A DNA stretch of 64,000 nt from Planctomycetota bacterium (GTDB lineage: Bacteria > Planctomycetota > MHYJ01 > JACQXL01 > JACQZI01): the NCBI GenBank assembly GCA_016207825.1, contig JACQZI010000027.1, positions 62,001-126,000 on the forward strand, given 5' to 3'. The position numbers and the translations under genes were made by a program. Shown in pieces: positions 1 to 64,000 of the stretch (positions within the stretch are counted from its first letter, which is position 1; every line of letters begins with the position of its first letter). The notes under the pieces are model-generated. The model did no database searches, was not told where the DNA came from, and saw nothing but the letters and a program-made list of their open reading frames with translations.

Positions 1-33
1 ATTTAGTTGTTAGATATTAGTGTTTAATGGATT

Positions 34-264
34 ATGCCCTTATACGAATACACCTGCTGTAAATGCAAGAACCTCTTTGAAGCCCTGATACGCAAAAAGG
101 AGGATGAAGCGGATTTATCCTGCCCCAAATGCGGGGCGAAAAAAGTGGCCAAAGAGTTCTCCGCTCCGGCAATCAAGGGCGGCGGCTCCTCCGGCTCTTC
201 CGGCGGCCATTCTTCTTCGTCTTGCGGTTCCTGTTCCAGCGGAAGCTGTTCTACGTGCCATTAG
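34..264 (+). CDS. FmdB-type small zinc-ribbon protein
   Basis: 76 residues beginning MPLYEYTC, the usual opening of the FmdB/CxxC_CxxC_SSSS family. Two Cys pairs (C8/C11 and C30/C33) should hold one zinc. The tail after residue 48 is a Gly/Ser/Cys-rich low-complexity stretch ending in CSTCH, also common in the family. The family was named for a putative regulator of formamidase genes, but its true role is unknown. The stop codon lies within the first bases of the inverted-repeat element that carries the next gene, so that element sits exactly at the 3' end of this gene. Confidence 0.85.
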   Translation: MPLYEYTCCKCKNLFEALIRKKEDEADLSCPKCGAKKVAKEFSAPAIKGGGSSGSSGGHSSSSCGSCSSGSCSTCH

Positions 265-698
265 CCACAGAAAAACACGGAAGCACACAGAAAAATGACA
301 GAGTTTTTATATAAGGAAATTACAGAAGAAATAATCGGCTCGGCTTTCGAAGTGTATAAAACTCTCGGTTATGGTTTTCTTGAAAAGGTGTACGAGAATG
401 CCTTGTTGCAGGAACTGAAGGTAAGGAAGATAAAAACCAATCAACAGTACCCTATTAAAATCCGTTATAAAGGAAGCTTGGTTGGTGAGTATATAGCTGA
501 TATCATAGTTGAAGATAAGATAATTGTGGAACTGAAAGCAGAGAAAGAATATAATGCGGTTCACGAAGCGCAATTATTAAACTATCTGAAAGCGACAGGA
601 ATAAAAGTAGGGTTACTCTTAAACTTTGGTAGGCAAAAATGCGAACATAAAAGGCTTGTATTTTAGTTCCGTGAAATTCTGTGTGATTCTGTGGCTAA
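261..698. mobile_element. Inverted-repeat element carrying a GxxExxY gene (copy A)
   Basis: Terminal sequences TTAGCCACAGAA (261-272) and TTCTGTGGCTAA (687-698) are perfect 12-bp inverted repeats. The longer arms (261-290 and 667-698) pair imperfectly and are built of quasi-repeated CACAGAA-like words. The only gene inside is the GxxExxY ORF. A broken copy lies at 7091-7543, and empty hairpins with the same terminal word TTAGCCAC lie near 43.3 and 44.8 kb. No transposase is present, so if the unit moves it does so in trans or by an unknown route. Confidence 0.6.
295..666 (+). CDS. GxxExxY protein (PD-(D/E)XK nuclease-like)
   Basis: 123 residues. The name motif reads GFLEKVY at residues 27-33. 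Residues D69, E79 and K81 (IADI...VELK) fit the D-x(n)-ExK core of the PD-(D/E)XK superfamily (PDDEXK_3), so a nuclease fold is likely, although no activity has been established for this family as far as I know. Length is normal. There is no strong ribosome-binding site, and the start lies just inside the left arm of the flanking inverted repeat. It is intact, unlike the paralogue at 7117. Confidence 0.8.
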   Translation: MTEFLYKEITEEIIGSAFEVYKTLGYGFLEKVYENALLQELKVRKIKTNQQYPIKIRYKGSLVGEYIADIIVEDKIIVELKAEKEYNAVHEAQLLNYLKATGIKVGLLLNFGRQKCEHKRLVF

Positions 699-711
699 TT
701 AAGGAGAATAT

Positions 712-1182
712 ATGAAGCAAATCTGGGCGCCGTGGCGGATGGAATATGTCAAGAACGCTAATGCCAAGGGCTGTTTCCTCTGCGCCGCGTTAAAAGAGAA
801 AAAGGACGGCAAAAACTTCATCATCACACGGGGAAAGCACGCCTTTGTCATCATGAACCGCTATCCCTATAATACCGGCCACTTATTGATTGCCCCGAAC
901 AAGCACAAGGCGAATCTGGAGGATTTAACCCGCGAGGAAGTCCTTGAGATATTCGAACTCCTTAAAAAGATGAAGCATCAAATCAGCAAATGCCTAAAGC
1001 CGGAAGGTTTTAATGTCGGGATAAACATCGGCAGGATTGCCGGAGCCGGATTAAGAACGCATATTCACGTTCACATAGTTCCCCGCTGGGCAGGGGATAC
1101 CAATTTCATGCCGATTCTCGGCAAAACCAAGGTGATTTCCGAATGCCTGCATAAACTCCATAAGCAGTTGACGAAACCATAG
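712..1182 (+). CDS. HIT-family nucleotide hydrolase/phosphorylase
   Basis: 156 residues with the histidine triad HIHVHIV (H117, H119, H121), whose middle-to-last histidine forms the nucleotidyl intermediate in HIT enzymes. N-terminal CFLC (C21, C24) with downstream histidines suggests the zinc-binding branch related to Ap4A phosphorylases. The substrate is probably a dinucleoside polyphosphate or AMP conjugate, but this cannot be fixed from sequence. AAGGAG at 701-706 gives good spacing to the ATG. The gene lies directly behind the right arm of the GxxExxY element. Confidence 0.85.
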   Translation: MKQIWAPWRMEYVKNANAKGCFLCAALKEKKDGKNFIITRGKHAFVIMNRYPYNTGHLLIAPNKHKANLEDLTREEVLEIFELLKKMKHQISKCLKPEGFNVGINIGRIAGAGLRTHIHVHIVPRWAGDTNFMPILGKTKVISECLHKLHKQLTKP

Positions 1183-1189
1183 AAATTAC

Positions 1190-1765
1190 ATGAGAATTAT
1201 TAGAATCTCAGTCCTACTTATTTTAACAATTGCCGCGGCAGTCTTAATAATACAAAATATTTTACTGCTTACTCTTTCTGATGATGATTATATTTCTTTT
1301 TCAAACGCTAGCTTGAGAACAGATATGAAGATCAAGAATTCCTCGCCAGAATTTATAAAAAGGACTATTGACGAAATGAATTCCGACCGTGAAAGGTTTT
1401 TGCAATCCGGAAGTTCCTTTGTCTTAAGGAAAAGCATTATAGCAACTATAATTGCTTTTTTATTTCTTATTCTTACTTGGGGAGTTTTTACTAACCGGAA
1501 AACCCTTACTAGAATTGCAGCCCTGATCTGTTCGGTTGTCTCGATTGTGGGGATAATCTACGGATACGAAAGCTCGCGTATTCATTTTAAAATCTATGAG
1601 GAAATTATTCATTTAAGTTTTTCAGTTAAATTACTATTTTTTGCCACGACCCTAACAACAATTATGATTCCTTTTGTCTTAGTTTTTAGTGTTATTTCTA
1701 TATTTAAGCCGCCAGTTGAATCTGGACTCAAGATAGTAATTTCCGAAAAGGCAGAAACCAAATAA
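1190..1765 (+). CDS. Hypothetical integral membrane protein
   Basis: 191 residues, not recognised. About four hydrophobic helices are visible: residues 5-29, 84-101, 108-125 and 148-172. A polar, charged stretch (roughly 30-80) after the first helix probably forms an extracytoplasmic loop. It starts 8 bases after the HIT gene stop and has no clear Shine-Dalgarno, so it may be co-translated with it. Base composition is more A+T-rich than the flanking genes. Confidence 0.55.
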   Translation: MRIIRISVLLILTIAAAVLIIQNILLLTLSDDDYISFSNASLRTDMKIKNSSPEFIKRTIDEMNSDRERFLQSGSSFVLRKSIIATIIAFLFLILTWGVFTNRKTLTRIAALICSVVSIVGIIYGYESSRIHFKIYEEIIHLSFSVKLLFFATTLTTIMIPFVLVFSVISIFKPPVESGLKIVISEKAETK

Positions 1766-1778
1766 TCTTTCCTGTATT

Positions 1779-1984
1779 CTTCGTGACTTTGTGCCTTAGT
1801 GGCAAAATAAAAGCGGAGCAGCAGCGACGTCCCCGTAATGAAATGAAGGGGGAGGCGTCCCGAAATAAATCAGAACGCCCCCCACCATGTCTTAAACCAA
1901 TTCCTGTATCGAGGCAGTCCGTCTGAAAATTGGGCCTCATGCTTAAATTCTAAACAACCATCTTGGCGTCCTTTGCGGTGAAAT
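1779..1984. repeat. Two lone arms of the TTAGCCAC-type inverted repeat
   Basis: The words at 1779-1805 (TTTGTGCCTTAGTGGC) and 1962-1984 (CTTGGCGTCCTTTGCGGTG) match the right-hand arms seen at 7516-7543 and 43335-43362. Both point the same way and neither has a left partner nearby. Between them is a GC-rich patch with GACGTCCCC...AGGCGTCCCG, a palindromic fragment. I see no gene from 1766 to 1995. Confidence 0.45.
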
Positions 1985-1995
1985 TACTGATCACC

Positions 1996-2310
1996 TTACT
2001 TCCAAATCCTCATCTGGTAGATATCATTCACCCGCACTCGGCAGTTGTGCCATTGCTTGCAGTTTTCAGGTTTACACCATTTTTCCCGTTGTTCCTGAGT
2101 CAATAAACACGCCTCCCGCGCGCTTCGTCCGTATCCGAAGTCCGCAGGTAATTTTCCCATTGCTTTTCCAATGGCTAAATTGTAATCTCTTACCCAACGT
2201 CGGATAGTATTCCGGTCTAAACCGAAAATCCGGCTGGCAGACCTTATTCCATATCGTGAAGCATAATTAATAATATTCATCTTAAAATTCGTCCCATATT
2301 TTATATACAT
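1996..2310 (-). CDS. Helix-turn-helix protein of unknown role
   Basis: 104 residues. Residues about 10-45 (NIINYASRYGIRSASRIFGL then DRNTIRRWVRDY) form a clear helix-turn-helix resembling the N-terminal DNA-binding part of IS3/IS630-type transposases. The C-terminal third has CKPENCKQWHNC, a possible zinc knuckle. An AAAAGGAG Shine-Dalgarno precedes the ATG. No catalytic transposase ORF adjoins it, so it is either a stand-alone regulator or the leftover DNA-binding part of a lost insertion sequence. Confidence 0.55.
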   Translation of the reverse strand: MYIKYGTNFKMNIINYASRYGIRSASRIFGLDRNTIRRWVRDYNLAIGKAMGKLPADFGYGRSAREACLLTQEQREKWCKPENCKQWHNCRVRVNDIYQMRIWK

Positions 2311-2329
2311 ATTCCAAATCTCCTTTTAA

Positions 2330-2516
2330 TTGCGTTTCAATTGGGGGGAGGGTGCAAGGTTCCGCTTTGGGAAACACCCCCTACCGTATGCCCCACCCCC
2401 ATTAGCCTTGAAGGGTCTTGCCATAAATCCGATACCTCTTTTCTCTTTTAGGAAGGATGAGCCGGGGCCAGCCCGGGCTGACCCCGGTATTCCACCCTTT
2501 GCCTTTACCAGCCGTC
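2330..2516. repeat. Possible decayed 22-bp G/C-tract array
   Basis: C-rich on this strand, G-rich on the other. Read on the minus strand, two adjacent 22-base units can be cut (CTAATGGGGGTGGGGCATACGG and TAGGGGGTGTTTCCCAAAGC+GG) with further G-tracts roughly in step. It resembles the clear arrays at 23633 and 45437 but is much less regular. No gene is supported here. Confidence 0.3.
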
Positions 2517-3302
2517 CTATACCTGGTCTACCTGTATCTCCAGGGTTAGCCTTTCATTGATTAGCCTGAAATCAATGTGGCTTAAACCGCCCGTGGTGAA
2601 TGAGGATATTCCAAGTGACGGGTCAATAAACGACTGTGCCAGCATATTCAACCGGTCATTCTGGGTTGAGAATACAGAGGAACTGTATTTACCCAAATAA
2701 ATGAGCAATCCGGCTTGAATAACCATCTGCTGGAGCGCGGCTTTGAAGGCAGTGCGTTGTCCGGCACGGACAATGTTGAAGGGTCCTCCTTCTGCCTCGT
2801 CGCCTGCTCTGAGCATGCCAGCCGCCCGTTTGTACCCGACCAGCCAGTAAGCGGAAATCGGCGCCAGCCCGATTTTGCGCGCCCGGTCACCCGTGAAACG
2901 CAATGCCCGACGGCCCAACTCTTCCGCAATATTAGCTTTCTTCTGGCTGACCGCATCACGAAACCGCTTGGCGTCCTCGCCATTCACCGTGGCAAAAATG
3001 TAATCCAGCGCCTTTTGCCATTTCTTGTATCCTTCAGCGGTATTCATTTCATGCGCATTCAGAATATCAGCCGCACTGCGGTCAGAATCGGAAACAAATG
3101 ACGGGTTAATGAACTCCGCCATTCTTTCCGTGGAAGGCATGGCTATTTCCTGTTCGTAATCATGGCGATTACGAATCTTACCGTCCAAACGTGCTTTAAT
3201 GCGCAGGGCATTAACCATCAGGACGTCTGCCCATTTCTCGGACATATCCAGGGCCGCTTCCGCCTCTTCCGGGACGACTAATCTTACTTTAGTTCTTATC
3301 AT
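2517..3302 (-). CDS. Orphan-family protein, paralogue A
   Basis: 261 residues of unknown function. The start at 3302 is chosen because AAAGGAGGTGAATAAC stands directly before that ATG; the reading frame is open further upstream. It is a distant paralogue of the protein at 28065. Shared features in order are an N-terminal K-WAD motif, INPSF/IDPSF, an AKRF-D block, (R/A)FTG, YWLVG/FWLTG, and a C-terminal DPSLG(I/L)xSFTxGGxSH(I/L)DF signature. No signal peptide or obvious catalytic motif is visible, and it is mostly helical by eye. Both copies lie in accessory stretches among repeats. Confidence 0.65.
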   Translation of the reverse strand: MIRTKVRLVVPEEAEAALDMSEKWADVLMVNALRIKARLDGKIRNRHDYEQEIAMPSTERMAEFINPSFVSDSDRSAADILNAHEMNTAEGYKKWQKALDYIFATVNGEDAKRFRDAVSQKKANIAEELGRRALRFTGDRARKIGLAPISAYWLVGYKRAAGMLRAGDEAEGGPFNIVRAGQRTAFKAALQQMVIQAGLLIYLGKYSSSVFSTQNDRLNMLAQSFIDPSLGISSFTTGGLSHIDFRLINERLTLEIQVDQV

Positions 3303-3303
3303 G

Positions 3304-3435
3304 TTATTCACCTCCTTTATATATGTTACGCCAGCTAACCGGCAAAACGTCCCGCTTCGGCGTACGCCCGGAGTGGACACCTCCATCTTGCTGATTCGGC
3401 CGCCTGGCTAATTCTTTATTTAATTCGTTTTTCAT
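3304..3435 (-). CDS. Small ORF (43 aa) coupled to the paralogue A gene
   Basis: MKNELNKELARRPNQQDGG... ends at a TAA one base before the ATG of the downstream gene, and its last codons contain the Shine-Dalgarno of that gene. This is a typical layout for translational coupling or a leader peptide. A purine-rich GGGAAGAAGAG lies upstream of its ATG. Its middle is encoded by a GC-rich palindromic repeat (about 3345-3384), so it may equally be an accidental ORF. Confidence 0.3.
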   Translation of the reverse strand: MKNELNKELARRPNQQDGGVHSGRTPKRDVLPVSWRNIYKGGE

Positions 3436-3814
3436 ATCTTTTCTCTTCTTCCCTCCCTCCATAAGTACATGCAGGAGTCTGCCCGATGTCACAGAAAATC
3501 TTGGAATTATACGAAGATTTATCATTATTTATCCCCTCCTTTCCCCTCTATAAGGGGGTCATCATTACAGGCATTCTTGAAAAATAAGCGCATTATTTTT
3601 CGGCTGATTTGCTGTAACCAGTTGGTGGATAAGGAGATAAAATTTTACGGATTTTTTAGGGTTGTACAAGCAAAATTGAAAATAGCCCTTTTACGACCCT
3701 ATTAGCTGGTAAACAGGTGCAAGGAAGGAATTATATGAAAATTTATTGAAAAGACTGATGGTTATGGTGTATATTATAAAATATTCTTTGCGACTTTTCG
3801 GTGAGAATAAATAT
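3436..3814. other. Gene-free stretch before sucC
   Basis: I see no supported gene. There is a pyrimidine-rich tract with CCCCTCTATAAGGGG at about 3541-3556 that could fold into a weak hairpin, then A+T-rich sequence that probably holds the promoter for sucC, though no convincing -35/-10 pair stands out. An upstream in-frame extension of sucC (from 3746) lacks a ribosome-binding site and is not part of the family. Confidence 0.4.
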
Positions 3815-4857
3815 ATGAACCTGCACGAATATCAGGCTAAGACTTTACTCGCCAAATACGGGATAAAGACACCGCGTGGCGAGTTTACGGATAGCCCGGC
3901 AAAGGCGGCTGAGATATTTAAACGTCTTAATGTCGAAAAGGGCGCGGTCAAGTCACAGATTCTACATATGATAAGGAACTGTATCTCGGGATGGTCATAG
4001 ACCGTAAAGAGGCCTGTCCGGTAATCATGGTTTCCGCAGAAGGCGGGATGGAAATAGAAGAGCTTGCCCGTAAATCACCGGAGAAGATTCTTAAATACCG
4101 GATTCATCCGCACCTCGGATTACAGCCCTATCAGGCAAATGAAATAGTCTTTGCTTTAGCAAGCAGCTTAGAGCAAGGAGCAAAGAGCGAAACTATACGC
4201 TCTAAGCTCTACGCTACGGGCGTCAGCACGTTCCTGGCTTTCTCCAAGCTCTTTATAGAAAACGATTGCAGTCTGGCGGAAATAAATCCGCTCGTGATAA
4301 GCCCGGAGCACGGATTGGTCGCGCTCGACGGCAAGATAAACCTGGATGACCGCGGTCTTTTCCGCCATAAGAACCTTTTGGAATGGCGCGATATCAACGA
4401 GGAAGACCCGCTGGAATACGAGGCATCCAAATACGACTTGAGCTATATTGGCCTCGACGGGAATATCGGCTGTATGGTAAACGGGGCGGGACTGGCCATG
4501 GCGACGATGGATTTAATCAAGCTTCACGGCGGGAATCCGGCGAACTTCCTTGATGTCGGCGGCGGCGCCTCGACCGAGCAGGTGACCAATGCCTTTAAGC
4601 TATTGCTGGCCAATAAGAATGTCAAAGGGATTCTGGTCAATATCTTCGGCGGGATTATGAAGTGCGATGTCATTGCGGAAGGCATAACCATCGCGGCGAA
4701 AGAAGTCGGGCTGAAACTGCCTTTGGTAGTGAGACTCGAAGGGACGAATGTAGATATCGGCAAGAAGATACTGAAGGAGTCAAAGTTAAATATAATTTCC
4801 GCTGACACTATGGATGATGCGGCGGCTAAGATCGTCCGATTAGCGAAAGGAGGTTGA
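3815..4857 (+). pseudogene. sucC: Succinyl-CoA ligase beta subunit, broken (deletion plus frameshift)
   Basis: Starts MNLHEYQAKTLLAKYGI, the exact family opening, and runs about 48 residues to ...AVKSQ near 3958. The reading then jumps to another frame at YDKELYLG (from 3967) and continues to the normal C-terminus ([24 protein letters not shown]). Compared with E. coli SucC (about 388 residues), the missing part is about 55-60 residues carrying the HAGGRGKAGG loop of the ATP-grasp nucleotide site. A working enzyme is therefore not expected from this sequence unless the contig is misassembled. An extra segment of about 11 residues at 4165-4216 is encoded by an imperfect inverted repeat. sucD follows. 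Confidence 0.85.
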
Positions 4858-4867
4858 TAAGAAAATA

Positions 4868-4921
4868 AGTTAATAAGATGATAAGTAAAAATAACCCTAT
4901 CAACTTATAAGCTTATCAACT
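4868..4921. repeat. A+T-rich imperfect inverted repeat between sucC and sucD
   Basis: AGTTAATAAGATGATAAG (4868-4885) pairs with CTTATAAGCTTATCAACT (4904-4921), about 15 of 18 positions. It occupies almost the whole sucC-sucD gap, and sucD has no Shine-Dalgarno behind it. The arms are built from the quasi-repeated word GATAAG. A similar half-arm lies at 22652-22680. Confidence 0.5.
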
Positions 4922-4926
4922 ATTTT

Positions 4927-5835
4927 ATGAGCATATTGGTTAACAAAAATACGAAGGTGGTTGTCCAGGGAATAACCGGCGGCGCGGGAAGTTTCCATAC
5001 GCACCACATGATGGAATACGGGACGCAAATCGTCGCCGGAGTCACGCCCAAAAAAGGCGGGACTAAGTTTTCCGCCAAAGGCGGACCCCGACAACCGTCG
5101 GGGGAGATTCAAATACCCGTTTTTGATACCGTCAAGCAGGCGGTGGATGCTACCGGAGCGGATACAAGCATCATCTTTGTGCCGGCGGCATTCTGCGCGG
5201 ATGCTTTATACGAAGCAGCGGATAGTGGGGTTAAACTGGTCGTTTGCATTACCGAAGGGATTCCGACGCTTGACATGGTCAAGGTCTTTAAGTTTTATAA
5301 AGATAAAGGCATCCGCTTAATCGGGCCGAACTGTCCCGGCGTGATTACTCCGGGCGAGTGTAAACTGGGAATTATGCCCGGCTATATACATAAGAAAGGC
5401 TCGGTTGGCATCGTTTCCCGTAGCGGAACGCTGACATACGAAGCGGTCTGGCAGGTGACACAGCTCGGGATGGGGCAATCCACCTGTCTGGGTATCGGCG
5501 GTGACCCGATTATCGGGACGAATTTCATCGATGCGCTGGAGCTCTTCCAGAAGGATAGCGAAACCAAGTCGATTATCATGATTGGCGAAATCGGTGGGAC
5601 AATGGAAGAAGAGGCCGCGGATTATATCAAAAAGAGTGTCACCAAGCCCGTCGTGGCGTTTATCGCCGGGAAAACCGCTCCCAAGGGGAAACGGATGGGA
5701 CACGCCGGCGCGATTATCTCCGGCGGCAAAGGGACCGCCCAGGAAAAGGTGGAAAAGCTCATCAGTTGCGGAATCGCCGTGGTCCCCAACCCGGCGGAAA
5801 TAGGAAAAACACTCGCTCAAGTCTTAAAAGTCTAA
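4927..5835 (+). CDS. sucD: Succinyl-CoA ligase (ADP/GDP-forming) alpha subunit
   Basis: 302 residues, the CoA-binding, phosphohistidine subunit of the TCA-cycle ligase. It has the Rossmann CoA domain (QGITGGAG), the [10 protein letters not shown] block, GIGGDPIIG, and the phospho-histidine in KRMGHAGAI (H259). Relative to E. coli SucD there is an insertion of about 12 residues ([15 protein letters not shown] region) after VTPKKGGTK. It is encoded by two back-to-back palindromes at 5071-5085 and 5086-5103, and the second nearly matches an intergenic palindrome at 28886-28907. Apart from that, the gene is intact, in contrast to its broken partner sucC. Confidence 0.93.
5071..5103. repeat. Two palindromes inserted in frame in sucD
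   Basis: TCCGCCAAAGGCGGA (5071-5085) is followed by CCCCGACAACCGTCGGGG (5086-5103). The second differs by one base from the core of CCCCCGACATCCGTCGGGGG in the intergenic region at 28886-28907. They encode extra residues absent from E. coli SucD. Confidence 0.75.
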
Positions 5836-6275
5836 GCAGTTCATAGAGTTTTTGGGGTTTGGAGAGTTTTTAGAGTCAATATGGGATCAATTCAACGGTT
5901 TGAAGATATTAAAGCATGGCAAAAAGCGCGTGAATTAGTCAACGAGATTTATAAAAGCACATCAACAGGATTGTTCGCCAAAGATTTTGGGTTAAGAGAT
6001 CAGATACGCAGGGCATCCGTTTCCGTAATGCTTAATATTGCCGAAGGATTTGCCCGCAAGACCAATAAAGAATTTGCCCGGTTTCTTGTCCAGGCGCACG
6101 GCTCATGCGCGGAGGTCCAATCCGCTTTGTACATTGCTTTAGATCAGGGGTATATTACAAAAGATAAATTTTCCGGATTATATGATAGGGCGGATGAAAT
6201 ATCTAAGATGCTTACATCCTTTGGACGGTATCTTATAAAGACCCAATAACTCTATGAACTCTAAAAACACTATAA
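5836..6275. mobile_element. Inverted-repeat element carrying an S23 four-helix gene
   Basis: The left arm (5836-5877) contains AGTTCATAGAGTT, and the right arm (6247-6275) contains its complement AACTCTATGAACT. Both arms are built of the quasi-repeated word AGAGTTTTT. The only gene inside is the S23-type protein. The right arm overlaps the start codon and first codons of nadC, so this element appears to have supplied the present start of nadC. Confidence 0.5.
5881..6249 (+). CDS. Four-helix bundle protein (S23 / 23S rRNA intervening-sequence type)
   Basis: 122 residues. FEDIKAWQKARELVNEIYK, then LRDQIRRASVSVMLNIAEGF and an ExQSALYIALD block, are diagnostic of the S23/IVP family (PF05635). 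Members occur inside 23S rRNA intervening sequences and as free-standing genes, and they share a fold with the Avd protein of diversity-generating retroelements. No reverse transcriptase or variable repeat is near, so a retroelement link is not supported. It lies between sucD and nadC inside an inverted repeat. Confidence 0.85.
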   Translation: MGSIQRFEDIKAWQKARELVNEIYKSTSTGLFAKDFGLRDQIRRASVSVMLNIAEGFARKTNKEFARFLVQAHGSCAEVQSALYIALDQGYITKDKFSGLYDRADEISKMLTSFGRYLIKTQ

Positions 6276-7087
6276 ACTTAATCAAACTTGCTCTCAACGA
6301 AGATATCGGCAAGGGGGATATTACAAGCAAATCTGTCATCCCAGCTGGCAAGAAAGTAAAAGCGTTTATCATCGCCAGGGAAGATTGTATCATATGCGGA
6401 CTGCCTTTGATTAATAAGATATATAAAAAGATATCCGGTAATATAAAGATTTCCCTGAAAACACAGGATGGAAAACTGGCAAAAAAGGGGAAAGTCTTAG
6501 CAGCGCTAAAAGGACCTGCCCGGCCAATTCTGACCGGTGAACGCACGGTTCTTAATTTCCTCCAGCGGCTTTCCGGTATTGCCACGCTGACCGATAAATT
6601 TGTTAATAAGGCTAATAAATATAAGGTGAAAATACTGGATACCAGGAAAACCGTTCCGGGCTGGCGCATGCTGGATAAATATGCGGTGAAAACAGGCGGT
6701 GGAATCAACCACCGCAAGGGATTATATGATGCCATATTGATAAAGAATAACCATATTGATATCGCGGGCGGGATAAATAAGATTAGGCTGCCGAAAATGA
6801 AATCAGTTCCGGTCGAGATAGAAGCGAGGAACCTGGGAGAATTCAGTTTGGCGATTAAATTAAAGCCTGATATTATTATGCTCGATAATATGAAAACGGG
6901 TAATATAAAGCAGGCGGTGAAGTTACGGAATAAGTTTAATCGTAACGTCAAATTGGAAATTTCCGGCGGAGTCAACTTGGATAATGTGGAAAGCTTTGCC
7001 CGGACAGGTGTTGATTTTATTTCAGTGGGCGCCTTGACGCATTCCGCGCCGGCCGTGGATATATCGATGAAGATTTTAGCTGATTAA
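6254..7087 (+). CDS. nadC: Nicotinate-nucleotide pyrophosphorylase (quinolinate PRTase)
   Basis: 277 residues. It makes nicotinate mononucleotide from quinolinate and PRPP in de novo NAD synthesis. Recognisable blocks are LIKLALNEDIGKGDIT, ERTVLNFLQRLSGIAT, DTRKTVPGWRMLDKYAV, GGGINHRKGL (substrate-binding Arg/His/Lys) and the C-terminal EISGGVNLDN...VDFISVGALTHS. Length is typical. The first eight or so residues come from the right arm of the S23 element, and conserved sequence begins at LIKLAL. No clear Shine-Dalgarno. nadA/nadB are not in the window. Confidence 0.93.
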   Translation: MNSKNTINLIKLALNEDIGKGDITSKSVIPAGKKVKAFIIAREDCIICGLPLINKIYKKISGNIKISLKTQDGKLAKKGKVLAALKGPARPILTGERTVLNFLQRLSGIATLTDKFVNKANKYKVKILDTRKTVPGWRMLDKYAVKTGGGINHRKGLYDAILIKNNHIDIAGGINKIRLPKMKSVPVEIEARNLGEFSLAIKLKPDIIMLDNMKTGNIKQAVKLRNKFNRNVKLEISGGVNLDNVESFARTGVDFISVGALTHSAPAVDISMKILAD

Positions 7088-7090
7088 ATA

Positions 7091-7543
7091 TTAGCCACAA
7101 AGGCACTAAGGCACAAATGAATTTTAAGTCATTATCTGATAAAGAAGAGGAAATCGGAAAGAAAATTGTCGATGCCGCTTATGTGCTGCATAAAAATCTT
7201 GGGCCTGGATTGTTAGAAAAGGTTTATGAAACCTGTTTCTGTTGTGAACTCTCAAAAGAGGACTTTCATATAAAAGACAGGTGGATTTGCCCATTGTTTA
7301 TGATGGAGTGACTTTTGATGAAGGATTGCGGTTAGATGTTTTGTTGAAGATTCAGTGATTTGTGAGCTTAAAGCGGTGGACATTGTGAATCCGGTTTGGG
7401 AAGCGCAATTATTAAGTTACTTAAAACTTACAGGTAAAAGGCTGGAATTTATTATTAATTTTAATGTGCCTGTTATTAAAGACGGAATTAATCGGATTAT
7501 TCTATAAAAGGTTTTCTTGGTGTCTTTGTGTCTTAGTGGCGTA
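7091..7543. mobile_element. Inverted-repeat element with a broken GxxExxY gene (copy B)
   Basis: Left arm TTAGCCACAAAGGCACTAAG (7091-7110) and right arm 7516-7543, whose complement begins TTACGCCACTAAGACACAAA. The arms are internally repetitive (AAGGCAC words). The gene inside is a frameshifted GxxExxY ORF, so this copy looks older or decaying compared with 261-698. Confidence 0.55.
7117..7507 (+). pseudogene. GxxExxY protein, two frameshifts
   Basis: Family sequence is spread over three frames. MNFKSLSDKEEEIGKKIVDA through GPGLLEKVYETCF comes first. After a shift near 7280 come VDLPIVYDGVTFDEGLRLDV, and after a second near 7345 come EDSVICELKAV, NPVWEAQLLSYLKLTG and the end VIKDGINRIIL. The nuclease-like residues D and ExK fall in different frames, so no full protein can be made without recoding. 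It is about 129 codons when reconstructed, a normal family length. Confidence 0.8.
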
Positions 7544-7559
7544 AAAGGAGAATTATATT

Positions 7560-8495
7560 ATGAAAATGGCGGTTATCGGTGCCGGGCCAATCGGTTCGAT
7601 TCTGGGCGGGTATCTGGCAAAGGGCGGACACGAAATCGCCTTTGTCGATATTCTTAAGGATCACCTTGATGCCGTTAAAGCAAAAGGACTTGTTATTTCC
7701 GGCGTGACGGAAATTAAAGCCAAAATAGCCGGGACTTACCTCAAAGCAGGCGAGCTGAAATCATTCAAACCGGAAATTATATTTATCTGCCTGAAAGCGC
7801 CGGTCGTGAAAATCATTGCTTCGGAACTACGAACTCTTAATTCAGAACTCCAAACTATTACCTGGGTAAGCTTCCAGAACGGGCTTGAAGTGGAAAAAGA
7901 CCTGGCTGATATCGCCGGAGGAGATAAAGTAATACGCGTGGTGATTAACTATGCGGGGAATCTCATCGCGCCGGGCGAGGTCAAGATGTCTTTCTTTAAT
8001 AAGCCCAATTATATCGGTTCATTTAATTCTAGGGGTGAGGGCAAGGCAAAGGAAATTGCCGGTCTTATGACAAAGGCGAATTTGGATACGGAATTTGTCA
8101 GCGATATAAAGAAATACGAATGGGAAAAGGTGATTTTGAACGCCGCGTTAAGTCCGCTTTGCGCGATTACCGGAATGACCATGAAGCAGGCGATGGATTT
8201 CCCGGGAACCTACCGCCTGGTCGAAGAGGTTCTGAAGGAAGGGATTGTTGTCGCCAAAGCATTGAGCTATGATTACGGGGAGAAGTTCTTTGAGCATTGC
8301 ATCGGATATCTAAAAAACGCCGGGCATCACAAGACCTCGATGCATATCGATATAGAGGCCAAGCGCGCGACGGAGATAGATTTTATCAATAAGAAAATCG
8401 TGGATTACGGGCAGGTTAAAGGCATTAAAACGCCCTATAACGAAACGATTACGAATATCATCAAAGGAATGGAAGTCAGAAACCTCGGCAAGTAA
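7560..8495 (+). CDS. panE: 2-dehydropantoate 2-reductase (ketopantoate reductase)
   Basis: 311 residues. N-terminal NADP-binding GAGPIGSILGG, then FICLKAP, WVSFQNGLE and the C-terminal helical domain with KYEWEKVILNAALSPLCAI (the conserved Lys and Asn region) and HKTSMHIDIEAKRATEID. It reduces ketopantoate to pantoate for CoA synthesis. Other pan genes are not in the window, and some relatives act on other 2-oxo acids, so the substrate is inferred. AAAAGGAG precedes the ATG. A short stretch at about 7822-7857, with repeated GAACT words, encodes SELRTLNSELQT and looks like a repeat-derived in-frame segment. Confidence 0.85.
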   Translation: MKMAVIGAGPIGSILGGYLAKGGHEIAFVDILKDHLDAVKAKGLVISGVTEIKAKIAGTYLKAGELKSFKPEIIFICLKAPVVKIIASELRTLNSELQTITWVSFQNGLEVEKDLADIAGGDKVIRVVINYAGNLIAPGEVKMSFFNKPNYIGSFNSRGEGKAKEIAGLMTKANLDTEFVSDIKKYEWEKVILNAALSPLCAITGMTMKQAMDFPGTYRLVEEVLKEGIVVAKALSYDYGEKFFEHCIGYLKNAGHHKTSMHIDIEAKRATEIDFINKKIVDYGQVKGIKTPYNETITNIIKGMEVRNLGK

Positions 8496-8500
8496 TCCGC

Positions 8501-8707
8501 TTAGGCCTTTTCCGCTTTTCCGTTCTTGATAATCAATCCGTTCTCGCCGATATCGTTATTTTCTTCCGCGGGGTCTTCCTTTGAACCGGCGCTTTTGCCG
8601 CAGGAAGGACAGGTGTAATGTTTGCTCGGTAATTCTTTGCCATCTTTAATAACCGTAATGGCAAAAGGCGGCAGGCTTACTCCGCAACGCATACAGAAAG
8701 TGACCAT
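8501..8707 (-). CDS. Small zinc-ribbon protein
   Basis: 68 residues. Two Cys pairs (CMRC near residue 5 and CPSC near residue 33) suggest one zinc site; the tail is acidic and then basic. AGGAG before the ATG. It lies tail-to-tail with panE (5 bases) and just downstream of holA on the same strand, so it is probably co-transcribed with holA. I do not recognise the family beyond the ribbon. Confidence 0.6.
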   Translation of the reverse strand: MVTFCMRCGVSLPPFAITVIKDGKELPSKHYTCPSCGKSAGSKEDPAEENNDIGENGLIIKNGKAEKA

Positions 8708-8718
8708 ATTTTTTTCTC

Positions 8719-9576
8719 CTATATTAAGTTAACAATCAATGTTTTTAAAGCAAGATCGTCTGGCATCACGCTGGTTTTGATTACCTTATCCGTTTGAATG
8801 AGCTTTGCGATTTTATCCTTCTGGTTCTTACTGGGATTTGTTTTATAGTGCCATCCGAGGAAACCGATAATCCTTTCGGATGATTCACCCAGAGCTAAAA
8901 GCCTGTCCAGCTCCGCCAGGGCAGATTCCGTTTGCCCGTTTCTGATGTGAGAGACGAGTTTTTTAATATCACCTTCTATCCCGGAATCCACTAAGCCCAG
9001 GATATCGTTTTCTTCGATAGTTGCGCGGGTGCCGGCAAAGAGAATTATTTTTTTAAGAGTATCGTCGATGAGCGTAAGATTGTTTCCGGTATATTCGGAA
9101 ATTAATTTTGCGGTTGAACGCGCCATTGATTTGCCGTAACCGGATACTTGTAAAATAATCCATTTAGGCAGTTCATAATCCGGGATAGATTGGCATTCTA
9201 TTTGCAAAACCGTTTTTTCCGGCAGATTCAAAGCCGTATTGGTTTTGATAATCAAGATAATATAACCAGACGGTTGTTTGAGGTATGTGTCCAGGGTGGT
9301 TTTTACCTCCTCACGGAATTTGGGGTCGCCGGACAGCTCAAGCACGACCAGCTTCTTTTTAGCGAAGAAAGGCAGTGCGCAGAGTTCGGTGAGTAGATTA
9401 GCTGATGTATAATTTTCCTGCCTGAAAAACGATGCGATGTCCATATCAGGATAAAGAGATTTTATGGCCTCAATTCCTTTATCTTTCAGGAAATCTTCCG
9501 TTCCGCTGAACATGAATACGGGCCGCGCCGGTAATTTGCCCCGCGCAATAGAGGAAAGAAAATCATAGTAGTTCAT
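8719..9576 (-). CDS. holA: DNA polymerase III delta subunit
   Basis: 285 residues, the clamp-loader subunit that opens the beta ring. The family layout is visible. An N-terminal AAA+-like fold without Walker motifs starts with PVFMFSGTEDFLKDKGI, followed by LPFFAKKKLVVL, the helical middle (TLIDDTLKKIILFAG, DILGLVDSG) and the C-terminal collar domain (LDRLLALGESSERIIGFLGWHY). Slightly short for the family (about 330), mostly at the C-terminus. Confidence 0.85.
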   Translation of the reverse strand: MNYYDFLSSIARGKLPARPVFMFSGTEDFLKDKGIEAIKSLYPDMDIASFFRQENYTSANLLTELCALPFFAKKKLVVLELSGDPKFREEVKTTLDTYLKQPSGYIILIIKTNTALNLPEKTVLQIECQSIPDYELPKWIILQVSGYGKSMARSTAKLISEYTGNNLTLIDDTLKKIILFAGTRATIEENDILGLVDSGIEGDIKKLVSHIRNGQTESALAELDRLLALGESSERIIGFLGWHYKTNPSKNQKDKIAKLIQTDKVIKTSVMPDDLALKTLIVNLI

Positions 9577-9668
9577 ACGCCAATATTTTACCAGAAATTA
9601 CCGGAGTGTCCAGAGAAATTTATAGAATTACTTTGAGTTTCTGATATATTAATGATTAATTGAAAATA

Positions 9669-10301
9669 ATGCAATCAGATTACAATGATTTCTGGCAAAA
9701 GCATATTGGAGTAAAAGGCAAGCGTTTCGGCTGGTTCCGCCGCAAGCGCTATGCGGTGCTGGCGAAATTATTTCCGCGTTTCATGCTTAAACGGTTCCCG
9801 GCGCGTAAATACCATCTGGGCGTGGCATCCATATCAGAAGGCGATTTTTGCGATATCGGCTCCGGGCTGGGGGGCGCTACCGCGTTGTATAATGCTTTAA
9901 GTAATAAACCGGCTGTAGGAATTGATATATCTGTTGAGGCGGTTTCATTTGCCCAAAGCGAAAAGAAACGGCTTGGGTTTAAGAAAGTCCGGTTTGCGGT
10001 AAGCGATGTGTTTCGCACGCCTTTTAAGGATAATTCGTTTGATACGGTTTATCTCGGCCAGATTTTGGAACATCTGCCGGATGAGCATAAATCTTTGCGC
10101 GAGGCCTGTCGGATATTAAAACCAAACGGTTTATTAGTGATTACGGTTCCCAAAGAAGATATGCTGCCGAGCCCTTATCATGTTAGGGAGTATACTACAG
10201 ACAGCCTGAAAAACCTGCTTAAGCCTTACAGCAATGAAGAAATCGCTTTTTACGACTTTGACAAAACGCGGTTGGCCGCTTCGCTCAGGATTAAAAAATG
10301 A
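9669..10301 (+). CDS. Class I SAM-dependent methyltransferase
   Basis: 210 residues from the ATG at 9669 (a TTG three codons upstream is less likely). Motif I FCDIGSGLGGATALY, motif II-like GIDISVEAVSFA, and the post-motif block QILEHLPDEHKSLREACRIL followed by NGLLVITVPKED are typical of the Methyltransf_11/25 type. The basic N-terminus (KRFGWFRRKRYAVLAKLFPR) may contact membrane or nucleic acid. The substrate is unknown. It ends in TGA, so TGA is a normal stop here. Confidence 0.8.
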   Translation: MQSDYNDFWQKHIGVKGKRFGWFRRKRYAVLAKLFPRFMLKRFPARKYHLGVASISEGDFCDIGSGLGGATALYNALSNKPAVGIDISVEAVSFAQSEKKRLGFKKVRFAVSDVFRTPFKDNSFDTVYLGQILEHLPDEHKSLREACRILKPNGLLVITVPKEDMLPSPYHVREYTTDSLKNLLKPYSNEEIAFYDFDKTRLAASLRIKK

Positions 10302-10323
10302 CTATGTTTATAAGTTATTTTAT

Positions 10324-10351
10324 TTGACTTACTATGGGAATAACCTAAAAT
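10324..10351 (+). promoter_or_regulatory. Sigma-70-type promoter for the thioredoxin-like gene
   Basis: TTGACT (10324-10329), 16-base spacer, TAAAAT (10346-10351), about 35 bases before the ATG at 10387, with AAAGGAG in between. Confidence 0.55.
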
Positions 10352-10386
10352 CTAAACTCAACATTAAATATGTAAAGGAGATTAAT

Positions 10387-11400
10387 ATGGTGAAGAAAAG
10401 CGTTATCGGCGGAATAATCGCTGCGTTACTAATTTGCGTAACGCAATCCGCGCTTTTTGCCGGAGACGGGTGGCTTACTTCGTTTGATAAAGGCAAGGAA
10501 ATTGCCAAGAAGGAGAAGAAAGACATCATCGTTGATTTTACCGGCTCTGATTGGTGCGGCTGGTGCATCCAGTTGCATGAAGAAGTGTTTTCAACCGATA
10601 AGTGGAAAAAAGAAGGTTCCAAAAAATATGTTATGGTCAGCCTGGATTTCCCCCGCAACAAGCAAATGCCTGAAGATGAAAAGAAAGCTAATGATAAGTT
10701 AATGAAACTGTTCGGTGTAGAAGGCTTCCCGACTATTTTCCTGGTTGATTCGGATGGCAAACCCTATGCCAAGACCGGTTACCAGAAGGGCGGGCCGGAA
10801 AATTATCTCAAGCACTTGGGCGAGCTTTCCAAGCAAAAAGAAACAAGAGATAATATAATGTCCGAAATAAAGAAAGCAGAAAAAGAAGAAAGCCTTAAAT
10901 TGCTGGATGAGCTTATAGGCAAGCTTAAGGAGTGGGGTGTTGATGGGGCTTATGTTGAGACAAAAGAAGAAATTGTCGGCCTGGATTCGGACAATAAAAA
11001 CGGGATGAAACTTAAATATTCCGTAGAACTTACATATTATTACCGCAAAGCAGGGGAACCCGATAAGAGTAATGCGTATCTGAATGAAGTGGAAAAATTA
11101 AGCGAAGGTGAAGCCTCTAGTATAAAAATGGATTTTAAGATAGAGGAAATAGAAGCGAAATACCTCCAAGGGCAGAAACCTGATTTCGAAGGCGCAAAAA
11201 AGGCTTTGAACGAGCTTATTAAAGACAACAAAAAAGGGAAAATTGCGCAAAAGGTTTATTTTGAGATTGCCGGAATAGATTATCAGCTTAAGAATAACGA
11301 AGCGTGCATTAAGGATTTGGAAAACGCCTTAAATGCCGCCCCTGATTCAGAGCTTGCCAGCCAGATTAAAGGTATATTAAAGGAAAAGTTTAATAAATAA
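10387..11400 (+). CDS. Exported thioredoxin-like protein with helical C-terminal repeats
   Basis: 337 residues. The start at 10387 is chosen for AAAGGAG just upstream and because a signal peptide (VKKSVIGGIIAALLICVTQ...ALFAG) begins there. The thioredoxin fold has the active site CGWC (C57-C60) in FTGSDWCGWC and the cis-Pro in GVEGFPTIFL. Residues about 150-337 are helical and TPR-like. It probably acts as a periplasmic thiol oxidoreductase of the thioredoxin_7/DUF255-like type common in planctomycetes. It aligns with the putative CxxU protein at 63307. Confidence 0.8.
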   Translation: MVKKSVIGGIIAALLICVTQSALFAGDGWLTSFDKGKEIAKKEKKDIIVDFTGSDWCGWCIQLHEEVFSTDKWKKEGSKKYVMVSLDFPRNKQMPEDEKKANDKLMKLFGVEGFPTIFLVDSDGKPYAKTGYQKGGPENYLKHLGELSKQKETRDNIMSEIKKAEKEESLKLLDELIGKLKEWGVDGAYVETKEEIVGLDSDNKNGMKLKYSVELTYYYRKAGEPDKSNAYLNEVEKLSEGEASSIKMDFKIEEIEAKYLQGQKPDFEGAKKALNELIKDNKKGKIAQKVYFEIAGIDYQLKNNEACIKDLENALNAAPDSELASQIKGILKEKFNK

Positions 11401-11532
11401 ATTCTCAATAGGATATATCCGCATTACCGATAGTCATTAAAGGTGCGCCTTTAAAGACGCTCCCGCCAGATGCGGGAAATCTTTAAGGGCACCAGCCTCT
11501 TTTTAGAAGTTTCCTTTGGCATAAATAAATCT

Positions 11533-13755
11533 ATGCTTGATTTATCTGTTGTCATTATAAACCGCAATACCCGGGATTCTGTTTTAGAGTGCTTGTCATC
11601 AATCGCAAATAATGTTAAAGAAATTACCTGTGAAATAATAGTGGTGGATAATAATTCCACGGATGGCAGCGTTCAGGCGATAAAGGAAAAGCATCCGCAG
11701 GTAAAAATACTGGAAAATGAATCCAACGTCGGTTTTGCCTATGCGGTAAATCAGGGTTTGAAGGAGGCAAAAGGACGTTATTACCTGAGCCTTAACAGCG
11801 ATACGCAGCTTACCCCGGGCGCTTTGGAGAAAATGGTCCGGTTTATGGATGAAAACCTGTCCGTCGGTATGGCCGGCGCGCAGTTGGTTAAAGAAAACGG
11901 AGAGCCGCAAAACTCATTCGATAATTTCCCCGGAATTATTTCCACCTTGTTCAATAAAAGCGTGTTACGGTTGCTATTCCCATCCAGCTATGCTGGTAAA
12001 AATATCGCCCGTGATGAGGGTATCCCTTTTGAAGTGGAATCGCTGGTCGGCGCCTGCATGATAATCCGGCCTTCGGCGTTGGACAAGACAGGCTGGTTTG
12101 ACCAGGATTATTTCGTTTTCCTGGAAGAAACAGATTTATGCCTCAGGATGCGCAAAGCTGGTCTGAAAGTAATGGTTATCCCTCAAGCCAAGGTGTTCCA
12201 TTTCCAGGGCGAAACTAAAAAACAGACCCTGATACCGGCAAAAGTGGAATATCTCGTGTCTCTTTACAAATATTTTCGCAAGAATAGTTCTCTTTCTGTT
12301 TACCGGATAATCAGGATCACTTATCCTTTCCGTTTATTATGCCAGTCTGTTTTTACCTTTATAGGGTGTGTCTTTACCATCGGGCTGGTTAAACATGTAA
12401 GAATTCAATGCTATACATATTCTTATCTTTTCCTTTGGCATCTTTTATGGTGCCCTGAAGAGATGAGCCTGAAAGGAATCAGCGAAAAACTTAAGCAAAT
12501 GCCCAAAACCGTGCCTATTAAGTGGGTTATCCAGGATGTCTATCTGGATACGGATGATTTGCCGGTAGAGCTTGATATAAACCGGATGCCTTACAAACAG
12601 GGGTTTGAAAGCACATTGCTGAAAGAGACCAGGCTAAAAAGGCTGGTAAGATTTAAAACCCCCTTGGGGCGCAGTTACCTTATAAAAATGTATAAGGATA
12701 TTCATCCTTTCAGTTGGCTGAAAAACAGGGTAAGCGGAGATAAAGCAATGAGGGATTTGGTTCTTGCCAGGAAGATTTCTTATCTTGGCATTCCCAATGT
12801 CGTTCCCGTGGCCGTCGGATTTAACGACAAATTGCCATGGACGCCGAAGTATTATATCGCGGTAACGAGAGAACTTGAAAATGCCTGCGGATTAAACAAC
12901 TACCTTTCGCGCCATCCGCTTGCGGCATACCTGCCGTATAATCAGAACATAAGGAGAAGGGTGGTTAAGGCTTGGGGACAGATGGCAGGCAAGATACATC
13001 AGCGTGGAATCCTGCAAGATGATTTTGACCCTAACAATATTGTCCTGCAGTTTAAAGGGGGAGACGCAGAGTTCTATCTTTTCCTGGTGGATTTTGAAAG
13101 GGTAAAAATACTTAAAAAGCTTTTGCTTAACCAGCAAATACACAGTCTGGCAAAACTGAGCCGTTTAAGCGTAGGGATTAACAATACGGACCGCCTGACA
13201 TTTTTAAAGGGCTATCTTAATACGGATAATAAAACAATAATCAAAACATGGATAAAACAGATTAAAAAAGAGTATGATAATAACAAGCTAAAAGATTATT
13301 TATGGGCGGAAAAAGTAAGCCTTTTGGAAAGCAGCCGTATCGGAAGGCATAACACCAAAGAGTTCACGGTATTCTACCGTAAGAAATATCCGGAGAATAT
13401 GAGGCCGGGTTTTAACGAAAGCGAAATTATTGCTTTGCTTCGGCGAATAAAAGAGGGGAATACCGTTTTCGGCCCTTTTATGTTTATCAGGGGAAATAAA
13501 GAAGTCGTTGGGTTGTCGGCAAAAGCGTTCCCCCATTACAAAACAGCAAAAAATATATGGCAAAATCTGAATGCTTTATTGAGGATTTATACCGTGCCGG
13601 CACTTCCGGTTGCGTTGATAAAGGATAAAAAGAGTTTTAATAAAGGAATAATCGTCTTCGAGCCGATAAACCTAAATCGCTATGTTTCCGGGTTCTTCGT
13701 CAATCCAAAGATTCAAGAAAGATTGACAGGAATAAATAATATTGGTATAAAGTGA
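11533..13755 (+). CDS. Glycosyltransferase family 2 fused to a lipopolysaccharide kinase-like domain
   Basis: 740 residues from the ATG at 11533; the upstream in-frame extension lacks family sequence. Residues 1-290 are a GT2 fold (LSVVIINRNT, VVDNNSTDGS, NSDTQL for the DxD position, EETDLCLRM), close to rhamnosyl/polysaccharide transferases. A hydrophobic segment follows near residues 275-300. Residues about 350-580 resemble WaaP/Kdo-kinase-type protein kinase-like folds: KTPLGRSYLIKMYK (Lys), HQRGILQDDFDPNNIVL (catalytic loop with D and N) and FLVDFERVK (metal Asp). The last 150 residues are a further uncharacterised domain. It probably modifies lipid A core or another envelope glycan. The two-enzyme fusion is unusual to me. 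Confidence 0.75.
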   Translation: MLDLSVVIINRNTRDSVLECLSSIANNVKEITCEIIVVDNNSTDGSVQAIKEKHPQVKILENESNVGFAYAVNQGLKEAKGRYYLSLNSDTQLTPGALEKMVRFMDENLSVGMAGAQLVKENGEPQNSFDNFPGIISTLFNKSVLRLLFPSSYAGKNIARDEGIPFEVESLVGACMIIRPSALDKTGWFDQDYFVFLEETDLCLRMRKAGLKVMVIPQAKVFHFQGETKKQTLIPAKVEYLVSLYKYFRKNSSLSVYRIIRITYPFRLLCQSVFTFIGCVFTIGLVKHVRIQCYTYSYLFLWHLLWCPEEMSLKGISEKLKQMPKTVPIKWVIQDVYLDTDDLPVELDINRMPYKQGFESTLLKETRLKRLVRFKTPLGRSYLIKMYKDIHPFSWLKNRVSGDKAMRDLVLARKISYLGIPNVVPVAVGFNDKLPWTPKYYIAVTRELENACGLNNYLSRHPLAAYLPYNQNIRRRVVKAWGQMAGKIHQRGILQDDFDPNNIVLQFKGGDAEFYLFLVDFERVKILKKLLLNQQIHSLAKLSRLSVGINNTDRLTFLKGYLNTDNKTIIKTWIKQIKKEYDNNKLKDYLWAEKVSLLESSRIGRHNTKEFTVFYRKKYPENMRPGFNESEIIALLRRIKEGNTVFGPFMFIRGNKEVVGLSAKAFPHYKTAKNIWQNLNALLRIYTVPALPVALIKDKKSFNKGIIVFEPINLNRYVSGFFVNPKIQERLTGINNIGIK

Positions 13756-13769
13756 GCTTTTATCCCGTT

Positions 13770-13800
13770 CCCGTTATTCCGCCAAGACGGGATAACGGGG
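13770..13800 (+). terminator. GC-rich hairpin after the glycosyltransferase gene
   Basis: CCCGTTATTCCGCC pairs with GACGGGATAACGGG around a short loop (11 of 14 positions). It lies between the GT/kinase gene and tRNA-Thr and could end transcription, although no T-run follows. It abuts the tRNA 5' end. Confidence 0.35.
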
Positions 13801-13871
13801 CTGGGATAGCTCAACAGTAGAGCACCGGTTTTGTAAACCGGTGGTTGCGGGTGCGAATCCCGCTCCCAGCT
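13800..13871 (+). tRNA. tRNA-Thr (anticodon TGT)
   Basis: Acceptor GCTGGGA pairs with TCCCAGC, the anticodon loop TTTGTAA is closed by CCGGT/ACCGG, and the T-arm contains GTGCGAATC. First of four tRNAs before tuf, in the same order as E. coli thrU-tyrU-glyT-thrT-tufB. CCA is not encoded. Confidence 0.93.
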
Positions 13872-13889
13872 TTGATAAAGAAGCTGGCA

Positions 13890-13972
13890 GAAAACAGTAG
13901 TCAGTAAACAGTGTGTTTTTCCTTTGGGGCGGATATAAAGCTGATTACTAATTACTGCTTACTGGTTACTCT
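13890..13972. repeat. Imperfect inverted repeat with CAGTAA-type arms
   Basis: AACAGTAGTCAGTAAACAGT (from 13893) and ATTACTAATTACTGCTTACT (from 13944) are related in opposite orientation. Both arms are built of the short word CAGTAA/TTACTG. No gene is inside. It looks like another of the small empty inverted-repeat elements in this window. Confidence 0.35.
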
Positions 13973-13978
13973 TTTAAC

Positions 13979-14060
13979 GGGCAGGTACCCAAGTGGTCAA
14001 AGGGGACAGACTGTAAATCTGTTGGCGATGCCTTCGGGGGTTCAAATCCCTCCCTGCCCA
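13979..14060 (+). tRNA. tRNA-Tyr (anticodon GTA)
   Basis: Acceptor GGGCAGG/CCTGCCC, anticodon stem ACAGA/TCTGT around CTGTAAA, and a long variable arm (GGCGATGCCTTCGG region) as expected for bacterial tRNA-Tyr. Second tRNA of the tuf cluster. Confidence 0.92.
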
Positions 14061-14131
14061 ATATTTAACTAATAATAAAATAATTCATAACTCGAAACTT
14101 TTTTTCCGTTACGAGTTGTCAGGTGAAGATT

Positions 14132-14205
14132 GCGGGCGTTGCTTAATGGTAAAGCTCCAGCCTTCCAAGCTGGTCACGTGGGTTCGATTCCCATCGCCCG
14201 CTCCA
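14132..14205 (+). tRNA. tRNA-Gly (anticodon TCC)
   Basis: Acceptor GCGGGCG/CGCCCGC, anticodon stem CCAGC/GCTGG around CTTCCAA, T-arm GGGTTCGATTCCC. CCA is encoded at 14203-14205, unlike the neighbouring tRNAs. Confidence 0.93.
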
Positions 14206-14238
14206 GAAGAAATTTATAACTAAATTATAATATTTATC

Positions 14239-14267
14239 TTGACACTTTTGCTTAAAATAAATATACT
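14239..14267 (+). promoter_or_regulatory. Consensus sigma-70 promoter for tRNA-Thr/tuf
   Basis: TTGACA (14239-14244), 17-base spacer, TATACT (14262-14267). The match is near perfect and placed about 22 bases before tRNA-Thr(GGT), so it should drive the tRNA-tuf-rpmG-tRNA-Trp-secE-nusG unit. Confidence 0.75.
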
Positions 14268-14288
14268 TCTTAATTCTGTTATTTACAC

Positions 14289-14361
14289 GCTGTTGTAGCT
14301 CAGCTGGTAGAGCACGTCCTTGGTAAGGACGAGGTCATGGGTTCAAGTCCCATCAACAGCT
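14289..14361 (+). tRNA. tRNA-Thr (anticodon GGT)
   Basis: Acceptor GCTGTTG/CAACAGC, anticodon stem CGTCC/GGACG around TTGGTAA, T-arm GGGTTCAAGTCCC. It lies 47 bases before tuf as in the conserved bacterial arrangement. Confidence 0.93.
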
Positions 14362-14407
14362 TGGTATAAGAGCTAATTGAAAAACAAATTATTAGGAGGA
14401 TTTAAAA

Positions 14408-15616
14408 ATGGCAAAGGAAAAATTCCAACGAACTAAACCGCACCTGAACGTAGGGACTATCGGGCACATTGACCATGGCAAGACGATTTTAACTAGCACG
14501 ATCACCAATGTTTTAGCCAAAGCCAATATGTCAAAGGCAAAAAGCTATGCTGAAATCGCAAAAGGCGGCGAGCAGCGCGGCGAAACCAAAATCCTTACCA
14601 TCATGGTCGCCCACGTGGAGTACCAGACTGAAAAGCGTCATTATGCCCACATCGATTGCCCCGGGCATGCTGATTACATTAAGAACATGATTACCGGCGC
14701 CGCCCAGATGGATGGCGCGATTCTCGTTGTTTCCGCGGCTGACGGCCCGATGCCCCAGACCAAGGAACACGTCCTCTTGGCCCGCCAGGTGCAGGTCCCG
14801 GCAATCGTGGTATTCCTTTCCAAGACTGATTTAGTGACAGACCCTGAACTCTTGGACCTGGTTGAAGTGGAAATCAGGGAACTCTTGAATAAGTATAATT
14901 TCCCGGGCGACCAGACACCGGTTGTCCGCGGCGCGGCCTTGAAAGCCCTGGAATGCCTCTGCGCCAAGCGCGATTGCCAGTGGTGCGGCCAGATTTGGAA
15001 GCTGATGGATGCGCTGGATAGCTATATTCCGCTGCCCGTCCGCGAAGTCGAGAAGCCGTTCCTTATGCAGATTGAAGACGTCTTCAGCATTAAAGGAAGA
15101 GGCACCGTTGGCACCGGCCGTGTCGAACGCGGTAAGATTAAAGTCGGCGAAGCGGTTGATATCATCGGCTTTTCCAAGGAAATCAAGAAAAGCGTCGTAA
15201 CCGGCGTGGAAATGTTCAATAAAGAACTCGATGAAGGCATCACCGGCGACAATGTCGGTATCCTCCTGCGCGGCGTTGAAAAGGCCGAGCTCGAAAGAGG
15301 CATGGTCGTGGCGGCTCCGGGAAGCATTACCCCGCATACTAAATTCGAATCGGAAATTTATATTCTTTCCAAGGAAGAAGGCGGACGCCATACCCCATTC
15401 TTTGCGGGCTATCGGCCCCAGTTCTATTTCCGGACGACCGACGTTACCGGCAAGGTTGAATTGCCCCAGGGCGTGGAAATGGTCATGCCGGGCGACAACG
15501 TCAAGATGGTAGTGGAGTTGCAGGTGCCGGTTGCCATGGAAGAAAAACTGCGTTTCGCTATTCGTGAAGGCGGTAAAACGGTTGGTGCAGGCGTGGTGAC
15601 TAAAGTCCTTGCCTAA
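14408..15616 (+). CDS. tuf: Elongation factor Tu
   Basis: 402 residues. It delivers aminoacyl-tRNA to the ribosome as EF-Tu-GTP. P-loop GHIDHGKT (19-26), DCPGH and the C-terminal [16 protein letters not shown] are present. Switch I is enlarged ([16 protein letters not shown] instead of RGITINTxHVEY), a form I associate with planctomycetes. An extra Cys-rich bit, [11 protein letters not shown], sits in the region before domain 2. Oddities are Ile27 for the Thr after GKT, and the guanine-specificity motif NKxD reading SKTD in [16 protein letters not shown] precedes the ATG. The context (tRNA genes, rpmG, secE, nusG) shows it is the main tufB-position copy. Confidence 0.95.
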
Positions 15617-15639
15617 AACAACCAGGAACGTTTATAACT

Positions 15640-15789
15640 ATGCGTGAAGGTATTTTTTTGGAATGCACCAAATGCGGAGACCGTTATTACCGGGTCACTA
15701 AAAACTCTAAAAAGACGGGCAAGCTGGAATTGAAAAAATTCTGCCGAATTTGCCGCAGTCATACCGTGCATAAAGAAAGAAAAAAATAG
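15640..15789 (+). CDS. rpmG: 50S ribosomal protein L33
   Basis: 49 residues: MREGIFLECTKCGDRYYRVTKN..., with Cys pairs ECTKC and FCRIC, the zinc-binding form of L33. It lies 23 bases after tuf and before tRNA-Trp and secE, the normal order. Confidence 0.9.
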   Translation: MREGIFLECTKCGDRYYRVTKNSKKTGKLELKKFCRICRSHTVHKERKK

Positions 15790-15842
15790 TTCTGGCTTCA
15801 TCCGGTAGCAGATTTATTTGTGATTCTCTTTAATCTTAAAAT

Positions 15843-15916
15843 AGGTCTGTAGCTCCAATTGGTAGAGCGCCGGTCTCCAAAACCGGATGTTGGGGGTTCG
15901 AATCCCTCCAGACCTG
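15843..15916 (+). tRNA. tRNA-Trp (anticodon CCA)
   Basis: Acceptor AGGTCTG/CAGACCT, anticodon stem CCGGT/ACCGG around CTCCAAA, T-arm GGGTTCGAATCCC. It sits between rpmG and secE, as in many bacteria. Confidence 0.93.
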
Positions 15917-15942
15917 AATAAATTAATTCATATTGAAAAAAT

Positions 15943-16392
15943 ATGGGATTAAAATATTATAAAAAAGAACAGGGTAAGGTTATCCGCATCGTGACCGCTA
16001 TCTGCTTGTTCCTGATGGTGTGTTACGGATATTATTCGCTTTATCGTTTTGTCCCACCCATAAATACCGCAAATGGAAATTATACTTTTTGGGGAACCAT
16101 TCTTACTAAAATACCGTTCTTCGATTTCGGGATTAATTACGGTATGATTATTTCCGCTCTTTTATGCCTGGGCACATGCTTCTTTGTGTATCTTGTCGTT
16201 TTAAATAAGCCGAAAACCGCTGAATTCCTGATAGAATCCGAAGCCGAGCTTAAGAAGGTTTCCTGGCCCTCCCGCCAGCAATATACCGGCTCATCGGTTG
16301 CCGTAATTATTTCCGTGGTCGTCTTGGGCCTTTTCCTGGTCTCGGCGGATTGGATATTTTTGCAGTTGATGAAACTCATCAGGATATATTAA
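15943..16392 (+). CDS. secE: Preprotein translocase subunit SecE
   Basis: 149 residues, the longer three-helix form (helices near residues 16-35, 66-88 and 118-140). The conserved amphipathic block AELKKVSWPSRQQYTGSSVAVI precedes the last membrane helix. It clamps the two halves of SecY in the export channel. nusG follows after 14 bases. Confidence 0.9.
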   Translation: MGLKYYKKEQGKVIRIVTAICLFLMVCYGYYSLYRFVPPINTANGNYTFWGTILTKIPFFDFGINYGMIISALLCLGTCFFVYLVVLNKPKTAEFLIESEAELKKVSWPSRQQYTGSSVAVIISVVVLGLFLVSADWIFLQLMKLIRIY

Positions 16393-16406
16393 AGGAGAAA
16401 CGAAGA

Positions 16407-16940
16407 GTGGATAAAAAGTGGTATGTCGTCAGGGTTCAAACCGGCAGGGAAGAATTCCTTAAAACCATGCTGGAAAAGCAGATCAAGGAAAAAGGATTGG
16501 ATTCATTCGTTGCTCGCATACTCGTTCCCGTGGAAAAGGTTTCCGAAATACGCGGCGGCAAGAAAAAAGTCGTCGGTCGTAAGCTTTACCCCGGTTACAT
16601 CATGGTCGAAATGGAATTGAATGACCAGACTAAGGTGGCTATCCGCGAAACCCCGGGAATCGGTGATTTCGTCGGCTCCAAGAACCCGGTACCCTTGCAG
16701 AAGCACGAAGTGGAAAAAATGCTCATGCTCGAACATGCGGTCGAATCAGGCGAAAGCCCCAAGATAAAAATAGCATTTAAGAAGAACGATAACGTCCGCA
16801 TAAAAGAAGGCGCTTTTGAAAACCTCGAAGGGGTCGTGGAGGAAGTTATTCCTTCCAAGGGCTTGGTTAAGGTGCTCGTGACTATTTTCGGTCGTTCTAC
16901 CGAGGTCGAACTGGAATACTGGCAGCTGGAAGCGATTTAG
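16407..16940 (+). CDS. nusG: Transcription termination/antitermination factor NusG
   Basis: 177 residues from a GTG at 16407, chosen because AAAGGAG lies 10 bases upstream and the family opening KKWYVVRVQTGREE begins there. NGN domain (residues 1-115: LYPGYIMVEM, RETPGIGDFVGS) and C-terminal KOW domain (NDNVRIKEGAFENLEGVVEE, LVTIFGRSTEVEL). It couples RNA polymerase to Rho or the ribosome. Normally rplK-rplA follows, but here the next gene is ridA after a repeat-filled gap. Confidence 0.93.
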   Translation: MDKKWYVVRVQTGREEFLKTMLEKQIKEKGLDSFVARILVPVEKVSEIRGGKKKVVGRKLYPGYIMVEMELNDQTKVAIRETPGIGDFVGSKNPVPLQKHEVEKMLMLEHAVESGESPKIKIAFKKNDNVRIKEGAFENLEGVVEEVIPSKGLVKVLVTIFGRSTEVELEYWQLEAI

Positions 16941-17144
16941 GTTCAAATCTTCATTCTTTCACTTATCCTCAAAAGACTGATTTATTCTTAGTATCTTCGC
17001 CCCGCTCCGCTACGGGGATACCCCTCTGACGAGGACACCCAATTATGTTAAAACCTAGGGGTAGCCGATTATTGGGAGTCCCTGACTAAAGGAATGGGAT
17101 GGCAACGAATTTTCCTTGACCCCATTCTAAAATAATATAAGATA
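16941..17144. repeat. GC-rich palindromic mosaic after nusG
   Basis: 16998-17040 holds CGCCCCGCTCCGCTACGGGG and GAGGACACCC. Its complement (GGGTGTCC...AGCGGAGCGGGGC) matches a block at 29164-29196 and shares GGGTGTCC with 3350-3384 and 61045-61110. No gene is visible; the ribosomal-protein genes usually found here are absent. Confidence 0.5.
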
Positions 17145-17150
17145 TTGCGT

Positions 17151-17531
17151 ATGAAGAAAATTATTTCCACGGATTCAGCCCCAAAAGCAATCGGCCCTTA
17201 TTCACAAGCGGTTGTGGCAGGGCAGTTCCTCTTTGCCTCCGGGCAGATACCGATTAATCCGTTGACTAACGAATTGGTTAAGGCCGGCATTACCCAGCAG
17301 ACCGAGCAGGTCATGAATAACCTGAAAGCCGTCATGGAAAAAGCCGGCGGCAGCATGGATTCCATCGTAAAAACCACCATTTACCTGAAAAACATGGGTG
17401 ATTTCGCCAAGGTGAATGAAGTCTACGGAAAATACTTTGTTTCCAATCCACCGGCAAGGGCGACTGTCGAAGTCAGCCGGTTGCCCAAAGACGTGGATGT
17501 CGAAATCGATGCCGTTGCTTTTATTGAATAA
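17151..17531 (+). CDS. ridA: RidA-family enamine/imine deaminase
   Basis: 126 residues from the ATG at 17151. The blocks [21 protein letters not shown], and [25 protein letters not shown] (with the substrate-binding Arg in PARAT) mark the RidA/YjgF/UK114 family, which hydrolyses reactive 2-aminoacrylate released by PLP enzymes. Cytosolic trimer in known members. Confidence 0.92.
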
Positions 17532-17549
17532 ATAATCTTGTAGGGGCTT

Positions 17550-17659
17550 GCCCCGTTAGAGATTTGGAAAAAAGGATGTTTACTCTCTAAATGGGGGCTG
17601 TCTTTGAAAAATAATATATTTTCGGTTTCCCCGGGTTGAACGGCAATCTCTAACGGGGC
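17550..17659. repeat. Perfect 15-bp inverted repeat bracketing about 80 bp
   Basis: GCCCCGTTAGAGATT (17550-17564) and AATCTCTAACGGGGC (17645-17659) are exact complements. The right copy runs straight into the broken tRNA-Pro copy. No gene lies between the arms. Confidence 0.6.
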
Positions 17660-17722
17660 GTAGCTCAGTTTGATAATGAGCGTCCCGATAGGCATCGGGG
17701 AGGTCACTGGGTTTAAAGAGGT
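17653..17722 (+). pseudogene. Broken tRNA-Pro copy
   Basis: CGGGGCGTAGCTCAGTTT is identical to the first 18 bases of the intact tRNA-Pro at 17758, and AGGTCACTGG matches its variable/T-arm entry. The anticodon arm is replaced by a GTCCCGATAGGCATCGGG palindrome and the T-arm and acceptor 3' strand are lost, so it cannot fold as a tRNA. Confidence 0.65.
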
Positions 17723-17757
17723 TTAATAGAAGTAATTGGTTAGTAGTTAATGATAAT

Positions 17758-17833
17758 CGGGGCGTAGCTCAGTTTGGCTTAGAGCGCTGCGTTCGGGACG
17801 CAGAGGTCACTGGTTCAAGTCCAGCCGCCCCGA
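17758..17833 (+). tRNA. tRNA-Pro (anticodon CGG)
   Basis: Acceptor CGGGGCG/CGCCCCG, anticodon stem CTGCG/CGCAG around TTCGGGA, T-arm TGGTTCAAGTCCA. It lies 26 bases before sppA, with a broken copy just upstream. Confidence 0.92.
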
Positions 17834-17859
17834 TTTTAAATATAAAAGAAGGAGAGTAT

Positions 17860-18828
17860 ATGAAAGCTTGGCAAACCATTTTTATTCTCGCCTTTTTATT
17901 CATAACGGTTCTCATGGTAAACGGATGCGTTTTCATGACCATGGACTTGAAGCCAAAAGAAGATTTAGAAGAGGTCTTCGTTTCCGGCAACCAAAAGGGC
18001 AAGGAAAAAATACTTATCATCCCCATCCACGGCACCATCCTCGGCGAAGAAGACGACGCCCCGCGCAATTGCGTCACGCCGGTAAAAATTATGGAAATCC
18101 TGAACAAAGCCACCAATGACGATAATATTAAAGCCATCATACTTTCCGTGGATTCTCCCGGCGGCGGGGTAACGGCCAGCGACCGCATTTACAAATGCCT
18201 TAAGGAATTTAAGAAAAGCCATAACAATATCCCCGTTGTTACCCTGATGAAAGATACCGCCGCTTCAGGCGGATATTATATTTCCATGTCTTCGGATTAT
18301 ATCATTGCCCATCCCACGACTATCACCGGCAGTATCGGAGTCATTTCCATATTCGTTACACTGGAAGACCTCCTGCAATGGGCAAAGACAGAGGTCATCG
18401 TGATAAAATCCGGGGAGATGAAAGATTCCGGTTCGCCTTTCCGCATGATGAAACCGCAGGAAAAGGAATTCTTCATGAATATCATAAAGGAAATGTATGC
18501 CGGGTTTGTCAATATCGTAGATGAAAACCGCAAAGAGCTTTCGCTTGAAAAGGTGAAAGAACTTGCCGACGGCAGGGTTTATACGGGACGCCAGGCGTTG
18601 GATAATAAATTGGTGGATGCTATCGGCTACCAGGAAGATGCCGTTACCAAGGCCGAGTCTCTTGCCGGGATTACCGATGCCAAAGTGGTTACCTATAAAA
18701 AGCCCAGGGGCGCGTTGGAAAGCGCCTTCAGCATACAATCAAACAGTGATATCGCCCAGCTCAAGCAGATACTCCTGCAAAATACGACAACACGCTTTAT
18801 GTATCTCTGGCTTCCGGGTGCAGAATAA
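17860..18828 (+). CDS. sppA: Signal peptide peptidase SppA-type serine protease
   Basis: 322 residues. The N-terminal hydrophobic segment ends VNGC, a lipobox, so it may be a lipoprotein or membrane-anchored. The S49 fold has IIPIHGTI, SVDSPGGGV, and TAASGGYY with the catalytic Ser, and IKSGEMKDSGSPFR with the general-base Lys. It cleaves leftover signal peptides in the membrane. It is the short, single-domain SppA form. GAAGGAGAG precedes the ATG. Confidence 0.88.
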   Translation: MKAWQTIFILAFLFITVLMVNGCVFMTMDLKPKEDLEEVFVSGNQKGKEKILIIPIHGTILGEEDDAPRNCVTPVKIMEILNKATNDDNIKAIILSVDSPGGGVTASDRIYKCLKEFKKSHNNIPVVTLMKDTAASGGYYISMSSDYIIAHPTTITGSIGVISIFVTLEDLLQWAKTEVIVIKSGEMKDSGSPFRMMKPQEKEFFMNIIKEMYAGFVNIVDENRKELSLEKVKELADGRVYTGRQALDNKLVDAIGYQEDAVTKAESLAGITDAKVVTYKKPRGALESAFSIQSNSDIAQLKQILLQNTTTRFMYLWLPGAE

Positions 18829-18873
18829 GATTAGAGTATCAGGTATTCCGCTTATTTTGAAAAGGAGGCGAAT

Positions 18874-19290
18874 ATGCCGTCAAATGGAACCGAACACAGG
18901 AAATACAAACGCTATGGGGTTAAGGGCTCGGCTGTGCAGTATAAGCCGGATAGTTTCTTCAGCCTCTTTCGCTCTCTTTCCCGAAAATACATCGTGCTCG
19001 ATATGTCGACCGCCGGCATGCAGTTTGTTACCAAGGAAGAGTTTAAGGAAGGCACCCATCTCCAGCTGCAGATTAGCGCGCCGCATCTCTATGATCAAAT
19101 TATCCCTGTCAAAGGCGAGGTGGTCTGGTTAAGGGCCGCCCCGGAACTGCGTATTAATGTGGTCGGCGTGAAGTTTACCTCGCTGGCGCTGCCGGATAAA
19201 TCCAGATTGAAATCCATCCTTGATGGCGCCGTTCTGGAAAAGGTCCATTACGCCGAGTCGATACACCTGAAAAAAGCGGATAAGATATAA
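18874..19290 (+). CDS. PilZ-domain protein
   Basis: 138 residues. HRKYKRYGVK (the RxxxR cyclic-di-GMP motif) is followed by LDMSTAGMQFV (the D/N-x-S-x-x-G motif) and the beta-barrel strands ending VGVKFTSL. It probably binds c-di-GMP. No flagellar or cellulose genes adjoin it, so the output is unknown. AAAAGGAGG upstream gives a strong ribosome-binding site. Confidence 0.85.
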   Translation: MPSNGTEHRKYKRYGVKGSAVQYKPDSFFSLFRSLSRKYIVLDMSTAGMQFVTKEEFKEGTHLQLQISAPHLYDQIIPVKGEVVWLRAAPELRINVVGVKFTSLALPDKSRLKSILDGAVLEKVHYAESIHLKKADKI

Positions 19291-19379
19291 TAAAATTAAG
19301 AGTAAGGTTCGGATGTTTCCCGGTACAATGCAAAATATAATAGGTTTTGCCGTGGAAGCACTTAAAGAAAGGATGGAAA

Positions 19380-20810
19380 ATGAAAATAAATAAATGGAAA
19401 TTTAACCTGCTGGCTTTAATTGCAGTAAGCATATCATTAACTATAGGTGGTGTTCACACGATACTGGCGCAGGGAAAAAAGGATAAGGCGGAAGTGATTA
19501 CCGCGGAGCGAATCATAAAAGACATCAAAATATACCAGAAAGAAGTGGAAGATATTAGGGGTAAGAAATTCAAGGCCGATACTACGGTAAAAAACCAGTC
19601 CATGGATGAATTTAAGCAATTCGTTAAGGCGGGATTGGATGAGGAGCTCCCGAAAGAAAAGGCGCAGTTAATCCAGGCCGCCTGGTCAAAATTGGGGCTG
19701 ATCCCTAAAGATTATGATTTACGAAAAGGATTAGAAAATCTTGTGGTCAGCCAGGCCGGTGCGTATTATGATAATAAAACCAAAACGGTTTATCTGATTA
19801 AAACGGATGCCCTCCCGCCTTCTATCGTTAAAATGGCGATAGTCCATGAGCTTTGCCATGCACTGCAGGACCAGTATTTTGACCTTACGAAAATCATGAA
19901 AGATTCCATGGGAGACTACGATTATTCGGCAGCCATGCGATTCCTTTATGAAGGCGAGGCAAGCTATGTGGGGAATTTTTATGCGGCCAAAGAAATGCTT
20001 TCCGGCATGGGAATGGATATGAAATCGGATGACCCGATGATACTCCAGCAGTTTATGCTTTTAAAATCCATGAGCCGGGAGGCCGTGTTAAAACAGAACG
20101 ATGCAGAGATGGGCCAGTTAAGCGGGGACTATCCGGCAATAAAAGCAAGCCTGGATGGCGCCAAAACCGCTCCTCCTTTTCTTTATTGGGAACTTAGCGC
20201 CCCGTATGTTTCCGGCGTGGCAAACATCGCGGAAATCATCGGCCTTAAACTCAAAAACCAGAAACAAGATTATACCGGAGGTTGGCAAAATGTGGATATT
20301 GCTTATAGCGCAAAATTAGTTTCTACCGAGCAGATCTTTCATCCGGCTAAACTGTTAACGGAAAAAGACGAACCGACAGCGGTTACTCAGCCGGAATTGC
20401 CTGAATCTTGGGAAGTGGCGTATTCCGATAATCTCGGCGAATTCGGCTTCTGGACGCTTTATGATGTTTATGGGATTAAAGACCCAGCCAAAGCCGCCGA
20501 TGGATGGGACGGAGACAAGTATTTCCTGCTCAAAAACAAGGAGAGTGATAATTACGCGCTGTATTTTTCCACGGTTTGGGACACCAATAACGACGCCGCG
20601 GATTCTTTTGAAGCGTATCAAAAAATCGTGGTTGAGAAAAATCCTGACTGGAAGAAAAGCGATGATTCAACCAAACAATCCGTGACATGGAACAGCCCGG
20701 ACGGCAAGTTTACGGTTATTATGGCATTGGAAAACAATAAATGGATATCCATGGAAAACATACCGTCCGAAACGGTAAAGTTATGGAAAACCCCTCTGAA
20801 GAAAGATTAA
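19380..20810 (+). CDS. Exported HExxH putative metalloprotease
   Basis: 476 residues from the ATG at 19380 (GAAAGGATGG upstream). A signal peptide (KINKWKFNLLALIAVSISLTI...ILAQ) precedes the mature part. VHELCHALQDQYFDL has the zinc-binding HExxH, and the downstream YEGEASYV supplies a likely third ligand Glu. This matches a family of uncharacterised exported proteins with HELxHALQDQ motifs. Probably periplasmic, substrate unknown. The C-terminal third (NLGEFGFWTLYD, GWDGDKYFLL) is conserved-looking but unassigned. Confidence 0.7.
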   Translation: MKINKWKFNLLALIAVSISLTIGGVHTILAQGKKDKAEVITAERIIKDIKIYQKEVEDIRGKKFKADTTVKNQSMDEFKQFVKAGLDEELPKEKAQLIQAAWSKLGLIPKDYDLRKGLENLVVSQAGAYYDNKTKTVYLIKTDALPPSIVKMAIVHELCHALQDQYFDLTKIMKDSMGDYDYSAAMRFLYEGEASYVGNFYAAKEMLSGMGMDMKSDDPMILQQFMLLKSMSREAVLKQNDAEMGQLSGDYPAIKASLDGAKTAPPFLYWELSAPYVSGVANIAEIIGLKLKNQKQDYTGGWQNVDIAYSAKLVSTEQIFHPAKLLTEKDEPTAVTQPELPESWEVAYSDNLGEFGFWTLYDVYGIKDPAKAADGWDGDKYFLLKNKESDNYALYFSTVWDTNNDAADSFEAYQKIVVEKNPDWKKSDDSTKQSVTWNSPDGKFTVIMALENNKWISMENIPSETVKLWKTPLKKD

Positions 20811-20892
20811 AGGGAATAAAAACCGTTCGGGAATACAAAGTTGATTGGTGGATTAAGCGCGAAATAAACAATCAAATCGTAAAGGATGCAAC

Positions 20893-22530
20893 ATGATGAC
20901 AAGGCTTTTTAAGATGCTACCGGTGTTTTTGCTGGTTTTGGCAATGGCGGCTGACGCAATCGGACAGGAAAAAATCACCAAAGAGGAAAACGACAGATGC
21001 GTCGTGATTATAATGGTCTATGACGGGGAAGACACCTTTATCGGCAAAGGGACCGGCTTTATCGTGAAAGAGGACGGCCTGGTCGCGACTAATTTCCATG
21101 TGATAAGCGAGGCAAAATCCATAAAAGCCAAGGCAATCGACGGCAGCGTATATAAAGCCAAAGGTGTCGTCTTTGCCGATGCTACCAAGGATTTGGCTGT
21201 CCTGAAAATAGACGCCCAAAATCTGCCCTGCGTGGTATTGGGCGATTCGGATAAGCTGGGCAAAGATGACGAAGTCTACGTCATCGGCTCGCCCGGCATG
21301 GAAGAAAAACATGTATTTTCCAAGGGGAAGATAATCCGCATAAATGACCCTTCCCGGATGTCCAATTGCATCCAGATAAACGCCGGGGCTTCATTCGGGA
21401 GCAGCGGTTCCCCGCTCTTTGACAGGGAAGGGCGGGTCGTCGGCATCGTTTCCGAGGCTTCGGATGTCGTCCAAAGCCGTAATTTTGCCATACCGATAAA
21501 CCTTATCAAGGATAAAATAAACAATGATAAAGTAAAAACTTTGGATGAAGTGCTGACCGGCGATTACCCGGAATACTGGTTTTGGAAAGGCGAGGCTTAT
21601 GAGCTGCAGGAGGATTACCCGCAGGCGATGGAGTGTTACAATAAGGCGCTTGGCTTGCGGAAAGATTACGCAGAGGCATATTTCCATCTCGGGTTGGTGT
21701 ATGACGCATTGGGTAAAGAAGAAGATGCCTTTAAACATTTCAGCCGGGCCGTGGAATTGCGCCGGGATGATACCCTGATGATAATGAATTTAGCCGCCTC
21801 TTATGATACCTCCGGCAACGCCCAAAAGGCGATTGAACTCCTGGAAGGCGCGATTAAGCTCGAACCGGAATTTTCCGGCTTGTATTACACCCTGGGCGTT
21901 ATTTACGGCAAGATGAAAAAGACGGATATGGCGCTTAAGTATTACAAGGAAGCGCTCGAGTTATACCCGGATTATTCAGACGCGCTCTGTAATCTCGGCG
22001 TCATTTACAAGGACGCCGGCAATATCAAGGAAGCGGCGGATTGCTTCAAGCGGACAATAGAAATAAACCCAAAAGACGATATCGCCTGCTATCATTTGGG
22101 GGTGATATATTATGATTCCAGGCAATACAAGCAGGCGCGCGACCTTTTCAAAGTGGCGGTTGTTGCCGATAAAAACAACCATGAATATTACCGCTACCTG
22201 GCGTTATCCTACGGCAGGCTGGGCGCGTTCAAGGAATCTATCCAAGGGTTTGAAAACGCCATCCGCCTTAAGCCGGATTTCACTTCGGCCTATTGCGGGC
22301 TGGGCGCGGTCTATAGCGTCATGGGCAAATATGACGAAGCAATCGCGGTCTTCCAAAAGGCCGTGAAGCTGGACCCAAAGATGGATTCGCTCCATATGAA
22401 CCTGGGGAGCATTTACCTGGCCAAAAACGATATTGAATCAGCGGAAAAGGAATATGAGGCGCTCGAAAAGCTGAATAAAGAAATGGCGAACAGCCTGCTG
22501 GAGATGATAAATAAGAAAAGAAAGGAATGA
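20893..22530 (+). CDS. Trypsin-like serine protease with C-terminal TPR array
   Basis: 545 residues. Signal peptide to about residue 24, then a chymotrypsin/HtrA-like fold with the catalytic His in VATNFHVI, Asp in KDLAVLKI and Ser in FGSSGSPLF (usual GNSGGPL). From residue about 230 there are at least seven 34-residue TPR units (EYWFWKGEAYELQEDYPQAM, AYFHLGLVYDALGKEEDAF and so on). It is probably a periplasmic quality-control protease with a TPR docking domain in place of PDZ. It follows the HExxH protein and may form a unit with it. Confidence 0.85.
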   Translation: MMTRLFKMLPVFLLVLAMAADAIGQEKITKEENDRCVVIIMVYDGEDTFIGKGTGFIVKEDGLVATNFHVISEAKSIKAKAIDGSVYKAKGVVFADATKDLAVLKIDAQNLPCVVLGDSDKLGKDDEVYVIGSPGMEEKHVFSKGKIIRINDPSRMSNCIQINAGASFGSSGSPLFDREGRVVGIVSEASDVVQSRNFAIPINLIKDKINNDKVKTLDEVLTGDYPEYWFWKGEAYELQEDYPQAMECYNKALGLRKDYAEAYFHLGLVYDALGKEEDAFKHFSRAVELRRDDTLMIMNLAASYDTSGNAQKAIELLEGAIKLEPEFSGLYYTLGVIYGKMKKTDMALKYYKEALELYPDYSDALCNLGVIYKDAGNIKEAADCFKRTIEINPKDDIACYHLGVIYYDSRQYKQARDLFKVAVVADKNNHEYYRYLALSYGRLGAFKESIQGFENAIRLKPDFTSAYCGLGAVYSVMGKYDEAIAVFQKAVKLDPKMDSLHMNLGSIYLAKNDIESAEKEYEALEKLNKEMANSLLEMINKKRKE

Positions 22531-22596
22531 GCCCTGCGGGGCGATTAGTTGTCGGCAATCAGTTATTAGCGTCTGCCGAATAAAAGGAGATAAAGT

Positions 22597-22689
22597 GTGA
22601 AGAAACTGATATTCCTGGCTCTTCTCTTGAGCATCCTCGGAATTACACGTCTAATCAACTTATCAACGTATGAACTTATGGGTTTTTAG
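22597..22689 (+). pseudogene. Remnant of an exported-protein gene
   Basis: GTG start after AAAAGGAGATAAA, then a signal-peptide-like VKKLIFLALLLSILGI and an abrupt end (30 codons). The truncation falls where a CAACTTATCAACGTATGAAC word begins, similar to the A+T-rich arms at 4868-4921. A repeat insertion or deletion has probably cut off the gene; a real small peptide cannot be excluded. Confidence 0.35.
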
Positions 22690-22698
22690 CAAACTTTC

Positions 22699-23469
22699 TT
22701 ATTTAATCACGAAATAGATTTCCGGGACGGGATTAGCTTTCGGCCAGGCCGCCCGTTCGGCTTCCGCCGGGAACTTGAAAGAAGGAAAACGTTTCAGGAT
22801 TAAGACCTCACAATCCGCGCAGAGCGGTGTAATGCGGCTCCGCGGGTCCATCACGCATTTCTTAACCGGCTTATCCGGCTGTCCCTTGTAAGGATACTCG
22901 TCCGGCAGGTGGAACATGGAGTGGTTAAACTCGTGGAGGATTCCCGCGCCAAAAACTCTTAGCCCGATATCGGGTGATTTATCCCCGCCGATATCCAAAA
23001 GGTTCACGCCGACGGTAATCAGCCCGCCGAAATAGGCATGCCCGCCCTGATTCTGCGCCATCTTTTCGAGTGTTAGATATGCCTTGTCGCCGTTATTCAG
23101 GAGAATCACTTTCTTTATGAACATATTACCGTAGGTATCGTTCCAGATAAGCTGGGAAAACCTCTGCAGTCCTTTCTTGAGCTTATCAATATCTTCCGGG
23201 GTGGCGTCGTATTTTATGGCCGCGTTCATGCAGAGTCCCACCGGCGCGGCTTGGGAGTAGAAAATCTTGGGAACCCCGTTTTCATCCAGCTTAAAGCCTT
23301 TTAACTCTTCATCCGCCATCCATTCGCCGTCTATCATTTGGAAACCCCGCGCCTGCATGGCGTGCATCATGTAATCTTCCGAAGTCAGGCCGGGTGCGGT
23401 GGGTTTACTCTGGCAGGCGTTAAGGATAATCAATCCGCTTAATAAAGCGGGCAGCATAACCTTTTTCAT
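22699..23469 (-). CDS. Lipoprotein with HEFxH metalloprotease-like motif
   Basis: 256 residues. Lipobox ILNAC (Cys19) after a short signal peptide. HEFNHSMFHLPDEYP resembles the HEFGHxxxxLxDEY zinc motif of M64-type peptidases. Two Cys (KKCVMDP and CADCEVL) flank a region that may close a disulfide. Predicted to face the periplasm from a membrane anchor. Function is not established. Confidence 0.65.
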   Translation of the reverse strand: MKKVMLPALLSGLIILNACQSKPTAPGLTSEDYMMHAMQARGFQMIDGEWMADEELKGFKLDENGVPKIFYSQAAPVGLCMNAAIKYDATPEDIDKLKKGLQRFSQLIWNDTYGNMFIKKVILLNNGDKAYLTLEKMAQNQGGHAYFGGLITVGVNLLDIGGDKSPDIGLRVFGAGILHEFNHSMFHLPDEYPYKGQPDKPVKKCVMDPRSRITPLCADCEVLILKRFPSFKFPAEAERAAWPKANPVPEIYFVIK

Positions 23470-23527
23470 ATAACGAATCCTTTCAATTATTAAATGAATG
23501 GAAGTTTAATATAGAAGCTGGGTATCG

Positions 23528-23560
23528 TTCTGTCAACAGAAATGCTTGAGTTTGTCGAAG
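23528..23560. repeat. Short palindrome and CTTGAGTTTGTCGAAG repeat word
   Basis: TTCTGTCAACAGAA (23528-23541) is a perfect palindrome apart from its centre. GCTTGAGTTTGTCGAAG (23544-23560) is a form of the CTTCGACAxxCTCA word that also appears inside aroDE at 43768-43791. I have often seen this word scattered in assembled environmental genomes. Confidence 0.4.
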
Positions 23561-23632
23561 ATGACAACATTGTAATGTTTTATCCTTCCACTTATTCTTA
23601 ATCTTATTTTGCTTCTTACTTAAATCGTTTTT

Positions 23633-23896
23633 CCGGCAGGGGGAGGTGGGCTTTTCGTGAGAGGGGAACAAGCCGTTTGGGAGAGGGGTCTGGCCATTCG
23701 CAATGGGGAATTAAGCCTGCCAAAGAGACGGGAATAAATCTTTTAATAGGGGAGTCTGGCTGATTTGGGGGAGGGAAATAGCCGGCACGGGAGGGGGTTC
23801 TGGCTGGCAAGAGACGCCGGTTTATGCCGTTTGAGAGGGGAGTCTCGCCTGGCTAAAACGGGGATTAGGCGATTTTAGTAGGGGGGTATATACCCT
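23633..23896 (+). repeat. Degenerate 22-bp G-tract tandem array (12 units)
   Basis: Twelve consecutive units of exactly 22 bases can be cut without a single length change. Examples: TTGGGAGAGGGGTCTGGCCA+TT, TTAATAGGGGAGTCTGGCTG+AT, ACGGGAGGGGGTTCTGGCTG+GC. The rough consensus is a G-rich core at unit positions 7-12, T at 13-15 and GCC at 17-19. Sequence identity between units is low while spacing is exact. There is no coding potential. The end runs into TAGGGGGG...CCCCCCTA (a hairpin) just before the PIN gene promoter. A second array with the same period is at 45437-45744. Confidence 0.8.
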
Positions 23897-23937
23897 ACCT
23901 ACCCCCCTATCACAGCCTTTTTTCCCGAAAATTATAG

Positions 23938-23966
23938 TTGACATGTTTCCGCTGATTTGATAAAGT
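23938..23966 (+). promoter_or_regulatory. Promoter of a probably leaderless PIN-toxin mRNA
   Basis: TTGACA (23938-23943), 17-base spacer, TAAAGT (23961-23966). The ATG is only 8 bases after the -10 box and there is no Shine-Dalgarno, so transcription should begin almost at the start codon. Confidence 0.65.
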
Positions 23967-23974
23967 AAACAACT

Positions 23975-24451
23975 ATGCCGAAACTAAAAATATATTTGGA
24001 TTCATCCGTTCCAAGCGCTTATTATGATAAGCAAAAACCGGCGCGTCAAAAGATTACTCAAAAATGGTGGGACGAAGTGATGAAGCGGGATTATACGGTT
24101 TATATATCACAGGTAACGGAAACCGAGTTAAATGCGACTAAAAATTTGCATTTACGCGAAAACCTGCGTAATTTAGTCGGAAATCTGCCTGTTTTGGAAA
24201 TACCTGACAACGCAAAAGGGTTAGCCGAATTGTATATTGAAAATGATATTATACCGGACGAGTACTTTAACGATGCGCTTCATATTGCCGTTGCCACATT
24301 AAACGGGATAAATATTCTGGCAAGTTGGAACTTTGTCCACCTGGTTAATCTTGAAACCAGGAGGAAAGTTAAGGGGATAAACCTGGTAAAAGGATATAAC
24401 GAAATTGATATTGCCAGTCCGGAAGAATTAGGAGGAGGAAAATATGTCTAA
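23975..24451 (+). CDS. PIN-domain toxin (VapC-like ribonuclease)
   Basis: 158 residues. The PIN acidic residues are visible: D9 in IYLDSSVPSAYYD, the Glu in VTETEL, the Asp in FNDALHIAVA, and the later SWNF block. These would bind Mg/Mn for RNA cleavage. It overlaps the next small ORF by 8 bases (ATGTCTAA), and this toxin-first order with overlap is typical of some VapC-like pairs. The promoter suggests leaderless translation for the toxin, whereas the partner has GGAGGAGG. Confidence 0.8.
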   Translation: MPKLKIYLDSSVPSAYYDKQKPARQKITQKWWDEVMKRDYTVYISQVTETELNATKNLHLRENLRNLVGNLPVLEIPDNAKGLAELYIENDIIPDEYFNDALHIAVATLNGINILASWNFVHLVNLETRRKVKGINLVKGYNEIDIASPEELGGGKYV

Positions 24452-24614
24452 AACACTTCAAAAAGTAAACCCGGCAGTTGAGTTTGCAAACGACCCGATG
24501 CTTCAGGAATTACATAAAACCAGAATTAAAATCTATTCGGAAATAAAAAACACGGATGAGCAGTCGCTGAAGAAATATTTCCAGAAGAAATCTAATGAAT
24601 TCCGGAAGAAATAA
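24444..24614 (+). CDS. Small protein, likely antitoxin of the PIN toxin
   Basis: 56 residues, starting MSKTLQKVNPAVEFANDPML, then highly charged and helical, ending KKSNEFRKK. It begins inside the last codons of the PIN gene after a strong AGGAGGAGG. Position, size and charge fit an antitoxin, but no known DNA-binding antitoxin fold is evident. Confidence 0.65.
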   Translation: MSKTLQKVNPAVEFANDPMLQELHKTRIKIYSEIKNTDEQSLKKYFQKKSNEFRKK

Positions 24615-24771
24615 AGGTGGAATACGATAATTGAAATGGACACTCCGAACCACACCGGTATTCCTTAAACTGTATACCCCCTATTCCTACCTAATTCTGT
24701 ATTTTCAGCCATAGGCTAATTCCAGCCTATAGATGTGCAATTTGTTATAAAATAGTTATATCTGCTTGATT

Positions 24772-25122
24772 TTACCACTCAAATTTAGCCGCTATTTCTC
24801 CATCAACCATAACCATACAAACCATTCCTGATTGTCCTAACAACGATGTGGTTTTAGTTAAAACCGCTGTGACTTTATGTCCATCATGAGTTCCTTCCAA
24901 TGTTTTCGAACTAGAGAAAGCCCCTACAGCACTTTTAATAACTTCTGTTCCATTTATCGTAATTGTTACTACTCCGGTTGTTTTATTCCAATTTCCGTTA
25001 ATTTGCCATGCTGCGGAAGTACTCCCAGCAGGGCGATAACTGGATGAGCTTGACGCACTACACCCGTTAAATAAAAAGAATAAAACCGCAATGCTGACGA
25101 ATACAACTATTAGTTTTTTCAT
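24772..25122 (-). CDS. Small secreted lipoprotein
   Basis: 116 residues from the ATG at 25122, which follows GAAAGGAAATGGT. Lipobox FNGC after a hydrophobic signal; then a Ser-rich linker (SASSSSSYRP) and a beta-rich domain (WQINGNWNKTTGVVTITING). No family recognised. Predicted to be membrane-anchored in the periplasm or on the surface. Confidence 0.6.
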   Translation of the reverse strand: MKKLIVVFVSIAVLFFLFNGCSASSSSSYRPAGSTSAAWQINGNWNKTTGVVTITINGTEVIKSAVGAFSSSKTLEGTHDGHKVTAVLTKTTSLLGQSGMVCMVMVDGEIAAKFEW

Positions 25123-25219
25123 ACCATTTCCTTTCATTAAATACTTAATTTAAAGCAACCGTGGTTAGCAAGAAGGCCGCATTTCCCTATGCGACCCTCT
25201 TGCTTTATTTGCCCATAAA

Positions 25220-25627
25220 CTATTTCTGAGCTTTTTCCTTTTCAATTGTTTCCCAAACAAGAGGCGATATTTCATTTTTAGCAACCTTACTTTCGTTCAA
25301 ACAGCCATTAATCACCTCAACTTTGTAGCAACCATCGTTACGCACGACATAACAAGGGGTATTCCCTGACGCATAATCTTTAAGGTCTTGTTCCAAACCG
25401 CTTCCGTACCCTGATTTTCTCGCATAAATCGCACCATCCGCGAAATCAATAATTAACCAAAGACCGCCGCTAGTCAGTAGGTCAAGGACAACATAACCAA
25501 ATTGAACATTTCCTCTTTCGTGAGGTTTTTTGGTGCCATCTAGAATAGTTGCACAATTTATATTTGCTATTAAAAGCATCGCAATTACAAGCAATATCAG
25601 CGAAACAACCAATCGGTTTTTTGACAT
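25220..25627 (-). CDS. Small lipoprotein
   Basis: 135 residues from the ATG at 25627 (AAAGGAGAAATAGGT upstream). Signal ending IANINC gives a lipobox, followed by ATILDGT. GGLWLIIDFADGAIY is a hydrophobic stretch like one seen in many small lipoproteins of the CATIxxGT type. Two further Cys pairs (TPCYVV, DGCYKV, NGCLN) may form disulfides. Function unknown. Confidence 0.6.
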   Translation of the reverse strand: MSKNRLVVSLILLVIAMLLIANINCATILDGTKKPHERGNVQFGYVVLDLLTSGGLWLIIDFADGAIYARKSGYGSGLEQDLKDYASGNTPCYVVRNDGCYKVEVINGCLNESKVAKNEISPLVWETIEKEKAQK

Positions 25628-25903
25628 ACCTATTTCTCCTTTACTTGTTTGGTTTTCTTGAATTAAAATGTGTTGAGCTTTCAAGAGGTTTCAACACTTA
25701 ACCCCTCAAACGGACAGGCCTTACAGAGATATTATGTTAATTAATACCACCTCCTTTCGCCTGATGAATTGGGTAAACTGATAGAAATAAGTTTAATAGA
25801 GAGGAAAAGAATAGGGAGGGAATTATAGTAATTTGTCTCATAAACTCTGCCCGCCTTTTAGCCCAATAAAAAAGGGCAAGGAACCACTGCTGGATTTTAC
25901 CGC

Positions 25904-26004
25904 TTTCCATCCGCCAAGACTTCCAGACGGACCAGCATGAGTGGCACCCCGCCCCAAAGGGCAGAGTCCCCGTCTGGAATTCACAAATTGTTGGCGGATG
26001 GAAA
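25904..26004. repeat. Long nested inverted repeat (possible structured RNA)
   Basis: TTTCCATCCGCCAA (25904-25917) is the exact complement of TTGGCGGATGGAAA (25991-26004), and inside it TTCCAGACGG (25921-25930) is the exact complement of CCGTCTGGAA (25970-25979). The centre (CACCCCGCCCCAAAGGGC) can fold further. The two stacked perfect stems give a hairpin of about 100 bases just before the gene at 26100. Confidence 0.65.
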
Positions 26005-26065
26005 TACTTTTTCTTTTGCCTTTAATGGTATTAACTAAGGCAAGAAAAGTCAAGATAAAAATTGT

Positions 26066-26093
26066 TTTTATACAGTATTTTGGTATACTTAAA
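26066..26093 (+). promoter_or_regulatory. Promoter giving a probably leaderless mRNA
   Basis: TTGTTT, a 16-base spacer and TATACT end about 10 bases before the ATG at 26100, with no Shine-Dalgarno. The layout resembles that of the PIN toxin gene. Confidence 0.45.
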
Positions 26094-26099
26094 ATCTAT

Positions 26100-27281
26100 A
26101 TGACTGATTATGTAACCGCCGACACCATACGGGGAGATTTACAGGGATATGCGCCCATTGCCAATACTCTAATACAAATAGGCGATAATGCATTTAGCGA
26201 CCTTGACCGATTTTTTAAGGGAATCACAATAGAACCTTATATTTGGATTGATAAGAAATCGGGCTTTACCGAAAATGATATTTATGACTTAACATATAAG
26301 CTATATAATTTCAATGTTACACTTATACAATTGCTTTGGAATTTATCCAGTGTAAACAATTTAACGGCGTTTCCTGATATTAATTCAATAATTGGTGCTT
26401 TAGATGATTGCATAAAGCAAGGCGCTCAATTTCAGGGGAGAATAAGTATATTACATAATAAAGTCAGCCCTGATAAAGAGAGAGAAAAAATAGGAGGGTG
26501 TGTACAAGGCGGAACAGAGGAACATAAAAAATTAGACTATCTTCATAGAATATTCCAATTAAAGACTATTTTTGACAGACGAATAGATATTATTAATAAA
26601 CAATTCCCAAACATTATTGACCGTTTGAATGAAATAATAAATGTAAGTTATGCGAAAAAAGATATAATGGCTCAAGAAACAAAAACACCGCCAGTGGGTT
26701 CGCGAATTACTATCCGTCTTGTTGAAAAAGGGCATAAATTAACTGTAAATGGTGATAAATTAGAAAGTACTCCAAAACTTCTTTCCAATATCATTTGCGC
26801 ACGGGCTTATGGAGTGCAAACCGCTGAAGCCTTAGTAAAGGCATCCGCCAAGTTTATGCGTAATGTCTTTCGTCCTAATTGTAAAGTTGGACGGACTAAA
26901 TGGGACATCAAAAACCAGAAGAAAAATTTAGGGCGGGAAATAAAACGGATAAACAGCCTATTTCCTCAGCCAATAATAAAGTGGGATAAAAAGAATGCAG
27001 AGTGGATACAAGCAGGCGAACAATATATTAATTTTCAGAAAGAAAGCAGTAATAAATTGTTATCTCCGAATGAACTGAGAGATTTTATTCAGCCATACCT
27101 TTCCAGCGTCAGACGTACCAGCGAAGAAGTCAGGAAAAGCAAGACTGTTTCACCCAAGAGTAAAACCTTTACGACGTCCCCTGATAAAATAGATTATGCG
27201 GCTAATCCTTCCAAAGAGAGTATTCAAAAACGTAGAGAAGGCAAGAAAGCTTACGAAGAATCAGACGACGATAACAATTAA
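26100..27281 (+). CDS. Unrecognised accessory protein
   Basis: 393 residues from MTDYVTADTIRGDLQ; the frame is open 53 codons further upstream, but that part is encoded by the inverted repeat. Mostly helical N-terminal half, then a middle with ITIRLVEKGHKLTVNGDKLE, and a C-terminal tail that is Lys/Ser-rich and ends in acidic EESDDDNN. No motif recognised. A+T-rich codon use compared with neighbours suggests recent acquisition. A terminator-like hairpin follows at 27334. Confidence 0.6.
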   Translation: MTDYVTADTIRGDLQGYAPIANTLIQIGDNAFSDLDRFFKGITIEPYIWIDKKSGFTENDIYDLTYKLYNFNVTLIQLLWNLSSVNNLTAFPDINSIIGALDDCIKQGAQFQGRISILHNKVSPDKEREKIGGCVQGGTEEHKKLDYLHRIFQLKTIFDRRIDIINKQFPNIIDRLNEIINVSYAKKDIMAQETKTPPVGSRITIRLVEKGHKLTVNGDKLESTPKLLSNIICARAYGVQTAEALVKASAKFMRNVFRPNCKVGRTKWDIKNQKKNLGREIKRINSLFPQPIIKWDKKNAEWIQAGEQYINFQKESSNKLLSPNELRDFIQPYLSSVRRTSEEVRKSKTVSPKSKTFTTSPDKIDYAANPSKESIQKRREGKKAYEESDDDNN

Positions 27282-27333
27282 CCTCCTACTGATAATATTA
27301 TATTAACCGTCTCAAGGTAATACATATTACCCC

Positions 27334-27359
27334 CGGTGTAAACTGCTTTACACCGTTTT
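27334..27359 (+). terminator. Rho-independent terminator
   Basis: CGGTGTAAA (27334-27342) pairs with TTTACACCG (27347-27355), loop CTGC, followed by TTTT. It lies about 50 bases after the gene ending at 27281. Confidence 0.7.
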
Positions 27360-27520
27360 CCCATCCTATCGAGCTTTAAAACATATTCATAACTCCTTAT
27401 TACATCTTAAGATAAAAATTCGCATGTTTTTTTCAGCTTCTATACATTTTTTCTCCGTTACCCCCTTTTTTACGCCTATATAACTGAGGAGAGATATAAC
27501 TCTCCCAGAAAGGAGTTCCT

Positions 27521-27766
27521 ATGATGAACTATATAGGTTCACGGATATTAGCCAAGGCGGTGGAAAAGGGAATCATCAGCGAAATTGAGGCGGAGATAGT
27601 AGTAAAGAATGCCTGCTATGAGCGGTCTTTTATTTACATCTCTTTGGAATTGAGTATGCCCACTAAAGTAGCAGAACGGCTTTATAATGGAGCAATCCCG
27701 AAACTAAGAAAGTGGCTCCATAAAGAAGTTATAATAATGCCAAGAGGGAAGATTATCTGCGATTAA
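27521..27766 (+). CDS. Small protein, 81 aa, unknown
   Basis: MMNYIGSRILAKAVEKGIIS... preceded by AAAGGAG with good spacing. Residues 45-70 (SMPTKVAERLYNGAIPKLRKWL) could form a helix-turn-helix, suggesting a DNA- or RNA-binding regulator. It lies in the island upstream of the paralogue B gene. No family recognised. Confidence 0.5.
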   Translation: MMNYIGSRILAKAVEKGIISEIEAEIVVKNACYERSFIYISLELSMPTKVAERLYNGAIPKLRKWLHKEVIIMPRGKIICD

Positions 27767-27897
27767 GAGTTCTGCCGGGGAGAGCCGGGATAGAAGGCGC
27801 TCTCCTTTCTGTCCCGCCCGGCTGACTACTTTTGAATGGCTACCTGTTAATGCCTGTTACGGGCAAAGTCATGGAAACTAAACAGGCGAAAACTATT

Positions 27898-27981
27898 ATG
27901 AAAAAGAGTTTTTGGAAGCGAATCATAAGAGCGGTTTTAGAAATCGTTCTTACCGTGGTTCGTAACAGGGCTAAAAAGTAA
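27898..27981 (+). CDS. Possible 27-residue cationic peptide
   Basis: MKKSFWKRIIRAVLEIVLTV followed by VRNRAKK, a basic amphipathic helix. There is no good Shine-Dalgarno, so it may be chance. It sits between the 81-residue ORF and the hairpin before the paralogue B gene. Confidence 0.25.
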   Translation: MKKSFWKRIIRAVLEIVLTVVRNRAKK

Positions 27982-28005
27982 TTAGCCAAAAGCGCAAAGT
28001 AAAAA

Positions 28006-28050
28006 GCCCTGAACCATGCCCCCGCTAAAGACGTGGTCAGGTATCAGGGC
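28006..28050 (+). promoter_or_regulatory. Hairpin abutting the ribosome-binding site of the 28065 gene
   Basis: GCCCTGA (28006-28012) pairs with TCAGGGC (28044-28050), and inside it ACCATG can pair with CGTGGT. The GGGAGG Shine-Dalgarno begins at the very next base, so this fold could tune translation or be the end of an upstream transcript. Confidence 0.45.
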
Positions 28051-28064
28051 GGGAGGATATTACG

Positions 28065-28862
28065 ATGAGTATAATAAAAATGCATCTGATTTTAGCCATT
28101 AACCCATTGACCCAGGCAGTCGCCAAAATCGGCAAGATATGGGCAGACGGCTTGAGTAACAATGCGGAGAAAATGGATGACCGCATCAAAACAAGTATCC
28201 CGGATGAAATGACCTATCTTTCCAAGCTGGCGGATACTTCCGAACTGGAATTCCGCCGGGTGATTGACCCATCCTTTACCAACCGTAAAGGCGAGGATAA
28301 GAATAAGATTAATGCCACACAGGCATATAAAATCAGGAAGTCTTATCCAAAATACCAGCGGAACCGGACCCATATGTTCGAGACCGTTGACGGCGTTACT
28401 GCCAAGCGGTTTAAGGACAGGGTTCAGGCATCACAGGATACCTATGCGGAAAGGGTAAGCGAAACGACCCTCGCCTTTACCGGCATAAAGAGCCTGGAAT
28501 CAGGCCCGGCAAGGATTGTGATATTCTGGCTGACCGGCGACCCCAAGGCGCGCGGGTTAATCAGGCCTGCCGACCGGATTATGGCGCCGAGCGAGCCTTT
28601 CAGCGTTACCACGCCGGAGAAAAGGAACCTTTTAAGGCAGGCGCTTTCCACCCGCTTAATCCAGAGCGGGATGCGGATTGTCCATTCGGCTCTGTCTGGC
28701 TCCATCATCACGGAGATGAATAATGTGGGCAATTCGGTAGTCCAGGGATATCTTGACCCATCTTTAGGGCTGGAGTCCTTTACTCCGGGCGGGGCGAGCC
28801 ATCTTGACTTTATCAAGGAGAATGGGCAGTTGTTCCTTTCTGTTAAGGTTAGTCAGGTGTAA
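28065..28862 (+). CDS. Orphan-family protein, paralogue B
   Basis: 265 residues, related to the protein at 2517-3302. Shared are IWAD/KWAD near the N-terminus, IDPSFTNRKGED, GVTAKRFKDRV, LAFTG, FWLTGD, and the C-terminal LDPSLGLESFTPGGASHLDF. GGGAGG precedes the ATG. No signal peptide; the first 17 residues are mildly hydrophobic. The function is unknown, but the strongly kept C-terminal signature suggests a fold-defining or binding surface. Confidence 0.65.
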   Translation: MSIIKMHLILAINPLTQAVAKIGKIWADGLSNNAEKMDDRIKTSIPDEMTYLSKLADTSELEFRRVIDPSFTNRKGEDKNKINATQAYKIRKSYPKYQRNRTHMFETVDGVTAKRFKDRVQASQDTYAERVSETTLAFTGIKSLESGPARIVIFWLTGDPKARGLIRPADRIMAPSEPFSVTTPEKRNLLRQALSTRLIQSGMRIVHSALSGSIITEMNNVGNSVVQGYLDPSLGLESFTPGGASHLDFIKENGQLFLSVKVSQV

Positions 28863-29233
28863 ACCAGTAGCGAGTAGCGAGACGGCCCCCCGACATCCGT
28901 CGGGGGACGCCTGATAAATGTTAAACGGGTAGAGGCGGGTTGATAAGAGAGGGCGGGGTTTATCCCGCCCTCTTTCTTTATAGGATTTGGACCAAATATA
29001 TGCCATCTTTCACTTGACAAATAAGCGTTATTTTGAGATTATACGCAATAATTTTAACACTAAAACACGAAACTGGAATATGAAACACGGAAGAATTATT
29101 TCGTGCCCCATTCTGGGACTCCCTATTACGGTACGCCCCACGTGCGGGGCTGACCGCCGAGGGGTCGGGTGTCCCCGAAGCAAAGCGGAGTGGGGCTTTC
29201 GTGATAGCTTCTGTGTTTTCGTGTAGAAGCCCT
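28863..29233. repeat. Repeat-filled gap before bamA
   Basis: No gene. It contains the palindrome CCCCCGACATCCGTCGGGGG (about 28887-28906, near twin of the one inside sucD), a loose inverted repeat of ACACGAAAC-type arms (29057-29090 against 29198-29225), and between those arms a GC-rich mosaic (GCCCCACGTGCGGGGC and GGGTGTCCCCGAAGCAAAGC at 29168-29187) shared with 16998-17040. Confidence 0.55.
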
Positions 29234-31615
29234 ATGAAATATAATATGCTTAAATGGTTTTGGGTCTGCTTTTTCCTGGTTGCCTTAGCCCTGCCTTTTT
29301 CCCGGGCGGAGGAAAAGGATGAGGGTAAAATAATCAGGAAAGTGGAAGTCATCGGCCTGGAGCGCCATGCCCAATCCGAAATCGCCACCCATATCCAGTC
29401 CGCGGAAAACGCCCCCTTTTCCTATAAGACCTTCCAGGAAGATATCCAGCGCCTGAATGACACCGGCATCTTCAGTTCCATCAACTGGGAAATCATGCCC
29501 ATGGATGACGGCGTAAAGATTATCATCTACGTCAAGGAAAACGAAATAGTCGAGAATATTTATTACGACGGCTTTGCCCACGTGAACGTCAAAACACTGG
29601 TGAATGATTTAAAGCTTAAGACAGACGGCCCTTTCAACGAGTATTATCTCCTGAGCGATAAGAAGCTCCTGGAAGAGGAATACCGGAAGAAAGGCTACCA
29701 TTTCGCCGAGGTGACCGTTAAAAAATCCAAGGGCCTGCGCGGCGTCCTTATCATCTATTCCGTGCGCGAAGGGCCGGCCGTCCGGGTCAACCGGATAACC
29801 ATCACCGGCAACAAGTCTTTCCCCAAAAGGCGCGTCCTGCTCATTTTCCCCAAGCACCCGATTATGGGCAAGATGCGGACCAAGGAAAGCCACTGGTATG
29901 GAAGCCATTATTTTGTGGAATCCGAGGTATTCGTCGACCTTTCGCTCATCGAGAATTTTTACCGCGACGAAGGCTGGCTGGATGCCGCCGCTTTTGTCGG
30001 CGATATGGTATTTACGGAAAAGAAGGACAGGGTGAATATCAATATTAATATCGTGGAAGGCGCCCGCTATTTTATCCGGAAAATAGACGTGGTCGGGAAC
30101 GCGAGCATCCCGACCGGGGAGCTTTTAAAGGATTTGACGATGAAAGAAGGCTCGGCTTACCGGATGGAAGAGGTGGTCAGGGCAATCAAGGTGATGCGCC
30201 GCCGTTACGGGAAGCTGGGGATGATAGATTGCATGATAGAGCCGCGCATGCATTACCCGCAGGAAGGCACGCTGGATTTGACTTTCCATATTGACGAATG
30301 CGGCAAGAAATACCTGGGCAAACTTAATATTACCGGCAACCATAAAACCAAAGATAAGGTAATCCGCCGCGAGTTTACCATTCATCCGGGAGAGCTTTTG
30401 GATTATGAGAAGGTGGAAGCGAGCCTCGACCGGGTGGGCGCGACGATGTTTTTCCAGCAGGTAAAGCCGCCGGAGTTCGATGACGGTTACGGGGAAAACG
30501 TTAAAGACATGAACCTGGAAATAGAAGAGGGCCCCACGGGCAGCCTCAATATCGGCGGCGGTTTCAGCTCGAACAGCGGCTTCGGCGGGATGCTTTCCAT
30601 TACGCAGAATAATTTCGATATTGCCCGGACGCCGGAAAGTGTCGGCCAGTTTTTCACGGGCGGCTCGTTTGCCGGGGGCGGTCAGCGGTTTGCGATTACC
30701 CTGCGCCCGGGAGTGAAGCTGACCCAATTCAGCATACAGTTTGTGGAACCGTACTTATTCGATAAGCCCCTGATGCTGGGCGCTAACTATTCGATATGGG
30801 ACCGCAACTGGATAGATTATTCCGAAACGCGCTCGACGACCGGGCTGTCGCTCGACCGGCGCTTTAAAGGCGGGCTGATAATCGGGTGCGACATGAATTT
30901 CCAGTATATCGATATTTCCCAGGTGGATGACGATGCCTCTTCCATCATACAGGATTTGGAAGGGACGGACCGCGCGAATGCAATCATTCCTGCAATCACT
31001 TTTGACAGGCGTAATTTCCGGCTCCTGCCGACCAAGGGCTACCGCTTGCACCTGGAAAACTCTTTTACCGGCGGGTTTATGGGCGGTGATTTCGACTTCA
31101 TGAAAACCGTCTTCCGGGCGGAAAGCTACTTCCCGATTATCGAGGAGCAGAATAAGCTTATCTGTAATATGATATTCAGGTTAGGGCGCGTTGTGAATAC
31201 GTCCGATACGGAAGAAGTTCCGTTTTACGAAAAGTTCTATGCCGGCGGCACGGATACGGTCAGGGGTTTTGATTACCGGACCATCAGTCCCAAGGACCCC
31301 GGTGATAACGATTTATCGATTGGCGGGCTGGTTTATAACGTGGTAAACTTGGAGGTGACTTATCCTTTATACCGGGGTGATGAAACCACCAAGCCTTTTG
31401 AAATACCGCGCTTCGTGATGTTTGTCGATGCGGGCAATGTCGCCGATAAGATACAAGACCTGACCGCGGATACATACCGTGTTTCCTGGGGCTTTGGTTT
31501 CAGGATGTACCTGGGCGGTTCGGTCCCGATAAACCTTTTTGCCGGATTCCCCTTGAAGATGGAAGACGGCGACGATCGCGATACGATACAGTTTGATATC
31601 GGATTTATGTATTAA
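29234..31615 (+). CDS. bamA: Outer membrane protein assembly factor BamA
   Basis: 793 residues from the ATG at 29234, where a signal peptide begins (KWFWVCFFLVALALPFSRA). Five POTRA-like repeats cover roughly residues 30-410 (IRKVEVIGLERHAQSEIATH, VNRITITGNKSFPKRRV, IRKIDVVGNASIPTGELL, YLGKLNITGNHKTKDKVI), then the beta-barrel. The conserved barrel loop motif is present as TDTVRGFDYR. It folds beta-barrel proteins into the outer membrane. skp and the lpx genes follow, the usual envelope cluster. Confidence 0.93.
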   Translation: MKYNMLKWFWVCFFLVALALPFSRAEEKDEGKIIRKVEVIGLERHAQSEIATHIQSAENAPFSYKTFQEDIQRLNDTGIFSSINWEIMPMDDGVKIIIYVKENEIVENIYYDGFAHVNVKTLVNDLKLKTDGPFNEYYLLSDKKLLEEEYRKKGYHFAEVTVKKSKGLRGVLIIYSVREGPAVRVNRITITGNKSFPKRRVLLIFPKHPIMGKMRTKESHWYGSHYFVESEVFVDLSLIENFYRDEGWLDAAAFVGDMVFTEKKDRVNININIVEGARYFIRKIDVVGNASIPTGELLKDLTMKEGSAYRMEEVVRAIKVMRRRYGKLGMIDCMIEPRMHYPQEGTLDLTFHIDECGKKYLGKLNITGNHKTKDKVIRREFTIHPGELLDYEKVEASLDRVGATMFFQQVKPPEFDDGYGENVKDMNLEIEEGPTGSLNIGGGFSSNSGFGGMLSITQNNFDIARTPESVGQFFTGGSFAGGGQRFAITLRPGVKLTQFSIQFVEPYLFDKPLMLGANYSIWDRNWIDYSETRSTTGLSLDRRFKGGLIIGCDMNFQYIDISQVDDDASSIIQDLEGTDRANAIIPAITFDRRNFRLLPTKGYRLHLENSFTGGFMGGDFDFMKTVFRAESYFPIIEEQNKLICNMIFRLGRVVNTSDTEEVPFYEKFYAGGTDTVRGFDYRTISPKDPGDNDLSIGGLVYNVVNLEVTYPLYRGDETTKPFEIPRFVMFVDAGNVADKIQDLTADTYRVSWGFGFRMYLGGSVPINLFAGFPLKMEDGDDRDTIQFDIGFMY

Positions 31616-31721
31616 TGATTAGTTAATGAAAATCCCAGCCAAACTGCGGTTGGGATAAGACGCTGTAACAGTCTTTGGCTACTTCGTATCCAAAGCCTTA
31701 ACAGCCTCTAAGGAGGAGAAT

Positions 31722-32357
31722 ATGAAAAAGCTATTAGCAATGGCGTTGATAACCCTGGTGATAGTGGCAGCCGGTAAACTGACTTGGTTAAGCGGACAGG
31801 CAGCGGAAACCCCGCCGGTTCCGCCCGTGCCGCCGGTTCCCGCGCCAGCCCCGGCCGGGATTAAAATCGGGGTGGTTAATATTTTCGATGTGTTCAGCAA
31901 GTTCAAAAAACGCGATGCTTACCAGAAAGAACTAAGCAAGGAAGAAGCCGAAGAATACAGGAGCTGGAAAAAGGATTACGATGATGTCATAATGGAAAAC
32001 CAGAAGTTGATGGAAGAAAACAACGACCCGAACAGCGATTTATGGGCGACCCTTTCCAGCCGCATAGAAACGCTCAGGATGCAGAAGGAACAGCGCATTA
32101 AGTTGTGGCGTAAACGGATGAACAAGAAAATCAATACCCAGATGGCGCAGCTTTATAATGAAGTCCGTGAAACCATAGATGCTTACGGCAAGGAAAAAGG
32201 TTTTGCGCTGATACTTAAAACAGAACCGGACCGCATCGTGAATTCCAATAACCAGGATGAAGACGCCCAGATGGGGATTAATTTCCGGACGGTTCTTTTC
32301 AGCCAGGGCGCCGTTGATATTACCGCCGATATCATTAAGAAACTTAACGGAGAATGA
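31722..32357 (+). CDS. skp: OmpH/Skp-type periplasmic chaperone
   Basis: 211 residues. Signal peptide, a Pro-rich linker (TPPVPPVPPVPAPAPAG), then the Skp opening IKIGVVNIFDVFSKF and a long charged coiled-coil helix (residues 75-160). The C-terminal strand reads GFALILKTEPDRIV. Skp holds unfolded outer membrane proteins for BamA. The proline linker is longer than usual. AGGAGGAG before the ATG. Confidence 0.85.
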   Translation: MKKLLAMALITLVIVAAGKLTWLSGQAAETPPVPPVPPVPAPAPAGIKIGVVNIFDVFSKFKKRDAYQKELSKEEAEEYRSWKKDYDDVIMENQKLMEENNDPNSDLWATLSSRIETLRMQKEQRIKLWRKRMNKKINTQMAQLYNEVRETIDAYGKEKGFALILKTEPDRIVNSNNQDEDAQMGINFRTVLFSQGAVDITADIIKKLNGE

Positions 32358-32360
32358 TTT

Positions 32361-33362
32361 GTGCAGGTTAATGTTTCGCAATTAGCCCGTTTGGTTAACG
32401 GGAAGGTTTCCGGGAACGGGAATGCGGCGATAAGCGGGTTTGCCGGCATAAACGAAGCGCGCAAGGGCGATGTCACTTTTATCGCCAACGATAAATATAT
32501 CGGATGCCTTAAAGCGACGAGGGCTTCGGCCGTGGTCGTTTCCGCCAAGCTTAAAGCCAAGACGAATATTCCTTTAATCCGCACGAAGAACCCGGATTTT
32601 GCATTTATTAAGATTGCGGAATATTTTAGTTTAAACCGGGCGGCCTTTAAGCCCGGCATCCACCGGACGGTGATTGTCGGGGCGAATGCCCGGATAAGCC
32701 CTTCGGCGGCCGTGCAGGCGTATGTCACAATCGGGGAAGGAACGAGAATCGGCAGCCGGACAGAAATATATCCGAATGTTTATATCGGCAAAAACGTAAC
32801 CATCGGGGATAATTGCCTGGTTTACGCGAACGTATCCATACGGGAAGGAACCGTCATCGGCAACAATGTGATTATCCATAGCGGGACGGTCATCGGTTCG
32901 GACGGATTCGGTTACGCGCAAATCGGTCGGAGACGCTATAAAATTCCGCAGACGGGAATCGTGGTGATAGAAGACGACGTGGAAATCGGGGCGAATGTCA
33001 CCATTGACCGGGCGCGGTTTGATAAAACAGTTATCGGGAAAGGAACCAAGATTGATAACCTGGTGCATATCGCACATAATGTGGTTATCGGAGAGGATTC
33101 CGTCTTGGTCGCCCAGGTGGGGATTTCCGGCAGTGCCCGCTTGGGAAAGAACGTTACCATGGCGGGTCAGTCGGCAACGGTCGGCCATATTTCCATCGGG
33201 GATAATGTGATGGTTGCCGGGCGGTCGGTGGTGACCAAGAATATTCCTTCGGGGGCGGTTATTTCCGGCTTCCCTGCGCAATTGCACAAGAAGCAATTGA
33301 AGCAGGAGGCGTTAATCAGAAGACTGCCCGAATTATATAAGTCCTTGAAAAACAGGAAGTAA
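32361..33362 (+). CDS. lpxD: UDP-3-O-acyl-glucosamine N-acyltransferase
   Basis: 333 residues starting at GTG 3 bases after skp. N-terminal uridine-binding domain (residues 1-100, [14 protein letters not shown]), then left-handed beta-helix hexapeptides with the catalytic His in [11 protein letters not shown]. It adds the second acyl chain in lipid A synthesis. Length matches the family. Confidence 0.93.
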
Positions 33363-33372
33363 TTTAGTTTAT

Positions 33373-34671
33373 ATGATGCAGTCAACAATCGGAAAAGCGG
33401 TTTCGTTCGAAGGAGTGGGCGTATTTTCCGGGAACAAGGTCAAGATAACCCTTGCGCCGGCCGCTCCGGATACGGGCGTTGTTTTTATCCGAAGCGACCT
33501 GAAAGACAGCCCGCGCATCCCGGCGACGGTTGATTTTGCCCAGACCAGATATCGCCATACCTGCCTGGTAAACAATGACGCATCGGTTGAGACGGTCGAG
33601 CATTTACTTGCATCCTTGCACGGATTCGGGATTGATAATTTGGAAATAACCATAGACGCGCCTGAATTGCCGGTGGGCGACGGCAGTGCGAATGAATTCA
33701 TTAAGCTCCTTCAATCGGCGGGTAAGGTCATGCAGGATTCTGCCAGGAAGGAATTTGCCCTTAAAGCGCCCGTGGCGATAGAAAAGAACGGGGTTTCTTT
33801 GGTGGCACTGCCTTCGGATGATAAGCTGACCGTTGATTATACTTTAAAATACGATGCGCCGATAATCGGGACGCAGAACATGAGGGTTTCTGTCAACCAG
33901 GACGAGTTCTTGAGGGAAATCGCGCCGGCAAGGACTTTTTGCCTGGCGGAAGAAATAGAACAGTTTAACAAAATGGGGCTGGGCAAGGGCGGCTCATATA
34001 AAAATACGTTGGTGGTGGATAAAGACAAGGTCGTGGATAACGAACTGCGTTTCCCCAACGAGTTTGTTCGCCATAAGATACTTGATTTAATCGGCGATTT
34101 ATTTTTACTGAATGTTTCCCTTAAAGCGCACATCATTGCTTTGAAGACCGGGCATGAGGATAATCTTAACCTGGTAAAGGCGCTGCACGGCGTGATAAAT
34201 TCAATCCAGCCCGCGTATCCGGCGAAAAGGGAAACGCTTTTGGACGTAAGGGAAATACAAAATATCTTGCCGCACCGCTATCCTTTTTTATTGATAGACA
34301 AAGTAATCAAGATGGAAGGATATTCGCGGGTGGTTGGCTTGAAGAACGCGACGGCAAACGAGCATTTTTTCCAGGGGCATTTCCCGGGGCAGCCGGTAAT
34401 GCCGGCGGTTTTGCAGTTGGAGGCGATGGCGCAGCTTGCCGGGGTGCTTTTATTGCGCCGGGCGGGAAATGAGAAGAAACTCGGGATTCTGATGGCGATA
34501 GATGGCGCAAAACTGAGGAAATCGGTCGTTCCGGGTGACCAGCTGTTTATCGAGGCTGAAACTATCCGTTATAAGACAAGAACGGCGGAAGTCCACGGGA
34601 AAATATTGGTTGATGGCGAGCTCGTTTCCGAGGCTGATTTTAAGTTTATGCTGGTAGATAAGGAAAACTAA
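33373..34671 (+). CDS. lpxC/fabZ: Fused LpxC deacetylase / FabZ dehydratase
   Basis: 432 residues. Residues 1-280 are LpxC (UDP-3-O-acyl-GlcNAc deacetylase): zinc ligands H77 (ETVEHLL), H234 and D238 (VRHKILDLIGD), catalytic H261 (KTGHEDN). Residues 288-432 are FabZ (3-hydroxyacyl-ACP dehydratase): LPHRYPFLLID, catalytic H336 in GHFPGQPVMP and E350. The fusion ties lipid A commitment to fatty-acid elongation and is known from Bacteroidetes and PVC-group bacteria. Confidence 0.95.
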   Translation: MMQSTIGKAVSFEGVGVFSGNKVKITLAPAAPDTGVVFIRSDLKDSPRIPATVDFAQTRYRHTCLVNNDASVETVEHLLASLHGFGIDNLEITIDAPELPVGDGSANEFIKLLQSAGKVMQDSARKEFALKAPVAIEKNGVSLVALPSDDKLTVDYTLKYDAPIIGTQNMRVSVNQDEFLREIAPARTFCLAEEIEQFNKMGLGKGGSYKNTLVVDKDKVVDNELRFPNEFVRHKILDLIGDLFLLNVSLKAHIIALKTGHEDNLNLVKALHGVINSIQPAYPAKRETLLDVREIQNILPHRYPFLLIDKVIKMEGYSRVVGLKNATANEHFFQGHFPGQPVMPAVLQLEAMAQLAGVLLLRRAGNEKKLGILMAIDGAKLRKSVVPGDQLFIEAETIRYKTRTAEVHGKILVDGELVSEADFKFMLVDKEN

Positions 34672-34674
34672 AGT

Positions 34675-35484
34675 ATGGCTAATATTCATTCTACCGCGGT
34701 TGTTTCTCCCAAGGCGCAACTGGATCCGGATGTGGAAATAGGCGCTTATGCCTTTATCGGGGACGATGTTATTATCGGAGCGGGTACGAAAATATGGAAT
34801 CACGTAACCATTACCGGCCACACCACGATAGGCAAAAATAACAAGATTCTTCCTTACGCGGCAATCGGGCTGGCGCCGCAGGATTTGACTTATAAAGACG
34901 AGCCGACTCAGGTTATTATCGGGGACAACAATACCATCAGGGAATTCGTCACGGTTAATCTGGGGGCGGTAAAGGGGGAAAGCAAAACGGTTATCGGTAA
35001 TAATAATCTTATCATGGCGTACAGTCATATCGCGCATGATTGCATTTTGGAAGACAATATCGTGATGGCCAATTCCGTCCAGCTGGCCGGGCATGTCAAG
35101 GTGGAGAAATGCGTTTCTTTCAGCGGGCTGGCCGGGGTGCATCATTTTACCACCATCGGGGAATATTCATTCGTCGGCGGGGTCAGCCGGATTGTGCAGG
35201 ATGTCCCGCCTTTTATGATGGTGCACGGAAATCCGGCAAGGGTCCGGGCGGTGAATATTATCGGGCTGGAGCGGCGCGGCTTTTCCGCGGAAGCCGTTAA
35301 GGCAATCAAGAGTGCTTACAAGCTTATCTGGCATTCCAAAAATACGCCGATGCAGGCGATAAGAATGCTGGAAAAGCAGAAGGATAACCTGCCGGAAGTT
35401 AATACTTTGATTCAATTCGTGAAGAGCGCGCAAAAAGGGGTGGAAGGAAGAGCCAAGGAGCTGCTTCGTAAAAAAGGTTTTTAA
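34675..35484 (+). CDS. lpxA: UDP-N-acetylglucosamine O-acyltransferase
   Basis: 269 residues. IHSTAVVSPKAQLDPDVEIG opens the beta-helix. The catalytic His is in AYSHIAHDC and the GVHHFTTIGE and GNPARVRAVN blocks are typical. The C-terminal helical domain starts near residue 195. It performs the first acylation of lipid A. It follows lpxC/fabZ by 3 bases. Confidence 0.94.
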   Translation: MANIHSTAVVSPKAQLDPDVEIGAYAFIGDDVIIGAGTKIWNHVTITGHTTIGKNNKILPYAAIGLAPQDLTYKDEPTQVIIGDNNTIREFVTVNLGAVKGESKTVIGNNNLIMAYSHIAHDCILEDNIVMANSVQLAGHVKVEKCVSFSGLAGVHHFTTIGEYSFVGGVSRIVQDVPPFMMVHGNPARVRAVNIIGLERRGFSAEAVKAIKSAYKLIWHSKNTPMQAIRMLEKQKDNLPEVNTLIQFVKSAQKGVEGRAKELLRKKGF

Positions 35485-35533
35485 ACACAGATATTTGTTT
35501 TCCGTATTTTGATTTAGCGCGATAAGGAGTTTT

Positions 35534-36523
35534 ATGAATTGGAAAAACAAGAAAGTCTTGGTCACGGGCGCCGGAGGGTTTATCGGCAGCCACCTGGTTG
35601 AAGAGCTGGTTAAAATGGGTGCCGATGTCAGGTGCTTTATCCGTTATAATTCGCGCGGCGATTGGGGCCAGATAGAGTTTTTACCGGAAAGAATAAAAGA
35701 CCACCTGGAAATTATCATGGGGGATTTGAAGGACAGCGATGCGGTCAGGAAAACCGCCAAGAAGTGTGATACGATTTTTCACCTGGGCGCGTTGATTGCC
35801 ATTCCTTATTCATACATACATCCGCTGGATTTTGTACAGACCAATATAACAGGGACGGTAAATCTTTTGAACGCCGCGTTGGAAAATAAAGTGGAAAAGT
35901 TTATCCACACTTCAACCAGCGAAGTTTACGGGACGGCGCAATACGTGCCGATTGATGAAGCGCATCCTTTGCGGGGGCAATCCCCTTATTCGGCGAGCAA
36001 AATCGGCGCGGACAAGATGGCGGAAAGTTATTACCGGGCGTTTGGCTTAAAGGTGGCGGTTATCAGGCCGTTTAACGCCTACGGACCGAGACAGTCTGCC
36101 CGGGCGATTATCCCGACGATTATCACGCAAGCTTTGACAAAAGGTATGATTCACCTTGGTTCTTTATCCCCGAAAAGGGATTTTACTTATGTGGGCGATA
36201 CGGTAAATGGTTTTATCAAGATTGCCGAATCGGAAAAATCCGTGGGTGAGGTGATTAATATCGGTTCAGGGAAGGAAATAAGCATCGGCGAACTGGCTGA
36301 TTTGATAGCTAAATTAAGTGTCCGGAAGATAAAAGTGGTTTTCGATGATAAACGGATAAGACCGCCTAAAAGCGAGGTCGAAAGGCTTTTAGCGGATAAT
36401 AATAAAGCGCATGATTTGATTAACTGGGAACCGACCGTTTCTTTGGAAGAGGGGTTAAAGAAAACAATAAGCTGGGTCAGGCAAAATATTAAGCGTTATA
36501 AATGTGATCTTTATAACGTGTAA
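35534..36523 (+). CDS. NAD-dependent nucleotide-sugar 4,6-dehydratase (LegB-like)
   Basis: 329 residues. Extended SDR with VLVTGAGGFIGSHL and the catalytic STSEVYG...SPYSASKIGADK. The blocks RPFNAYGPRQSARAIIPTII and LSPKRDFTYVGDTVNGFI closely recall the UDP-GlcNAc 4,6-dehydratase LegB of legionaminic acid synthesis. First gene of a seven-gene glycan operon; no nonulosonate synthase is in the window, so the end product is unsure. Confidence 0.8.
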   Translation: MNWKNKKVLVTGAGGFIGSHLVEELVKMGADVRCFIRYNSRGDWGQIEFLPERIKDHLEIIMGDLKDSDAVRKTAKKCDTIFHLGALIAIPYSYIHPLDFVQTNITGTVNLLNAALENKVEKFIHTSTSEVYGTAQYVPIDEAHPLRGQSPYSASKIGADKMAESYYRAFGLKVAVIRPFNAYGPRQSARAIIPTIITQALTKGMIHLGSLSPKRDFTYVGDTVNGFIKIAESEKSVGEVINIGSGKEISIGELADLIAKLSVRKIKVVFDDKRIRPPKSEVERLLADNNKAHDLINWEPTVSLEEGLKKTISWVRQNIKRYKCDLYNV

Positions 36524-36538
36524 GTAGGGACGTTTGAT

Positions 36539-37249
36539 ATGAAAAGAGCCGTAATTTTAGCCGGAGGAAAAGGCGCCAGGCTTGCGCCGTATTCCACCGT
36601 CCTTCCCAAGCCTTTGATGCCGATAGACAGCATGCCTATATTGGAAGTGGTTATCAGGCAACTTAAGTTTTACGGGTTTACCCAATTGACGATTGCCGTC
36701 GGGCATCTGGCCGAATTGATAGAATCATTTTTCGGAGACGGAAGAAAATGGGGTGTGAAGATCGATTATTCCAGGGAAGATAAGCCCCTGGGAACAGCCG
36801 GGCCTTTATCCTTGGTTAAGAATTTAAAGACGCCGTTTCTGGTGATGAACGGTGATTTGCTTACCACGCTAAGTTACAGGGATTTTATGAATTGCCATAC
36901 CAAATCCAAGGCGATTGCCACACTAGGGGTTTTTCAGAGAGCGGTTAAGATAGATTTGGGGGTAATAAAAAGCGACAGCAAAAATATTATCAGGGAATAT
37001 ATAGAAAAGCCGTCCTTGGAATATGATGTCAGTTCTGGAATTTATGCCTTCAATCCGTCCGTCCTGAAGCACATCCCAAAAAACAGGCGATTGGATTTGC
37101 CGGATTTGGTTCGTAATCTGATCGCAAATAAAGAAACTGTGATGGCGTATAAATTCAAGGGGTATTGGCTGGATATCGGGCGCCATGATGATTACGCGCA
37201 GGCCGCGGAAGAATTCAGCAGGAACCGGCGCAAGTTTTTAAGACAATGA
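36539..37249 (+). CDS. Sugar-phosphate nucleotidyltransferase
   Basis: 236 residues. VILAGGKGARLAPYSTVLPK is the nucleotide-binding signature, with NGDLLT (metal Asp) and GYWLDIGRHDDYAQA at the C-terminus. It makes an NDP-sugar from sugar-1-phosphate. In this operon it probably feeds the neighbouring epimerases and dehydratases. It overlaps the next gene by 4 bases. Confidence 0.85.
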   Translation: MKRAVILAGGKGARLAPYSTVLPKPLMPIDSMPILEVVIRQLKFYGFTQLTIAVGHLAELIESFFGDGRKWGVKIDYSREDKPLGTAGPLSLVKNLKTPFLVMNGDLLTTLSYRDFMNCHTKSKAIATLGVFQRAVKIDLGVIKSDSKNIIREYIEKPSLEYDVSSGIYAFNPSVLKHIPKNRRLDLPDLVRNLIANKETVMAYKFKGYWLDIGRHDDYAQAAEEFSRNRRKFLRQ

Positions 37250-38169
37250 AAAAAGCTTTAATCACAGGGGTAAACGGATTCAGCGGCATTCATCTGGCGG
37301 AGTTTCTTCTGGGTCAAAAGGTAAGTGTTTGCGGGATAGATATCTCTCCGAAGATTTCCCATCACTATAAAATCAGGACGGATATTAAATACATAAAGCT
37401 TGATATCCTTGATGCGAAGGCGGTATCAAAGGTAATCCGGGATATAAAACCGGATTATATTTTTCACTTGGCTGGTTTATTAAAGGGTGATAACCTTGCC
37501 GAGTTTTTAAAGGTGAACGTCCAAGGCACGCAAAATATCCTTGAAGCGGCATATGTCGTAAAATCAAAAGTCCTTATCAGCGGCTCGGCCGCTGAATACG
37601 GAATAGTTTCAAGCAAAGAGCTGCCTATTAATGAAGAAACGCCGCCGCGGCCCATCGGTTTTTACGGCATCAGCAAGCTGGCGCAGACGATGCTGGGATA
37701 CCAGTATTTTATAACCAGAGGAATGCCGGTTTGTTTAACCAGGGTGTTTAATATGACCGGGCCTGGGGAAAAGCAATCGATGTTTTGCTCTTCCGTCGCA
37801 CAACAGATTAAGCGCATTGCGGAGCGCACAGCAAAGCCGGTTATTTATGTCGGCAATATTACCCCGAAACGAGATTTTATTGATGTTCGTGATGTGGTTC
37901 GCGCGTATTGGGCGATTATTAACAAGGGAAAAATAGGCAGGATATATAATATTTGTTCAGGGAAAGCATACGCGATGAAAGATATTATAAAAATGATGGG
38001 GAAAATCGCCCGCGTGAAAAAGCTGGTTATAAAACCTGATCCGCGAAAGGTTCGCGCGATAGATATCCCGGTCCACAAGGGCGATTATTCGGCGCTCCGT
38101 AAAGATACCGGATGGAAGCCGGCAATCAAGCTTGAACAGACATTAAAAGATATTTTACAATTCGTATAA
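37246..38169 (+). CDS. SDR nucleotide-sugar reductase/dehydratase (GDP-mannose branch)
   Basis: 307 residues. ALITGVNGFSGIHLAE is the NAD(P) motif; catalytic SGSAAEYG and the tyrosine in FYGISKLAQ. The layout (ITPKRDFIDVRDVVRAY, DYSALRKDTGWKP) is close to GDP-6-deoxy-D-mannose reductase (Rmd) and GDP-mannose dehydratases. The exact reaction cannot be fixed from the sequence. Confidence 0.75.
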   Translation: MKKALITGVNGFSGIHLAEFLLGQKVSVCGIDISPKISHHYKIRTDIKYIKLDILDAKAVSKVIRDIKPDYIFHLAGLLKGDNLAEFLKVNVQGTQNILEAAYVVKSKVLISGSAAEYGIVSSKELPINEETPPRPIGFYGISKLAQTMLGYQYFITRGMPVCLTRVFNMTGPGEKQSMFCSSVAQQIKRIAERTAKPVIYVGNITPKRDFIDVRDVVRAYWAIINKGKIGRIYNICSGKAYAMKDIIKMMGKIARVKKLVIKPDPRKVRAIDIPVHKGDYSALRKDTGWKPAIKLEQTLKDILQFV

Positions 38170-38182
38170 GGAGTTGCTCTCC

Positions 38183-39163
38183 ATGAAAGCGCTTTATCTG
38201 GTAGCGGCTCTCCCCACCGCAAATAACCCCCGCACCGGCGTTTTTGTCAGAGAGCAGATTGATTCGCTTAGGGTTAAAGGCGTTGAGATAGATACGCTGG
38301 TCGTTAACGACAGAAAAGAGGATAAATACGGCGCTTATTTGAAGGCAATTGTCAAACTAAACAAAAAGATAAGGCAAAACAGATACGACTTTATACATGC
38401 GCATTATGGCTCTCTTGGTTTGATTGCCTGTTGCCAAGCCAAGTTGCCCTTCGCGATAACTTTCTGGGGGGATGATGTTTTAGGTACCCCGGATAAAACA
38501 GGACGTTATAAAACAAGAACGAGTTTGCTGGTTGCCTTAAACAAGATTAATGCCAATAAAGCATTCATGGTTATTGTCCAGTCTGAAGAGATGAAAAAAC
38601 GCCTGGGGAAACCTGACGCGTTTATCATTCCGTTCGGGGTTGATTTAAACCTGTTCAATCTTACTAATAAAGACGATGTTTGCGCAGCCTTAAAGATAAA
38701 TTCCGGTAAGAAACGGATTTTGTTTGCCAACGATTCCTCTATTCCGGTAAAACAATTTAACTTGGCCAGGAAAGTATTTGATGTGGTAAAAGAAAAACGT
38801 CCCAATACAGATTTGGTTGTTACAAATAAATATCCGCGCGAGGCGATGCCTTTATACATGAACGCCTGCGACGCGCTGATTCTTACGTCTTTACACGAAG
38901 GCTCCCCGAATGTAATTAAGGAGGCGATGGCCTGTAACCTTCCGATAGTTTCGGTTGATGTAGGTGATGTCCGCGAGGTAATCAAGGATACGAAAAACTG
39001 TTTCATCACTTCACGAGATCCGAAAGAAATGGCGGAGCGAATTATACAGATTTTTGATTCGGGCGAACGCAGCGACGGTCGAGAACATATCGGTCATTTA
39101 GATATAAATAATATCGCCCAGCAAATTATAGAAGCATATAAAAAAGCATGCAAAAAGTCTTAA
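38183..39163 (+). CDS. Glycosyltransferase family 4
   Basis: 326 residues from the ATG at 38183 (AAGGAG upstream). GT-B fold: N-terminal ALPTANNPRTGVFVREQID, middle FITFW-type ITFWGDDVLGTPD, and the C-terminal donor site with LTSLHEGSPNVIKEAMACNLPIV (E-x7-E). It transfers a sugar to a growing glycan at the inner face of the membrane. It overlaps the next GT by 16 bases. Confidence 0.85.
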   Translation: MKALYLVAALPTANNPRTGVFVREQIDSLRVKGVEIDTLVVNDRKEDKYGAYLKAIVKLNKKIRQNRYDFIHAHYGSLGLIACCQAKLPFAITFWGDDVLGTPDKTGRYKTRTSLLVALNKINANKAFMVIVQSEEMKKRLGKPDAFIIPFGVDLNLFNLTNKDDVCAALKINSGKKRILFANDSSIPVKQFNLARKVFDVVKEKRPNTDLVVTNKYPREAMPLYMNACDALILTSLHEGSPNVIKEAMACNLPIVSVDVGDVREVIKDTKNCFITSRDPKEMAERIIQIFDSGERSDGREHIGHLDINNIAQQIIEAYKKACKKS

Positions 39164-40323
39164 TGGTTGTTCACTCGTATTACCCTTCGGACCCGCGCGT
39201 AAAACGCGAAGCGGTTGCGCTGCATGATAAAGGGTTTGAGGTTGATGTCGTTTGTTTGCGGGAGAATAACGAGCGGCGGTATGAAACCGTAAACGGAATA
39301 GGCGTTCACCGCCTGCCTGTTAAAAGGCATAGGGGAAGCGGTTTTTTTATCTATTTGACCGAGTATTTGACTTTTTTCTTCTTAGCCTTATTAAAAACCT
39401 CTTCACTATTTATCGAAAAGCGCTACAAAATAATCCAAATACATACCTTGCCGGATTTTCTGGTATTTTGTTCTTTGGTTCCAAAATTATTCGGAGCCAG
39501 AGTTATACTGGATATGCATGAGGTCATGCCGGAATTCTTTTCCTACCGTTATGGCATTCCGAAAGAACACCCGGCAAATCGTATTATTCAGCTATCCGAG
39601 AAGTTGTCAATCATGTTTGCCGACCATGTGATTACGGTAAGCGATACGCTCAAAGAAATACTGGTTTTGCGCGGCGTCCCCGCTCATAAAATAACGATAA
39701 TAATGAATGTCGCGGATGAAAAACTATTTAAGCCGCGTGTAACGACACAGGTTAAGCAAAAAGTTTTTACATTGGCTTATCACGGATTGTTATCGGGTAT
39801 ATATGACCTTAACGTTGTTTTTACCGCTTTAAAAATACTTAGGGGGAAGATTCCAAATCTAAGGTTTATAGTTATCGGTAAAGGCCCGCAAGGCCCGGAA
39901 TATAAAAATGCCGTTTGTAAGTTAGGTCTGGAATCTGTCGTATCTTTTGAAGGGCATATGCCTCAGGAGAAAGTTATTCCATTGCTTAATAATGTTGATA
40001 TCGGAATTGTCCCGTTGGATAAAAGCGAGTTTACTCAGATTGCTTTTCCGACAAAAGTGGTTGAATACATTGCCATGGGAATACCGGTGATAACCGCTAA
40101 CCGAAAAACCGTTAAACAATATTTTAATGATAATACAATTGCCTTTTATGAGGCGGGCGACCCGCAATCTCTGGCGGATAGAATTATTGAATTATACCGG
40201 CATCCGGAAAGATTGAATAATCTGGTAAAAACCGCTTCGGATTGTTATAAAGAAATAAGCTGGGATAAAATGAAGAATCGGTATTATCAACTGATGGATA
40301 ATATTGTGGGAGGAACGAGATAA
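39148..40323 (+). CDS. Glycosyltransferase family 4
   Basis: 391 residues. MVVHSYYPSDPRVKREAVAL is the Gly-free N-terminal loop common in WcaL/ExpE-like GT4 enzymes; MHEVMPEFF, GLLSGIYDLNVVF, and the donor-binding FPTKVVEYIAMGIPVI follow. A hydrophobic stretch near residue 70-90 may touch the membrane. Its stop overlaps the next start (TAATG). Confidence 0.85.
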   Translation: MQKVLMVVHSYYPSDPRVKREAVALHDKGFEVDVVCLRENNERRYETVNGIGVHRLPVKRHRGSGFFIYLTEYLTFFFLALLKTSSLFIEKRYKIIQIHTLPDFLVFCSLVPKLFGARVILDMHEVMPEFFSYRYGIPKEHPANRIIQLSEKLSIMFADHVITVSDTLKEILVLRGVPAHKITIIMNVADEKLFKPRVTTQVKQKVFTLAYHGLLSGIYDLNVVFTALKILRGKIPNLRFIVIGKGPQGPEYKNAVCKLGLESVVSFEGHMPQEKVIPLLNNVDIGIVPLDKSEFTQIAFPTKVVEYIAMGIPVITANRKTVKQYFNDNTIAFYEAGDPQSLADRIIELYRHPERLNNLVKTASDCYKEISWDKMKNRYYQLMDNIVGGTR

Positions 40324-41246
40324 TGTATTTGGTTACGGGCGGCGCCGGTTTTATCGGTTCGCATATTGCGGAAGCTCTTGTTAAGCAGGGCAAGAAGGTG
40401 CGGATTCTGGATAATTTCTCTAAAGGCCGCATGGAAAACCTCAAAGGAATTCTCGATAAAATACAGTTGATAAAGGGTGATATCCGCAGTAAACCCGATG
40501 TAAGGCATGCGGTTAAGGGCGTTAAATATATCTTCCATGAAGCCGCATTATGCTCTGTTCCTAAATCACTGGATAATCCTGGAGAGTTTAATGAAGTAAA
40601 TGTTACCGGCACTTTAAATCTTCTTATGGCGGCACGTGAATACGATATTAAGCGGTTTGTCTTTGCTTCTTCAAGCTCAGTCTACGGCAATGATAAAACC
40701 TTTCCGAAAAAAGAATTCTTTTTCCCTCAGCCCATTTCCCCATATGCTGCCAATAAACTGACCGGAGAATATTATTGCCGTGTTTTCTGGGAATCTTACA
40801 GGTTGCCTACGGTTGTATTGCGTTATTTCAACGTTTTCGGCCCCAGGCAGAGGTTGGATGACCAGTATGCTGTGGTTATCCCAAAGTTCATTTCGTCATT
40901 GTTAAATAATCAAAAGCCTCCTGTTCATGGTGATGGCAGGCAATCCCGTGATTTTACTTATGTTGTTAATGTGGTTCGAGCCAATCTTATTGCTATAAAA
41001 GCCAGGCCGCATTCCTTTGGTAAGGTTTTTAATGTCGCTTGTAATAATGCGTACACCATATTAGATTTAATAAAGATTCTTAATAAGCTTATGGGAAAAA
41101 ATATAAAACCGGCTTTTTTGCCTTCCCGTAAAGGGGATATTAAACACAGCTGGGCTGATATTTCGCTTGCCAATAAACATTTGGGTTATAAACCGCTGGT
41201 CGGATTTGAAGAAGGGTTAAAACAAACCATAGAATATTTCAAGTAA
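40323..41246 (+). CDS. NAD-dependent nucleotide-sugar epimerase
   Basis: 307 residues. MYLVTGGAGFIGSHIAEAL, catalytic SSSSVYG and SPYAANKLTGEYY, then YFNVFGPRQ and DFTYVVNVVRA place it with UDP-GlcNAc/UDP-Glc 4-epimerases (WbpP/GalE-like). It should make the 4-epimer sugar for the two glycosyltransferases just upstream. Confidence 0.85.
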   Translation: MYLVTGGAGFIGSHIAEALVKQGKKVRILDNFSKGRMENLKGILDKIQLIKGDIRSKPDVRHAVKGVKYIFHEAALCSVPKSLDNPGEFNEVNVTGTLNLLMAAREYDIKRFVFASSSSVYGNDKTFPKKEFFFPQPISPYAANKLTGEYYCRVFWESYRLPTVVLRYFNVFGPRQRLDDQYAVVIPKFISSLLNNQKPPVHGDGRQSRDFTYVVNVVRANLIAIKARPHSFGKVFNVACNNAYTILDLIKILNKLMGKNIKPAFLPSRKGDIKHSWADISLANKHLGYKPLVGFEEGLKQTIEYFK

Positions 41247-41265
41247 CTACAACAGGAGATATATA

Positions 41266-41586
41266 ATGATAACCATTGATGACTTCAGGAAAATAGAATT
41301 GAAAACCGGTAAAATAATATCCGTGGAAAACCACTCCAACGCCGATAAATTATATGTGCTGAAGGTTGATATCGGCGGGGAAATCAGGCAGATTGTCGCT
41401 GGATTAAAACCGTATTTAAAACCCGAGGAATTGCTTAATAAGAATGTCGCGGTTGTAGTGAACCTTCAGCCGGCAATACTGCGCGGAGTAGAAAGCCAGG
41501 GGATGGTGCTGGCGGCTTCGGCAGAAGGATTGGTTACAATTTTAACCCCTGATAAAGAAGTGCCTCCCGGCTCCCGGGTATCTTAA
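41266..41586 (+). CDS. Stand-alone tRNA-binding (EMAP/CsaA-type OB) domain protein
   Basis: 106 residues. DFRKIELKTGKIISVENHSN, ADKLYVLKVDIG, RQIVAGL and VESQGMVLAAS match the C-terminal tRNA-binding domain of methionyl-tRNA synthetase and the CsaA family. It probably acts as a free dimeric tRNA-binding or chaperone protein, or as a detached MetG C-terminal domain. AGGAG lies before the ATG. Confidence 0.88.
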   Translation: MITIDDFRKIELKTGKIISVENHSNADKLYVLKVDIGGEIRQIVAGLKPYLKPEELLNKNVAVVVNLQPAILRGVESQGMVLAASAEGLVTILTPDKEVPPGSRVS

Positions 41587-42197
41587 TAAGGTTTCTTGGT
41601 TAAGCCGGTAACGCATCTCAGGTCTTTTATATTCCGCCGTGCTTTTGCCGGATTACCGTAAGCAACCGCCCGCGCCGGAATATCCTTTGTCACGACCGAG
41701 CCCGCCCCGATTAAAGCGTATTCGCCTATTTTCACGAATGGCAGTATGGTCGAACCCGCCCCGATTTGCGCGCCTTTTCCGATGGTCGGCCCTTTCATGC
41801 ATTCCCTGGAAAACTTGCATCCCGGATGCATATCATTGGCGATGGTCACTCCGGGCGCCATAAACGCGCCGTCCCCGATACTGGTAAACTGCGCCACGTA
41901 ACAATTGGAATGGATTTTGACGTCATTCCCGATTTTGCAACCGTAATCAATCACCGAATTATTCCATATCTTAAAATCGTTCCCGATAGAGTTTTCTTCC
42001 CTGATGATGACGTTATGTCCGGTCTCCAGGTTATCGCCTATTTTCGAGCCCAGATATACGATGCTCCCGCGCCTGACCTTGGCGTTTTTCCCGATAACCA
42101 GCGAACTATCCGCAATCTTCCTTTGCGGTTGGTAGCCGACTTCGGTATTCTTTTCGAATTTATATCCTCTACCTAACAAAATCTTTTTTCTTATCAT
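41583..42197 (-). CDS. Hexapeptide-repeat acyltransferase
   Basis: 204 residues from MIRKKILLGRGYK. Left-handed beta-helix repeats (VIIREENSIGNDFKIW, CKIGNDVKIHSN, IGEYALIGAGSVVTKDIPA) and GNPAKARR at the end match nucleotide-sugar N-acyltransferases (WbpD/WlbB-like). The probable catalytic region is VTIANDMHPG. It converges on the tRNA-binding gene (4-base overlap of ends) and its start overlaps the end of arcC by about 30 bases. Confidence 0.8.
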   Translation of the reverse strand: MIRKKILLGRGYKFEKNTEVGYQPQRKIADSSLVIGKNAKVRRGSIVYLGSKIGDNLETGHNVIIREENSIGNDFKIWNNSVIDYGCKIGNDVKIHSNCYVAQFTSIGDGAFMAPGVTIANDMHPGCKFSRECMKGPTIGKGAQIGAGSTILPFVKIGEYALIGAGSVVTKDIPARAVAYGNPAKARRNIKDLRCVTGLTKKPY

Positions 42198-43197
42198 TTG
42201 AGAATCCAATCAAAAGATTGTCCCCTTCTTTTTTATAATCCAAATCCGAATAAATATAAGTCCCGTTTTCCGGTTTAACCAGAGCTCTTTTAAGGTTGTC
42301 GGCAGAGGTTATGATGACCTTTCCGTCCACCTGTTCGAGGTACATTATCGCTGCTTTCACTTTCGGTCCCATGCTTCCGCTCCCGAAATGCCCTTCCTTT
42401 AAATATGCCTTTGCTTCGGTTAAAGACATCTTGTCAATCGCTTTCTGGTTTGGTTTTCCGTAATTTAGATATACTTTCGGAATCGTGGTTAATATTAAAA
42501 GCGTTTGCGCCTTCATCTCGCTTGCCAGTATTGCCGAGGCAACATCTTTGTCAATTACCGCTTCGATGCCTTCATAATCATTATCCGCTTTTTTCCAGAT
42601 GGGGATTCCGCCGCCGCCTAAGGCAATGACCACGTGCCCGTCCACGGCGAGGTCGTGTATCATCGGGCGCTGGATTATCTTTACCGGCATCGGGGATGCC
42701 ACCACACGGCGGTATCCGCGGCCGCTGTCTTCTTTCATCTGCCACTTGCGCTCTTTTTCCAGGATGCCCGCTTTTTCCTTGTCAAAGAAGGGGCCGATTG
42801 GCTTGGTTGGATTCTTAAATGCCGGGTCGTCTTTATTGACCACCACCTGCGTAATCATCGTGACGACATAGCGTTTTATTTTATGCCGCCTCAGTTCATT
42901 AAGTATTGCCTGCTGCAAAATATAGCCGATGCTCCCTTCGGACTTGGCGACGCAGACATCTATGGGCATTGACGGAACCTGCTCACTGGCGGATTCATTT
43001 TGTATTAGGATATTGCCAACCTGCGGGCCGTTGCCGTGCGTGATAACCAGGTCGTAATCTGCCTTAAGTAAAGGAAATAGCTCCTTGGCAGTGCGCGCGG
43101 CGTTGGCTTCCTGCTCGCTGATAGTCCCTTTTTCCTTCTCGGTCAGGAGCGCATTCCCGCCCAATGCTAATACCAATAGCGGTCTTGTTTTGTTCAT
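42169..43197 (-). CDS. arcC: Carbamate kinase
   Basis: 342 residues, somewhat longer than the usual 310. LVLALGGNALL, DLVITHGNGPQVGN, HVVIALGGGGIPI, AVIDKDVASAILA and FGSGSMGPKVKAA are the amino-acid-kinase blocks of ArcC. It makes ATP from carbamoyl phosphate or the reverse. No arginine deiminase or ornithine transcarbamoylase is nearby. The extra length is mainly the C-terminal tail, which is charged. Confidence 0.9.
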   Translation of the reverse strand: MNKTRPLLVLALGGNALLTEKEKGTISEQEANAARTAKELFPLLKADYDLVITHGNGPQVGNILIQNESASEQVPSMPIDVCVAKSEGSIGYILQQAILNELRRHKIKRYVVTMITQVVVNKDDPAFKNPTKPIGPFFDKEKAGILEKERKWQMKEDSGRGYRRVVASPMPVKIIQRPMIHDLAVDGHVVIALGGGGIPIWKKADNDYEGIEAVIDKDVASAILASEMKAQTLLILTTIPKVYLNYGKPNQKAIDKMSLTEAKAYLKEGHFGSGSMGPKVKAAIMYLEQVDGKVIITSADNLKRALVKPENGTYIYSDLDYKKEGDNLLIGFSNDKKKDFVR

Positions 43198-43287
43198 AGT
43201 TTTTATTAAGGATACCGGGTAAATGTTAAAACTGAATTATAGTAACTTTTGCCTTTGGGTCAATCAAAATAAGATTTAATCAATTCT

Positions 43288-43362
43288 GCCACTAAGACAC
43301 AAAGGCACAAATAGGAAAAACTAATAATTTAATTCTTAGTGTCTTGGTGCCTTCGTGGCTAA
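43288..43362. repeat. Empty inverted-repeat element of the TTAGCCAC type
   Basis: The left arm GCCACTAAGACACAAAGGCAC (43288-43308) and right arm 43335-43362 (complement TTAGCCACGAAGGCACCAAG...) are separated by only about 25 bases with no gene. The right arm encodes the last eight residues (LATKAPRH) and the stop of aroDE. Confidence 0.65.
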
Positions 43363-44709
43363 TTTTTGGAATAATGCGAATTGAAGACCTGCTTGGTTAA
43401 TAAACATCTCCAGCCCGCTTATGATGCGGCATACTTTTGCCCGCGCCTGGCGCAGCAATTTAGTTTCAGGCGGACGGTATATTGTATCCATAACCGCTAA
43501 TCCTTTATGCAGGAGCTTTGCCGGGATTGGAGCGGCGTTTGGTTTCGGCATCATCCCGACAGGCGTGGCATTGATTAAAATATCAGTTTGCTTCATTGTT
43601 TCTTTTATCTTATGCCATTGAATAGCCTTGCATCCCAAGTCACGGGCCGCTTTTACGGCTTTGTCATAATGGCGATTGGCAATGGTAACCCTTGCTCCGT
43701 TATTTATAAGTTCATGGGCGATTGCCCGCCCCGCCCCGCCCGCTCCGAGGATTAAAATCTGCTTATCTTGCACTGAGCCTGTCGAAGCGCCTAAAGCCAG
43801 AATTGCGCCCCTGCCGTCCGTATTCGTACAGATAAAACCGCCTTTCTTGTCGCGGTAAATAGTGTTAACTACGGAATTCCTTATCACTTTCTCTTTGAAT
43901 GGCATCGTCACGCTAAGCGCGCGGATATCCAGCGCACGCATCAGTTCAGGCAGAACCTTTATATTATGTATAAGGAACGGCAGATAAACCGCATTCATTT
44001 TGTATCTCTTGAATAATCCGTTGAATAATACCGGGCTTAGGGAATACTTTACGGGATTACCGATTAGGCCGAAAACACGTGTTTTATTGTTTATCTTATC
44101 TGCCTGGTAATTATATTTCATCTCGTGGTAATCCAGTTGCCCCTCTGCGGTCCCTTCGGCGTTGTTAAGCGAGGCGTAAGACATCCATCCCCCGAACCGG
44201 CGGTAGAGCACACGGCTTGATAATCCTGCCTCTCCCATACAAAAGGCTGTGGTTGGTATAGTATCTTTGGTGTGTTTCAGTAAATTGAATATTTTAAGGT
44301 TATCCAATATATCATTAGCATAAGTGACTATCTTAATAACATCCGACCTGGTTTCAGCCATTTGCTTATGGAGCCGTTTAAGGAAAGCCAACGAGGGCGT
44401 TTCCTTGAAATCATGGTAAGAAGCGATTATCTTAGGCAGTCCTCGCTTGATATGGGGCATGTCTTCAAACGCTACATCCACATAGTCAAAGCGTCCGGAA
44501 TCAATGGCGGATTGGAGGAGGCGGATATTGTTCTTGGAGCGGCAAGTGAATATTAACCTGGTCCGGCCGGTTTTGGGAATGCGCTTTATATCGAAATCAG
44601 GAATCCCATCCGCGCGGAGCTCGATAAAATCCGGCTTTTCCTTGAGAGCCAGTTGGAGTTTCTCCATCAGGCCACTGAACGATGTCGCTTTAATCGATAT
44701 ACACAACAT
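43336..44709 (-). CDS. aroDE: Bifunctional 3-dehydroquinate dehydratase / shikimate dehydrogenase
   Basis: 457 residues. Residues 1-205 are type I dehydroquinase: His in ASYHDFKE and the Schiff-base Lys in VIKIVTYAND. Residues 215-450 are shikimate dehydrogenase: GLIGNPVKYSLSP, the Lys in VTMPFKEKV, and NADP-binding ILGAGGAGRAI. It performs two consecutive steps of the shikimate pathway; the fusion is known from plants and Chlamydiae. The C-terminal LATKAPRH comes from a repeat arm, and the segment ASTGSVQDK is encoded by a CTTCGACAGGCTCAGTGCA repeat word. Another empty repeat lies just upstream of the start. Confidence 0.92.
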   Translation of the reverse strand: MLCISIKATSFSGLMEKLQLALKEKPDFIELRADGIPDFDIKRIPKTGRTRLIFTCRSKNNIRLLQSAIDSGRFDYVDVAFEDMPHIKRGLPKIIASYHDFKETPSLAFLKRLHKQMAETRSDVIKIVTYANDILDNLKIFNLLKHTKDTIPTTAFCMGEAGLSSRVLYRRFGGWMSYASLNNAEGTAEGQLDYHEMKYNYQADKINNKTRVFGLIGNPVKYSLSPVLFNGLFKRYKMNAVYLPFLIHNIKVLPELMRALDIRALSVTMPFKEKVIRNSVVNTIYRDKKGGFICTNTDGRGAILALGASTGSVQDKQILILGAGGAGRAIAHELINNGARVTIANRHYDKAVKAARDLGCKAIQWHKIKETMKQTDILINATPVGMMPKPNAAPIPAKLLHKGLAVMDTIYRPPETKLLRQARAKVCRIISGLEMFINQAGLQFALFQKLATKAPRH

Positions 44710-44724
44710 AATAAATCTTTTAAA

Positions 44725-44806
44725 TCAGCCACAGAGGCTCAGAGAACACGGAGACCAAACATTTTATTTACAATTTCCTCTGTGCCCTCTGTGCCTCCGT
44801 GGCTAA
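44725..44806. repeat. Second empty inverted-repeat element of the TTAGCCAC type
   Basis: The left arm begins TCAGCCACAGAGGCTCAGAG (44725-44744). The right arm 44777-44806 has the complement TTAGCCACGGAGGCACAGAG. The loop is about 25 bases. It lies 15 bases upstream of the aroDE start, so aroDE is bracketed by two such hairpins. Confidence 0.65.
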
Positions 44807-44895
44807 TTTGCCACCATAATTACCTTGCTAAAACCGAAATTTATGTTATAATAATACTCTTATAAGTTAAAGTAAATATAAAAGAAAGGATAGTT

Positions 44896-45168
44896 ATGGC
44901 AGAAAAGAAAGAGGCTTGCGGATGCCAAGGAACCTGCGGCGGACTGATGACCAAGGTGGAAGCAGCGTTAAATAAAATCCGTCCGATGTTAGCTGCGGAC
45001 GGCGGTAACGTGGACCTTGTTTCCGTGGATGCGGCGAGCGGCGTGGTAAAGGTAAAGCTGGTCGGCGCCTGCGGATGCTGCCCGATGAGCCAGATGACCC
45101 TGAAAAACGGGATTGAACAGGCATTGAAAAAAGCCATTCCGGAAATCAAGAAAGTCGAATCGGTTTAA
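44896..45168 (+). CDS. NifU C-terminal-type Fe-S scaffold protein
   Basis: 90 residues. The NifU_C signature is visible: VEAALNKIRPMLAADGGNVDLV and VGACGCCPMSQMTL, where the Cys pair would bind a [4Fe-4S] cluster for delivery to client proteins. The extra N-terminal Cys cluster (CGCQGTCGG) is unusual. GAAAGGA precedes the ATG and a strong terminator follows. No isc/suf genes are adjacent. Confidence 0.88.
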   Translation: MAEKKEACGCQGTCGGLMTKVEAALNKIRPMLAADGGNVDLVSVDAASGVVKVKLVGACGCCPMSQMTLKNGIEQALKKAIPEIKKVESV

Positions 45169-45194
45169 GCCGCATTTCCTATCCAATAGAAGAT

Positions 45195-45231
45195 AAGGCG
45201 TCCCGACGATTGCGTCGGGACGCCTTTTTTA
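45195..45231 (+). terminator. Rho-independent terminator after the NifU-type gene
   Basis: GGCGTCCCGAC (45197-45207) pairs with GTCGGGACGCC (45214-45224), loop GATTGC, followed by six T. The stem contains the TCCCGAC/GTCGGGA word also seen at 50721 and 60938. Confidence 0.9.
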
Positions 45232-45436
45232 TTCCACCCGTCTTCGTATATTTCAGGGCTGTCATACTTAATTCCATTGTCTTTTTTTCCGCAAGGGGTG
45301 GATAAATTTCTGGGGGCTGTAGTACGCCTAACTCCATATTTACAAGGGTGTTATGAACTCTGCAGGCTGTATCTCCTTGTTTTATAAGAAATTGGGGCGA
45401 TTTTCCACCTCTCTGACCACTACCCCCCCATCCCCA
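45232..45436. repeat. Degenerate flank of the second 22-bp array
   Basis: Words such as CAGGGCTGTCATACTTAATT, GGGGGCTGTAGTACGCCTAA and AAGGGTGTTATGAACTCTGC recur at roughly multiples of 22 bases but out of phase with the clean array that follows. No gene is supported; a short ORF here is a by-product of the repeats. Confidence 0.4.
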
Positions 45437-45744
45437 CCCTCCCTATGGGGTATTTCTACGGTAGGGAGGGGCGGTCTGTATGGTGGGGATGGTTATTCCG
45501 GACGGCAGGGTAGGATGTTCTGTAGGACGGGGTAGAATATTCTGTACGGTTGGGAGGGGTGTTCTGCACGGACGGGTAGTGCCCTCCGTACGGACGGGAT
45601 GGTTATTCCGCAGGGTGGGGAGCAGTGTTCCGTACGGCAGGGAGTAATCCTCTATTGGGTGGGGATGGATGGTTTATACGGTATGGATATACCCTTCATA
45701 CGGCAGGTAGGGAGCCTTTGTAGGGAGGGGCGGGGGTTTTAAAA
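45437..45744 (+). repeat. Degenerate 22-bp G-tract tandem array (14 units)
   Basis: Fourteen units of exactly 22 bases, for example CGGCAGGGTAGGATGTTCTG+TA (45503), GGACGGGGTAGAATATTCTG+TA (45525), CGGACGGGATGGTTATTCCG+CA (45591), CGGTATGGATATACCCTTCA+TA (45679). Consensus: CGG at 1-3, GGG near 6-8, then TTCTGTA at the unit end. Units differ at many sites but never in length. The unit words differ from those of the 23633 array although the period is the same. It lies between the NifU terminator and the 3' end of the gene at 45790. Confidence 0.82.
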
Positions 45745-45789
45745 AGTTATAAATAGTCGATTAAACGGCATGATAGCTAATGTTTCGCT

Positions 45790-46851
45790 CTACTTCTTTT
45801 CCGTTCCTCCATTGGGATTTGCCTCGCTTGCTTTCTTTGGAATAGGCGGACCGGTTTTGATACTCTCAAAGAAAAACTCGTCTTCATTTCCATTAGCGGG
45901 TTTTATTATTAAAGTTCCATATATGTAGTTGGAACCAGAGGCACGGCCGCGCCAAGTTGACGTGTCACCATTTTTGTTCTTCTGAACGGCTTCCCATTTA
46001 GTTTCATTACGATATTTTACATTTGAATAATCTGTCGGAGCGTATCCTTGGGATGCAAACACCTTGGAACTCATCTTAGTTTCTGTAAATGTTAGCTGGT
46101 CTTTATATGAATTTTCTGTCGTCCAATGGTGAGCCGCAACACAAACTTTAATTACCCAAACACCATCCGGATATGATTCCCGGACAGGAGGAGTAATCTT
46201 TCTCCATTTGTTTTCATTATAGCTCCCACATTCCCACTCAGTCGCCAAAGAATATTCATCAGGCCATCGTGTTACAGGTTTTCCCCCTGTATCTTTTCTC
46301 CAAAAACCCAGATGATAACTCCCTATAAATGTCATCTTCCCGTCTTTTCCATAGTCAGCAGGGAAGGCGCAGAATCCGAACTTGTTTAGATTTGTGTAAT
46401 CTTTACCGTCGTTATCGTAATCCTGCCTGTAAGGAACCCCATTTTCATCCAGAGTTATGGCCATATAATAGTAACCTTGTTTTGGAATCGGTTTCTCTGG
46501 CGGCACCCATGAATATGCTTCTCTGAGCGGTGCAAAATCAGCCTGCGCTAATTCGATATCAATATATCCATTCCTTATCGCATAATATCCTGCTACATCC
46601 GCCGTCCAAAAGTCTAATTGACCGGTACCGCTACTCGACGTACATCTAAAAGGTAAAACACTAGAAATAAACGCTTGGAATTGTTTCAGCACCGCGGCTT
46701 CGTTTCTCTCCAAAGCGGTTGGTGTAAATAACAAGATTACAATTAGCGTAGTTATAATCAATAAAGACAACAGAACCCAAAGCCGTTTTCTCCTCGGCTT
46801 AGCCGAAGTCTGTTCTGCTTGTGTATTTTTTTCTGGCAGTTCAGATACCAT
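45790..46851 (-). CDS. Membrane-anchored DUF2950-like protein
   Basis: 353 residues. A basic N-terminus with one membrane helix (LWVLLSLLIITTLIVILLF, residues 29-47) is followed by a periplasmic domain. KQGYYYMAITLDENGVPYRQ, FGFCAFPADYGKDGKMTFIG resemble the DUF2950/planctomycete prepilin-like repeat where GYxF...FGFCAxPAxYGxxGxxTFI is typical. The cysteines in that block are kept. The function of the family is unknown to me. The last 20 residues are low-complexity. Confidence 0.65.
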   Translation of the reverse strand: MVSELPEKNTQAEQTSAKPRRKRLWVLLSLLIITTLIVILLFTPTALERNEAAVLKQFQAFISSVLPFRCTSSSGTGQLDFWTADVAGYYAIRNGYIDIELAQADFAPLREAYSWVPPEKPIPKQGYYYMAITLDENGVPYRQDYDNDGKDYTNLNKFGFCAFPADYGKDGKMTFIGSYHLGFWRKDTGGKPVTRWPDEYSLATEWECGSYNENKWRKITPPVRESYPDGVWVIKVCVAAHHWTTENSYKDQLTFTETKMSSKVFASQGYAPTDYSNVKYRNETKWEAVQKNKNGDTSTWRGRASGSNYIYGTLIIKPANGNEDEFFFESIKTGPPIPKKASEANPNGGTEKK

Positions 46852-46865
46852 ATTAAACTTGCTTC

Positions 46866-47390
46866 TTATTCCTCGCTTATTTCGGTAAGGATGCCGTTGG
46901 TGAAAACCACCTTAGTCGTTTGATAGGGGCTCCTTTGATAGGTCCATTCCTCGGTCGAGCCGTATTTGCTTAAGTCCGTCTTGGTGCTTACCGGCACGCC
47001 CCACGCCATCTTTACCTCAACCGGTTTCATGGTGAGAACCAGTTTTTCATTGATGATGTTTTCCACCTTCTCGTCAATATTGCGCCGGTATATCGGGTCG
47101 CGTTCGGCAAAGAGCACCCATTCCCTGACCGTTTCCCAGATATTGTCCGAAGGGCTGTATTTGCGGCGTTCGATTACTTTTTCGCCTTTGATAAAAACGA
47201 TATTATCAATATAGTTATTAACATAGAGCCAGATTTCGTATTTGGTGTACCGGATTTTCATGGTCTCCTTAGGCCTTTCCCAGCCTTTCATAATCCGGAG
47301 CTCTTCGGTCAGCATTCCGGGACGGATTTCCTGGCAGCCGATGGCAAAGAGTAAATAAGTTGATAAGAGGATAAGAAAGAAATATTTCAT
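46866..47390 (-). CDS. Lipoprotein of SmpA/BamE-like type
   Basis: 174 residues from the ATG at 47390, where the signal MKYFFLILLSTYLLFAIGC ends in a lipobox. VEVKMAWGVPVSTKTDLSKY, STEEWTYQRSPY and VVFTNGILTEI follow the pattern of the SmpA/BamE fold (AWGxPxxV...W.Y....VxFxxGxVxxI). It may help outer-membrane assembly, but the assignment rests on this pattern only. It is followed on the same strand by the DUF2950-like gene. Confidence 0.6.
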   Translation of the reverse strand: MKYFFLILLSTYLLFAIGCQEIRPGMLTEELRIMKGWERPKETMKIRYTKYEIWLYVNNYIDNIVFIKGEKVIERRKYSPSDNIWETVREWVLFAERDPIYRRNIDEKVENIINEKLVLTMKPVEVKMAWGVPVSTKTDLSKYGSTEEWTYQRSPYQTTKVVFTNGILTEISEE

Positions 47391-47615
47391 AAAATATAAA
47401 TCTTTAGTAAGCGGATTAAGCCGATTCAGCCCCACTCTTCCCGCTTCGCGGGATTCGGGGACGCCCGATTAACAATTATTACTTGAATGGGCGCAGATTT
47501 TTCTATATCTATTATCAGTTCAATCCATTTACTTTACTGATTCTATCATTCCCCCAGTAAAAGGCAACAAATTTTAATAGACAATCGATCCGAATAAAAG
47601 TAAAATGACTTCTCT

Positions 47616-48683
47616 ATGATAAAACGCCATAAAACAAGAGCAGTCTGGATTGGCAAGGTCAAAGTCGGCGGCGGCGTCCCGGTCTCCGTCCAGTCCATGA
47701 CCAAGACCAAAACCGAGGATATAAAATCCACGGTCCGCCAAATCCGCGAACTCGAGGATTTGGGATGCCAGATTATACGCCTGGCAATCCCGCGGATGAG
47801 CTCGGCGCAGGCGATTTCCAAGATAAAGAAACAAATTCATATACCGATAGAGGCGGATATACATTTTAATCCGGAACTGGCTTTGGAAGTAATAAAGCAG
47901 GGGGTGAATTCCGTCCGCCTGAATCCGGGAAATACCACAAACAAAGATGCGATAAGGGAAGTGGTGGCTCAAGCCAAGAAGCGGGAAATACCGATTCGGG
48001 TAGGGCTTAATTCCGGTTCGGTGTGGGGTTATAAGGGTAAAACGGGTAACACGATGGAGCAAAAACTGGTAGCCTGCGCGATAGAATTCAGCCGGTTCCT
48101 GGAATCGCTCAAGTTCCGTGATATCATGGTATCATTAAAGGCGTCCGATGTCGTTTCCACGATTAACGCCTATAGATTAATCGCCCAGAAAACTGATTAT
48201 CCCTTACATCTTGGCGTGACCGCGGCCGGGCCGTTAAACAGTTCGATAATAAAATCCGCAATCGGAATCGGCTCGCTCCTGGCGGACGGCATCGGAGATA
48301 CGATAAGGGTTTCGATAACCGGCACGCCGCATGACGAGGTGCGCATTGGCCATGAGATTTTGGAATCGCTCGGGTTAGCCAAAAGGCGTAAACCGGAAAT
48401 AATCGCCTGCCCGACCTGCGGCAGATGCGAGATTGATATTGTGAAAATTGTGAAGCAAGTGGAATCACTAATCAAAAATCCGAAATCCGAAATCCGAAAT
48501 CCGAAATTAAAGATTGCGATAATGGGATGTGTGGTAAACGGTCCGGGCGAGGCCAGGGAGGCGGATATCGGAATCGCCGGAGGAAAGGATTTCGCTTTCC
48601 TCTTCAAGCATGGCAAGAGAATACGCAAAGTCCCAAGCGGAAAAATCGTCCCGGAATTTATAAAAGAAATAAAGAAATTATAA
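47616..48683 (+). CDS. ispG: 4-hydroxy-3-methylbut-2-enyl diphosphate synthase
   Basis: 355 residues. It converts MEcPP to HMBPP in the non-mevalonate isoprenoid pathway. TIM-barrel blocks GGVPVSVQSMTKTKTEDI, EADIHF, VRLNPGN, LGVTAAG are followed by the [4Fe-4S] domain ACPTCGRCEID and MGCVVNGPGEAREADIGIAG. A 7-base tandem repeat (AAATCCG x4, 48476-48503) adds about eight residues (KNPKSEIRNPK) just before the iron-sulfur part. Confidence 0.94.
   Translation: MIKRHKTRAVWIGKVKVGGGVPVSVQSMTKTKTEDIKSTVRQIRELEDLGCQIIRLAIPRMSSAQAISKIKKQIHIPIEADIHFNPELALEVIKQGVNSVRLNPGNTTNKDAIREVVAQAKKREIPIRVGLNSGSVWGYKGKTGNTMEQKLVACAIEFSRFLESLKFRDIMVSLKASDVVSTINAYRLIAQKTDYPLHLGVTAAGPLNSSIIKSAIGIGSLLADGIGDTIRVSITGTPHDEVRIGHEILESLGLAKRRKPEIIACPTCGRCEIDIVKIVKQVESLIKNPKSEIRNPKLKIAIMGCVVNGPGEAREADIGIAGGKDFAFLFKHGKRIRKVPSGKIVPEFIKEIKKL
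48476..48503 (+). repeat. AAATCCG tandem repeat inside ispG
   Basis: Four exact copies of the 7-mer AAATCCG, encoding NPKSEIRNPK. Copy number changes of anything but three units would shift the frame. Confidence 0.85.
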
Positions 48684-48726
48684 CTCTTAAACTTTTAAAC
48701 CCTTGAACTTTTAAACCAAGGAGCTT

Positions 48727-50700
48727 ATGTCCCAGCGCAGAATTACTGCCATACTAATTGTCATCTTCCTGCTTTTCGGCTTACTGGAGGTGAAATTGTT
48801 TTCTCTCCAAATACTTAACGGTTCGTATTACAAGGTGGAAGCGCAGAAACGGAGCATGCGGATAGAATTGATTCCGGCATTACGCGGAAAGATTCTTGAC
48901 CGTAATGGCAAAATATTAGCAGAGGATAAAACCGCTTTTGATATGTATATTGTCCCGGCGCAGATTAATAAGAAGCCGGATACGATTCCGGCGTTGGCAA
49001 AAGTGCTGGGGGTGAAGAAAGAGGATGTAGAAAAGAAGTTCAAAGATATCATAAACCAGATTAACCGTAAGGCGGAAGGCAAAACCGAACGCGAAGCCAA
49101 GAAAATCATCACGCGAGAGATGCGCGGTTCTTATAAAATCTGGGTGAATGTCAGCCTGGATACGGTGGTGGAGATAGAAGCCAATCCAACGCGCTATCCG
49201 GGAGTCTTTGTCGAGGAAAAAGTCAAGCGAGCTTATCTTTATGACGACCTGGCATGCCATATCATCGGCTATATGGGGCAGATTTCCTCAGAAGAGTACC
49301 AGTATCTGAAGAAAAAGGATTATTTCGTCCAGCACATGAACCCGATGGTGGATGATACCACCTGCCAGATACTGGAGGATAAGGGCGAGTTTATTGCCAA
49401 GCAGTTCGGCAGGTTCGGAGTGGAGAAAAGCTTTCAGGAAGAGCTTACCGGTGTAGACGGCGTGCGCACGGTGGAGATGGATTTTATCAACCGGGTGGAA
49501 AAAGAACTCAGCCGTTTCCCTCCGACCGATGGGAAGGATATTTACCTGACGATAGATGCAGGCTTGCAGAAACAGATAGAAACGCTTCTTAAGGATAAAG
49601 TGGGCAATACCAAAGCCGGCTCAGTTATCGTGATGGACGTTACCAACGGAGAAATCCTGGCAATGGCGAGTGCGCCCGGATTTAATCCGAATCTTTTGCA
49701 GAGCCCGGTTTCCAAGGAAACAGTCGATTATATTTTCCACCATCCCAAACAGCCGCTTTTTAACCGGGTGATTGCCGGGCAATACGCGCCGGGCTCGCTT
49801 TTTAAGATTGTCACGGCGACGGCTGGGTTGCAGGAAAACAAGATAAGCAGTTCCACTTATTTTAATTGTGACGGGTATTATTCGAGAAGCTCCAAACACT
49901 TCAAGTGCTGGATAGCCGAGCATAACCGTGAGCACGGTTCTATGAATGTGGTAAGCGGGCTCCAGCATTCCTGCAACGTGTTTTTCTTTAATACGGGCAG
50001 GGTTACCGGAGAGGAAAACATCCTCGGCTGGGCGGCCCGTTACGGCTACGGCAAGAAGAGCGGCATTGACCTTAAAGGCGAGGTGGAAGGATTGCTCCCT
50101 TCTCCGGAACAAAAACTGCATCGATATAAGCAAAAATGGGCCGTAGCCGATACACTTAATATATCCATTGGACAGGGTGATTTAATGGTAACGCCGATAC
50201 AGGTCGTGCGGATGATGGCGGCGGTTGCCAACGATGGGCTTCTTTTGACTCCGCGTATCATAAAGAATGATGTTAAATCGTTATTCCTATCCGAGCCATC
50301 CGGCGAAATAACCCAGCAGAGGGGGGAAGAGCTTAATATTTCAAACGAAGCGCTTTCTTTGATAAGGCGGGGTTTATATGAAGTGGTCCATTCACCAGGC
50401 GGAACGGCAAACGGCCTGGGATTGAATGCGTTTCCGGTTGCCGGAAAGACAAGCACCGCGGAAACAGGGACCGCGACGATAGAGCGTTTGCCGCACGCCT
50501 GGTTTACCGGTTTTGCGCCCTACGACCCTTCAGATTCCTCAGGACGAACCGGCAAGCCGCGCTTTGCCTTTGTGGTAATGATTGAACAGGGCGGAAAAGG
50601 AAGCGCGACCTCGGTGCCCATTACCGCCGGTTTTATGGAGACCGCTTTGAACGTTGTCGGAGTGGAAACTTCCTCCGAAAAAGAGAAGGATGAGGAATAG
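48727..50700 (+). CDS. mrdA: Penicillin-binding protein 2 (elongasome transpeptidase)
   Basis: 657 residues. One N-terminal membrane helix, the dimerisation domain (LRGKILDRNGKILAEDKTAF), and the transpeptidase with the active Ser in PGSLFK, the SxN motif in HSCNVF, and KTS (in AGKTSTAETGT) in place of KTG. It cross-links peptidoglycan during cell elongation with RodA, encoded next. It indicates that this organism keeps peptidoglycan synthesis, unlike the old view of planctomycetes. Confidence 0.93.
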   Translation: MSQRRITAILIVIFLLFGLLEVKLFSLQILNGSYYKVEAQKRSMRIELIPALRGKILDRNGKILAEDKTAFDMYIVPAQINKKPDTIPALAKVLGVKKEDVEKKFKDIINQINRKAEGKTEREAKKIITREMRGSYKIWVNVSLDTVVEIEANPTRYPGVFVEEKVKRAYLYDDLACHIIGYMGQISSEEYQYLKKKDYFVQHMNPMVDDTTCQILEDKGEFIAKQFGRFGVEKSFQEELTGVDGVRTVEMDFINRVEKELSRFPPTDGKDIYLTIDAGLQKQIETLLKDKVGNTKAGSVIVMDVTNGEILAMASAPGFNPNLLQSPVSKETVDYIFHHPKQPLFNRVIAGQYAPGSLFKIVTATAGLQENKISSSTYFNCDGYYSRSSKHFKCWIAEHNREHGSMNVVSGLQHSCNVFFFNTGRVTGEENILGWAARYGYGKKSGIDLKGEVEGLLPSPEQKLHRYKQKWAVADTLNISIGQGDLMVTPIQVVRMMAAVANDGLLLTPRIIKNDVKSLFLSEPSGEITQQRGEELNISNEALSLIRRGLYEVVHSPGGTANGLGLNAFPVAGKTSTAETGTATIERLPHAWFTGFAPYDPSDSSGRTGKPRFAFVVMIEQGGKGSATSVPITAGFMETALNVVGVETSSEKEKDEE

Positions 50701-50720
50701 AATACTAGATAACCGGGGGA

Positions 50721-50738
50721 TCCCGACCGAAGTCGGGA
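50721..50738. repeat. TCCCGAC/GTCGGGA palindrome between mrdA and rodA
   Basis: TCCCGAC, loop CGAA, GTCGGGA. The same stem word occurs at 45201-45220 and 60939-60959. No T-run follows, so read-through to rodA is likely. Confidence 0.55.
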
Positions 50739-50785
50739 TAATCTGGTATTCTGATTCTCTGATGTTCTGATATACTGTAAAACAT

Positions 50786-51907
50786 ATGCCGCGCAGTTTA
50801 AATTCAGTCGTAATCATCCCGATGCTTCTACTTACATTAATAGGCATCATCGCCATCTGGAGCGCCGCGCCGGATGTTTCTGATAAGTTAACCGGCCTGT
50901 CCAGAATATTTGCCAATCAGGCGGTTAAGCAGATTGCTTTTACGCTCGTTGCGCTTCTAGCTTTCGGGATAATACTTCTGGTCAACTATTATAAACTGAA
51001 GGATTATACTTATGCGTTATACATCGGACTTTTGGTTTTGATTTTATTGCTGATAGCCTGGGGCCGGGTATCGCACGGAGCCCGTCGCTGGTTCCAGCTG
51101 GGGCCTTTTGCTTTGCAGCCATCAGAATTTATGAAAATCGTGCTGGTTCTTATGCTTGCCCGGATAATGATGCATAAGCGCAATGTCGAACGCTTCAGGG
51201 ATTTATTTGTCCCTTTGATTGTTACGCTCATTCCTTTCGGACTGGTTTTTCTCCAGCCCAGTTTAGGGACGGCCCTTTTGTTTCTGCCTACATTTGTCGT
51301 GATGGTTTTTGTTTCAGGAACGCCTGCCAGGAATATTATTATTATGTTTGTCGTTATCGCAATTATTGCCCCGATAGGGTATTTCTTTGTGCTTAAGGAT
51401 TACCAGCGTTACCGTTTGCTCGGATTTCTTACCCCATCAACGATACCTTCGAGCGAAGGTTTCCAGTTGATTCAATCCAAAGTGGCAGTTGGCTCGGGAA
51501 GCATCATCGGGCGCGGATGGGGAGAAGGTGATTCTTCCGGTTCACTCTTCGTTCCGGAACGGCATAATGATTTTATCTTTACCACCATAAGCGAGGAATG
51601 GGGCTTCGTCGGGAGCTCGCTGGTGATTGTTTTATACCTGATAATGTATCTGGGGGCGGTTTTTATCGCTTATAATACCAGGGAGCCTTTCGGGCGGCTT
51701 GCTATACTCGGTTTGGTCACCTATTTAACGGCGCAGACTTTTATCAATATCGGAATGACGATAGGGTTTGCGCCGATTACGGGCTTGCCCATGCCTTTCG
51801 TCAGTTACGGAGGTTCTTCGCTTCTTTCTTCTTATATTGCCATGGGATTGATTGTCAATATCGGGGTGAACCAGCTTCCTTCATTTGCCTCAAGGGATTT
51901 TGAATAA
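50786..51907 (+). CDS. rodA: Rod-shape peptidoglycan glycosyltransferase RodA
   Basis: 373 residues, about ten membrane helices. SEDS-family blocks: GARRWFQLGPFALQPSEFMK, FLQPSLGTALLF (with the essential Asp position replaced by S-L-G as F-Q-P-S), PERHNDFIFTTISEEWGF and the C-terminal TGLPMPFVSYGGSSLLSSYI. It polymerises glycan strands with the PBP2 encoded upstream. In most RodA the third block reads QPDxGT; here Asp is Ser, worth checking. Confidence 0.92.
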   Translation: MPRSLNSVVIIPMLLLTLIGIIAIWSAAPDVSDKLTGLSRIFANQAVKQIAFTLVALLAFGIILLVNYYKLKDYTYALYIGLLVLILLLIAWGRVSHGARRWFQLGPFALQPSEFMKIVLVLMLARIMMHKRNVERFRDLFVPLIVTLIPFGLVFLQPSLGTALLFLPTFVVMVFVSGTPARNIIIMFVVIAIIAPIGYFFVLKDYQRYRLLGFLTPSTIPSSEGFQLIQSKVAVGSGSIIGRGWGEGDSSGSLFVPERHNDFIFTTISEEWGFVGSSLVIVLYLIMYLGAVFIAYNTREPFGRLAILGLVTYLTAQTFINIGMTIGFAPITGLPMPFVSYGGSSLLSSYIAMGLIVNIGVNQLPSFASRDFE

Positions 51908-51918
51908 AGCCGGGTTGG

Positions 51919-53142
51919 TTACTCGTATCTTAAAGCTTCTATAGGATTAAGCCGGGATGCCCTCCATGCCGGGAAAAAACCGAAGAATATCCCGACTGCT
52001 GCAGAGAAAACAAAAGCCAGGACAGCCGATTGCGCCGAAACCAGGACGGGCCAGCCGTTGGAATTAGCGATGATTTGCGCTGCAGTGCCGCCAAGGATTA
52101 TCCCGAAAATGCCCCCAATTCCGGCCAGGACCATGGCTTCCACCAGGAATTGTAATAAGATATCCTTGCTGCGTGCGCCGACTGCCATGCGCAGCCCGAT
52201 TTCGCGCGTCCGTTCCGTAACCGAGACGAGCATGATATTCATGATGCCGATTCCGCCGACAATCAGTGAAATAGAGGCGATTACCGCCAAAAGGAGTGTC
52301 ATCAGGGTTGAAGTGCTGGTGATAGCCTCGGTTATTTCTGCCGTATCAACGATGCTGAAATCGTCGTCGGTTCCTTCTCCCAGTTTGTGGCGTTGCCGTA
52401 AAATGGATGTAATATCGGCTTTAGCAGGCTCGATTGTTTTTATCGAGGTGGCGCTGACCAGGAGCTGGTTGACGCTGTTAAAAGAACCTCTCTGTAGAAA
52501 GCGGCTGACCGATGACCAGGGGGCGATGATTACATCATCCTGGTCCTGCCCGAAAGCGGCGCTTCCTTTCTTTTCCATCAAGCCTATTATCCTGAAAGGC
52601 ATATTTCTGATGCGGATTGTTTTTCCGACAGGCGATTCCGTATTGAATAATTCCTTGGCGACCGTCGCGCCGACAACGCATACTTTAGAAGCGGCTTTGA
52701 CATCCGAATCGGTAAAAAAGGCGCCTTCTTTTACCTGCCAATTCCTTACTTCCAGATAACTCGGAGAGACGCCGCTCACGCTGACGCCCCAGTTTTTATC
52801 CTGATAAATTGCCTGGCCGCCTGCCCGGACCATGGGAGAGACCGCTTTGACGTAAGGGCATTCATTCATAATCGCATCGGCATCCTGCGCTGTCAGCGTG
52901 GAGCGGGTGCCGGCGCCGAAGTGGAATCCTCCGGAAGAGGCGCTGCCCGGAAATATCATCAGGATGTTATCGCCCATGCTGCTGATTTGTTCTTCTATCA
53001 TCACGGTGGCTCCCTGGCCGACCGCCACCACTGCAATTACCGCGGCAATGCCGATGATGATGCCCAGCATGGTCAGGATAGAGCGGACTTTGTTCCTTAT
53101 CAGCGCCCGCAGGGCGACTTTTAATGTAAGAAATAAGCTCAT
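51919..53142 (-). CDS. MacB-type ABC transporter permease
   Basis: 407 residues. Four membrane helices: one near residue 20-45 (ILTMLGIIIGIAAVIAVVAV) and three at the C-terminus, with a large periplasmic MacB_PCD domain between. VTERTREIGLRMAVGARSKDI is the coupling segment common to MacB/LolC permeases. Last gene of the ECF operon. It pairs with the ATPase just upstream. Confidence 0.9.
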   Translation of the reverse strand: MSLFLTLKVALRALIRNKVRSILTMLGIIIGIAAVIAVVAVGQGATVMIEEQISSMGDNILMIFPGSASSGGFHFGAGTRSTLTAQDADAIMNECPYVKAVSPMVRAGGQAIYQDKNWGVSVSGVSPSYLEVRNWQVKEGAFFTDSDVKAASKVCVVGATVAKELFNTESPVGKTIRIRNMPFRIIGLMEKKGSAAFGQDQDDVIIAPWSSVSRFLQRGSFNSVNQLLVSATSIKTIEPAKADITSILRQRHKLGEGTDDDFSIVDTAEITEAITSTSTLMTLLLAVIASISLIVGGIGIMNIMLVSVTERTREIGLRMAVGARSKDILLQFLVEAMVLAGIGGIFGIILGGTAAQIIANSNGWPVLVSAQSAVLAFVFSAAVGIFFGFFPAWRASRLNPIEALRYE

Positions 53143-53146
53143 ATTG

Positions 53147-53833
53147 TTAATTTGGGACGATTTGCCCGTCCCTTATATGTATCAGCCTTTTAGCGTATTT
53201 GGCAATATCGTGTTCGTGGGTAATAAGAATTATCGTGATGCCTTCCTTGTTAAACTGGTTAAAGACATCCATTATTTCTTCGCTTGATTTGGTATCGAGG
53301 TTTCCTGTCGGCTCGTCAGCCAGGATAATCGGCGGTTGGTTAATCAAGGCGCGGGCGATTGCCACCCTTTGCTGCTGCCCCCCGGAAAGCTGGCTGGGGT
53401 GATGGTATATTCTATCGCTGAGGCCTAAGCGCTTCAGCATATTTATGGCTTTCTCTTTTTTCTGTCGCCCGGAAAGGGCGTCACCATTTTCTCCCAGGCT
53501 GTAAAACAAAGGCAATTCCACATTTTCCAGGGCGGTGGTGCGCGGCAGGAGATTAAAGCTCTGGAAGACAAAGCCGATTTTCTTATTACGTATTTGAGCC
53601 AGGGCGTTGCGGTTTAAGCCGGTCACTTCTTTATCTTCCAGTAAATACTGCCCGTCGGTGGGCTGGTCCAGGAATCCGATAATATTCATAAGTGTGGTTT
53701 TCCCTGAACCGGAAGCGCCCATGACAGCGACGAATTCACCTTTATCAATATTAAGCGAAACGCCCCTTAAAGCGGGGATTTCTATCTCGCCAACCTTGTA
53801 AGTTTTAGTTATACGGTTAAGAGTAATAAGCAT
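53147..53833 (-). CDS. MacB/LolD-type ABC transporter ATPase
   Basis: 228 residues. Walker [10 protein letters not shown], signature [15 protein letters not shown], Walker [13 protein letters not shown]-loop ITHEHD. This is a free-standing ATPase split from the MacB permease. It should drive the tripartite MacA-TolC-like pump with its neighbours. Confidence 0.93.
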
Positions 53834-53836
53834 AAT

Positions 53837-55195
53837 TTAACGCCTGCGCCCCGGACTGGGCATAAAAGGGTTGGTTTTTGTCGTTGTTTCCGTCGTGTCT
53901 GTAATTCCGGTGACGATTTCCATCCCGTCAGAGACCTCCCCTTTTATTATTTCCGTGAAAGAGCCGTCTGAAATACCGGTTATTATGGGGATGGATTTTA
54001 GGAGCTTTTTGTCTGTCAGGACCCAGAGCTTGCTTTTTTGCATTCCTGTTTTTGACATGGAACTTCTTCTGCCAGGGCCGTGGTCGCTTGAGAAGCCCGG
54101 CCTTTCGCGCCTCATGGAAGATCTTGTCCTTGAAGAATCCGTTCCAGATATGCTTGAAGGTCCCCGTTCTCCCGGAAGGGCCGGAAATTCAGCTTCAGCG
54201 GTTTTGGAGATTGAATCCGTTTCCGCAACAAGGCTTTCATCCGGAATAAAGCGCAGGGCGGAGTTGGGGACTTTGAATACATCCATGCGGCGTTCTACTT
54301 CAATGGTGAGGTTGGCGGTCATGCCAGGAAATAATTTTTCATCCGGGTTTTCGGCGCTGATAATAACCGTATAGGTTACCACGTTGGAAACCGATGTGGC
54401 GGAAAGCCTTACCTGGGTTACCACACCGAAAAACTCTATGTCCGGGTAAGCGTCTACGGTGAATTTTACCGGCTGCCTTTCTTTTATTTGCCCGATATCG
54501 GATTCGGGAATGTTTGCCTGTATTTGTATTTGTTTTAAATCCGTGGCGATAATGAAAATCATCTGGGCAGACGTGCTACCTACCACCATTTGTCCTTCAT
54601 CCACATTGCGTGATATGACTATCCCGTCCACCGGGGATTTTATCGTTGTATATGCCAGGTCTACTTCCGAAGATTGCAAAGCTGATCTGCTTTGGTCGAC
54701 CGAAGCCAGAGAGACTTTAAGCTGTGCGGAAATGGAATCGTAATTTGCAATCGCCGCGTCTAATTCAGATGTGGAAATCAAATCGCGCTCGGCGAGTTTT
54801 TTGGAGCGGGTAAGTTCGTTTTGCGCCTGCAATAAGCTGGCACGGACGCGTTCCACATCGGCTTCACTGCGGATTAAATTAGCTTTGCTTTGGGCGACCT
54901 TTGTTTCATAAACCGCCGGGTCTATCTGGGCGACGATTTGCCCTTCGGTTACCTTGGAATTATAATCGGCATATAGTTTGAGAATCGGGCCTGTTACCTG
55001 GGTGCCGACCTGGACCTGTTTTAAGGGTTTTACTTCGCCCGTAGCACCGACAGTTTGAATGACGTTCCCTTTTTCAACCGTGGCGGTTCGGAAGCTTGTC
55101 GAGCCGGCGTCTTTTCTGAAGAGTTTCAATCCTGCCCAGCTCAAGAAGGCGATTACAACGATGATAATAAGAAGCTTAAGTTTTTTCATGATCAT
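53837..55195 (-). CDS. MacA-type periplasmic adaptor (HlyD/RND family)
   Basis: 452 residues. One N-terminal membrane helix, barrel-sandwich domain (VGATGEVKPLKQVQVGTQVT, SPVDGIVISRNVDEGQMV), helical hairpin about residues 95-170, and beta-barrel. Residues about 325-385 are an unusual Ser/Arg/Gly-rich insertion (SSISGTDSSRTRSSMRRERP) splitting the last domain. Its start overlaps the stop of the TolC-like gene (ATGA), implying coupled translation. Confidence 0.88.
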   Translation of the reverse strand: MIMKKLKLLIIIVVIAFLSWAGLKLFRKDAGSTSFRTATVEKGNVIQTVGATGEVKPLKQVQVGTQVTGPILKLYADYNSKVTEGQIVAQIDPAVYETKVAQSKANLIRSEADVERVRASLLQAQNELTRSKKLAERDLISTSELDAAIANYDSISAQLKVSLASVDQSRSALQSSEVDLAYTTIKSPVDGIVISRNVDEGQMVVGSTSAQMIFIIATDLKQIQIQANIPESDIGQIKERQPVKFTVDAYPDIEFFGVVTQVRLSATSVSNVVTYTVIISAENPDEKLFPGMTANLTIEVERRMDVFKVPNSALRFIPDESLVAETDSISKTAEAEFPALPGERGPSSISGTDSSRTRSSMRRERPGFSSDHGPGRRSSMSKTGMQKSKLWVLTDKKLLKSIPIITGISDGSFTEIIKGEVSDGMEIVTGITDTTETTTKTNPFMPSPGRRR

Positions 55196-56547
55196 TTTTC
55201 TCCTATGGTGCTTTTGATAAGTGCGATGGCTGTCTGGTAATCGAACTGGGCCTGGATTTTATCTACCTGTGCTTTGGTTAAAGAAACCTGGGCATCGGTT
55301 ACTTCCACGGCGGACGCCTTGCCGATTTTGTAACGTTCGGTAATCAAGTTCAGTGTTTCCGCCGCCTGCTTGACCGTTAAATCCGCCAGGGTCAGGCGTT
55401 CTTGGGCGGATTCCAGTTGTGCTACCGCGCGGGTCAGGTCAAGGTAAATTTTCTGTTCCAAAGAAGCCTTTGCCGCCCTGGTGGATCTCAGATTTGCCAC
55501 AGCCTGGTCGATTTGGCTGGTATTCTGGAATCCATTGAAGAGATTTAAACCCAAAGAGCTGCTTAATGACCAGTTCCAGACCAGGGGGAATTCGCTGCCG
55601 CTCCACCGGTAACTGCCGCTTAAGGAAAGCGAAGGAAATAGATTGGCGATTGCCTTGTCAACCGATGCCGAGGCCGCGCGCTCGCGGGATTGCTGGGCCA
55701 GAAATTCAGGCTGTTGTTCCTTGGCGGTTTTAAGAAGGCTCTCGAAAGAATAATCTTTCATCTCCGCTGGTTTTGATTCCTCAATCGTATATTCCGGGTC
55801 TTCGGCCAGGCCGAGCGTGTTATTAAGAACCGCCCGAGCTGTGCGCAAGTCATTGCGGCTGTTGACCAGGCTGATGCGCGCGTTGCTTAAATCCACTTCT
55901 GCCTTGGTGATATCGTATTTAATCTTTCCGCCGACCTCTACCTGGATTTTAGTTTGTTCCAGGTGTATTTCATACTGTTTTACGGTTTCCTCGGCCACTT
56001 TAAGCAATGCCTGTTGTTTTGATAAATCGTAATACGCCTGCTTGACGTTATAGGCAAGAGAATTTTCCGCTGCTTTCAATGATGATTCCGCGGTAAGCTT
56101 GTTTTCATAAGCCTGGCGGATATTGGCGGGTGTTTCGCCGAAATCATAAATCAACTGGCTCAAAGAAACGCCGGTTGAATAAGAAGAGTCCCCTAATGTA
56201 TTATCAGCCGTCTTGGTTGATGTGTTTGAAGTGGATTTAGAAACGCTGGCGTTTGCGCTGACCGTGGGAAGGTATCCGGCAATCGCGTCACCGTATTGTT
56301 TTTCCGAACTTATAAGGGATTGCCTTGACTGGACCATGGAAGGATGGTATTGCAGGGCGATTTCCAGCGATTTATCCAAAGTCAATACGGAATCCTTGGT
56401 TAATCCTATTTCCGAAGCCGTAACGGTCCGTTCTCCCGCAGGTATATTATCCGTATCCTGCGCCTTGCGCGCCTCGCGGACGGATGAGCACCCTGTTACC
56501 AGCCAAGCAGCCGCCAATACAAAAATTAAAAGTTGTCTAAGGCTCAT
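55192..56547 (-). CDS. TolC-type outer membrane efflux protein
   Basis: 451 residues from the ATG at 56547, giving a lipoprotein signal ending AAAWLVTGC. Two OEP repeats: ALQYHPSMVQSRQSL and KQAYYDLSKQQALLKVAEET in the first half, then EQQPEFLAQQSRERAASASV and AVEVTDAQVSLTKAQVD in the second. It forms the outer-membrane exit duct for the MacAB-type pump. A frame-open extension to 56577 lacks a better start. Confidence 0.88.
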   Translation of the reverse strand: MSLRQLLIFVLAAAWLVTGCSSVREARKAQDTDNIPAGERTVTASEIGLTKDSVLTLDKSLEIALQYHPSMVQSRQSLISSEKQYGDAIAGYLPTVSANASVSKSTSNTSTKTADNTLGDSSYSTGVSLSQLIYDFGETPANIRQAYENKLTAESSLKAAENSLAYNVKQAYYDLSKQQALLKVAEETVKQYEIHLEQTKIQVEVGGKIKYDITKAEVDLSNARISLVNSRNDLRTARAVLNNTLGLAEDPEYTIEESKPAEMKDYSFESLLKTAKEQQPEFLAQQSRERAASASVDKAIANLFPSLSLSGSYRWSGSEFPLVWNWSLSSSLGLNLFNGFQNTSQIDQAVANLRSTRAAKASLEQKIYLDLTRAVAQLESAQERLTLADLTVKQAAETLNLITERYKIGKASAVEVTDAQVSLTKAQVDKIQAQFDYQTAIALIKSTIGEK

Positions 56548-56576
56548 AATTTTTTTCTCTCTCTTTCTAATAAGCA

Positions 56577-56999
56577 CTATTTTTTATCTTCTTTCGGGTT
56601 GTCGAATGATTTCCTGCGCCTTTCGGCCATTTCTTTGTCGAATTTTACAATCTGCTCGTTATTAAGAACGGCGCGTATTTCCGAATCCATTCCGTCAAAA
56701 GTAGTGCGCATGGCATTTGATAATGCGGTAAATCTTTCTTTGACGATGGTGTATATCTGTTTTGCCTGTTCCTCGGTCAAATCGTAATTTCTACGCATAT
56801 GCGAAACGACTGCATTTGTCCGCTCTTCTAAATTCCCGTGTCCCGGCCTGTGATGGAAGAGAATCGTTTGGGCTAAAATGCCCCCGATAAAGATTCCGCA
56901 AACCAAAAAGCTAAGGCACAGGATAATCAAGCGCCACTTCTTGCGGTGCGGTGCAGGAGGCGGCAATGGGCTTTTTTCTGCTAACAAGTCCGTATTCAT
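56577..56999 (-). CDS. Spy/CpxP-like periplasmic stress protein, membrane-anchored
   Basis: 140 residues from the ATG at 56999 (AAGGAAC upstream). A Pro-rich basic N-terminus, one membrane helix (LIILCLSFLVCGIFIGGILA), then a helical domain with RRNYDLTEEQAKQIYTIVKE and VLNNEQIVKFDKEM, the pattern of heavy-metal sensor/LTxxQ proteins. Likely senses or buffers envelope stress and modulates the ECF system. Overlaps the preceding gene by 4 bases. Confidence 0.75.
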   Translation of the reverse strand: MNTDLLAEKSPLPPPAPHRKKWRLIILCLSFLVCGIFIGGILAQTILFHHRPGHGNLEERTNAVVSHMRRNYDLTEEQAKQIYTIVKERFTALSNAMRTTFDGMDSEIRAVLNNEQIVKFDKEMAERRRKSFDNPKEDKK

Positions 57000-57244
57000 A
57001 ATAGCACGTTCCTTATTGATTCGAAAAACGCGGTTAAGGGATCCTGCGGGACGAGGCATATCTGCCAAAACAGGATGAAAGAACTGACCGTTGCCAGGCT
57101 GCTTGTAATAAGGAGCCAGGAACTGACAACAGGCTCTTCCTTCGCCAGGATGCTTTGGATGACCGATTGGGTTACATCCAAAGAAGGGGTTTGTTCTTCC
57201 CTGGCGCTTTCGGCTAATTTTTCAATGATATCAAATTCTTTCAT
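56996..57244 (-). CDS. Small membrane protein, candidate anti-sigma factor
   Basis: 82 residues. The N-terminal 40 are charged and helical (EFDIIEKLAESAREEQ), followed by one or two membrane helices (SWLLITSSLATVSSFILFW). It is encoded between the ECF sigma factor and the CpxP-like protein with 4-base overlaps on both sides, the position where an anti-sigma factor is expected. No zinc-binding ZAS motif is seen, so the role is inferred from position. Confidence 0.6.
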   Translation of the reverse strand: MKEFDIIEKLAESAREEQTPSLDVTQSVIQSILAKEEPVVSSWLLITSSLATVSSFILFWQICLVPQDPLTAFFESIRNVLL

Positions 57245-57888
57245 ATAGACATCTTTTCGGTAATAAGTTTTTTAAGCTTTCCGCGCGCCCGATGCAGCCG
57301 GACTTTTGTCATAATAAGGCTCCATCCGGTAAGTTCTGCAACCTCTTTAACGGAACATTCTTCGAAATAAGTAAGCGTCAGCGCCAGTCTATCCTTGGGA
57401 GGAAGGGTATCCAGCATGGAATGAATAATTTCCGCGGCGCGGTCAGGCTTTATTTTATCTTTACTTATTATAATTTCATCAAGCCCTTCCAGAGACCGTT
57501 GGTCTTTCAAAGTCCTGGCCGTCTTTTTCCAGTAGCGGTAGCCTGTCCTTACGGCGATTTTCATGAGCCAGGGGAGGAAAGGTGAACCTTGCTTAAAACT
57601 TCTTAAAGAGCCGTATGCTTCCACAAAGACATCCTGGACGAGTTCTTCAAGGCGTGTCCGGTCGCGCGTAAAACGCCACATCTTTGCCGTGACCTGGTTC
57701 TGATAGCGTTTGATTAATTCCGTAAAAGCATCACGGTTTCCGTTAAGAATCTCGGTTATATCCCGGCTATCGACTTGCTCAGGCGGGTTATCCAGGGCAT
57801 AATCAACGTCCGTGGCGTTTTGCAAGAAGAGCGCCAGCCTGCTGGTGATAAATACAGGCTTAGGTAGTTTTAATTCTGCAGTCAGCAT
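57241..57888 (-). CDS. ECF-type RNA polymerase sigma factor
   Basis: 215 residues. Region 2 (FTELIKRYQNQVTAKMWRFT, LEELVQDVFVEAYGSL) and region 4 (LDTLPPKDRLALTLTYFEE, SVKEVAELTGWSLIMTKVRLHRARGKLKK) are complete. A leader of about 45 residues precedes region 2. Heads a seven-gene operon (sigma, small membrane protein, CpxP-like, TolC-like, MacA-like, ATPase, permease), nearly all with overlapping ends. Its promoter matches the divergent one facing 58181, so it probably activates itself. Confidence 0.92.
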   Translation of the reverse strand: MLTAELKLPKPVFITSRLALFLQNATDVDYALDNPPEQVDSRDITEILNGNRDAFTELIKRYQNQVTAKMWRFTRDRTRLEELVQDVFVEAYGSLRSFKQGSPFLPWLMKIAVRTGYRYWKKTARTLKDQRSLEGLDEIIISKDKIKPDRAAEIIHSMLDTLPPKDRLALTLTYFEECSVKEVAELTGWSLIMTKVRLHRARGKLKKLITEKMSI

Positions 57889-58029
57889 AATTCGTCCTTC
57901 TTTATAGTATATTGGTAAGATATTTTTAAAAGGTTACATGAAAATATTATTTTAGTGCATTTTGTGGTGCGGCCTGTCTTTGGAGTCGTTCACCGCCGAT
58001 TAACCTTTTCATCAGCCTGCCAATCTTAT

Positions 58030-58057
58030 AATAACCCCGGACGATACAAAAAGTTCC
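58030..58057 (-). promoter_or_regulatory. ECF-type promoter for the sigma/efflux operon
   Basis: On the minus strand GGAACTT (58057-58051), 15-base spacer, GTTATT (58035-58030). It resembles the RpoE-type consensus GGAACTT-N15/16-GTCTAA. It is an exact match in both boxes and spacing to the divergent promoter at 58076-58103. Confidence 0.7.
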
Positions 58058-58083
58058 GGTAAAACAATAAAGACCGGAACTTT
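58050..58083. repeat. Perfect 11-bp inverted repeat joining two divergent promoters
   Basis: AAAGTTCCGGT (58050-58060) and ACCGGAACTTT (58073-58083) are exact complements. Each arm contains one outward-facing GGAACTT -35 box. Confidence 0.85.
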
Positions 58084-58103
58084 CACGCCATTAAAGTGTT
58101 ATT
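58076..58103 (+). promoter_or_regulatory. ECF-type promoter for the 58181 gene
   Basis: GGAACTT (58076-58082), 15-base spacer, GTTATT (58098-58103). The transcript would have a leader of about 70 bases to the ATG at 58181. Confidence 0.7.
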
Positions 58104-58180
58104 AATAAAGTATAGCCTACATAATTTATTGCATGATTTCCAGATAAAAAGATAATATAACGTCAGGAGGAGTGAAAGAT

Positions 58181-59041
58181 ATGAAAAACATATTGACTTA
58201 TGCAAATTCAGCGGTGCTGGTGGTCTTGGTTGTTGGCCTGGCATGGGGGGTTATGGAGTTTTATGACTATAAAGAAGAAATAGATGCGCTCAAGCAGTCC
58301 TTGAATAAAGCGGCGCCTGTTGTTCCGGGCGGTTCCGAAGGCGCGGCTTCCGAGCTGGAGGCGCGGCTTTCTTTGCTGGAAGATTTCGTGGATAGGCTGA
58401 CCGAGCAATCCGTCAGGGATAATACGGATGATAAAGAGAAAATACAGGCCTTGCAGAACCAGATGGCGGACGACCTTTTCGGCACCATCGGGAATAATTT
58501 TAACAGGGAAGACGGCTCTGCCCCGGCCACCATAGATGATGTGAAAAAGATTGTCCAGGAAGAGCTCCAGAAAAGCCGTTCCCAGCGCAATAATTTCAGG
58601 CCTCCGGAAAGGAAGACCGTTACCATCGATGAGCTTGCCGAGGAACTGAAACTTACTTACGACCAGAAAATAAAGCTCCAGCAGGTGCTGTTTGCACAGG
58701 AGCAGAAATTGGTGGAAGCCGCCTTCGGGATTAAAGACCAGGTGCAGATGCAGGCTTTCAAGACAAAGTTAATCTTGAGCGCGAATGATGAGAATATCAA
58801 AAAAGAGCTTACCCAGCAGGTCAGGGATAACCGCCGCAGTATTTTCCCCGTATTCGGCGGGACTATTACGCAGATCAGGGAAGTTGTCGGCAATGAAAAG
58901 CTTCCCGAATATTTCAATTACGAGGTGGATACCAAAAGTGAATTTGCCCCGGCCCTGAAAATCATCCAGGATTCTTTCGGCAGTAACTTCGGCCCGCAAA
59001 GGAACCGGGGAGGCCAGAGCCAGCCTAATCCGCAAAGATAA
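58181..59041 (+). CDS. Membrane-anchored coiled-coil protein of the ECF regulon
   Basis: 286 residues from the ATG at 58181, 10 bases after AGGAGG. One N-terminal membrane helix (SAVLVVLVVGLAWGVMEF), coiled coil (residues 28-100), then a helical domain with ELAEELKLTYDQKIKLQQVL and QVRDNRRSIFPVFGGTITQI resembling Spy/LTxxQ-type helices; the tail is Gln/Asn-rich. Function unknown. The shared promoter ties it to the ECF sigma factor, as a stress-response or sensor protein. Confidence 0.65.
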   Translation: MKNILTYANSAVLVVLVVGLAWGVMEFYDYKEEIDALKQSLNKAAPVVPGGSEGAASELEARLSLLEDFVDRLTEQSVRDNTDDKEKIQALQNQMADDLFGTIGNNFNREDGSAPATIDDVKKIVQEELQKSRSQRNNFRPPERKTVTIDELAEELKLTYDQKIKLQQVLFAQEQKLVEAAFGIKDQVQMQAFKTKLILSANDENIKKELTQQVRDNRRSIFPVFGGTITQIREVVGNEKLPEYFNYEVDTKSEFAPALKIIQDSFGSNFGPQRNRGGQSQPNPQR

Positions 59042-59084
59042 GATTGATTGTTCATTTCGGCGGGTTGTTTGTCCGGAAAAATTC

Positions 59085-59399
59085 TTATTGTTTCTCCCGG
59101 AAAGAGTAGCCGCATTTGGTTCCGGGAAATACGATATTACGGTCTTTGATGTCTCTTTTATCTATCGGGAAATAGCGGCACACTTTGGAGCGGGAATCAT
59201 AAAGCTTGCATGCAGCCGCTTGGGTATGGTTGGTTAAAAAAGGGCATTCAAAATTTATCTTGCAGCAGGCGCCGCAGCGCTGGCATTCGCCTTCCCTTTG
59301 CGAAAGCATTTCTTGGGTCCGGCGGGGCGTCAGGTAAATTATGCACATCCGCCTGATTTTTCCCCACATAAGGACCGTATGGTTTATAATCTGTTTCAT
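59085..59399 (-). CDS. YkgJ-type CxxCxxCC metal-cluster protein
   Basis: 104 residues. CQRCGACCKINFECPFL, then ACKLYDSRSKVCRYFPI and TKCGY match the YkgJ family, thought to bind zinc or an iron-sulfur cluster through eight cysteines. Role unknown. It may start at an internal Met. It is convergent with the 58181 gene and close behind it. Confidence 0.75.
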   Translation of the reverse strand: MKQIINHTVLMWGKIRRMCIIYLTPRRTQEMLSQREGECQRCGACCKINFECPFLTNHTQAAACKLYDSRSKVCRYFPIDKRDIKDRNIVFPGTKCGYSFREKQ

Positions 59400-59523
59400 C
59401 TTTCGCTTAAATAAACGGCAATCGTTTATTACACTTTAGCTAAAAAAGGCGATTTAGTCAAGAAAGATATTAATTTAATCGGTTGTTTCGCATTAAATGA
59501 AAATAAAAATTTAGTAGGTTTTC

Positions 59524-59553
59524 TTGACCTTTTTGATTACATGCTTTTATAAT
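59524..59553 (+). promoter_or_regulatory. Sigma-70-type promoter for the dehydratase-type gene
   Basis: TTGACC (59524-59529), 18-base spacer, TATAAT (59548-59553), about 50 bases before the start at 59605. Confidence 0.6.
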
Positions 59554-59604
59554 AGGGCTCACTGCATAGATAATATACATTAGAGAAAATAAGGAGAAAT
59601 CGTG

Positions 59605-60765
59605 ATGAGTAATGTAATTGCGACTAAAAGCGTTCCGGGAATGGAAATGTTTAAGGAATGGTATGAGGCGCGCCATGAATACGCCAAGGAATGGAAGAAG
59701 AACCATCCCAAGGGAAAAGTGATGGGTTATTTCTGCACCTACGTTCCTGAGGAAATTCTTTATGCGGCTGATGTCCTGCCTGTCAGGATTTTAGGCTCGC
59801 ATGAACCGCAGGATGTGACCGAGCCGCATATCTTCGCGATGTATTGCCCTTTCTGCCGGGATTGCCTGGCCCAGGGTTTGAAGAATCGTTACGATTACCT
59901 TGACGGCATCATGATTGCCCAATCGTGCCTCCATATCCGGCAGGCGTTTACCTCGTGGCAGTTGCATATCCCGGTGCCTTACAGTTATTATCTCCCGATG
60001 CCGAATAATCTCCAGACTCCTCACGCGACTCCTTATCTTGCCGGTGAACTGGCCGCATTCAAGAAATCCGTGGAAGAATGGACCGGCAAGAAACTTACGG
60101 ACAAGGATTTGGACAAAGGCATCGAGATAATGAACAGGAACAGGAAATTGCTTAAGCAGATTTATGAGACCAGGAAATTAGAAAATTCTCCGGTTACCGG
60201 TTTGGATGCGATGTATCTGGCGGTTTCCGCGCAGATGGTTGATAAAAACGAGCATTCCCGCGCGATGGAAACGGCATTAAAGAAATTAGCATCTGCCAAA
60301 ACCGAACGCCCGACCGGGACACGGCTGATGATTCTGGGAAGCGAAGATGACGACACGGAATTCGTCAATATGGCTGAATCCTGCGGGGCAACCTTTGTGA
60401 TAGACGACCACTGCACCGGCTCGCGGTATTTCTGGAACGAAGTCACTCCCGGCAGCGACCGTTTGGCGGCAATCGCCAAGCGCTATGTGGAACGTCCGGC
60501 ATGCCCAAGCAAGGACTGGCCCCAGCGGACCCGCCTGGCGCATATAATGAAACTGGCAAAAGACTATAGGGTGCAGGGGGTGATTGTGATACAGCAGAAA
60601 TTCTGCGACCCGCACGAGCTGGATATCCCGGCGATACAAAAGATGTTTAAGCAAAGCAATATCCCCACGCTATTCCTGGAATTCGACGTAAGCGTTCCGG
60701 TGGGCCAGTTCAAGACGCGCGTAGAGGCATTCCTGGAAATGATTCAGCAGGAAGATTTATTCTAA
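59605..60765 (+). CDS. 2-hydroxyacyl-CoA dehydratase family protein (HgdB/BcrC-like)
   Basis: 386 residues from ATG 59605 (AAGGAGAAAT upstream). PVRILGSHEP, MYCPFCRDCLAQGLKNRY, QSCLHIRQAF, and DDHCTGSRYFWNEV fit one subunit of 2-hydroxyacyl-CoA dehydratases or class I benzoyl-CoA reductases, which hold a [4Fe-4S] cluster through three Cys. Such enzymes need a second subunit and an ATP-dependent activator, neither of which is in the window. The substrate is unknown. Confidence 0.85.
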   Translation: MSNVIATKSVPGMEMFKEWYEARHEYAKEWKKNHPKGKVMGYFCTYVPEEILYAADVLPVRILGSHEPQDVTEPHIFAMYCPFCRDCLAQGLKNRYDYLDGIMIAQSCLHIRQAFTSWQLHIPVPYSYYLPMPNNLQTPHATPYLAGELAAFKKSVEEWTGKKLTDKDLDKGIEIMNRNRKLLKQIYETRKLENSPVTGLDAMYLAVSAQMVDKNEHSRAMETALKKLASAKTERPTGTRLMILGSEDDDTEFVNMAESCGATFVIDDHCTGSRYFWNEVTPGSDRLAAIAKRYVERPACPSKDWPQRTRLAHIMKLAKDYRVQGVIVIQQKFCDPHELDIPAIQKMFKQSNIPTLFLEFDVSVPVGQFKTRVEAFLEMIQQEDLF

Positions 60766-60778
60766 TAAAGCGGGAGTT

Positions 60779-60960
60779 CCCCGCCTGTGAAGGCGGGGGT
60801 GAAAGCCGTTTCCAGCAACAAAGTTGCTGGACAAGCGAAGCTTGAACCCGTAAGAACCACGCCTGTAAAGGCGTGGGAATCTATGCGCCGGAAAAGGTCT
60901 TGACAACCACTCCGTTTTACTGTGGAGCCGCAGCGACATCCCGACACAAAGTGTCGGGAT
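60779..60960 (+). repeat. Series of four strong hairpins, possible IS200/IS605-type end
   Basis: Perfect stems: CCCCGCCT/AGGCGGGG (60779-60798), CCAGCAAC/GTTGCTGG (60812-60830), CCACGCCT/AGGCGTGG (60857-60876) and ATCCCGACAC/GTGTCGGGAT (60938-60960). The first and third are near copies. The piece TTGAACCCGTAAGAACCACG leading into the third stem resembles the right ends of IS200/IS605 elements, but no tnpA or tnpB is present, so at most it is a relic. Confidence 0.5.
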
Positions 60961-60994
60961 ATAAATACATCCATCTTGTAGTGAGAAACGAACG

Positions 60995-63007
60995 ATGCCA
61001 AAACTAAAGCCATTAGCCGACCAGCCCGACACCCGTCCGACCGAGTCATCCGGGCGGAGGACACCCGGTCTGGCGGGTTACCCGCCTGAACGAAGCATTC
61101 GGGCAGGTCTGGAAGAAATCAAATCCGCCCATAATAAAGAAAATTGGTTTACGGTAAAACGCCTGGGCGAAAAGACAATAAAATCATTATCTTTTAACTC
61201 CCTTCCGCCTTCAGATAAATACCAGCTATATTGCTATTTAGGCGATGCTTATCGCTTTCTTGGAGAATTTTCACGTTCACTGGATATTTATTATAAAGCA
61301 TCTTTACTTGCTTCTAAACGCCTCAAACCTCCTTATAACGCCATGATATTCAGTGTTCTGGGGCTTAATTTCCTGAATATTGGAAACATCAATCAGGCAT
61401 TAAACCAATTCAAGAAAGTCGAGCAATATTATCAGGAATGCGGCGATAAATTATACCCGATGGATACATCAAGGCGTTTCTATAATCTTTTAGGGCTTGG
61501 TTATGTATATCTCCATAAAGACGAACTGGATGAAGTGAAAGAAACCATTGAAAGAAAACTGCCCGCATACTTGTCATTATTATCTGACAAGGATATTGTT
61601 ATGGAGTATTACCATCTAAAAGGAGAATATTTGATAGCGATAAAAAACTATAAGGATGCCCGCGTATCTTTTTGGGAATCTATTAAAATCGGCGAGCAAA
61701 TCAATTTACCCGCTGGTGTTATTACCGCAAAAATACATCTCGCCATAATTGACCTTATAGAAAACCAAAAGCGCTTCGCTATTCAGAATCTGCAAACTAT
61801 TCTGAAGGATGCACAACGGCTAAAACTCAATGATATTGTTTGTGAAGTCGGGCTTCTTTTAAGTAAATGTTACAGCCTTAGCGGCTTCCCTGATAAAGCA
61901 ATAATAATAGAAAACCGCATTAAGCCTATTCTGTCCAAGCTTGATACGGTTTGGCTCTATGAAAAAACCCGGGAATTCGATAGGCTCTATCAACAATTAC
62001 AGGGTAAACCCAAACATATATCCAAATTTATCCCGAAGATACTGGTTCAAACCCTTGATGGCCGTTATGAAAAGTCGGCTGATAAGTATACCATTGTTGG
62101 TAATCATCCCGCAATGCAAGAAATTTATCATCTTATAGAAAAGATTGCTCCGACAGACTTACCGGTGTTGATTCAAGGCGAAACCGGCACGGGAAAGGAA
62201 CTTATTGCCAGTGCCATACATAATAATAGCCGGCGTGTAAGCAAAACCTATTTCCCCTTTAACTGCGGGGCGCTTCCGGAAACGCTTATTGAAAGCAGTT
62301 TATTCGGCCATACCAAAGGCGCTTTCACCGGTGCAATCGAAGAGAAAAAAGGTTATATTGAGCTCGCTTCAGGCGGCACGCTATTTATAGATGAAATCGC
62401 CAATATGTCTCCGTCTATGCAGCAGAAGTTACTACGAGTTCTTGAAGAAAAACTTCTCTGGCGTGTTGGTGCCTCAAAACCAATTCAGATAGATACCCGC
62501 TTTATCTTTGCCAGCAATCAGGATATTGAACAACTGGTTAAGCGAAAACTCTTCAGGGAAGACCTGTTTTACCGCATCAATACGATAGTGATAAATCTTC
62601 CTCCCCTCCGCGACCGAAAGGATGACATTCCGTTATTGGCCCAGCATTTTCTACGAAAATATGGTCGTCCCTCGTCTCTCGTCTCTCCTTCCGCCCTTTC
62701 CCTTTTTACCGCCTACCCCTGGCCCGGCAATATCCGTGAACTGGAAAACGAAATAAAACGCATCTGCGCCTTATATCCCGATGTCAAAGTTATAGAAGAA
62801 TCAATGTTATCTGATACCATCCGTAATTACCAACCACCTGCCCATCCGCCGAAAAGCAAATCCCTTAAAGAGTCAACTCTATCATATCAACGAAAATTTA
62901 TTAAAGATGTTTTAGACAGTTGTAATGGAAATATCACCCAGGCGGCCCATTTATTAGCATGCGCCCCGGCTAATCTCTGCCGGAAAATGAAGTCGTTAAA
63001 ACTTTAA
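60995..63007 (+). CDS. Sigma-54 enhancer-binding protein with TPR sensor domain
   Basis: 670 residues. An N-terminal TPR-like helical domain (about 60-340: YCYLGDAYRFLGEFSRSLDI, FSVLGLNFLNIGNINQALNQ) replaces the usual receiver or GAF domain. The AAA+ domain (365-600) has Walker A GETGTGKE (395-402), the sigma-54 contact loop GAFTGA (442-447), Walker B GGTLFIDEI and the arginine-finger segment FREDLFYRI. A Fis-type HTH (NITQAAHLLACAPANLCRKM) ends it. Residues 8-40 are encoded by GC-rich palindromic repeat and look inserted. A -24/-12 promoter lies 209 bases downstream. Confidence 0.93.
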   Translation: MPKLKPLADQPDTRPTESSGRRTPGLAGYPPERSIRAGLEEIKSAHNKENWFTVKRLGEKTIKSLSFNSLPPSDKYQLYCYLGDAYRFLGEFSRSLDIYYKASLLASKRLKPPYNAMIFSVLGLNFLNIGNINQALNQFKKVEQYYQECGDKLYPMDTSRRFYNLLGLGYVYLHKDELDEVKETIERKLPAYLSLLSDKDIVMEYYHLKGEYLIAIKNYKDARVSFWESIKIGEQINLPAGVITAKIHLAIIDLIENQKRFAIQNLQTILKDAQRLKLNDIVCEVGLLLSKCYSLSGFPDKAIIIENRIKPILSKLDTVWLYEKTREFDRLYQQLQGKPKHISKFIPKILVQTLDGRYEKSADKYTIVGNHPAMQEIYHLIEKIAPTDLPVLIQGETGTGKELIASAIHNNSRRVSKTYFPFNCGALPETLIESSLFGHTKGAFTGAIEEKKGYIELASGGTLFIDEIANMSPSMQQKLLRVLEEKLLWRVGASKPIQIDTRFIFASNQDIEQLVKRKLFREDLFYRINTIVINLPPLRDRKDDIPLLAQHFLRKYGRPSSLVSPSALSLFTAYPWPGNIRELENEIKRICALYPDVKVIEESMLSDTIRNYQPPAHPPKSKSLKESTLSYQRKFIKDVLDSCNGNITQAAHLLACAPANLCRKMKSLKL

Positions 63008-63093
63008 TCTTTCGGAACAAAGCCGGATTAAATCGCCTAAAAGATAACACGTAGAAGCACGCTTGTTACCAAAAAGTAACTAAATTACCGAAG

Positions 63094-63114
63094 GTATTAT
63101 CATTTTGATAATAC
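63094..63114. promoter_or_regulatory. Candidate enhancer (UAS) palindrome
   Basis: GTATTATCA, TTT, TGATAATAC: a perfect 9-bp inverted repeat centred at 63104, about 115 bases upstream of the -24 box. This is the usual place for binding of a sigma-54 activator dimer. It is likely the site for the protein encoded at 60995. Confidence 0.55.
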
Positions 63115-63215
63115 TTATTGCGGGGCTCATTTTACTATCCGCGCGGTTGTTATCCTAACTCCTTGTTTATAAAGCATTAGGTAATTTGTGCGTTTCCTTT
63201 AATTTCCCTGAGACT

Positions 63216-63231
63216 TGGCACGATATTTGCT
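63216..63231 (+). promoter_or_regulatory. Sigma-54 (-24/-12) promoter
   Basis: TGGCAC (63216-63221), 5 bases, TTGCT (63227-63231), matching TGGCACN5TTGC(A/T) with the invariant GG and GC 12 bases apart. The expected start of transcription is near 63242, 65 bases before the ATG at 63307. Confidence 0.85.
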
Positions 63232-63306
63232 CTAAAATGAAGCATATATTCGCACGAACCTGAAAATAAGTCTCTGGTTGCTCCGGCGAATAGAGAGGAA
63301 AATGAC

Positions 63307-64000
63307 ATGAAAAAGCATAGTTTTCTGGTGTTGATTTTATTAGGCCTGTTAGCGGCGGTCGTAGTGGCGGATAATGAAAGAGGTAAAGCTAAAATCACAT
63401 GGGAAAAGAATTACGATGTGGCATTGAAAAACGCTCAAACTACGGGTAAACTCGTCCTGGTATTTTCCACCTGCGACTGCTGAGCGGTTCAGCGGGCAGA
63501 AGCAAGCCGTGTGCTTGCGGATGAAACGTTCATAGAGCTTACCCGGCAATTCCACATGGTTAACGGCACCGCCAAAGAAGCGGATAAATTCAAGATGGAC
63601 GAATATACTAAAAAAGGCGGAATGGTGATTGTTGATCCCGATGAGAATGAAATCATCCGCGGGTCTTTTCTCTACCGGAGCCAGGGGCAAGCCGCTCCCG
63701 AAAAAGCGCTGGAAATAATAAATGGCGCCTTAAAAATATATGCTCCCAAAGAAATTGACTGGTTAGATTCGCTTGAAAAAGGAGTAGAACTCGCGAAGGA
63801 TGGTAAAAAACTGTTATTTATCGCCTTTGCCGACGACCAGCAAGATTCGCTGAAAACCCTGAAGGCGCTGGAAAACCCGTTCCTGGTTAAAACCAATGAA
63901 AAATTCGTATTTGTTAAGGTAAAAACGGCAAAAAAACCGGATAAACCTTCCGCTAAAAAGGAAACGGATGAGGAAAAGAAAAAACGTGAAGCCGAGATAG
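63307..64000 (+). CDS. Exported thioredoxin-like protein, putative selenoprotein (CxxU), partial
   Basis: Starts MKKHSFLVLILLGLLAAVVV, a signal peptide, after GAGAGG. Codon 59 is an in-frame TGA in FSTCDC(TGA)AVQRAEA, after which the same frame stays open to the window end (231 codons in all). Aligned to the sister protein at 10387 (active site CGWC), the TGA falls at the second Cys of CxxC, so selenocysteine giving CDCU is plausible. A stem-loop at 63502-63518 fits a bacterial SECIS. The rest has a thioredoxin_7-like pattern (KKGGMVIVDPDENEIIRGSF) and a second related segment. Alternatives are a nonsense mutation or a base error. The 3' end is outside the window. Confidence 0.65.
63502..63518 (+). 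promoter_or_regulatory. Candidate bacterial SECIS hairpin
   Basis: GCAAGC (63502-63507), loop CGTGT, GCTTGC (63513-63518). The loop begins 24 bases after the TGA and has G at its second position, inside the range usually given for bacterial SECIS elements. Confidence 0.5.

Follow-up and report, generated by a model that had tools for sequence, protein, structure and literature searches.

A probable secreted thioredoxin-like selenoprotein from a planctomycete with selenocysteine in the nucleophile column of its active site

The stretch of planctomycete DNA analyzed here (64,000 nucleotides, referred to as the window) ends within a gene containing an in-frame UGA at codon 59 that, on the evidence of sequence comparison, is very probably a selenocysteine (Sec) codon. 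The explanation as a whole, that the gene encodes a secreted two-domain thioredoxin-like selenoprotein with Sec59 (U59) as the nucleophile, is held with high confidence; its part on Cys56 as the resolving residue is somewhat favored. The selenocysteine reading in the original prediction is supported by the Sec machinery of the genome, by recurrence of the TGA in paralogs, by Cys in homologues and by a hairpin downstream of the TGA. The source genome belongs to the Planctomycetota and comprises 2.89 Mb in 42 contigs, with a completeness of 97.6%. The features of the gene are as follows:

63293..63298, + strand: GAGAGG, a Shine-Dalgarno-like motif 8 nt 5' of the ATG at 63307, identified from the sequence
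63307..64000, + strand: selenoprotein gene, residues 1–231 of 303, running beyond the window end (the TAA ends at 64218 in window numbering)
63307..63369, + strand: predicted signal peptide, residues 1–21, with a VVA-D cleavage site assigned by eye and a helix at residues 4–23 in the structure model
63388..63747, + strand: thioredoxin-fold domain 1 (Thioredoxin_7), residues 28–147, from Pfam PF13899 and structure matches
63472..63474, + strand: Cys56, at -3 relative to the Sec, unchanged across the three paralogs and proposed as the resolving thiol
63478..63480, + strand: Cys58, directly before the Sec, replaced by Ala in both paralogs
63481..63483, + strand: TGA read as selenocysteine, residue 59 (U59), in the column of the N-terminal nucleophilic Cys of the thioredoxin CxxC
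63490..63492, + strand: Gln62, the +3 site at which CxxC proteins have the resolving Cys; the motif in the window is U-A-V-Q
63502..63518, + strand: SECIS-type hairpin GCAAGC-CGUGU-GCUUGC, with a 6-bp stem and a 5-nt loop (CGUGU)
63754..64000, + strand: thioredoxin-like domain 2, Cys-free, from residue 150 and extending beyond the window

The gene, its domains and its relatives

The frame that begins at the ATG at 63307 is open for 58 codons ahead of the TGA and for 172 codons behind it within the window, as had been predicted. The residues ending at the TGA read C-D-C-U, and the full protein on the contig is 303 residues long, including the single TGA, with TAA as its stop codon. Domain 1 is a member of the Thioredoxin_7 family (37.7 bits against PF13899, gathering cut-off 27) and returned thioredoxin-fold matches at Z 10–13 in a structural search, in agreement with the fold that had been proposed for it; the proposed signal peptide is likewise supported as a prediction, and the protein is probably secreted. 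The second domain matched Thioredoxin_7 at E 0.008 in the genome search, and the equivalent part of a paralog on contig C10 matched at 5e-13. This C10 paralog additionally features a C-terminal PEBP/YbhB-like domain following its two thioredoxin-like domains (L023:1495-2769).

Contigs C11 and C10 of the source genome each encode a paralog, and both paralogs have a TGA at the identical codon, so the TGA is taken to be more than a chance occurrence. Within this trio, dN is 0.24–0.43 before the TGA and 0.22–0.49 after it, with dS saturated or about 2.9; low dN relative to dS on both sides indicates selection at the protein level before and after the TGA. The gene neighbors of the three paralogs differ and provide no operon clue. 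In a sample of 199 genomes, 20 besides the source genome contain relatives, many of which have one TGA. At the class level, 16 of 23 genomes (own genome included) contain matches at E 1e-5 or better, again many with one TGA, and at the phylum level matches at E 1e-12 are present in 21 of 392 genomes. A first scan of named genomes with the three paralogs as queries returned zero relatives, and a second scan with UGPC relatives as queries returned 80 loci. All 20 aligned relatives, among them Cys proteins of other phyla, have Cys or Sec in the U59 column, so homologues do carry Cys at the TGA position as the original prediction anticipated.

Several further genes were observed alongside this family. 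One relative (L045 of genome G017) contains two in-frame TGAs five codons apart, at residues 60 and 65, in an active-site loop reading STUSTSSU. The window also encodes, at 10234-11400, a Cys counterpart of the Sec proteins of this genome, a Thioredoxin_7 member whose motif is an ordinary WCGWC. The TGA at 32355 of the window is followed by 334 open codons, the second gene being LpxD-like from a reading of its sequence; this TGA was dropped as a Sec codon candidate, as it looks like a stop between two adjacent genes in the same frame.

Selenocysteine machinery and the downstream hairpin

The source genome encodes selB, selA and selD, and the tRNA-Sec gene (selC), with anticodon TCA, adjoins selB. 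All four genes sought for the selenocysteine reading are thus present. An in-frame TGA also occurs in selD, where one is expected (GCVGUAGK), making SelD itself a selenoprotein (L019, G000:C36:1904-2830). Genes resembling subunits of 2-hydroxyacyl-CoA dehydratase, from readings of their sequences, were observed at 59602-60765 of the window and at L176:577-1860, the second of which overlaps the end of selD.

The stem of the SECIS-type hairpin starts 18 nt after the UGA and its loop 24 nt after, and the predicted energy is -8.4 kcal/mol with short flanks and -7.0 for the bare 17 nt. The published model of the bacterial SECIS has a loop of 3–9 nt with a G within the first two loop positions, a stem of 4–16 bp, a UGA-to-loop distance of 16–37 nt and an energy of at most -7.5 kcal/mol (PMC13188914). 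The window hairpin agrees with all four published criteria, its loop starting with C-G and its energy being that obtained with short flanks, which upholds the hairpin of 6 bp with G in the loop that had been described 24 bases downstream. The window gene and the C11 paralog are 66% identical in DNA; their longest run without a mismatch is 21 nt, extends from +17 to +37 and spans the hairpin, the next longest being 14 nt. The hairpin of the C10 paralog exhibits one compensatory change, from an A-U pair to C-G. Covariation within the trio of this genome alone was not significant (154/500 shuffles), nor was the window gene hairpin alone when compared with synonymous re-coding (p 0.105).

Across the family, a fixed pairing register in 32 TGA genes performed only slightly better than neighboring registers, because the positions of stem and loop differ between genes, and a synonymous-codon energy test was used for the hairpin in place of the fixed-register test. 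Across 31 TGA genes, the stretch following the TGA folds better than expected from synonymous re-coding, with a mean z of -2.1, compared with -0.14 for control windows of the same genes and +0.23 for the corresponding position in 25 homologues that lack the TGA. Four further TGA genes gave a mean z of only -0.84. The Mann-Whitney p of 4e-12 for hairpin energy overstates the evidence, as the sequences are related. Altogether, this hairpin tends to be present in family members with the TGA, and it is absent from homologues that lack the TGA. The Rfam SECIS_1 model (RF00031) had no match here and none in any control genome, and is therefore uninformative.

Two alternative readings of the TGA were weighed against selenocysteine. 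If it were a real stop, the gene would be broken, its sequence would contain an error, or a short product would be made and translation re-initiated at the GTG at 63511; standard ORF calling does give a 235-residue ORF from this GTG. Such a stop would have to account for the TGA recurring at this codon in both paralogs as well as in other genomes, for selection on both sides of it, for the hairpin and for the Sec machinery, and it is regarded as very improbable; recurrence in paralogs and other genomes also speaks against the sequencing error that the original prediction had raised. Decoding of the TGA as another amino acid, through a changed code or a suppressor tRNA, would be consistent with the frame being open across the TGA and is the least credible of the readings, as TGA is an ordinary stop in the window just as had been claimed: it terminates 8 of the 49 long ORFs, with no more than 17 open codons following apart from one pair of adjacent genes. 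The presence of tRNA-Sec and SelB favors Sec decoding over other readings of the TGA, and Cys or Sec occupies the column in 20/20 aligned relatives.

Active site and proposed mechanism

In the alignment with the 20 relatives, the Sec column corresponds to the invariant first Cys of CxxC. U59 pairs with the first active-site residue of WUGPC and WCGWC proteins, and the same is true of the planctomycete relatives with UGPC and UPPC. The structure model covers the 231 residues inside the window (pLDDT 82.7) and predicts a strand at residues 49–54 and the active-site helix at residues 60–71, with U59 immediately before the helix. The alignment and the model both place U59 at the N-terminal nucleophilic position of the thioredoxin active site, as expected for the N-terminus of this helix. 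The original prediction had placed the TGA at the second Cys of CxxC, which is not borne out given that U59 lies in the first-Cys column and the +3 Cys is missing. Its CxxU motif holds as a spacing, C-x-x-U being conserved in the trio, but not as an ordinary CxxC with the second Cys replaced.

At +3 one paralog has Gln and the other Glu, and the classical second active-site Cys is missing. The C-x-x-U spacing of the trio is conserved owing to an extra Cys at -3. The only Cys residues of the window protein are C56 and C58. In the C11 paralog one Cys belongs to the signal peptide, which leaves C56 as the sole Cys in the rest of the protein and makes C56 and U59 the likely redox pair. In sister members, the nearest Cys is at -1 or farther, not at -3. 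The members without the +3 Cys split from the UxxC members in the phylogenetic tree with a branch support of 98/99, and their side of the tree includes two proteins of another family of the class, with Cys at or beside the Sec column. The cis-proline position (GYPTV in relatives; window 63613-63624, residues 103–106) is apparently Gly in two of the trio and Cys in the third.

Other assignments of the redox residues were considered. Were the Sec to replace the second Cys of a normal CxxC, C56 would be the nucleophile and U59 the resolving residue, which suits the C-x-x-U spacing conserved in the three paralogs. This assignment is improbable, since U59 sits in the invariant first-Cys column directly before helix 60–71, and the C-VP-U-VP-C motif of Trx7/PDZ proteins shows that a Cys at -3 is extra to the normal motif. 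A one-selenol enzyme is a more serious possibility, though still doubtful: U59 would have no internal resolver and would form a mixed bond with an external thiol, as in monothiol thioredoxin-fold proteins, leaving C56 in a structural role. Loss of the +3 Cys across the clade and the distance of the nearest Cys in sister members are compatible with it; the invariance of C56 in the trio and the lack of any other Cys beyond the signal peptide of the C11 paralog argue against it.

In the favored explanation, SelB and tRNA-Sec would decode the UGA at codon 59, aided by the hairpin 18–35 nt downstream, and the Sec, which stands at the N-terminal end of the active-site helix in place of the first CxxC Cys of ordinary relatives, would act as the nucleophile. 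The selenol may attack a disulfide, a peroxide or a similar substrate outside the cytoplasm, after which C56 would resolve the reaction by forming a selenenylsulfide with U59; re-reduction might come from a donor of the DsbD/CcdA type or a thioredoxin-like one, the donor being a guess. Two DsbD_TM genes are present in the genome and are a possible electron route for the selenoprotein; a short way downstream of one of them, its contig has a weak match to Thioredoxin_7. The mechanism and electron donor, taken on their own, are somewhat favored.

The chances are about even that the family represents an undescribed clade within one class of the Planctomycetota, consisting of secreted tandem-thioredoxin selenoproteins with a Sec nucleophile, in which the resolving Cys has moved from +3 to -3 (-1 in sisters), giving a redox motif in reversed order, with the trio apparently lacking the cis-proline. 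The clade would offer a natural test of a thioredoxin fold with a Sec as attacking residue and the partner thiol before it, and would extend the known range of Sec use in the Planctomycetota by a secreted redox family. Selenoprotein genes are often annotated too short, with the UGA taken as a stop, which would apply to three genes of this genome.

Comparison with known families

In the NCBIfam scans of clade members, no model reached its cut-off. The best structural matches of domain 1 (Z 11–13) are AGR2/AGR3, ERp19, DsbH and DsbD-gamma, which differ in having Cys in place of the Sec and share 12–22% identity over the domain. AGR2 is also without the +3 Cys in the alignment, and in a sequence search of solved structures it matched no better than E 0.017–0.06. 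The VPGUxxT selenoprotein (NF041383) is likewise thioredoxin-like with a Sec and, by its motif name, has no +3 Cys, but the window protein exhibits no significant match to it; a match at E 1.8e-4 was obtained for one clade member out of eight, and the C10 paralog, at 19.6 bits, falls far below the cut-off of 275.

The UxxC selenoproteins of the Planctomycetota (WUGPC / GUPPC; L034, L046) are similar in being two-domain secreted proteins with the same Sec column and a hairpin after the UGA. They differ in that the +3 Cys is present and a -3 Cys usually absent, and they lie on the opposite side of the 98/99 branch.

A 2026 inventory of prokaryotic selenoproteins names the Trx7/PDZ family with CxxU (NF041199) and, in this possibly incomplete inventory, PF13899 is not mentioned outside Trx7/PDZ. 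The Trx7/PDZ (seleno)protein resembles the window protein in its Thioredoxin_7 domain, its Sec at the nucleophile position and its Cys at -3. Trx7/PDZ is common in the phylum, and it is a member from this phylum (L081) that reads C-VP-U-VP-C. The family differs in keeping the +3 Cys (C-x-x-U-x-x-C), in having a PDZ domain and, by its description, in having no second thioredoxin domain. The window protein scores 16.1 bits against NF041199 (curated cut-off 300) and is not a member, and no PDZ domain was found in it by Pfam up to E 1. Judged by these motif comparisons, the -3 Cys has a precedent in Trx7/PDZ, and the window protein is set apart by having it without the +3 Cys and without PDZ.
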